Source: a virus
IMG/VR virus record: IMGVR_UViG_3300020281_000114
Coordinates: 1 to 25,664 of that record
DNA length: 25,664 bases
Direction: 5' to 3' (one strand)
The position numbers and the translations under genes were made by a program. Shown here piece after piece: positions 1 through 25,664 of the stretch (position 1 is its first letter; each line of letters begins with the position of its first letter). A model generated the notes under the pieces. That model was given only the letters and a program-made list of their open reading frames with translations, ran no database searches and was not told where the DNA came from.

Positions 1-87
1 CTGTTGTTGTTATGTACTAATTTTCGCACTAGCGATTCCCATAGCATGAGGGTAAAATGTATTCCCTCCTTCCACCCCTACATAATG

Positions 88-95
88 GATAAATA
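88..95 (+). promoter_or_regulatory. Candidate T4-type late promoter (GATAAATA)
   Basis: The octamer GATAAATA differs from the T4 late consensus TATAAATA at one base and sits 28 bases before the start of the giant fibre-like gene. T4 late transcription starts about six bases after the octamer, so the start would fall near 101, inside the 5' arm of the hairpin at 99-117. The motif is short and AT-rich, so chance is possible; position supports it. Confidence 0.5.
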
Positions 96-98
96 ACT

Positions 99-123
99 AG
101 ACCTACACCCTAGGTCTTTTTTT
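99..123 (+). terminator. Rho-independent terminator abutting the next start codon
   Basis: A perfect 7-bp inverted repeat (AGACCTA, loop CACCC, TAGGTCT) is followed by an unbroken T run to 123. The ATG of the giant virion gene begins at 124, so the U-tract is also the immediate 5' flank of that start codon. It would end transcription arriving from the left. The stretch 1-98 holds only the tail of an unidentifiable upstream gene (stops in all three plus frames by 96) and a weak GAGGG/CCCTC hairpin at 48-68. Confidence 0.8.
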
Positions 124-3100
124 ATGGTTGCAGGCAATCCTTGCTACGGAAACGAGGGATCTATACCCTTAGTACCAAGTAATACAACAAGTAATAATTT
201 TCCCAGAGCGAGACAGGGTGAACCACAACCCGCTGCGCCAGTAAATCCTGGTGAGAATATTCGTATCACTGTTGGTAACTGTTATGAATCAACTGCACCT
301 ATTGTTGCTAACACACCAGACGCAGCAGGGTCACCAAGGGTAAGCACACCTAGACCACCATTGGTAGATGACTCAGTACCACCTCCTGCTGCATCACCAT
401 CAGATTTAATCAGAAGAATTGTAGATAATTGTTATGATGGAGAGGCAATAGCATTGTCTCCATCAAATAAAGGTTCATTCCCAAGACCAAGACAAGGTGA
501 ACCAAGTCCAGTAACAAATCCACCAGCAGGACAAGTCATCAGACAGATTGTGGATGAGTGTTATGGTCCTGTTGACCCACCACTTACACCTTCTACTGGC
601 AAACCTATTCGTAAGAGACAAGGTGAACCTCCTGCTGCTGCTACGGTAGACCCAGGTCAGGTCATCAGAGATATTGTACAGAGGTGTTACCCTGCTGTTG
701 ATGTAGAATTTAAACAACCTCAGATAGGACCAGATGGTATTGATGTAATCAAACTAGATCCTGTCGGTCCTATTGAATGGTTATGTGAACTGTTTCCAGA
801 ACTAGACATCTGTTCTATCGGTGACATCGGACCTATATCAATGCCACCACAGATGCCAGACCCAGGTGACCTCAATGATAATTGTGAAGAGGTTATGAAT
901 GGACTAGCAGATGGTTCAGTAAAGAAATCAACCAACCCACAGAAAGCAAAGGAAGGAATCTATATTGTTTTAGAAACTGGTAAGGAATTAATATGTAAAG
1001 GACTCAATGAGGTAGGAGACCCAGGTTGGGAACAGTGTGTTAAGGATGCTGTTGATTGTATATTCAAACCATATGTCACAGGTACATGGAGAACCCCAGG
1101 TGCAGATTGTAAGTCATATTATTTCAGAGGACAGAACGCAACCACTGGTGAGATATGTATTGAGAACTGTGCAGGAAAACGTGTAGGAATATATGAGTAC
1201 GCAAAAGGAAATGGATTACCTAACGTTGCACTCTCACCATTTGCTAACGCAGTGGGTGGTAGTTCTGCTGCTCTTAAACATAACCTTAAAGTTGTAACTA
1301 CTGACGTTGCAGGAAACTATAAGGGTGGCACAGTAGTAAGTGAGTCAGGTAATTTATATTTCAATAGCACCTCCATACAAACAAGGACAGTGACACTAGG
1401 TAGTGCCACGGTAGTCTTCAAGTGTCGTGGTGTTGTAGATGGAAATGAATATGATTCTGAATGGTGGGTAGACTCATGGTCAGGTACACTTCCACTTGTA
1501 GGAACTAAGACTACACATACATGGAATGCAGGGATCAGAGATCTTACAGTAGAACTAGAAGTTGTAGGTGGTGGTGCTGAGGATAGTAGGTATGGTCCTT
1601 CTGCTGTACCAGACAAGGCAGGGTATGTCACCATTGGAACTGAACCAGCGTTCTATGTCATGGCAGAACCACAGAACAACACAGTGCCATTGTTCAGATT
1701 CTATTCTCCAACCACAGAAGACACTTTCTTAACTATCAACCCAGGTGTACCAGACTCACCTGGAAATGGTGAACGTGCTACCATGGATGCAGCAGGCATG
1801 ACACAAGGAGAAGTCATAGGACATGTATATAAGAACTCTTCCGATGCAGTAGCAGCACTTACACAAGGTGAACAGGTAGAAGAATTACATAGGTATTATC
1901 GTGGAGGAACATCAGGTGTAACAGCATCATTCAGTGGTACTAACTTGGTAGTCTCAGGATCAGGATCTGGTCAAGTTAAACTGAGCATGAACTGGAAAGA
2001 TAATCCAAACACAGCAGGCACATCATTTGATACGTTGACAGTTGCAGGAGCAACGTTCACACGAGTAGGTAGGAAGGGTTCTGACTCTGCTATGGTTACT
2101 GTCACAGCAGGACAGTCATATGCTGTGTCTGGTATAAACTATTCCTCCACTGTGAAAGATGGGGGTGAGTTCCTGTGCTTAAAAGATAATGATGGTAACG
2201 ATTGTAATGCTACACTTAGGATAGGAACTATAACAGAAGCAACCCCAGGTCTCTCTTCTGACCACAAGTATTCACTGACACTAGCAGAACAAACAGATAA
2301 ACCAGCAACCTATCTACCAAATAGATTGTCATACAGGATTATGAATAGACCCGCTGCACCTGTGGTCATTTCATATAATATTATTAGAGGTAACGCAGGG
2401 TATGATAGTTCATGGGGTGTTGCTATTACAAACAAGGCAGGAGATACTATCTTCTGGAATAGAGTTATTAAGGCAAGAGTAAAACAAAATATTGACACTA
2501 CACAATATACAATTCCTATCAGTGTATTAGATCAGTATCCGAACCAAGAGATTGTATTCTTCTTAGTTCCTAACGGTGGTAACAATGGTCTATCTGATGG
2601 ACAAGAACTCACCATGTCTGCCAGTGGTGATGGATTCCAGAACAGTGCATCGTCACAATCTAACTGGATCTTCTTCTCTAATAGAAGGATGAACCCAGGT
2701 GACAGGTCTAAGGTTAGATTCAGTGGTGACAACTGGCAGTGGTGGGAAGATCTATTGAATGGTGATGATGATTATGATGACTTCAAGGTGTACTATGAAA
2801 TGATGCAACCTGGGTCTGACTACAAGTATGAGGGTGTAGAGTGCTTTGTGTTTGGAGAAGATTCACCTGACCCAGTAACCATACCTGTCATTGTTAAGGA
2901 ACAATGTGCTGATCCAAACTTCGATAATATATTTGAGGAGACCACACTCAGTAGAGCAAACTGTGGATCACCTGTACCTCAGAGTTCTGCTACTGCACAG
3001 GATCAGGTGTCTATTGGTAAGTGTCTAGGTGAATACACAGCAGAGGTTAATAGGACACAGACCATCACAGCATTGAAGTCAGGGTCATATGAACTCAAAG

Positions 3101-4542
3101 CATTTGGTGTAATGATTCGTGCACCAGAAGCAGAAGAGATAGAGTTTAGTTTTACCTTCAAGAAGAATGGAACTACGCTGACAAATTATTCTACAAGCAT
3201 TTTGACATGGCCAAGAATAGGTTTCACGTTTGCATCGTTTGATGTGGTCGCGGGTGACGTTCTGGAATATAGTTTGACAGAGATCACTAAGGGTCCTGCT
3301 GCTGCATCATCATCAGTTGGTCTCATCATATATGACACGAACACACAGCAGTTTGAGAAACCATGGAACACAAATATAATTACGATCCCAGTAGCAGGAG
3401 AAGGATCAGGTCGTAGCAGAATATCATCTAACTCACCTAGGACAGACACTGACACAGGTAACCAAGGTAGGATCAAGAAACTCAGCATACAACTCTGGGA
3501 TCATAGGACTCAGGAGTGGTCTGATAGTGTAGTTGTATGGGACAACGGACAACAAGTAGCACACAATACCTATTGGAATAATGATTACTACGGTGGATCT
3601 GAGTGGGCACTGGGTGACACATCAAGACAGACATACCCAGGATTCTATGAGGGTGGTACGAATGGTAGGAGAGGTATCATCATGTCTAGTAATGTAGATG
3701 CTGATGGTTCATACACTAGGTCTCCTAGCACTGGTGATCGTGGTATCTATTACAACTCTCTGTTTGAATTTGGTCGTGGACTCATTTGCAAACCCGCACA
3801 GGAGATCTCAGGGGACTATGGGATGAAGATAGATAACAACTACTATCCACACTCAAACAAGAATGGATTCACTGCATGGTTTGGACACTACCGAGCACCA
3901 GGGGCAGGAGGTTCAGACAAACAAACATTCCATAATTCCATAGACGCATACTATGCATCTGGTATAACTAATGGTAACGCAGGGTCATATCCTATGGGTA
4001 CGTTCCCCACTTCGGGTGGACAGTACAGTAAGATGTCATTCATGCATGATTATGTGGTGGGTGAGTTCGGTGCTGAAAATAGAATCACTGACGCACAACC
4101 CAATGGAAAAGTAAGGATGGCATTCTGGCCATATACAGTTCCTAACACAGACTTTGACAGCAACGCAGATTTACGCTATGGTAATAGTATTTACTGGTGC
4201 GTTGGTGTAGAGGTAATTGATGTCACTGTTGGTGATGCATATCAGCAGGGTCAGGAGTTCACTTATGAGTTCCCACCTCAACAACCACAGAAAAATAGGT
4301 ACCAGAATGTAAGTGGTGCCACTACACCTTTCTATCCAAGAGACGTAGGTAACACTGTCTCACTACCAAAAGAGATTATCTTAGAAGCAGAGGAGCAAGG
4401 TGCAGACCCAGAAAGATTCACACCTCGTGAAGTTTTCTATCAGGAGTCACACAATAGAGATTCTAATCTATGGTATCTCTGTCAATCCGATCAGAAAGTT
4501 GATCGTGTTAAATTTAAAATTACTATTGATGAAGTAGAATGA
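124..4542 (+). CDS. Giant virion protein, probable tail-fibre or adhesin
   Basis: This 1472-residue protein is the largest gene here and resembles the long, modular fibre-like virion proteins of T4-type cyanophages; the call rests on size, composition and context. The first 190 residues carry repeats of about 42-50 residues ending in Cys-Tyr (Cys7, 53, 103, 146, 188), three of them preceded by Arg-Gln-Gly-Glu-Pro (residues 30, 123, 165). Around residues 500-600 is a stretch like the DUF5648 lipoprotein-type repeat (VPLFRFYSPTTEDTF ... LHRYYRGG). The rest is Gly/Ser/Thr/Asn-rich and beta-prone, with a Tyr/Pro/Gln-rich C-terminal region. The ATG has no Shine-Dalgarno and directly follows the T-run of the upstream terminator; no better start exists in frame. 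The stop overlaps the next start (ATGA). Receptor specificity cannot be inferred. Confidence 0.7.
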   Translation: MVAGNPCYGNEGSIPLVPSNTTSNNFPRARQGEPQPAAPVNPGENIRITVGNCYESTAPIVANTPDAAGSPRVSTPRPPLVDDSVPPPAASPSDLIRRIVDNCYDGEAIALSPSNKGSFPRPRQGEPSPVTNPPAGQVIRQIVDECYGPVDPPLTPSTGKPIRKRQGEPPAAATVDPGQVIRDIVQRCYPAVDVEFKQPQIGPDGIDVIKLDPVGPIEWLCELFPELDICSIGDIGPISMPPQMPDPGDLNDNCEEVMNGLADGSVKKSTNPQKAKEGIYIVLETGKELICKGLNEVGDPGWEQCVKDAVDCIFKPYVTGTWRTPGADCKSYYFRGQNATTGEICIENCAGKRVGIYEYAKGNGLPNVALSPFANAVGGSSAALKHNLKVVTTDVAGNYKGGTVVSESGNLYFNSTSIQTRTVTLGSATVVFKCRGVVDGNEYDSEWWVDSWSGTLPLVGTKTTHTWNAGIRDLTVELEVVGGGAEDSRYGPSAVPDKAGYVTIGTEPAFYVMAEPQNNTVPLFRFYSPTTEDTFLTINPGVPDSPGNGERATMDAAGMTQGEVIGHVYKNSSDAVAALTQGEQVEELHRYYRGGTSGVTASFSGTNLVVSGSGSGQVKLSMNWKDNPNTAGTSFDTLTVAGATFTRVGRKGSDSAMVTVTAGQSYAVSGINYSSTVKDGGEFLCLKDNDGNDCNATLRIGTITEATPGLSSDHKYSLTLAEQTDKPATYLPNRLSYRIMNRPAAPVVISYNIIRGNAGYDSSWGVAITNKAGDTIFWNRVIKARVKQNIDTTQYTIPISVLDQYPNQEIVFFLVPNGGNNGLSDGQELTMSASGDGFQNSASSQSNWIFFSNRRMNPGDRSKVRFSGDNWQWWEDLLNGDDDYDDFKVYYEMMQPGSDYKYEGVECFVFGEDSPDPVTIPVIVKEQCADPNFDNIFEETTLSRANCGSPVPQSSATAQDQVSIGKCLGEYTAEVNRTQTITALKSGSYELKAFGVMIRAPEAEEIEFSFTFKKNGTTLTNYSTSILTWPRIGFTFASFDVVAGDVLEYSLTEITKGPAAASSSVGLIIYDTNTQQFEKPWNTNIITIPVAGEGSGRSRISSNSPRTDTDTGNQGRIKKLSIQLWDHRTQEWSDSVVVWDNGQQVAHNTYWNNDYYGGSEWALGDTSRQTYPGFYEGGTNGRRGIIMSSNVDADGSYTRSPSTGDRGIYYNSLFEFGRGLICKPAQEISGDYGMKIDNNYYPHSNKNGFTAWFGHYRAPGAGGSDKQTFHNSIDAYYASGITNGNAGSYPMGTFPTSGGQYSKMSFMHDYVVGEFGAENRITDAQPNGKVRMAFWPYTVPNTDFDSNADLRYGNSIYWCVGVEVIDVTVGDAYQQGQEFTYEFPPQQPQKNRYQNVSGATTPFYPRDVGNTVSLPKEIILEAEEQGADPERFTPREVFYQESHNRDSNLWYLCQSDQKVDRVKFKITIDEVE

Positions 4543-4835
4543 CAAAAGGATTTGGTAACTCAGCAGCAGATCGTAGTATCATGCACTCTGTTCGTAGGAT
4601 GAATGCTTTGAAGAAAGTATTAGGTAAGTACGAGAACGATCCCAAGGGTCGTAAGAAGATGCTGAAAGCAATGAAGAAATACTATCATGGATGGAGGGGT
4701 GAGTTGGACAGGATTGATATGAAAGATGTAGAAATGCCTGCACCTCCTACTAGAATCGAACAAGTCAAACCAGAACCAGAACCCGAACTAACACAAGAAC
4801 AAAAAGAAGACGTTAAAGATTTCTTATCCAAATGA
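4539..4835 (+). CDS. Small hypothetical protein, basic N-half and acidic Pro/Glu-rich C-half
   Basis: This 98-residue product is not recognised. Residues 1-55 are rich in Lys and Arg with likely helices (repeated Lys-Ala-Met-Lys type segments). Residues 65-98 are Pro/Glu-rich and probably disordered. It overlaps the fibre-like gene by ATGA at its start and the oxygenase gene by ATGA at its end, so the three are probably translated in a coupled way from one late transcript. A structural or fibre-assembly role would fit the position but nothing in the sequence shows it. Confidence 0.65.
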   Translation: MTKGFGNSAADRSIMHSVRRMNALKKVLGKYENDPKGRKKMLKAMKKYYHGWRGELDRIDMKDVEMPAPPTRIEQVKPEPEPELTQEQKEDVKDFLSK

Positions 4836-5380
4836 GTTTTACATTATTGAAGTGTCCCGACACTCCTGTATATCATCAGACAAAAGAGTTACTTCTCAAA
4901 GGTGACTTTGCATGGTACTATAAACCAACCACAGTTGTAGGTTCAGAAGGCACTGACTATAATACTGATGGATGGTATAGTCATGAGTTGCTATCGCGTC
5001 CTAAGTTTGGTACGATAGGAGACCATTACTTCCCTACTGTCCAGTCACAACAGTTCCAGAACATCTATCCAATGGTCCATGAGATCTTTGACTACAATAA
5101 TGTTCCTGTAAACTGTATATATAGAGTCAATGCCAACTGTGTACACCCCTCAGAGGACAGTAGGATCACCCCACCACATGTAGATCATCAGTTCCCTCAT
5201 CAAAATCTGATTGTTTACTTGACAGATGCAGGAGGACCTACTATAATCACAGACGAAGAATTTACAGAAGTAGATTCTCATGATCCCAAAGAGGATGACA
5301 TCGTTATCTTTTCTGGGTGGCATTGCATGAAAGCACCTCTAAATAAACGTAGAGTTGTATTAGTTGTTACCTTTTCCTAA
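4832..5380 (+). CDS. 2-oxoglutarate/Fe(II)-dependent oxygenase
   Basis: The 182-residue protein has the double-stranded beta-helix oxygenase signature: an HxD iron-binding pair (His116, Asp118 in PPHVDH), a Leu-Ile-Val-Tyr-Leu strand after it, the distal iron ligand His164 in GWHCMKAP, and the 2OG-binding Arg at 173 or 174 in NKRRVVL. This matches the prolyl-4-hydroxylase-like oxygenases common in cyanophages. The family hydroxylates proteins, nucleic acids or small molecules using 2-oxoglutarate and O2; the substrate here is unknown. Its start overlaps the upstream stop (ATGA), placing it in a fibre-linked unit, so a virion protein could be the substrate (inference only). A second oxygenase-like gene begins at 25291. 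Confidence 0.85.
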   Translation: MSFTLLKCPDTPVYHQTKELLLKGDFAWYYKPTTVVGSEGTDYNTDGWYSHELLSRPKFGTIGDHYFPTVQSQQFQNIYPMVHEIFDYNNVPVNCIYRVNANCVHPSEDSRITPPHVDHQFPHQNLIVYLTDAGGPTIITDEEFTEVDSHDPKEDDIVIFSGWHCMKAPLNKRRVVLVVTFS

Positions 5381-5383
5381 CTG

Positions 5384-5411
5384 TTGACAACTTTTTGTAT
5401 TTCATGATACT
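5384..5411 (+). promoter_or_regulatory. Candidate sigma70-type promoter
   Basis: TTGACA (5384-5389), a perfect -35 box, is followed after 16 bases by GATACT (5406-5411), four of six matches to TATAAT. It stands immediately after the oxygenase stop and would start a transcript near 5418, covering the structured leader and the secreted barrel-like gene. The weak -10 lowers confidence. Confidence 0.5.
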
Positions 5412-5418
5412 CTAAATA
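5411..5418 (+). promoter_or_regulatory. Candidate late promoter (TCTAAATA)
   Basis: TCTAAATA resembles the CTAAATA/TATAAATA late motif of T4-type cyanophages and overlaps the last base of the candidate -10 box. The gene at 5528 could therefore be read both by unmodified host polymerase and by the late machinery. Confidence 0.45.
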
Positions 5419-5442
5419 ATTATACAAAGGACTCGAAAGATC

Positions 5443-5504
5443 GTAACCCTGCGTAGATTCAAAAAGCACTTCATGTCGGAAGTGTTACCATCCGCAGGAT
5501 TTTT
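5443..5504 (+). ncRNA. Structured leader RNA, candidate riboregulator or small RNA
   Basis: Two nested perfect stems are visible: CCTGCG (5448-5453) with CGCAGG (5493-5498), enclosing CACTTC (5467-5472) with GAAGTG (5479-5484). GTAA (5443-5446) can also pair with TTAC (5485-5488), crossing the outer stem to form a pseudoknot. Five T residues (5500-5504) follow the outer stem, so this could be a terminator-like attenuator or the 3' end of a short RNA. The CGGAAGTG segment with a nearby TTCA recalls the glutamine riboswitch classes of cyanobacteria and their phages, but I cannot confirm a match. The gene at 5528 begins 24 bases later. Confidence 0.45.
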
Positions 5505-5527
5505 CTTGCGAGAAACTAAAAAAACAC

Positions 5528-5887
5528 ATGTTTAAATCACTCTTGGCAGTAGCAGCAGTCTCTGCATTCTCAGCACCTGTAATGGCAGGTCCTTACGTCG
5601 GTATCGATACTAAATCAGTATTCACAGGTTCTGACTACACTTCAACCGAATTCACAGGTAAGATCGGTTACGAAGGTAGCGTTGGTACTACCAGTTATTT
5701 TGTAGAAGGTGGTCCTGTTACTCTTACTCCTGATAACGGAGAAGCAGATACAGAATTGTTCCTTGCAACAGGTGTAGGTTTCCCTATCTCAGATTCAATC
5801 GGTGCAAGTGCAGCATTCAAAGTAGAAACTAATGATGGTGCAGATGCAGAATACGAATTCACATCTGGATTGAAGTACTCCTTCTAA
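5528..5887 (+). CDS. Secreted small beta-barrel-like outer-membrane protein
   Basis: The 119-residue product starts with a classical Sec signal peptide (MFKSLLAVAAVSAFSAPVMA) with probable cleavage before GPYVG. The remaining ~99 residues are rich in alternating polar/hydrophobic segments with Gly, Thr and Tyr, and the protein ends in TSGLKYSF. A C-terminal Phe on an amphipathic strand is the known Bam-recognition signal of outer-membrane barrels. At this size it would be a very small barrel or a partial one that oligomerises. Similar short proteins with a signal peptide followed by GPYV occur in cyanophages, but their function is unknown. It is a stand-alone cassette with promoter, structured leader and strong terminator. 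No good Shine-Dalgarno is seen, only GAG 16 bases upstream. Confidence 0.75.
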   Translation: MFKSLLAVAAVSAFSAPVMAGPYVGIDTKSVFTGSDYTSTEFTGKIGYEGSVGTTSYFVEGGPVTLTPDNGEADTELFLATGVGFPISDSIGASAAFKVETNDGADAEYEFTSGLKYSF

Positions 5888-5899
5888 GTTCAATACAAA

Positions 5900-5907
5900 A
5901 CTAAATA
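5900..5907 (+). promoter_or_regulatory. nrdC: Candidate late promoter (ACTAAATA) abutting a terminator
   Basis: ACTAAATA ends two bases before the hairpin at 5910. A late start six bases downstream (about 5913) would lie within the 5' arm of that hairpin, so late transcripts toward nrdC would escape the terminator that stops read-through from the left. Confidence 0.4.
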
Positions 5908-5909
5908 TC

Positions 5910-5933
5910 AGGGAGCATTACGCTCCCTTTTTT
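5910..5933 (+). terminator. Rho-independent terminator
   Basis: A perfect 7-bp stem (AGGGAGC, loop ATTAC, GCTCCCT) runs straight into T residues up to 5933. It closes the secreted barrel-like gene and separates it from nrdC. Confidence 0.9.
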
Positions 5934-5947
5934 ATTCACTTAATAAC

Positions 5948-6199
5948 ATGGCAAAGAATCCTGGTGGCACCGTAATCTATACTAGATCTGGTTGTCCTTA
6001 CTGTACAAAAATCAAAGAGGTTTACAGAATGAAGGGTTGGGGGTATACTGAGTACAGTCTCGGCACCCAGTTCACTCGTGAACAATTCAAACAGGAGTTT
6101 GGACAGACAGCAACCTTCCCACAAGTCCTGATCAATGGACAAAAGAAAGGAGGATGCACTGAGACTATTTCATACCTAAGAGAAGGCAACTATCTATGA
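5948..6199 (+). CDS. nrdC: Glutaredoxin
   Basis: This is a compact 83-residue glutaredoxin. The dithiol active site is Cys16-Pro-Tyr-Cys19, the cis-proline is Pro58 in TFPQV, and Gly68-Gly69-Cys70 is the usual glutathione-contact turn. T4 NrdC passes electrons to ribonucleotide reductase, and the same role in cytosolic dNTP supply is likely here given thyX downstream. It is the first gene after a terminator, and its stop overlaps the next start by four bases (ATGA), so it probably leads the transcription unit continuing to gp32. Confidence 0.93.
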   Translation: MAKNPGGTVIYTRSGCPYCTKIKEVYRMKGWGYTEYSLGTQFTREQFKQEFGQTATFPQVLINGQKKGGCTETISYLREGNYL

Positions 6200-6549
6200 A
6201 ACCAGACGAAGGAGAATTCTACGATCTGATTGAGCGATCAATCGACGCAGCGGTAAAGGCAGATGGTAAGTTTCTCTTTAAAGTCTATCCATACTTGAAA
6301 CAAAACAAGTGGACTCGTACACAGGTGGATCGGTTCATTGAATCATCCACTGCGTGTGAGATTAATGACATTATTATGGAACTCACTGACTACATTAAGG
6401 GTGGAGACCCACAACTACTAGAAGCGTACAGACATATTCCAAAACCAAAGGCAAGAAAGATCAAAGACTATCTTTATAGTCTCTTGAATGATGCATGGAC
6501 TTACCATGCCGAACGCAAACCAGGTCGTAAATCTAAGACGACTAAATAA
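6196..6549 (+). CDS. Conserved-looking hypothetical protein
   Basis: The 117-residue product is not recognised. It looks all-helical, with an acidic N-terminus (residues 2-9), a Lys/Tyr-rich middle and a very basic tail (RKPGRKSKTTK), a composition suited to nucleic-acid or RNA-polymerase contact. It overlaps nrdC by ATGA. The stop codon lies within a late-promoter-like ACTAAATA at 6541-6548. Confidence 0.65.
   Translation: MKPDEGEFYDLIERSIDAAVKADGKFLFKVYPYLKQNKWTRTQVDRFIESSTACEINDIIMELTDYIKGGDPQLLEAYRHIPKPKARKIKDYLYSLLNDAWTYHAERKPGRKSKTTK
6541..6548 (+). promoter_or_regulatory. Possible late promoter (ACTAAATA)
   Basis: The same octamer as at 5900 occurs 20 bases before the start at 6568. 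It overlaps the stop codon of the upstream gene, so coding constraint may partly explain it. Confidence 0.3.
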
Positions 6550-6567
6550 AAGAAAACAGGAGTCAGT

Positions 6568-6810
6568 ATGACAGATCTAACATTCATTTACATCGCATCC
6601 TTTCTCACTGTTGGGAGTTTTTTACTAGGATTTGTGATCAGTTGGAACCTCAAAGAAGTCTATGACTCTTGGACTCAACGTTCAGACTATGCAAAGGCAC
6701 TTCTACATCCAGAAATGTATGATGCTGATGGCAACCTAAGCAATGAAGAGATGATATACTTGCGTTTTCCCGAAGAAGATGATATAATGTATGATGAAAA
6801 CGAAGAGTGA
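6568..6810 (+). CDS. Small single-span membrane protein
   Basis: The 80-residue protein has one clear hydrophobic helix at about residues 5-27, followed by a soluble acidic domain ending in a strongly acidic tail (PEEDDIMYDENEE). A good Shine-Dalgarno (AGGAG, 6558-6562) fixes the start. Small membrane proteins of this type are common in cyanophages; the function is unknown. Effects on the host inner membrane would be a guess. Confidence 0.7.
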   Translation: MTDLTFIYIASFLTVGSFLLGFVISWNLKEVYDSWTQRSDYAKALLHPEMYDADGNLSNEEMIYLRFPEEDDIMYDENEE

Positions 6811-6813
6811 TCA

Positions 6814-7695
6814 ATGATCCTTGTTGATATGAATCAGGTTTGCATCAGCAACCTGATGGTGTCACTGACCACTACTAACAACAAACTATCAGAAGACCTA
6901 GTTCGCCACATGGTCATGAACTCATTGCGATTCCATCGTAATAAGTTTTACAAAGACTATGGCGAACTTGTTTTATGTTATGACAGTAAGAACTACTGGC
7001 GACGTGAAGCATTTCCTTTCTATAAAGGAACTAGGAAGAAAGATAGAGAAAGGTCATCACTAGATTGGAATGAGATCTTTGAACTCCTTAATAAAATTAG
7101 GGATGAGATCAGAGATAACTTACCTTATAAAGTGATAGAGGTAGATGGTGCAGAGGCAGATGATATTATCGCATCACTTGCTCGTGATCAAATGTACAGG
7201 AATATAAGACTACAAAATAACATGCAACCTCCACAGAAGGTTCTGATCCTATCAGGTGACAAGGACTTCTTACAGTTGCAACGTTATAAGCATGTCAATC
7301 AATACAATCCTATTCAAAAGAAGTTTATGAATGGTATTGATCCCAAGGTATATCTCCTAGAACATATCATTAAAGGTGATAGAGGTGATGGTATTCCAAA
7401 CTTCTTATCTGATGATGATACGTTCGTGACTCCTGCTAAAAGACAACGACCACTATCTAAGAAGAACTTAGCGAAGTGGGTTGACATGGCACCAGAGGAG
7501 TTCTGTAATGACAATACCTTGAAGAACTATGAGCGTAACCGTATGCTTATTGACTTTACATTTATCCCAGAACAGGTGTATACTAACATCATAAATACCT
7601 ATGAATCTATAAGACCTCATCCAAGGGGCATGATGTATCCGTATTTTGAACAACACCAGTTGAACGAAATGCTTGACAACATTACTGATTTTTAA
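6814..7695 (+). CDS. rnh: T4-type RNase H (5'-3' exonuclease, FEN-like)
   Basis: The 293-residue protein matches the T4 RNase H family, which removes RNA primers and flaps during lagging-strand synthesis; T4 RNase H is 305 residues. Metal-binding motifs of the 5'-nuclease fold are in order: Asp5 (MILVD), Glu114-Ala-Asp116-Asp117, Asp149-Lys-Asp151 (SGDKDF), and Asp189/Asp192 in GDRGDGIPN, which belongs to the DNA-binding helix-turn region. In T4 the gene lies just upstream of the 33-59-32 cluster and acts with gp32; here the same end points (rnh to gp32) remain with extra genes inserted between. Confidence 0.92.
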   Translation: MILVDMNQVCISNLMVSLTTTNNKLSEDLVRHMVMNSLRFHRNKFYKDYGELVLCYDSKNYWRREAFPFYKGTRKKDRERSSLDWNEIFELLNKIRDEIRDNLPYKVIEVDGAEADDIIASLARDQMYRNIRLQNNMQPPQKVLILSGDKDFLQLQRYKHVNQYNPIQKKFMNGIDPKVYLLEHIIKGDRGDGIPNFLSDDDTFVTPAKRQRPLSKKNLAKWVDMAPEEFCNDNTLKNYERNRMLIDFTFIPEQVYTNIINTYESIRPHPRGMMYPYFEQHQLNEMLDNITDF

Positions 7696-7697
7696 TT

Positions 7698-8129
7698 ATG
7701 AGACTACTGATCTCAGAGGTGCTTCAAAAAGCACACAATGCCAAGACCAAGGCACAAAAGATCAAGATCCTTAAAGATCATGATTCTCAAACGCTTAGGT
7801 CTATTTTCATCATTAACTATGATGACTCACTTAAATGTCTACTGCCAGAAGGTGCTCCACCATACAAACCTAATGAAGCACCAGAGGGTACAGAACATAC
7901 TAAGTTAGAGAAAGAAGGTAGAATCCTTCATCACTTCTTTAAAGGTGGATCAAAGATCCCTATGATGAGACGTGAACAAATGTTCATCCAACTTCTAGAA
8001 GGACTACATCCTGATGAAGCAAACGTTGTTATCCTTGCAAAGGATAAGAAGTTGAACAAGAGATACAAAGTCACCAAGGCATGTATCGAAGAAGCGTTCC
8101 CTCAAATCCAGTGGGGAGGACGCGGATGA
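7698..8129 (+). CDS. Conserved T4-like phage protein (DUF6433-like)
   Basis: This 143-residue protein resembles a family of unknown function that follows rnh in many T4-like marine phages. Visible marks are the opening MRLLISEVLQKA, the LLPEGAPPYKPNEAPEG segment near residue 50, and MFIQLLEGLHPDEANVV with a following Lys-Asp-Lys near residues 98-120, ending in a conserved-looking EAFPQIQW. No catalytic motif is evident. It starts two bases after rnh and its stop overlaps the next start (ATGA). Family name is from memory and moderately certain. Confidence 0.75.
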   Translation: MRLLISEVLQKAHNAKTKAQKIKILKDHDSQTLRSIFIINYDDSLKCLLPEGAPPYKPNEAPEGTEHTKLEKEGRILHHFFKGGSKIPMMRREQMFIQLLEGLHPDEANVVILAKDKKLNKRYKVTKACIEEAFPQIQWGGRG

Positions 8130-8389
8130 GGCATCTCAAAAGAGATTGCCAACCAGAAGCAGCAAAGGATAGGAGACTACCCTCGAATTCGTATCTCATT
8201 TCTTACAATGATGGTACAAAGATTGCACATGACATAGTAATGTCATCTAAACAAGTAGACATCTTTGATTATTACTGGGACAACTATAAAGATACAAAGA
8301 TGATCTGGAAACAAACAGAAGGGAGGATCAATCCGAGACTATGGTTAGAGCAACAGGAGGACAAGGGCAAGAAGAGAAAAAGACGATGA
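8126..8389 (+). CDS. Small hypothetical protein
   Basis: The 87-residue product starts at the ATG overlapping the previous stop (ATGA at 8126-8129). An earlier in-frame ATG at 8081 would add 15 residues buried in the preceding gene. The core SYLISYNDGTKIAHDIVM resembles a short conserved cyanophage family without known function. The C-terminus is very basic (KGKKRKRR). Its stop overlaps the next ATG at 8386, continuing the coupled series. Confidence 0.7.
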   Translation: MRHLKRDCQPEAAKDRRLPSNSYLISYNDGTKIAHDIVMSSKQVDIFDYYWDNYKDTKMIWKQTEGRINPRLWLEQQEDKGKKRKRR

Positions 8390-8634
8390 GCATTTACACT
8401 TTCGACATGAAGAAGAAAAAAGAAGAACCCAAAGATCCTAGGGAAGACCCCGCATATGATTGGGGTTATAAAAAGGGTGAGGAACTTACTGACTTCCTTC
8501 TTTCACTTGCTATCATGCCCTTTGTAATTTGGGGTGCATGGAACCTAGCAATTCCTGCACTATTCGGATTGCCTGCTATTGGTTGGGTGCAATCCGCAGC
8601 GTTGTTTATTTTATCAAGATTTTTAGTTAGATGA
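8386..8634 (+). CDS. Small two-span membrane protein
   Basis: The 82-residue product starts at 8386 (MSIYTFDM), overlapping the upstream stop; an in-frame ATG at 8341 is less likely. Residues 9-20 are highly charged (KKKKEEPKDPRED). Two hydrophobic helices follow, around residues 35-55 and 59-79, separated by a short Gly/Pro turn. It ends four bases into thyX (ATGA). Function unknown. Confidence 0.7.
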   Translation: MSIYTFDMKKKKEEPKDPREDPAYDWGYKKGEELTDFLLSLAIMPFVIWGAWNLAIPALFGLPAIGWVQSAALFILSRFLVR

Positions 8635-9338
8635 AACCACAAGTATGTTTAATCTCTGTGACACCAAACGCAGAGCAAACTATTGGTTACATTGCTCGTG
8701 TAAGTAACCCAAAGAACCAAGAGAACCCAAAGGTAGAAGGGTTGTTGAAGTATTGTATCAAGCATGGACATTGGTCTGTCTTTGAACAGGCAAACATGAC
8801 CATCCAGATTGAAACTAATCGAGGGATTGCTGCACAGATTCTTAGACACCGTTCGTTTACCTTCCAAGAGTTTAGTCAGAGGTATGCTGACTCATCACAA
8901 CTAGGAGACATTCCTATTCCAGAACTACGTCGTCAAGATAAAACTAATCGTCAGAATAGTATTGATGACATGGACCCAAGTCTTGTACAGAAGTATGAGA
9001 TCTTGATGCAAGATCATTTCGCTCATGCCATGGACTTGTATAAGAAAATGTTGAACGATGGTATTGCAAAAGAATGTGCTAGGTTTGTACTACCCTTGGC
9101 AACACCTACCAAACTTTATATGACAGGTTCTTTGAGGAGTTGGATTCATTACATCGAACTTCGTTCTGGTCACGGAACACAAAAAGAACATGCAGACATT
9201 GCTAACTTGATCAAGCGTCACTTCGTATGTCAATTCCCTATCATTTCTAGGGCACTAGAATGGTGTGATGATGATTGTCGTTGCAACGAACTTGATGAGT
9301 ATGCAAAAGACTTACAACCCTGTTTAAGGATTGATTAA
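8631..9338 (+). CDS. thyX: Flavin-dependent thymidylate synthase ThyX
   Basis: The 235-residue protein carries the ThyX signature RHRX7S at residues 72-82 (RHRSFTFQEFS), followed by QRY, the family's nucleotide/FAD-binding loop. The C-terminal half has the conserved SLRSWIHYIELR segment with dUMP-binding Arg residues. ThyX methylates dUMP to dTMP using methylene-tetrahydrofolate and NADPH through FAD. It is a frequent cyanophage gene that supplies thymidine for an AT-rich genome. It overlaps the membrane-protein gene by ATGA, so it is co-expressed with the replication block. Confidence 0.96.
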   Translation: MKPQVCLISVTPNAEQTIGYIARVSNPKNQENPKVEGLLKYCIKHGHWSVFEQANMTIQIETNRGIAAQILRHRSFTFQEFSQRYADSSQLGDIPIPELRRQDKTNRQNSIDDMDPSLVQKYEILMQDHFAHAMDLYKKMLNDGIAKECARFVLPLATPTKLYMTGSLRSWIHYIELRSGHGTQKEHADIANLIKRHFVCQFPIISRALEWCDDDCRCNELDEYAKDLQPCLRID

Positions 9339-9340
9339 TT

Positions 9341-9595
9341 ATGGACACAACAAAAATTAGAGCACAAGTGAAATCTAAATGGTATTATATTTTCTGGGGT
9401 ATCGCAACAACCTCAGTGGTGGCGGGGCAGATCTTAGTAGGTACAGGTTATCGTCAGATGGCACAAGAAACTGAAAAGATCAACAACACTCTAATTAAAA
9501 TTTTAATTGGAGGTGCAATCCGACAACAGATTGAAGCACCAGACGCTGCTCCCATGGAGCAACAAGACCAGTACACCATGCCTATCATCCGATAA
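9341..9595 (+). CDS. Small membrane-anchored hypothetical protein
   Basis: The 84-residue product has one hydrophobic helix at about residues 15-37 (YYIFWGIATTSVVAGQILVG) after a basic start, then a soluble part with an amphipathic helix and a disordered Gln/Pro tail. It resembles short membrane proteins of cyanophages with no known role. The stop overlaps the next ATG by one base (TAATG). Confidence 0.7.
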   Translation: MDTTKIRAQVKSKWYYIFWGIATTSVVAGQILVGTGYRQMAQETEKINNTLIKILIGGAIRQQIEAPDAAPMEQQDQYTMPIIR

Positions 9596-9825
9596 TGCCT
9601 ACCTATCCCCTCATAAATAAGACCACAGGAGAAAAGCAAGAACTCTCCATGACAATGAAAGAGTATGACCAGTGGCGAAAAGATAATCCAGACTGGGACA
9701 GAGACTGGTCGGCAGGAATTGGTGGTACCATGTATGGTAAACCAAAACAATCCGACGGTTTTAAAGAAGTGATGCAAAAAATTCAAGCAGAACACCCCAA
9801 ATCAAATCTTTCCCAATACACATAA
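9595..9825 (+). CDS. Small conserved phage protein, distantly FmdB-like N-terminus
   Basis: The 76-residue product starts MPTYPLINKTTGE, recalling the MPTY opening of FmdB-type zinc-ribbon proteins, but it has no cysteine, so no zinc ribbon can form. The C-terminal DGFKEVMQKIQAEHP is a pattern recalled from a short protein widespread in T4-like marine phages. Function is unknown. It starts and ends in one-base stop/start overlaps with its neighbours, so it is coupled to phoH. Confidence 0.65.
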   Translation: MPTYPLINKTTGEKQELSMTMKEYDQWRKDNPDWDRDWSAGIGGTMYGKPKQSDGFKEVMQKIQAEHPKSNLSQYT

Positions 9826-10580
9826 TGCCAGTAAAGAGAAGGAAAACTCCAACACCTAGTGCTATGAGTCAGAAACAAATCAGACGTAAGAAACCCATCA
9901 ACCTAGAACATCTATCTACGATTGAACCTCTTACAGACAACCAGAAGAAAGTCTTTGATGCATATAAAGACGGTAAGAATCTGGTGCTTCATGGTGCAGC
10001 AGGAACTGGTAAGACTTTTATTAGTTTGTATCTCGCAATGCAAACTGTACTAGACCCTGCTACTCCATACGAAAAGGTGTACATGGTTCGTTCCCTTGTA
10101 CCTACACGAGAGATTGGTTTCCTACCAGGAGATCATGAGGATAAGAGTAACCTATACCAGATTCCATACAAAAATATGGTGAAGTATATGTTCAAGATGC
10201 CTGATGATTCCTCGTTTGAAATGCTATACGATAATCTCAGGGCACAAGAAACTGTTTCCTTCTGGTCGACATCTTTCATCAGAGGTGTTACACTAGATAA
10301 GTGTGTTATAATTGTAGATGAGTTCAGTAACTTGAACTTCCATGAACTTGATTCTATCATCACTCGTGTTGGTGAAGATGCAAGGATCATTTTCTCAGGA
10401 GACTACACACAATCTGATCTTGTAAAGAGTAACGAAAGGTCAGGTGTACTAGACTTCATGAAGATCTTACAGACTATGCCATCATTTGTATGTACAGAGT
10501 TTGGTATTGAAGATATCGTAAGGTCTGGTATGGTAAGAGAGTACCTCGTTAGTAAAATTAATCTAGGATTTCAAACTTAA
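9825..10580 (+). CDS. phoH: PhoH-like ATPase
   Basis: The 251-residue protein has a Walker A motif GAAGTGKT at residues 57-64, a Walker B CVIIVDE with Asp165-Glu166, and the PhoH-type segment containing VRSLVPTREIGFLPGD. The N-terminal 25 residues are strongly basic. PhoH-like P-loop ATPases are near-universal in cyanophages. They resemble helicase/RNA-processing ATPases, and host PhoH responds to phosphate starvation, but the phage role is unsettled. It shares one base with the next gene and precedes a nuclease, so a joint role in nucleic-acid processing is possible (inference). Confidence 0.92.
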   Translation: MPVKRRKTPTPSAMSQKQIRRKKPINLEHLSTIEPLTDNQKKVFDAYKDGKNLVLHGAAGTGKTFISLYLAMQTVLDPATPYEKVYMVRSLVPTREIGFLPGDHEDKSNLYQIPYKNMVKYMFKMPDDSSFEMLYDNLRAQETVSFWSTSFIRGVTLDKCVIIVDEFSNLNFHELDSIITRVGEDARIIFSGDYTQSDLVKSNERSGVLDFMKILQTMPSFVCTEFGIEDIVRSGMVREYLVSKINLGFQT

Positions 10581-11263
10581 TGAAGACATTTAATCATGTA
10601 GGTGCTGCTGCTGAACTCAAACCACTGTCAGCAACACAGGTGAAAGGGAAACGCTTTTATAAAACTCCCGATGGCAAATGGTATCCCTCTGTCACTACGA
10701 TCGTATCCCACATCAGTAGTGCAACCCTTAAAGCATGGGAAGAGAGAGTGGGATTTGAAGAAGCGGAGAAAGTCCGTCGTACATCATCACTAAGAGGAAC
10801 TAAGTATCATGCCATCGTTGAAGCGTACATTAAAGGTGACACTAAAACAGTGGACAAAAGCGAGGGTCTTCCCGCGTACCTTTTTAGGTTTAGTCGTGAG
10901 GTTCTTGATCGTATTGATAATATTCATGCACTTGAAGCACCTCTTTACAGCGATGATCTATGTATTGGCGGTCGGGTTGATTGCATTGCTGAGTTTGATG
11001 GCGAACTTGCTATAATTGATTTCAAAACAACCAAGGAACTCAAACGAGAAGAGTGGTTGCACAAATACTTTGTACAGGAAGCAGCGTATGCTTACATGTA
11101 CTGGGAAAGAACAGGTGTAGAAGTAAAGAAGTTAGTTACTATTTCTGTGGCAGAAGACGGACAGACACAGGTAGTAGAGAAGTATGACAAGACACCATAC
11201 ATTGATGTCTTATGTGAATGGATCAAAGACTTCCGTTACTACATGGAGGGTATCAAATCGTGA
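10580..11263 (+). CDS. PD-(D/E)XK nuclease (RecB/Cas4-like exonuclease)
   Basis: The 227-residue protein has a PD-(D/E)XK core: Asp134 in GGRVDCIAEF, then Asp147-Phe-Lys149 in IIDFKTTK, with a downstream Gln-Glu-Ala-Ala-Tyr (QEAAYAYMYW), the QxxxY motif typical of RecB/AddB/Cas4 nucleases. The four iron-sulphur cysteines of AddB/Cas4 are not apparent. Members of this family in cyanophages are thought to degrade or process DNA ends in recombination or host-DNA breakdown. It lies between phoH and gp33 with overlapping ends. Confidence 0.85.
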   Translation: MKTFNHVGAAAELKPLSATQVKGKRFYKTPDGKWYPSVTTIVSHISSATLKAWEERVGFEEAEKVRRTSSLRGTKYHAIVEAYIKGDTKTVDKSEGLPAYLFRFSREVLDRIDNIHALEAPLYSDDLCIGGRVDCIAEFDGELAIIDFKTTKELKREEWLHKYFVQEAAYAYMYWERTGVEVKKLVTISVAEDGQTQVVEKYDKTPYIDVLCEWIKDFRYYMEGIKS

Positions 11264-11505
11264 AGGATCTTGAAGAGAATTTCATGACACAGAATAAGTT
11301 CAGTGCTCTGGTAGAGACCACAGTACAGAACAATAATGGTCTTATAAATTATATTGAAGCAGTTGCATCTGTATGTGAAGAGTATGAGATTGAGATCGAA
11401 AGGGTCAACAAACTCATTTCTAAACCACTTAAAGATAAAATCAAAGCAAACGCACAGCAACTAAACTGTATCAAGAGAACCAGTAGAGGAGTACTACCCT
11501 TATGA
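11260..11505 (+). CDS. gp33: Late-transcription coactivator gp33
   Basis: The product (81 residues from GTG) resembles T4 gp33, which binds the beta flap of host RNA polymerase and links it to the sliding clamp for late transcription. The recognisable part is NGLINYIEAVASVCEEYEIE followed by KLISKPLKDKI and ending in a hydrophobic tip (GVLPL), like the clamp-binding C-terminus of T4 gp33 (LDFLL). GTG at 11260 overlaps the upstream TGA and has a strong Shine-Dalgarno (GGAGGG, 11245-11250); ATG at 11284 is the alternative. The ATG at 11218 lies deep in the nuclease gene and is unlikely. Its position before gp32 matches T4. Confidence 0.8.
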   Translation: MKDLEENFMTQNKFSALVETTVQNNNGLINYIEAVASVCEEYEIEIERVNKLISKPLKDKIKANAQQLNCIKRTSRGVLPL

Positions 11506-11891
11506 TGGAAGACGAAGACTTTTTTAAATCAGAAGTCGTTAAAGAAGAACTAGATGATCTGCAAGAGACATACACTGATCTCCTACGGATGTCTCAGGGT
11601 TTCCAACAGTTCGATAACGAGAAACGTTTGGAACATATTAACAAGACACTAGATCTTATCTCTAAACAAAAGGTATTCTACTCACGACTACAACTGATAG
11701 CAAATTATGTTGGAGAGAATGAGGAGGAGAAGTCAGAGGTAAAAGAAATGAAGGAGAGGATTGATCAGATGTCCTCTATGTACTCAGGTGGTGGCAACCT
11801 CCTGAGCATTCTGCAAGTCATGGAAGATAAACTTCTAGGATGGAAGAAAGACCTACAAGATGGGAAATCAGGTCACGATTTCCAAATCTAA
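11502..11891 (+). CDS. DUF1825-type protein
   Basis: The 129-residue, helical and acidic protein resembles DUF1825, a small family of cyanobacteria and their phages. The match is FFKSEVVKEELDDLQETYTDLL near residues 7-28, then an acidic-aromatic helix (FDNEKRLEHINKTLDLI) and KQKVFYSRL. The function of the family is unknown. In T4 the slot between genes 33 and 32 holds gene 59, the helicase loader; whether this protein takes that role cannot be told. Start at 11502 overlaps the gp33 stop (ATGA); a second ATG follows at 11505. Confidence 0.75.
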   Translation: MMEDEDFFKSEVVKEELDDLQETYTDLLRMSQGFQQFDNEKRLEHINKTLDLISKQKVFYSRLQLIANYVGENEEEKSEVKEMKERIDQMSSMYSGGGNLLSILQVMEDKLLGWKKDLQDGKSGHDFQI

Positions 11892-11904
11892 GGGGTTGAC
11901 AAAA

Positions 11905-11912
11905 CCTAAATA
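11905..11912 (+). promoter_or_regulatory. gp32: Candidate promoter for gp32 (TTGACA and CCTAAATA)
   Basis: A late-type octamer CCTAAATA lies 60 bases before the gp32 start, with TTGACA at 11896-11901 just upstream. The same TTGACA plus CTAAATA pairing appears before the gene at 5528. No well-spaced -10 for the TTGACA box is seen (TATTAT is 20 bases away). Confidence 0.45.
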
Positions 11913-11916
11913 GTAT

Positions 11917-11934
11917 GCCACTATTATTAGTGGC
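11917..11934 (+). promoter_or_regulatory. gp32: Leader hairpin of gp32, possible autoregulatory operator
   Basis: A perfect 7-bp stem GCCACTA/TAGTGGC with loop TTAT stands 37 bases before the gp32 ATG. It lacks a T run, so it is not a terminator. In T4, gp32 represses its own mRNA by binding an unstructured AT-rich leader next to a 5' pseudoknot. Here the hairpin is followed by an A-rich single-stranded stretch (11935-11960) and the Shine-Dalgarno GGAG at 11961, which is a similar layout (inference). Confidence 0.5.
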
Positions 11935-11971
11935 GAACAAACCAAATACAACTACAATACGGAGAATACGA

Positions 11972-12886
11972 ATGTCATTTTCATCGCTTAAAAAGTCTAG
12001 CACCTCATCTATTTCTAACCTTACAAAAGAGTTGGACAAGATGACTAAGCAAGGCGGGGGCAAAGGTCCCGATGAGCGTCTTTGGAAACCAGAGGTAGAC
12101 AAAGCAGGAAACGGTTACGCAGTAATCAGATTCCTCCCTGCTCCTACAAAGGAAGAACTACCTTGGGCACAAGTCTTTTCTCACGCATTCCAGGGTCCTG
12201 GTGGTTGGTACATCGAGAACTCGTTGACTACTATTGGTCAGCAAGATCCAGTCGGTGACCTTAACCGCGTGCTCTGGAATTCTGGTTTAGACTCCGACAA
12301 AGACGTAGCACGCAAGCAAAAACGTAAGTTATCTTACTACTCAAACATCTATGTGATTAAAGATCCACTTCATCCAGAAAATGAGGGAAGAGTTTTCCTT
12401 TATAAGTATGGTAAGAAGATTCATGATAAGATTGCTGAGGCAATGAAACCTCAGTTCGAGGATGAAGAACCCATCAACCCATTCTGTTTCTGGAAGGGTG
12501 CTGACTTCAAATTGAAGATCGTTAAGCAAGATGGTTACTGGAACTATGATCGTTCTGAGTTTGCTTCTGTGGGAACACTTGGCAACTTTGATGACAGCAA
12601 ACTAGAAGAGATTTACAATCAGGAATATAGTCTCAAAGACTTTACTGATTCTAAGAACTTCAAGTCATACGAACAACTAGAAACAAGATTGAATCTTGTT
12701 CTTGGTAAAACAAGTCGTGCTGCTGTTATTGAAGATGAAGATGGTTTAGACTATGAAGATCAGATTACCCAACCAGTTGAAGAAGTGTCTACTCCTCCAA
12801 CACCAGGGTTCGGAAATGCTGTATCATCATTGAAAGAGGAGGAAGATCCTGATCTATCCTACTTCGCTAAACTAGCAGAAGAATAA
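11972..12886 (+). CDS. gp32: Single-stranded DNA-binding protein gp32
   Basis: The 304-residue protein aligns with T4 gp32: a basic N-terminal segment (MSFSSLKKSS) for cooperative binding, a core with KLSYYSNIYVIKDPLHPEN, GRVFLYKYGKKI and a WNYDRSEF region, and an acidic C-terminal tail (EEEDPDLSYFAKLAEE) for partner binding. It coats ssDNA in replication, recombination and repair. The zinc-binding Cys-Pro-Val-Cys of T4 is replaced by Asp92-Pro-Val-Gly95; the protein has one Cys in all. I place the start at 11972, after GGAG; the ATG at 11915 overlaps the leader hairpin and would add 19 unrelated residues. The stop overlaps the next start (TAATG). Confidence 0.93.
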   Translation: MSFSSLKKSSTSSISNLTKELDKMTKQGGGKGPDERLWKPEVDKAGNGYAVIRFLPAPTKEELPWAQVFSHAFQGPGGWYIENSLTTIGQQDPVGDLNRVLWNSGLDSDKDVARKQKRKLSYYSNIYVIKDPLHPENEGRVFLYKYGKKIHDKIAEAMKPQFEDEEPINPFCFWKGADFKLKIVKQDGYWNYDRSEFASVGTLGNFDDSKLEEIYNQEYSLKDFTDSKNFKSYEQLETRLNLVLGKTSRAAVIEDEDGLDYEDQITQPVEEVSTPPTPGFGNAVSSLKEEEDPDLSYFAKLAEE

Positions 12887-13200
12887 TGAAACTCATCTTG
12901 ACGGCACTTGCAACCTTAACATTCGCAACTCCTGCACAAGCATTAACTTGGAAAGAGTTTTGGGAACCATTTGTTGTTGATCACCATCATCATCATGGTC
13001 ATTATTATCATGGCGATGGTTGCGAACCGATCAAGTATGACTACCATAGGTGGGTATCTGGATACTGGAACGGTAGACGTTGGGTATCTGGATACTACCA
13101 TGTGGAGACAAGGACTAAGTATGTTGGGTGTCATCATGATCATCATGACCCAGTAGAGAATTGGTACCGAGATAATCCACAAAGATACTATCGACCCTAA
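12886..13200 (+). CDS. Secreted histidine-rich small protein
   Basis: The 104-residue product has a Sec signal peptide (MKLILTALATLTFATPAQA) and a short mature domain rich in His, Tyr and Trp. Two His clusters (DHHHHHGHYYHGDGC, about residues 32-46, and CHHDHHD, about residues 82-88), each next to a Cys, suggest metal binding, such as Zn, Cu, Ni or Fe. Between them an in-frame 30-bp tandem duplication gives WVSGYWNGRR then WVSGYYHVET. The likely location is the periplasm or outer membrane of the host. No family is recognised with certainty. It overlaps the gp32 stop by one base, so it may be made together with gp32. Confidence 0.7.
   Translation: MKLILTALATLTFATPAQALTWKEFWEPFVVDHHHHHGHYYHGDGCEPIKYDYHRWVSGYWNGRRWVSGYYHVETRTKYVGCHHDHHDPVENWYRDNPQRYYRP
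13051..13096 (+). repeat. Direct repeat of 16 bp with 30-bp period
   Basis: The 16-mer tgggtatctggatact occurs at 13051-13066 and 13081-13096. The period is exactly ten codons, giving two copies of Trp-Val-Ser-Gly-Tyr in the His-rich protein, which points to an in-frame tandem duplication. Confidence 0.85.
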
Positions 13201-13229
13201 AACGAAATTCACTTTTCGATTCAAAAAAA

Positions 13230-13272
13230 GGGGGAAAAAAATTCGCGGTAATTTTTCGCCCCCAGGGTTTTT
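13230..13272 (+). terminator. Probable terminator of the gp32 unit
   Basis: GGGGG (13230-13234) pairs with CCCCC (13259-13263). After a 2x2 internal loop, AAAAATT (13237-13243) pairs with AATTTTT (13250-13256) around the loop CGCGGT. AGGG then a five-T run (to 13272) follows. It lies in the only sizeable gap after gp32. The four-base spacer before the T run is not ideal for a Rho-independent terminator. Confidence 0.6.
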
Positions 13273-13286
13273 CATAATTTTATACA

Positions 13287-13475
13287 ATGAACTATCGACC
13301 TTATTCTATTGAATGGCATAGATATCGCTATCTTAAAGAAGCGATTGATAAGTACCTAGATGACTATGTAAGCAATGACGTGATTGTTGCTGATATTCAC
13401 CAAGTGCTTAATGAACGCTCTTCGCACGCACGCGAAGAATTCACTAGAATTGATAAACTATCAAAAGACCTGTAA
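13287..13475 (+). CDS. Small hypothetical protein
   Basis: The 62-residue, mostly helical protein (YLKEAIDKYLDDYV ... EFTRIDKL) resembles a short conserved cyanophage protein found near gp32 and the baseplate genes; function unknown. There is no Shine-Dalgarno before the ATG (the flank is ATTTTATACA). It is followed directly by the next ATG with no gap. Confidence 0.6.
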   Translation: MNYRPYSIEWHRYRYLKEAIDKYLDDYVSNDVIVADIHQVLNERSSHAREEFTRIDKLSKDL

Positions 13476-13793
13476 ATGCTATCTACCCAATATCGACTCA
13501 GACTTGAAAAAGTCTGCAAATTGATTGTTGAGGGAAAAGACGTAGATCTCTCCGACATGATATGGGCACAAAAACTAGCACAAAAGAACACTACTGCTGC
13601 GACATGGATGCGACAAGCACGTCAGCGAGCAGCAAATCCCGATATGAAAGATGGCGGGACAGACGATTTTCTGAATAGGATGGGACTAGGCGAACCCGAC
13701 CCATCTGATTATAGAGAAGGGTTCGGCAGTGCTGATGATATAGGCGAATGGTTCAACCGCAAAAAACCTGACGATTGGAGACAACGTGACTAA
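13476..13793 (+). CDS. Conserved cyanophage hypothetical protein
   Basis: The 105-residue protein has a helical N-half (YRLRLEKVCKLIVEGKDVDL ... WAQKLAQKN) and a Gly/Asp/Pro-rich C-half that includes ANPDMKDGGTDDFLNRMGLG and ends in PDDWRQRD. The pattern is familiar from T4-like cyanophages but has no assigned role. Its start abuts the preceding stop, and its last eight bases overlap the next gene. Confidence 0.7.
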   Translation: MLSTQYRLRLEKVCKLIVEGKDVDLSDMIWAQKLAQKNTTAATWMRQARQRAANPDMKDGGTDDFLNRMGLGEPDPSDYREGFGSADDIGEWFNRKKPDDWRQRD

Positions 13794-14046
13794 ACCTACT
13801 GAAAACTACGAACAACTAATTCAACGCTTCACAAAGCGTACTATGCAACTTCGTGCTAGACAAGATGAACTACAAGGATGGTATGAAGAATATATTAAAA
13901 ACGAGAACGACTTGAAGAGACTAGAAGGTTCTATGCAAGCGATCGAATACGTTGCTTTCGGTAAAATGCCTGGTGATGGTAACCACGACAAATTTAAGGA
14001 TCATACTCCACAAGCGTATAAGGAGCAGATTCCAGAGAGATATTAA
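13786..14046 (+). CDS. Small hypothetical coiled-coil protein
   Basis: The 86-residue product starts at GTG 13786 with GGAG five bases upstream, overlapping the previous gene by eight bases. Residues 7-50 form a long charged helix (QLIQRFTKRTMQLRARQDEL), likely a coiled coil. The tail is unstructured. Its TAA stop shares three bases with the stop of the minus-strand gp53 (TTAA at 14043-14046). Function unknown. Confidence 0.65.
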   Translation: MTKPTENYEQLIQRFTKRTMQLRARQDELQGWYEEYIKNENDLKRLEGSMQAIEYVAFGKMPGDGNHDKFKDHTPQAYKEQIPERY

Positions 14047-15035
14047 TAACCTCCTCCATAGTATCCTCCTCCACCAGATGATCCAGAGGATCCACTGGAA
14101 CCAGAAGAGGATCCAGAAGAAGAACTAGAACTACTAGAAGACGATGAAGAAGATGATGTATTAGATGTGTCATCTGTTGATTGACTTGTTGTAGACGAAG
14201 CGTCCGTCGTTCCTGCAACGACACCACTAGAATTCACATTATCTGATGTTGACGTTATTGTAGAAGTGGTTGTAGCACCACTCTCAGTAGTAGTCGTAGT
14301 AACGGTCTTGTTAACCAATTCGATTGCAGAAGCAAATTCGATACTGGGGGCAAGACCGTATTCTGTTGTATATTCTTCTTTCTTCGTAATAAACACTTCT
14401 TTGATGATATTCGGTGTTATCTTAATTCCTGTTTCTGAGTCAATTTCTTGATTTGGAGCATATTTCATCAATTCTTCAAATTCGTCAATAAAGTCCTCAA
14501 TGAAAGTTGGTTTTAACAACCAAATATTCGATTTTGAGTCATTTATTGACTTTTCGTACTCATAGTTGGAAACTGGATATGTGGTATTTGCGACAACAGT
14601 GCCATCTGACCTTGTATAACCCCATTCCTGATTTACTTGGATTCCTTCCCTAATAAGCACTTTTCCTGTATCTAGGTCTTTAATTTCATTTGTTTCATAG
14701 TGATGAACACCGTTTGGTGACCCATATTTCCTAGATACCAATTCTTGCAGTTCATCTTCTGCTAAGGGCCAGTCTTCGTAAACATTGACTATATTATTAC
14801 ATAGCAACACTACCCAATCGTATGTGCTAGTGCCATATATGTTATATGCCACTCTATCGGGTCTTTCGTTGTTTCCAATGGTATACTGCTGGAATCCAAG
14901 AATGCTTTCCTGTACATCTTCAATAAGTTTGCATTTTCTGAATATATTTCGTGCAATAATGGAGGGTTCTACATTATTGGTAACAAATGTAGATACCCTA
15001 ACTCCGACTTTTGGTAGATAAGAAAAATATGCCAT
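14043..15035 (-). CDS. gp53: Baseplate wedge protein gp53 with Ser/Gly-rich tail
   Basis: The 330-residue protein has the T4 gp53 core in its first ~215 residues, including FRKCKLIEDVQESILGFQQY, RPDRVAYNIYGTSTYDWVVLL and YEDWPL, the LysM-like region that links wedges in the baseplate. T4 gp53 is 196 residues. The extra C-terminal ~100 residues are low complexity: Thr-rich, then a run of 14 Ser, then Ser/Gly repeats ending in GGGGYYGGGY. This tail is probably flexible and surface-exposed. The start overlaps the gp48 stop by one base (TAATG on the minus strand). Confidence 0.85.
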   Translation of the reverse strand: MAYFSYLPKVGVRVSTFVTNNVEPSIIARNIFRKCKLIEDVQESILGFQQYTIGNNERPDRVAYNIYGTSTYDWVVLLCNNIVNVYEDWPLAEDELQELVSRKYGSPNGVHHYETNEIKDLDTGKVLIREGIQVNQEWGYTRSDGTVVANTTYPVSNYEYEKSINDSKSNIWLLKPTFIEDFIDEFEELMKYAPNQEIDSETGIKITPNIIKEVFITKKEEYTTEYGLAPSIEFASAIELVNKTVTTTTTESGATTTSTITSTSDNVNSSGVVAGTTDASSTTSQSTDDTSNTSSSSSSSSSSSSSSGSSSGSSGSSGSSGGGGYYGGGY

Positions 15036-16030
15036 TATTCGTTGCTAGTTTCAGTTTTTGTTGTATCTTCACCAGTAAGTAAGTTACGAGTAACAAATGC
15101 TGTTTCATCAAATGTAAGTGACATGCGATATGACGCAGGACCATAATCTCTGGGATCGTTTGGTTTCCTCAATGAGGTATTTTGACCAGATGGGGTCAAA
15201 TCTACGTTCATTTGGGTAAGCACCATGTTTGTTGGGAATGTAAGCAGTTTAGAAAGTCTTGCGGGTTTATTCAGTGATTCACCACCACCCTGTACAAACC
15301 TCATAATCTCACATTTGAAGAATCTAGGTATAGTCAACCACTGTGAAGTTGCACCACTTGTGTTTGGTAGCATACTTTCACGCATTGTTGAAATTATGTC
15401 TTCTATTGCTTGTGCTTCCTTGTCATCACGAGGTGCCATGTCAAAATCAAAGGAATGACTACGATAGTTGACACCTTTAAATACTGTTTCTTCGTATGGG
15501 TTGAAAACTCGACCCTTTGCTAGTGCAGATATTTGATTCTTACTGATTTGACCCTCTAAACCTAGTGTACTGCTAAGATTATTGAATACTCCTGCGATTG
15601 CACTAAATGCAATCTCTGATTTTGCAGAATCAGCAGCGTTTGTCAATACTGTCTCTAAATTTGCTGCATCTGTGTTTCCACCTTGTATTGCACCGATACC
15701 AGCAGCACCAAATGCACCTAACGATGCTTTCTCATAGTTAACACCATATTGTTCAGCAAGTCTATGTGGTAAATATAAGTATATTGTCTTGTATATCTGG
15801 TCTTGGGTAAACATACCCCCACCTGATTGTAAAGCACCCGCTTGACCACCAGTTCCAGATACATAGTTAAAAGGGTTTGCACCTTTCTCTGGATCTAGGA
15901 TTGTAAATCTTAGATAATCTATTGCTTTTGTTCCGAATTGTGCATCCTTAGAAATATCATCAGCATCGTTAGTAGACTGAGGTCCTCTAACCGCTGGTGT
16001 TGGATACATTAATCGTGAGTTTCCTGACAT
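15035..16030 (-). CDS. gp48: Baseplate tail-tube cap protein gp48
   Basis: The 331-residue protein resembles the gp48/gp54 family that caps the baseplate hub and starts the tail tube. Marks are an extended N-terminus (SRLMYPTPAVRGPQS), KAIDYLRFTILDPEKG, a Gly/Ala-rich middle (residues ~70-150), and the tube-like domain RVFNPYEETVFKGVNYRSHSFDFDMAPR followed by PNDPRDYGPASYRMSLTF. In T4, genes 48 and 54 are adjacent. Here it forms a two-gene minus-strand unit with gp53. Its start codon overlaps the plus-strand start of gp4 (CATG at 16028-16031). Confidence 0.85.
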   Translation of the reverse strand: MSGNSRLMYPTPAVRGPQSTNDADDISKDAQFGTKAIDYLRFTILDPEKGANPFNYVSGTGGQAGALQSGGGMFTQDQIYKTIYLYLPHRLAEQYGVNYEKASLGAFGAAGIGAIQGGNTDAANLETVLTNAADSAKSEIAFSAIAGVFNNLSSTLGLEGQISKNQISALAKGRVFNPYEETVFKGVNYRSHSFDFDMAPRDDKEAQAIEDIISTMRESMLPNTSGATSQWLTIPRFFKCEIMRFVQGGGESLNKPARLSKLLTFPTNMVLTQMNVDLTPSGQNTSLRKPNDPRDYGPASYRMSLTFDETAFVTRNLLTGEDTTKTETSNE

Positions 16031-16463
16031 GGCATATTCTGGGCGTTATAGACCTACTAACAAAAATAAATACAAGGGCGACCCTACAAGTATTATTTAT
16101 AGAAGTTTATGGGAAAGAAAGTTCATGGTATGGTGCGACAAGAACGAAAACATATTGGAGTGGGGTAGTGAAGAGATCGTTATTCCTTATATTAGTCCTG
16201 TTGATGGGCGGGTTCACCGCTATTTCCCAGACTTTTATGTCAGAGCAAGGACTAAAACTGGGAGGACGGAGAAGTTTATTATTGAGGTCAAACCGAATAA
16301 GCAAACAACACCTCCCAAGAAACAGCGCAGACGTACAAAGAAGTATATAACTGAGATTAAGACCTATGCAGTCAATGAAGCAAAGTGGAAAGCAGCGGTA
16401 GAATACTGCAAAGATAGACGCATGGAGTTTAAGATACTCACAGAACATGAGTTAAAGGTATGA
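16029..16463 (+). CDS. gp4: Head completion protein gp4
   Basis: The 144-residue protein is a recognisable T4 gp4 (gp50/65) homologue: MAYSGRYRPTNKNKYKGDP, SLWERKFMVWCD, EEIVIPY, HRYFPDFYV and IIEVKPNKQTTPP. The layout is that of a TnsA-like PD-(D/E)XK fold, with Glu29, Asp68 and Glu86-Val-Lys88 as the candidate active site, so a nuclease-like role in finishing DNA-filled heads is possible. In T4 it is needed before tail joining. Its ATG is embedded in the divergent gp48 start, and its coding region must carry the gp48 promoter. Confidence 0.87.
   Translation: MAYSGRYRPTNKNKYKGDPTSIIYRSLWERKFMVWCDKNENILEWGSEEIVIPYISPVDGRVHRYFPDFYVRARTKTGRTEKFIIEVKPNKQTTPPKKQRRRTKKYITEIKTYAVNEAKWKAAVEYCKDRRMEFKILTEHELKV
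16094..16101 (-). promoter_or_regulatory. gp48: Perfect late promoter for the gp48-gp53 unit
   Basis: The plus strand reads TATTTATA, which is TATAAATA on the minus strand, the exact T4 late consensus. A start about six bases downstream (near 16088) would give a leader of ~58 bases before the gp48 ATG. It lies inside gp4, the only place a promoter for the minus-strand pair can be. One or two such octamers per strand are expected by chance in 25 kb at this base composition. Confidence 0.6.
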
Positions 16464-16927
16464 GTGTATTCGAGGACATCAAAAAGAAAACAGGTGGTAG
16501 AGCAAAGTCAAAGGACTGGTACAGAGGAGAGTTATTCGGTGCATTAGACCCAGGTGAAGTCAAAGTTGGTGATTGCATATATTACAGTTATAGTGCAAAG
16601 ACCGAAGAACTACCGTTCTTTGATACATTTCCAATGACCCTTGTTATTGATATTGACCCTATCAAGGGTCATTTTTCTGGTGGTAATCTACATTATTTGC
16701 GACCTACTGCACGCAGATCCATTGCAAAACAGTGGGGTAGCGGTTCTATTGCATATCCTATGCGTTGCCATCATAAATACTTTATAGGTAGGGCATCTAA
16801 TATACGATTAGTTCCTCCTGTTGATCTTCAAGACTTCGTTCCATTACCATCTGAGCAGTTTGTTAGAGAAATTGGTGGTGTACGAATAGAAATACCCAGT
16901 AGTCACATTTGGAGTAGGTTAAAGTAG
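16460..16927 (+). CDS. Conserved T4-like marine phage protein, probably virion or tail related
   Basis: The 155-residue protein has the pattern YYSYSAKTEELPFFDTFPM followed by VIDIDPIKGHFSGGNLHYL. I associate this with a family common in T4-like cyanophages and pelagiphages, of uncertain role, variously thought to be structural. Its mixed beta-rich profile and position between gp4 and a tail-tube-like protein favour a head/tail completion role. It overlaps gp4 by ATGA and its stop abuts the next ATG. Confidence 0.65.
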   Translation: MSVFEDIKKKTGGRAKSKDWYRGELFGALDPGEVKVGDCIYYSYSAKTEELPFFDTFPMTLVIDIDPIKGHFSGGNLHYLRPTARRSIAKQWGSGSIAYPMRCHHKYFIGRASNIRLVPPVDLQDFVPLPSEQFVREIGGVRIEIPSSHIWSRLK

Positions 16928-17686
16928 ATGACTGAATCAGTAGCACCAAGTTCATTTAAGAAATGGCAGAAGTATATTGCGTTTGACGCAGCGAATGCTC
17001 CTGCAAACACTAACCAGTATAGTATTGAGATTGCTGCACCTGGTGGTATGACATCGTTTAATGATGTGAAGAAGAGTACCACCGTTCAAAGTATTGATTT
17101 CTATGCTAACAATGTTACTCTACCTAGTAGAGCAGTGACTACTGGTGAAATTAATAATATTGGACAGATTAGGAGATTTGCAACAGGACAAACTAATTCA
17201 GAGATCAACGTACAGTTCTTAGTACAGAAAGACCAGAGACATAGAGAGTTCTTTGAACACTGGTTACACATGACTGCATCTGACTCTGATAATACCGTGG
17301 CATTCTATAATGACTATGTTATAGACATGGTAATCAGGAAATGGGAGTATGGACCAAAAGGAAATGACAGAGACGGTGATGCTAACTACATAAACAGTGC
17401 TGTATTTAAGTTATATGGAGCATATCCATTCAATATTGGTCAAATACAACTAGATAACGAACAAAATGGACTGATGTACATGGATGTATCATTCTATTTT
17501 GAGAGATATAGGATGGATGTAGTAGATAAAGGCATGAATCTAAGAGATGCTAGAAAGATGAATTTAAGGAAAGACCTACAACAGGCAGAGAAAGATGAGA
17601 GTATAAATGAGATTATTAGGCAGTTTAGGAGATTCTACTCCAAACCTCAGTTTGGTACGTTTAACTTCAACCAAGGATTAGCATAA
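16928..17686 (+). CDS. Tail-tube-fold protein, candidate gp54-like tube initiator
   Basis: The 252-residue protein has features of the T4 tail-tube superfamily: YSIEIAAPGG opening, VQSIDFYANNVTLPSRAV, a polymer-interface segment INVQFLVQKDQRHREFFEHW, and the closing GAYPFNIGQIQLDNEQNGLMYMDVSFYFERY. The order "gp48 near a tube-like gene" and the distance from major structural genes fit the tail-tube initiator gp54 (320 residues in T4), but a gp19-type tube is not excluded. It ends in a charged helical tail (residues ~195-235). The start codon directly follows the preceding stop. Confidence 0.7.
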   Translation: MTESVAPSSFKKWQKYIAFDAANAPANTNQYSIEIAAPGGMTSFNDVKKSTTVQSIDFYANNVTLPSRAVTTGEINNIGQIRRFATGQTNSEINVQFLVQKDQRHREFFEHWLHMTASDSDNTVAFYNDYVIDMVIRKWEYGPKGNDRDGDANYINSAVFKLYGAYPFNIGQIQLDNEQNGLMYMDVSFYFERYRMDVVDKGMNLRDARKMNLRKDLQQAEKDESINEIIRQFRRFYSKPQFGTFNFNQGLA

Positions 17687-17690
17687 GTAG

Positions 17691-17698
17691 TATAAATA
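17691..17698 (+). promoter_or_regulatory. gp26: Perfect late promoter (TATAAATA) before gp26
   Basis: TATAAATA matches the T4 late consensus exactly and lies in the only plus-strand gap of the tail block. Transcription would start near 17704, only about 16 bases before the gp26 ATG at 17720. No Shine-Dalgarno is visible in that short leader. Confidence 0.7.
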
Positions 17699-17719
17699 AA
17701 AATGATATTATAGTTTATT

Positions 17720-18421
17720 ATGCCATTACCTAAACTTGTTGTACCTGATTACGACTGTAAATTACCAGTCACAGGTAAAAAGGTGAACTTTCGACCATTC
17801 CTAGTAAAAGAGGAGAAACTTCTGTATCTCGCAATGGAGACTCAGAAAGAGAAAGAAATGATCAAAGCAGTCAAGAACATTTTGAAGTCTTGTACTGATT
17901 TGAAAAATGTAGATGATCTACCAACATTTGAACTAGAATACTTGTTCCTACAAATCAGATCCAAAGCAGTTGGAGAAGAGAGTGAGTTCAAAGTAGTATG
18001 TGAAGATGACGGTGAGACAGAAGTACAAGTAACTCTGGATTTGAATACCATTGAGGTAGAAGTACCAAAAGACCATAAAACTATCATCCCATTGAGTGAT
18101 GACATCAAGATTCAAATGAAATATCCTGCATTGGATGCGTTCGTGGATCGTAATATGATGGATAACCCAGATGTAGATGATGTATTTGCTCTCGCAGCAG
18201 ACTGTATTGATAAAGTATATGATGGTGATGAGATCTATGATTCTTTCACAGCGAAAGAAGCAAAAGACTTCATTGGTGAGATGAATAATGCACAGTTCGC
18301 TAAGATACAATCCTTCTTCGAGACTATGCCTAAGTTGTCGCATACCCTAGAAGTAACTAACCCTAAAACAAAAGTTGTTAATAAAGTGACGTTAGAGGGT
18401 CTCGCTGCTTTTTTCGGATAG
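17720..18421 (+). CDS. gp26: Baseplate hub protein gp26 (T4_baseplate family)
   Basis: The 233-residue protein matches T4 gp26-like hub proteins (208 residues in T4). Marks are YDCKLPVTGKKVNFRPFLVKEEKLLYLAMET near the N-terminus and KNILKSCTD. A central beta segment follows (FKVVCEDDGETEVQVTLDLN); in some relatives this part carries zinc-binding Cys. It was described in T4 as a baseplate-hub protein. Position before the tape-measure-like genes equals that of tail-assembly chaperones in other phages. Its last codons TTT TTC GGA TAG contain a -1 slippery heptamer leading into the next gene. It follows a perfect late promoter without a Shine-Dalgarno. Confidence 0.85.
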   Translation: MPLPKLVVPDYDCKLPVTGKKVNFRPFLVKEEKLLYLAMETQKEKEMIKAVKNILKSCTDLKNVDDLPTFELEYLFLQIRSKAVGEESEFKVVCEDDGETEVQVTLDLNTIEVEVPKDHKTIIPLSDDIKIQMKYPALDAFVDRNMMDNPDVDDVFALAADCIDKVYDGDEIYDSFTAKEAKDFIGEMNNAQFAKIQSFFETMPKLSHTLEVTNPKTKVVNKVTLEGLAAFFG

Positions 18422-18475
18422 CATTAATGCATGACAGTCTTATGAATCACTATAAGACAAACTTCGCATTAATGC
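18409..18475 (+). promoter_or_regulatory. Candidate programmed -1 ribosomal frameshift signal
   Basis: The heptamer T_TTT_TTC (18409-18415) is in the gp26 frame, two codons before its stop. After a 5-base spacer (GGATA), GCATTAATGC (18421-18430) pairs perfectly over 10 bp with an identical self-complementary copy at 18466-18475. Inside is a second stem GTCTTAT (18437-18443) with ATAAGAC (18452-18458). In the -1 frame the codons CGG ATA GCA TTA lead without a stop into the ATG at 18427. The product would be a fusion of about 299 residues. Confidence 0.7.
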
Positions 18476-18618
18476 AGCATCACAAGTATAGTTTGACTGA
18501 ATTAGATAATATGATCCCTTGGGAAAGGGACATCTATATCAACTTGCTTATTGCTCATTTGAAGGAAGAAGAAGAACGTATGGAGAGGCAGAAGAATAAG
18601 AACAAGACCACATTCTAA
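18427..18618 (+). CDS. gp51: gp51-like baseplate hub assembly protein, possibly a frameshift extension of gp26
   Basis: The 63-residue product (YKTNFALMQHHKYSLTELDNMIPWERDIYINLL) resembles the short cyanophage proteins named gp51; T4 gp51 is much longer (249 residues) and needed for hub assembly. The IPWERDIY motif is typical. The ATG has no Shine-Dalgarno and lies five bases after the gp26 stop, in the -1 frame relative to gp26 with the frame open across the junction. It may therefore be made mainly as the C-terminal part of a gp26-gp51 fusion, as in lambda G/GT tail chaperones. Its stop abuts the next start. Confidence 0.75.
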   Translation: MHDSLMNHYKTNFALMQHHKYSLTELDNMIPWERDIYINLLIAHLKEEEERMERQKNKNKTTF

Positions 18619-21162
18619 ATGTCAGCAGCACTAAGAGAATATATTAGTATTAAACCCCCTGGTGGCAGTTCCCCTCTGGTCAAATCCATGCGACCACTTA
18701 TTGTCAGTCAGAACAGGTTAGGTGGTGCTGTTACATATTTTGGTGAGATTGTACATGATCTAAAAGAGATCATGCAAGTACAGGCAGACTCATCCCAAGC
18801 ATTCTTAGAGAAAGAAAAAGAACTGGTAGAGAAGGAACATGAACATAAGTTAGATATAATTAAACCATTATCAGATCAAGAAGAGGTATTAGAAGAAGGG
18901 AAAGAACAGGATAAACAAGCAGAGAAAGATCAGGAGGGTGACGAGGAAGAACAGGGTGAGGAACTAGGTAAGAAATTAGCAAAGCAAGATAAAGAAAAGA
19001 AAGGTGTCCTTGAAAAGTTCTTACAGGGTGTCAGTAACCTATTGTCACCATTTGTTAGGATCTTTGGTGCAATGGTTGCATATAAGATCTTTGATTTTAT
19101 TTCAGATGAAGAAAATATAGAGAAAGTAAAGACAGTCCTAAAAGCAATAGGAGCGATTGGTAGGTTTGCACTCAAACTTGGGGAGTTTGGTGTCACCAAT
19201 GTAATGGAAGGTATTGGTAGAGTATTTGGTGATAACCCTGACAAAGAGGGGATGGGGAAAGTATTTGATAAGATGTTTGGCGTATTACAAATTATTGGTG
19301 GGTTAGCATCGTTCTACTTATTGAGTCGCACACTCATGCCATGGAAACTTATAAGTGATGTTGCGTTCATGACGTCTTTGGGTCGTACAGCAGCAGTCGC
19401 TAATGCTATGGGTTGCGGACCAAACAATAAGAAGTTTAGGAAGAATAGATTTAATAAGCAGATGCAGGGTGACTCAGGTAAGAAACTTCGTAAGAGATAT
19501 CAGAGAAGGTATGGTCCAGAAGCAGCAAAGAATAAATTTAAGAATAAGGTAAGGAACAATAGGTTCGCAAACTTTAAAAAAGATGCAAAGAACTTTATAA
19601 AGAACAGTAAGAAAACACTTACTAACGTAAAGAACGTTGCTGTAAGTAAAGGTAAGTCTCTAATAAAATCTACCATAGCATTTGGTAACAGGGTTGAAGC
19701 GGGTATAGGTAACTTCTTTGGTAGTGTTAGGAAAAGAGTGGGTAGTACCTTTAAAGGTGTTAAGAACTTTGCTAAGGATAAATTTACCTCAGCAATAAAA
19801 ACTGCTAAGAAATGGGGTAAAGGAGCATGGAACTGGGGTGCTAATCAAGCAAAGAATATAAAAGGACTTGCTGAACTTGTTAATAATCCTAAGAAATTAG
19901 GTGAAGTTGTAATGAAAAAAGTGAAAGAGGGTTTGATGCCGACTCTTAAAAAGAACAAGTATATTAAACAAGTGATGAAGTTGTCTAATCCTAAGACAGC
20001 ACTAAAATCGGCAAAGAACATTGCAAAGAGTGCAGTAAAAGGAGCATTTACGAACCCTGGATTTACATCTTTTAGGGACTTCTTAAAAGCAGCAAAGGCA
20101 AATGTAAAGATAGGTGGTATTGATGTAGCGATTGCAGCGATAATGGGACTCTTAGATTATGCTATGGGTGAGTCACCTATCAACGCACTTGTTAAAGCAA
20201 CTGGTGGTTTGTTGGGATATAGTGCTGGTTTCGCTATTGGTTCACCGTTTGGTGGTGTCCCTGGTTTTATTACAGGTGCACTGGGTGGTGTTGCTGGTGA
20301 TTTCTTGGCAAACAAACTGCTAGAAGGACTAGCAAAGACACCTGGGATTAAAGATGTACTCGCAAATGAGGATCCACTTGCTAACATGTTAGGCATGAAG
20401 AAGAGACCTCTACTTAGAGATCCATCAATACAAATGGACTTTGCATATGATTTAGAGAATAGTAGTAGCACCACCGAAGATGAAGAGACTGGTGATTTAG
20501 TCATGGAGACAGGTCCTTTTACTAGGGGTGATTTAGAAAGAAAGATCAAATTCACTCAGGATAGAATTGAAAAATTAAGAAATGGTGAAATACCTGATAA
20601 TGAAGATGGAAGAAAGTTAACTTTTGCTGAGAATAAACTTAAAATCTTAACTGATAATCTCAACAAGTTAGAGCAGAAGTCAGAGGGTGGTATTGTAAAA
20701 CCAAATCCTAATGTGGAGATAGGTCAGAGTATAGATGGTAAAGAGAAAGACGGTAATGTGTTTACTAGATCTTTCAATGGATTGATGGAAGGTGTGAAGA
20801 ATTTCGGTGACATGCTTGTTAAACCGAAGGAAAAGGTTGTTAAGGATGAAGAAGAGAAGACAGATGATGTAAAGGTAACAGCAAAGCAACCACCAAGTTT
20901 CAAAGATGTCTTTGCAGAACTAGGTGGTCCAGAGTATCTCTCTACTCTAATCAAGGATACAATCGATCCAGTACAGACTGATGCAATAAATACCAAGACA
21001 GAGCAACTTAAAACAATCTCAGAGGACAAAGTTAGACGTGATAAAGAAAATCTGACTGAAACTCAGATCATGGTAATGAGACAACAGATTAAGATTGGTG
21101 TTCCTATCGAGACTGAGGTCACTATTGACATCACCCCAGAAACTGACGCAATGATCGTATAA
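18619..21162 (+). CDS. Tape-measure-like tail/hub protein, paralogue 1
   Basis: The 847-residue protein has a likely coiled-coil, very charged region at residues ~45-130, a hydrophobic stretch with FVRIFGAMVAYKIFDFI (near 145), a long Lys/Asn-rich region at ~265-480, and a Gly/Ala-rich hydrophobic segment (GYSAGFAIGSPFGG ... GALGGVAGDFL, ~530-565). The C-terminal PPSFKDVFAELGGPEYLSTLI (near 757) recurs in the next protein. These features and its place after gp26/gp51 suggest a tape measure or hub core, the slot of T4 gp29 (590 residues). No enzymatic domain is visible. It shares one base with the next gene. Confidence 0.7.
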   Translation: MSAALREYISIKPPGGSSPLVKSMRPLIVSQNRLGGAVTYFGEIVHDLKEIMQVQADSSQAFLEKEKELVEKEHEHKLDIIKPLSDQEEVLEEGKEQDKQAEKDQEGDEEEQGEELGKKLAKQDKEKKGVLEKFLQGVSNLLSPFVRIFGAMVAYKIFDFISDEENIEKVKTVLKAIGAIGRFALKLGEFGVTNVMEGIGRVFGDNPDKEGMGKVFDKMFGVLQIIGGLASFYLLSRTLMPWKLISDVAFMTSLGRTAAVANAMGCGPNNKKFRKNRFNKQMQGDSGKKLRKRYQRRYGPEAAKNKFKNKVRNNRFANFKKDAKNFIKNSKKTLTNVKNVAVSKGKSLIKSTIAFGNRVEAGIGNFFGSVRKRVGSTFKGVKNFAKDKFTSAIKTAKKWGKGAWNWGANQAKNIKGLAELVNNPKKLGEVVMKKVKEGLMPTLKKNKYIKQVMKLSNPKTALKSAKNIAKSAVKGAFTNPGFTSFRDFLKAAKANVKIGGIDVAIAAIMGLLDYAMGESPINALVKATGGLLGYSAGFAIGSPFGGVPGFITGALGGVAGDFLANKLLEGLAKTPGIKDVLANEDPLANMLGMKKRPLLRDPSIQMDFAYDLENSSSTTEDEETGDLVMETGPFTRGDLERKIKFTQDRIEKLRNGEIPDNEDGRKLTFAENKLKILTDNLNKLEQKSEGGIVKPNPNVEIGQSIDGKEKDGNVFTRSFNGLMEGVKNFGDMLVKPKEKVVKDEEEKTDDVKVTAKQPPSFKDVFAELGGPEYLSTLIKDTIDPVQTDAINTKTEQLKTISEDKVRRDKENLTETQIMVMRQQIKIGVPIETEVTIDITPETDAMIV

Positions 21163-23456
21163 TGGCAAAAGCAAGACTGTACAAAATGGTTAACCCTGGT
21201 ACCATCAAGCGTGGTGGTATCACAGTCAAGGTTGGTGACAAGGTAGTCACTCAACCAACTATTAACTTCTCTAAAAATATTAGTGCGATTAATAGTTTAG
21301 GTGCTACTGTCAATAGTATTGCAGTTATTACAGAAGAATTAAAAGAGACATTCCAAGAGTATACTGTTGCAAATATGACAATGATGCAGGAGTTGATGGA
21401 AAAGAGAGAGGATAATATTGACAAAGAGAAGAAAGAGTTAAAGAAAATAAAGAATAAGAAGTTAGTAGATAAGGGTAAAAAGAAAGATAAGAAGTCAGAA
21501 GGACTTCAAGAAATGTTGAAGGGAACAATCAAGGCAAGCATACCCACTATTAAAGCAGTTGGTAAGGCAGGACTTGGTTTTATAACTGGTATTGCAGGAC
21601 TGTTTAATGATCTGATTGTTAAGGTCGTTGCATTCAATGTGTTTAAATGGATGTCAAATCCAGCAAATAAACAGAAGTTGAGAGAGACTATCAAAGGAAT
21701 AGGTCGTATATTCAAGTTCTTTATAAGTGTTGCTGGATTTATGGTAAACTTTGGTATTGGTGGACTTGTAGATTTCTTTGAGAGTCCTAATATTTTCAAG
21801 AAGATATTTGGTTTTGCTAAATTTATGGGTGTGTTGGGATTATTCTTTGCACCTATGGCAATGGCAAAATTGGGTATCTTCGGTGCCAAAGGTGTATATA
21901 CTCTATTCGCCAAGGGTGTACTATTCAAACTGTTGACGAGTCTCTTTAAAGGTATTGGTAGCATGGTTAAAGGATTGATTGGACTGGTAAAAGGTATGGG
22001 ATTGTGGGGTATGGTCGCTGCTGGTGGTCTATTGGTCACTGGTGCTCTTCTAATGAACCAAAATGATGGTGGTGAAGATGATCTCAATGAGGTAGATACA
22101 GAAGAAGTCACAACCACAGATTTGAGTTCGGGTCCAGGTGCTAACGCAACATATTATGATGACAAAGGAGAAGTAATTACTGACCTAGTAGAGATTGAAG
22201 AGGCAAGGCAAAAGGCATTGACCTTGGCAAATAAGAATAACCCAGAACTAACTGATGGTCCACCCAAGATGGCAAAGGGTGGTTGGATCAATGGTCCGAT
22301 GTCTGGATATCCTGTGTCATTGTCAGGTAAAAAGGTAGACTTCATTGGTCATGGTAAGGAGTATGTCGCTACACCAGAAAGGCGTGCTGGTGGTGGACCA
22401 CTTGGATCAGCATTTGTCATACCATATGACACACCAGCAACACGACAGAATCCAGGGTTGACTAATACCAGACTGTTGGAAGCAAAGTCTGCTGGATTTA
22501 ATGTGGCACCTATGGCAGCAGGAGGTCTTGTTGGTGCACTAGCAAACACATTGGGTCGTGGTGGAGATAAACCACCTTATAAGAAAATTAAATCAGAGTT
22601 AGGTGCAGATAAAAAGACTTGGGATACATTCCGAAGGACAATCGCTGAGATAGAATCAAGTGGTAAGTATGGAGTATTTGGTGGTAGTGGTGATTACTAT
22701 GATGGTAAGTATCAGTTAGGTGGTGCTGCAAAGACTGATGGTGCAAGGATTATGGGACTTTCTGACCCAGGGCATTCTGATAATCCATCAGACTTCAAAC
22801 GAAAACTATTCCGTAATAATAAGAAGTTGCAGGAATGGTTGTTCGCAGGATTTACTATTGCAAACCACAAGTATCTACAATCATCAAAAGCATATAAAGA
22901 CGCTGATCCACTCAGGAAATTACAGATCCTTGCATATGCACACAACCAAGGATGGGCGGGTGCTGCTAAGTGGGCAGAGACTGGTGAGGTAGGTGTAGAT
23001 GGTTTCGGTACAAAAGGAACCAAGTACACAGATGCAATCAAAGCATCGTTCACCGAAGCAAATCTAATACCAAAAGATGCACCAATTACAAATGATAAGG
23101 TTAGTGGGTCAACAGGGGATACTTCCTCAACAGAGGATGGACCAAAGAAACCACCAAACTTTGCAGATGTATTCAAAGAATTAGGTGGTGCAGAGTATCT
23201 TTCACAACTAATTGCAGACACCAAAGATACAGGTACAATGTTGAATAACAATGCACTGAATGAAGCAACTAAAACTGGTAATTCCAACATGGTAGTTGGT
23301 GACTTGAATCCTATTGATGCATCAGCAACAGGTGCAACACCAGCAAAACGTTTGTCTGGTGGTGGTCAGAAGTATGTGGTTCCTGCTAACGAATATATAA
23401 AACCGAGGTTTGGATTACTTGCTGCTATCGCACCCTCTCCCTTTGAAATATTATGA
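21162..23456 (+). CDS. Tape-measure-like protein, paralogue 2, with lytic-transglycosylase-like domain
   Basis: The 764-residue protein repeats the layout of its upstream neighbour: coiled coil (~65-120), hydrophobic VVAFNVFKWMSNPANKQK and membrane-like segments (~150-310). It then has KGGWINGPMSGYPVSLSGKK (near 372), a Gly-rich motif of phage tape-measure C-termini. Residues ~486-625 look like a soluble lytic transglycosylase or goose-lysozyme-type domain: IAEIESSGKYG with Glu498 before Ser as candidate catalytic acid, YDGKYQLG, and YAHNQGWAGAAKW. The C-terminal PPNFADVFKELGGAEYLSQLI (near 664) matches the paralogue. It could cut peptidoglycan during DNA entry, a job done in T4 by gp5 lysozyme. 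Confidence 0.75.
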   Translation: MAKARLYKMVNPGTIKRGGITVKVGDKVVTQPTINFSKNISAINSLGATVNSIAVITEELKETFQEYTVANMTMMQELMEKREDNIDKEKKELKKIKNKKLVDKGKKKDKKSEGLQEMLKGTIKASIPTIKAVGKAGLGFITGIAGLFNDLIVKVVAFNVFKWMSNPANKQKLRETIKGIGRIFKFFISVAGFMVNFGIGGLVDFFESPNIFKKIFGFAKFMGVLGLFFAPMAMAKLGIFGAKGVYTLFAKGVLFKLLTSLFKGIGSMVKGLIGLVKGMGLWGMVAAGGLLVTGALLMNQNDGGEDDLNEVDTEEVTTTDLSSGPGANATYYDDKGEVITDLVEIEEARQKALTLANKNNPELTDGPPKMAKGGWINGPMSGYPVSLSGKKVDFIGHGKEYVATPERRAGGGPLGSAFVIPYDTPATRQNPGLTNTRLLEAKSAGFNVAPMAAGGLVGALANTLGRGGDKPPYKKIKSELGADKKTWDTFRRTIAEIESSGKYGVFGGSGDYYDGKYQLGGAAKTDGARIMGLSDPGHSDNPSDFKRKLFRNNKKLQEWLFAGFTIANHKYLQSSKAYKDADPLRKLQILAYAHNQGWAGAAKWAETGEVGVDGFGTKGTKYTDAIKASFTEANLIPKDAPITNDKVSGSTGDTSSTEDGPKKPPNFADVFKELGGAEYLSQLIADTKDTGTMLNNNALNEATKTGNSNMVVGDLNPIDASATGATPAKRLSGGGQKYVVPANEYIKPRFGLLAAIAPSPFEIL

Positions 23457-25018
23457 GTACAGGTTCTGCTAAAAGTTATAAACTATCTAAACTAGATGTC
23501 ATCATTGATAATGAACCAGTTGACATCAGGGAACTCGTTGCCAATTATAAATGGTACGAGTCGATTGATAGTGCATTCATTAGATGTGACATCACTATTC
23601 TTGATAGTATTAACTTTGATGAGAAATTATTAGGTAGTGAGAAGGTTAACTTAACCTTTCAAACAGAAATGCTTGCTGGTAGTAGGATCAAACATCAACT
23701 ACAAATCTACAAGATAGGTGCAGTCATTAAACAAGAAAGGCAGAAGATGTATATTCTGCATTGTGCATCACCTGAGATATACAGGAATGAATCTAACCGT
23801 GCATTCGGACAGTTCGGACCTGTCTCTGGTAAGACAGATATCGTAAAAGATATGTTGAAGAAGAATCTAAAAACAGATAAGAAGATACACATAGAATCAC
23901 ATACTAACATTAATGTCTTGTCACCTAACTGGCGACCTGTTGATCTTATTGCATACATGTCTGATAAGGTGTGTAGGACTGAGAATGTAAGTGGTTTACG
24001 ACAAGGTGGTAAAGGTAAATCACAAAGTGGTTTCTTATTTTGGGAGAGTAGGGATGGATGGAATTTTAAATCCATGGACTCTCTATGTGAACAAGAACCT
24101 AAGTTTACATACACATATGCACAGTCCAATGTAGGAACATATGACCCTGCAACGAACTATTTTAAGATTGAGTCAATCAAATATCCTGAGAGAGCAAACC
24201 AATTAGAGAAACTAAGATCAGGTGCATACAAACAATGTACATACGGTATTGTTATGGCATCAACGACTGAGAGTTTCATACCAAACCCAGGTGCCACTTC
24301 GTCTAACTTGGTAGATGCGTTCATTGATAAGGTAGGTGATGTTGCAGATTTTATAGGTGACAGATATAATACACTAACTAATTCACAGTTAAAACAATTA
24401 GCAGCAGCAGAGCAGGGTGATTCTACCTTTGAAAATACAGGAGGAGATACTTCATTTACATGGAAACCAAAAGGTAATGGGGAAACCAAAGATATTACTG
24501 ATGGTGAGATAGAAAACAAAGAAAGGATGGGTAATCCCTCTGGTACAATTAGTGGACCTCTTGTAACTAATCTGTTGAAAACATTTAGTAAAGCATCTAA
24601 ACTACATGAGGGTCTACCATATGATCAGGAACATATAAAACAGTATCTTGATCTGTTTCCAACAAGAACTAAGTTTAAAGTATTGCCAGGGTATACCAAT
24701 CAAACAGCAGCGTCTAAGAAAGGTGGTGCTGACTTTGCAGATGAAAGTATTTTGACTGCTGCAACATACTCAGCAGCACGTTGGGCATTGTTCAATACAC
24801 ACTCTCTAACTATCAAAATCCCTGGTAACACTAAGATTAGGTCAGGTGATGTTATCAAGGTTGCACTCCCATCATCACAGCAGGAGAGTAAAGATAAGGT
24901 TAAAAGAGATCAGGTATATTCTGGTAAATATATTGTGAAAGGAGTCATTCATCAGTACCAAAAACAGGGAATCACCACAGAACTCTTCCTTTGTAGAGGT
25001 TCCTTGCCACCTACATGA
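23453..25018 (+). CDS. gp27-like baseplate hub protein
   Basis: The 521-residue protein resembles T4 gp27-type and phage late-control D hub proteins: early KWYESIDSAFIRCDITILDS, a beta-barrel-like part with MYILHCASPEIYRNE, PVDLIAYMSDKV then QSGFLFWESRDGWNFKSMD, and a C-terminal domain GNTKIRSGDVIKVALP with KYIVKGVIHQYQKQGITTEL. Such proteins form the trimeric ring joining the spike to the tube. T4 gp27 is 391 residues, so there is an insert, probably the low-complexity region at ~290-365. It overlaps the preceding gene by ATGA and ends the tail block. Its last codons hold the -35 box of the cp12 promoter. Confidence 0.8.
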   Translation: MSTGSAKSYKLSKLDVIIDNEPVDIRELVANYKWYESIDSAFIRCDITILDSINFDEKLLGSEKVNLTFQTEMLAGSRIKHQLQIYKIGAVIKQERQKMYILHCASPEIYRNESNRAFGQFGPVSGKTDIVKDMLKKNLKTDKKIHIESHTNINVLSPNWRPVDLIAYMSDKVCRTENVSGLRQGGKGKSQSGFLFWESRDGWNFKSMDSLCEQEPKFTYTYAQSNVGTYDPATNYFKIESIKYPERANQLEKLRSGAYKQCTYGIVMASTTESFIPNPGATSSNLVDAFIDKVGDVADFIGDRYNTLTNSQLKQLAAAEQGDSTFENTGGDTSFTWKPKGNGETKDITDGEIENKERMGNPSGTISGPLVTNLLKTFSKASKLHEGLPYDQEHIKQYLDLFPTRTKFKVLPGYTNQTAASKKGGADFADESILTAATYSAARWALFNTHSLTIKIPGNTKIRSGDVIKVALPSSQQESKDKVKRDQVYSGKYIVKGVIHQYQKQGITTELFLCRGSLPPT

Positions 25019-25032
25019 TGAGATGCTATAAT
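25004..25032 (+). promoter_or_regulatory. cp12: Strong sigma70-type promoter of cp12
   Basis: TTGCCA (25004-25009) and a perfect TATAAT (25027-25032) are separated by 17 bases. The -35 box is inside the 3' end of the hub gene. Expected start is near 25039, giving a ~20-base leader with the Shine-Dalgarno GGAG (25049-25052). Confidence 0.75.
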
Positions 25033-25037
25033 AAATA
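25030..25037 (+). promoter_or_regulatory. cp12: Possible late promoter (AATAAATA) overlapping the cp12 -10 box
   Basis: AATAAATA overlaps the TATAAT box by three bases. If used, cp12 would be expressed both early by host polymerase and late by the phage-modified form. One mismatch to the consensus and AT-richness keep this tentative. Confidence 0.35.
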
Positions 25038-25059
25038 GTAGTAAATACGGAGTAATAAA

Positions 25060-25287
25060 ATGAAAAGTATAGAAGACCACATTGCGAAAGACAGAGATCT
25101 TATCGACAACCCTCTAACTTCTCCCGCTGCTCGTCGTCATTACAAGAGCGAACTCCATGATTTAGAAGAGTACGCAGAGCACCATAAGTCAGAGATTGAA
25201 GCGGGTGATCATCACGATCCAAATGCACTTGAACTATTTTGTGATCAAAACCCAGAAGAACCAGAGTGCCTAGTGTACGACGACTAA
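25060..25287 (+). CDS. cp12: CP12-like Calvin-cycle inhibitor
   Basis: The 75-residue protein has the CP12 C-terminal signature ALELFCDQNPEEPECLVYDD, with Cys61 and Cys70 spaced as in host CP12 and the terminal Tyr-Asp-Asp that inserts into GAPDH. The N-terminal Cys pair and the AWDxVEEL core (here SELHDLEEY) of typical plant and cyanobacterial CP12 are missing, as expected for short phage forms. CP12 ties GAPDH and phosphoribulokinase into an inactive complex under oxidising conditions. Phage CP12 is thought to shift carbon flow from the Calvin cycle to the pentose phosphate pathway. It has its own strong promoter and Shine-Dalgarno (GGAG). Confidence 0.9.
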   Translation: MKSIEDHIAKDRDLIDNPLTSPAARRHYKSELHDLEEYAEHHKSEIEAGDHHDPNALELFCDQNPEEPECLVYDD

Positions 25288-25290
25288 ATT

Positions 25291-25664
25291 ATGTTTATTG
25301 ATGTTGATGCACCGAAGAGTTTTATCGGAGGTGCAAAGATAGATCATGGAATAGTAGATGGAGTTATAGACTTCTGGAATGATTGTGACTACTTGGATAA
25401 AGAGGAAGGTCACACAGGTAATGGTGTAGATAAGAGTATGAAAGACTCTATTGACCTGACTCTTCCAAGATATATTAAAGACAAAAGAATAACAGCATAC
25501 ATTGATGCTCTGGCAGAGGTCACTAAGGAGTATGTTAATCATTATCCTACTTTGAAAGAAATTAAGTGGGATTTGTTGGAGGATTTTAATATACAATGGT
25601 ATCCTCGCGGTGGTGGATTTCATTCGCTACACTGTGAGAGAAGTAATGCACACCCACAGTGTGC
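25291..25664 (+). CDS. Oxygenase-like protein, truncated by the window end
   Basis: An open frame starts at ATG 25291, three bases after the cp12 stop, and runs off the window after 124 codons. The sequence WYPRGGGFHSLHCERS near residue 110 resembles the first iron-ligand segment of cyanophage 2OG-Fe(II) oxygenases (PGGG...HCER), with His-Cys-Glu in place of the usual His-x-Asp. The distal His and Arg would lie outside the window, so the family call is tentative. It may share the cp12 promoter. Confidence 0.6.
   Translation, partial: MFIDVDAPKSFIGGAKIDHGIVDGVIDFWNDCDYLDKEEGHTGNGVDKSMKDSIDLTLPRYIKDKRITAYIDALAEVTKEYVNHYPTLKEIKWDLLEDFNIQWYPRGGGFHSLHCERSNAHPQC

Follow-up and report, generated by a model that had tools for sequence, protein, structure and literature searches.

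Gene 26 of an uncultivated T4-like cyanophage very probably encodes a short and a long tail assembly chaperone by -1 frameshifting

Results of our comparative analysis indicate that a T4-like cyanophage almost certainly obtains a short and a long form of one chaperone by -1 slippage close to the 3' end of gene 26, and the complete scheme, in which frameshifting in this gene gives the short and the long tail chaperone, is in our view very probable. In this scheme, gene 26 would be the tail assembly chaperone gene, and the majority of ribosomes would terminate at the TAG codon at position 18419 to yield the 233 aa short form. Some ribosomes would shift by -1 on U_UUU_UUC, aided by a Shine-Dalgarno (SD)-like AGAGGG 9 nt 5' of it and a hairpin 5 nt 3' of it, and would produce a 299 aa long form with an extra C-terminal "gp51" part. 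By analogy with gpG and gpGT of phage lambda, many short and few long copies may coat the tape measure protein and recruit the tail tube protein. The sequences themselves show the signal, the fact that it is conserved, a -1 frame that is both open and conserved, and a natural fusion in the form of T4 gp51; the occurrence and the efficiency of slippage, the roles of the stimulators, and the chaperone function are inferred.

Results

Organization of the locus

The analysed DNA (IMG/VR record IMGVR_UViG_3300020281_000114; 25,664 nt, hereafter the window) is a fragment of 25.7 kb from an uncultivated T4-like cyanophage. Its closest cultured relatives are S-SZBM1, S-WAM1, and P-RSM6, with gp26 identities of 69-73%. 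The features of the gene 26 locus are collected in Table 1.

Table 1. Features of the gene 26 locus and their positions in the window
Feature	Position	Strand	Remarks
Gene 26, predicted chaperone short form (TAC-N), 233 aa	17720-18421	+	PF12322 E=4e-70; phrog_150 E=1e-76
SD-like AGAGGG, probable stimulator	18394-18399	+	end 9 nt 5' of heptamer
Slippery heptamer T_TTT_TTC	18409-18415	+	gp26 frame
Zero-frame gp26 stop codon TAG	18419-18421	+	
Stem-loop, outer 10 bp 18421-18430/18466-18475, inner 8 bp 18437-18444/18451-18458	18421-18475	+	
Predicted -1 frame extension (TAC-C), 67 codons + stop	18415-18618	+	gp26-gp51 fusion 299 aa
63-aa ORF usually annotated as separate gp51	18427-18618	+	phrog_634 and phrog_150 C-terminus matches
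Next gene, 847 aa, weakly tape-measure-like	18619-21162	+	phrog_167, phrog_790

The product of the gene that follows the chaperone locus matches the tape measure family phrog_167 weakly (E=2e-4) and phrog_790, described as "endolysin", with E=1.5e-28; its counterpart is labelled endolysin in some relatives. In HTVC008M and phiM12, a tape-measure-like gene lies two genes downstream of the chaperone locus. The region 18619-23456 of the window contains two adjacent large genes (847 and 764 aa), for which the PHROGs label is endolysin and the tape measure match is weak; they resemble tandem paralogues, since several PHROG families (790, 1200, 2588, and 17500) are common to both.

Elsewhere in the window, the ORF at 12886-13200 encodes a short protein that begins like a signal peptide and is very rich in His in its middle part (DHHHHHGHYYHGDG), perhaps an exported metal-binding protein. 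The 119-aa product of the ORF at 5528-5887, which immediately precedes a glutaredoxin-like gene, also starts like a signal peptide and has an alternating beta-type sequence, like that of a small outer-membrane barrel protein. On the minus strand, at 14043-15035, a 330-aa protein with a long Ser/Gly-rich low-complexity C-terminal tail (SSSSSSSSSGSSSGSSGSSGSSGGGGYYGGGY) is encoded.

Slippery heptamer

The initial annotation had placed a T_TTT_TTC in the gp26 frame near the stop codon, and it is indeed present there. Gene 26 ends with GCT TTT TTC GGA TAG, with one sense codon between the heptamer and TAG, so that the heptamer is a canonical in-frame X_XXY_YYZ site. The conservation of this junction, proposed as a check, was followed in gp26 3' ends extracted from 174 loci of IMG/VR contigs, isolates, and distant T4-like phages, including those of Sinorhizobium phiM12, Stenotrophomonas Ps15, Acidovorax ACP17, Aeromonas AS-szw, KVP40-type phi-pp2, Ochrobactrum ORM_20, Agrobacterium OLIVR5, Pseudoalteromonas XG4, and Pelagibacter HTVC008M. 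The slippery site proved to be conserved: an in-frame T_TTT_TT followed by C, T, or A occurs 7-16 nt 5' of the gp26 stop codon in 172 of the 174 loci, the two loci without it being those of Vibrio K362 and Pectobacterium PM2. Dereplication of the 172 heptamer-bearing loci at <80% gp26 identity left 82 representatives, with the heptamer variants TTTTTTC (73), TTTTTTT (8), and TTTTTTA (1).

A run of T's at this position could simply be the coincidence of two conserved Phe codons, with the downstream hairpin as a by-product of the coding for the repeated ALMH/ALMQ. The Phe-Phe pair is conserved even in gp26 of T4 and PM2, where a shift is unnecessary, and ALMH and ALMQ are encoded by the two arms of the stem. 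Since Phe-Phe itself is conserved, the codon choice at other Phe-Phe pairs is the proper control, and it contradicts such a coincidence: T_TTT_TTN occupies the site in all 82 representatives, which were drawn from the heptamer-bearing loci, and of 89 Phe-Phe pairs located elsewhere in these genes only one has it (Fisher p = 5e-49). This comparison rules out a chance origin of the heptamer. Moreover, the hairpin is stronger than in a null model preserving the encoded residues, and the -1 frame is free of stops and conserved over its whole length, so that we regard the probability of coincidence as negligible.

Slippage of RNA polymerase, rather than of ribosomes, on the T run could also lead to the fusion by way of mRNAs with an extra base, and six representatives do have as many as 8 T's. 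However, exactly 6 T's are present in 74 of the 82, which is short for transcriptional slippage, and this process would need neither the codon phase nor the SD-like element nor the hairpin. It was therefore rejected as very improbable, in favor of ribosomal frameshifting.

The -1 frame and the gp51-like ORF

In the window, the -1 frame is open from 5' of the heptamer to the TAA codon at 18616-18618. A slip by one base backward would lead into FFRIALMHDSL... and would end at this TAA, giving a fusion of 299 aa, as had been predicted from the sequence. Stop codons in the -1 frame of relatives, which the initial annotation had named as counterevidence, were seen at none of the loci examined. The frame encodes a conserved sequence, FFRIALxHxxLxxYYxxNFALMQHHKYSLTExENMxPWERDIYVxLL, and the conservation begins right at the slip site. 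The part encoded by 18427-18615 matches phrog_634 (E=9e-29) and the C-terminus of phrog_150 (E=9e-6).

The claim that the gp51-like ORF has no SD sequence of its own agrees with the 82 representatives, in which neither a conserved start codon nor a conserved SD sequence was found. The first ATG in the -1 frame appears anywhere between codon 3 and codon 35. If only the 10 codons following the slip are considered, ATG is missing from 34 of the 82 representatives, and ATG, GTG, and TTG are all missing from 28. Start codons that vary or are absent, while the residues of the -1 frame are conserved, fit poorly with an independent gene; the idea that gp51 is separately encoded and has a start codon of its own was thus rejected, and the ORF at 18427-18618 is probably not a gene in its own right.

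A separate gp51 might nevertheless be made by termination and reinitiation (translational coupling) at the ATG at 18427. The junction in the window, TAG-CATTA-ATG, would suit such coupling; in many relatives an ATG lies 5-8 codons past the slip site, and in Vibrio K362 the stop and start codons overlap in TAATG. Since the ATG of the window is only 5 nt past the TAG, some free gp51 could be added by reinitiation. As the source of the gp51 part, however, reinitiation is improbable: it conflicts with the representatives devoid of start codons despite conserved residues, leaves unexplained the heptamer, its phase, and the fixed spacing between the SD-like element and the heptamer, and disagrees with T4 gp51, which is a full fusion.

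In public records, the gp51 region is given as a separate gene, is begun late, or, in several of them, is unannotated, and a joined CDS is absent from all the annotated regions that we examined there. If, as appears probable, the tiny "gp51" of cyanophages is not a gene but the C-terminus of a protein made by frameshifting, its annotation is wrong or missing in many phage records.

SD-like element

The distance from the end of the SD-like pentamer to the heptamer is 9 nt in 56 and 8 nt in 16 of the 82 representatives (72/82 together). The mean energy of anti-SD pairing is -6.9 kcal/mol at the element versus -0.8 kcal/mol in the gene body. At the conserved Leu-Glu-Gly encoded there, Glu is specified by GAG in 50 of 69 cases, versus 595 of 1874 (32%) elsewhere (p=1e-11). 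The element keeps a constant distance from the heptamer but not from ATG codons, which suggests that it acts on the shift, and we propose that AGAGGG is a stimulator. SD sequences that stimulate -1 shifts have a spacing of 9-14 nt (review PMC5009743). The element is a testable addition to the known system.

Downstream stem-loop

The 5-base spacer (18416-18420) and the 10-bp stem, in which one copy of GCATTAATGC pairs with another, were found just as the initial annotation had described them. The inner stem enclosed by the outer one also exists, although it folds as 8 pairs, seven Watson-Crick and one G-U, and not as the 7 bp that had been reported. RNA folding, suggested as a further check, gave a minimum free energy of -21.4 kcal/mol (z = -4.1 versus dinucleotide shuffles, with 0 of 200 as stable); versus a codon-preserving null, the z of the window hairpin is -3.3.

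Folding of the 63 nt after the 5-nt spacer in the 82 representatives, with a null preserving the encoded -1 residues, gave a mean z of -1.99 (p <= 0.05 in 55%), versus -0.41 in the gp26 body. The sequences of the hairpins vary by lineage (among them GCCCTC..GAGGGC and AGTATGGCTCA..TGAGTCATACT), and in about a third of the representatives a clear local hairpin is missing. In the clade of the window, 87% of cells are paired in the named structure, versus 29-45% when it is slid, and five pairs are doubly changed; this covariation is of moderate weight, as the sequences are closely related. The expected conservation and covariation of the stem thus hold in the close clade of the window; elsewhere the hairpin is of another sequence or is not detectable. 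A single hairpin for the whole family was rejected, the GCATTAATGC stem being limited to the close clade and others folding differently or weakly.

Arrangements in T4, PM2, and K362

PF12322 covers residues 1-201 of T4 gp51 (249 aa), phrog_150 matches it over nearly its full length, and phrog_634 matches its C-terminus, while T4 gp26 covers only the first part of the phrog_150/PF12322 architecture. An HMM built solely from frameshift fusions of cyanophage-like loci aligns with T4 gp51 at HMM positions 24-283, across the junction, with E = 7e-10; at the junction, ..SFFRIALLHEDLENYYKLNF.. of the fusion stands opposite T4 gp51, with SFFRIAL.. opposite DVFKLL... The HMM of the C-terminal part alone matches residues 208-244 of T4 gp51 and 207-246 of PM2 gp51. 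As T4 gp51 aligns in-frame across the junction, T4 encodes the short (26) and the long (51) form as two genes, which are in divergent orientation. The statement that 26 and 51 are separate genes in T4 is thus correct, but the counterpart of T4 gene 51 is the long form in its entirety and not merely the short ORF. Among the other T4-like phages examined, the majority seem to obtain both forms from one gene.

Pectobacterium PM2 has the T4-type arrangement of separate genes. Its gp26 ends with GAG TTT TTT AAA and that of T4 with GAG TTC TTT GAG, with Phe-Phe at the position of the slippery site. Thus, gene 26 of T4 (locus L081, 4303-4929) and of PM2 (locus L098, 1471-2100) have the terminal Phe-Phe despite a separate long gene; these ends are possibly relics of an ancestral frameshift site.

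At the Vibrio K362 junction (locus L096, 2040-2260), CTT TTC AAG TAA TGG, there is no heptamer, while the -1 frame is still open and gp51-like (NSLMPWHLMSLVDI), with a similar LMPW motif. The lack of the heptamer and the TAATG overlap suggest that reinitiation or another slip may operate there, and a switch from frameshifting to reinitiation is possible.

Predicted function of gp26

The matches of gp26 to PF12322 (over residues 9-232) and phrog_150 are whole-protein profile matches. In the AlphaFold2 model of gp26 (pLDDT 85.7), the N-domain (residues 1-94) is most similar to 3fgx, 2ob9, and 3klu, with Z of 6.8-7.6, below the safe level of 8; these are followed by 5ir0 (Z 4.7), and then by the first unrelated structure (Z 2.1). 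The title of 2ob9 is that of the HK97 tail assembly chaperone, and 3fgx and 3klu are of prophage origin. This second structure comparison put tail chaperones first, while a search of the PDB with the gp26 model by Foldseek alone gave no significant match, and the comparison of the gp26 profile with the sequences of solved structures gave no relevant one. The N-domain likeness, with a Z below 8 inconclusive by itself, agrees with the assembly chaperone role reported for T4 gp26 and gp51 (PMC3004832). Together with the fusion in T4 gp51, it supports the initial proposal that gp26 and gp51 are a tail assembly chaperone pair.

Discussion

We lean slightly toward a broader view, in which most T4-like phages other than T-evens set the ratio of the two forms in diverse hosts with a cassette of the SD-like element, T_TTT_TTN, and a changing hairpin, and T-evens have substituted gene duplication for it, with one copy short (26) and one fused (51). 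The cassette would then operate in cyanophages, a pelagiphage, and Vibrio KVP40-type, Aeromonas, Stenotrophomonas, and rhizobial phages. Frameshifting and gene duplication would offer a clean natural comparison of two routes to a fixed protein ratio, and marine T4-like phages would be joined to the general tail assembly mechanism of lambda-type phages.

The central idea, a frameshift chaperone in T4-like phages, was reportedly published by Vladimirov, Gautam & Davidson (2022, Virology 566:9-15), with frameshifting conserved in several groups of T4-like phages and T4 using genes 26 and 51, so that the inference of the chaperone pair is correct but not new. Two later sources cite Vladimirov et al. 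2022, one for poly-T slippery sites in TAC-N genes of T4-like phages (PMC12846349) and the other for T4-like phages that have a short copy plus a long, fused one (PMC10885494). By the account of these citing sources, the system of Vladimirov et al. 2022 shares with ours the 26/51 gene family, the poly-T site, and the separate short and fused long genes of T4; our locus is on a contig of an uncultivated cyanophage. Our analysis adds breadth and statistics and, as apparent additions, the SD-like element and hairpin turnover.

In E. coli dnaX and IS-element -1 cassettes, likewise, an SD-like sequence about 9-14 nt 5', a heptamer, and a 3' hairpin are combined (PMC5009743). The genes are unrelated, the heptamer there is A_AAA_AAG versus U_UUU_UUC here, and the shift yields the shorter product in dnaX and the longer one in the gp26 locus.

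The frameshift chaperones of lambda (G/GT) and P2 (E/E+E'; Xu, Hendrix & Duda 2004) are likened to gp26 and its fusion by analogy. At 233 aa, gp26, of the PF12322 family, is larger than lambda gpG. The length of lambda gpG is about 140 aa, and P2 likewise has a T_TTT_TT- site.
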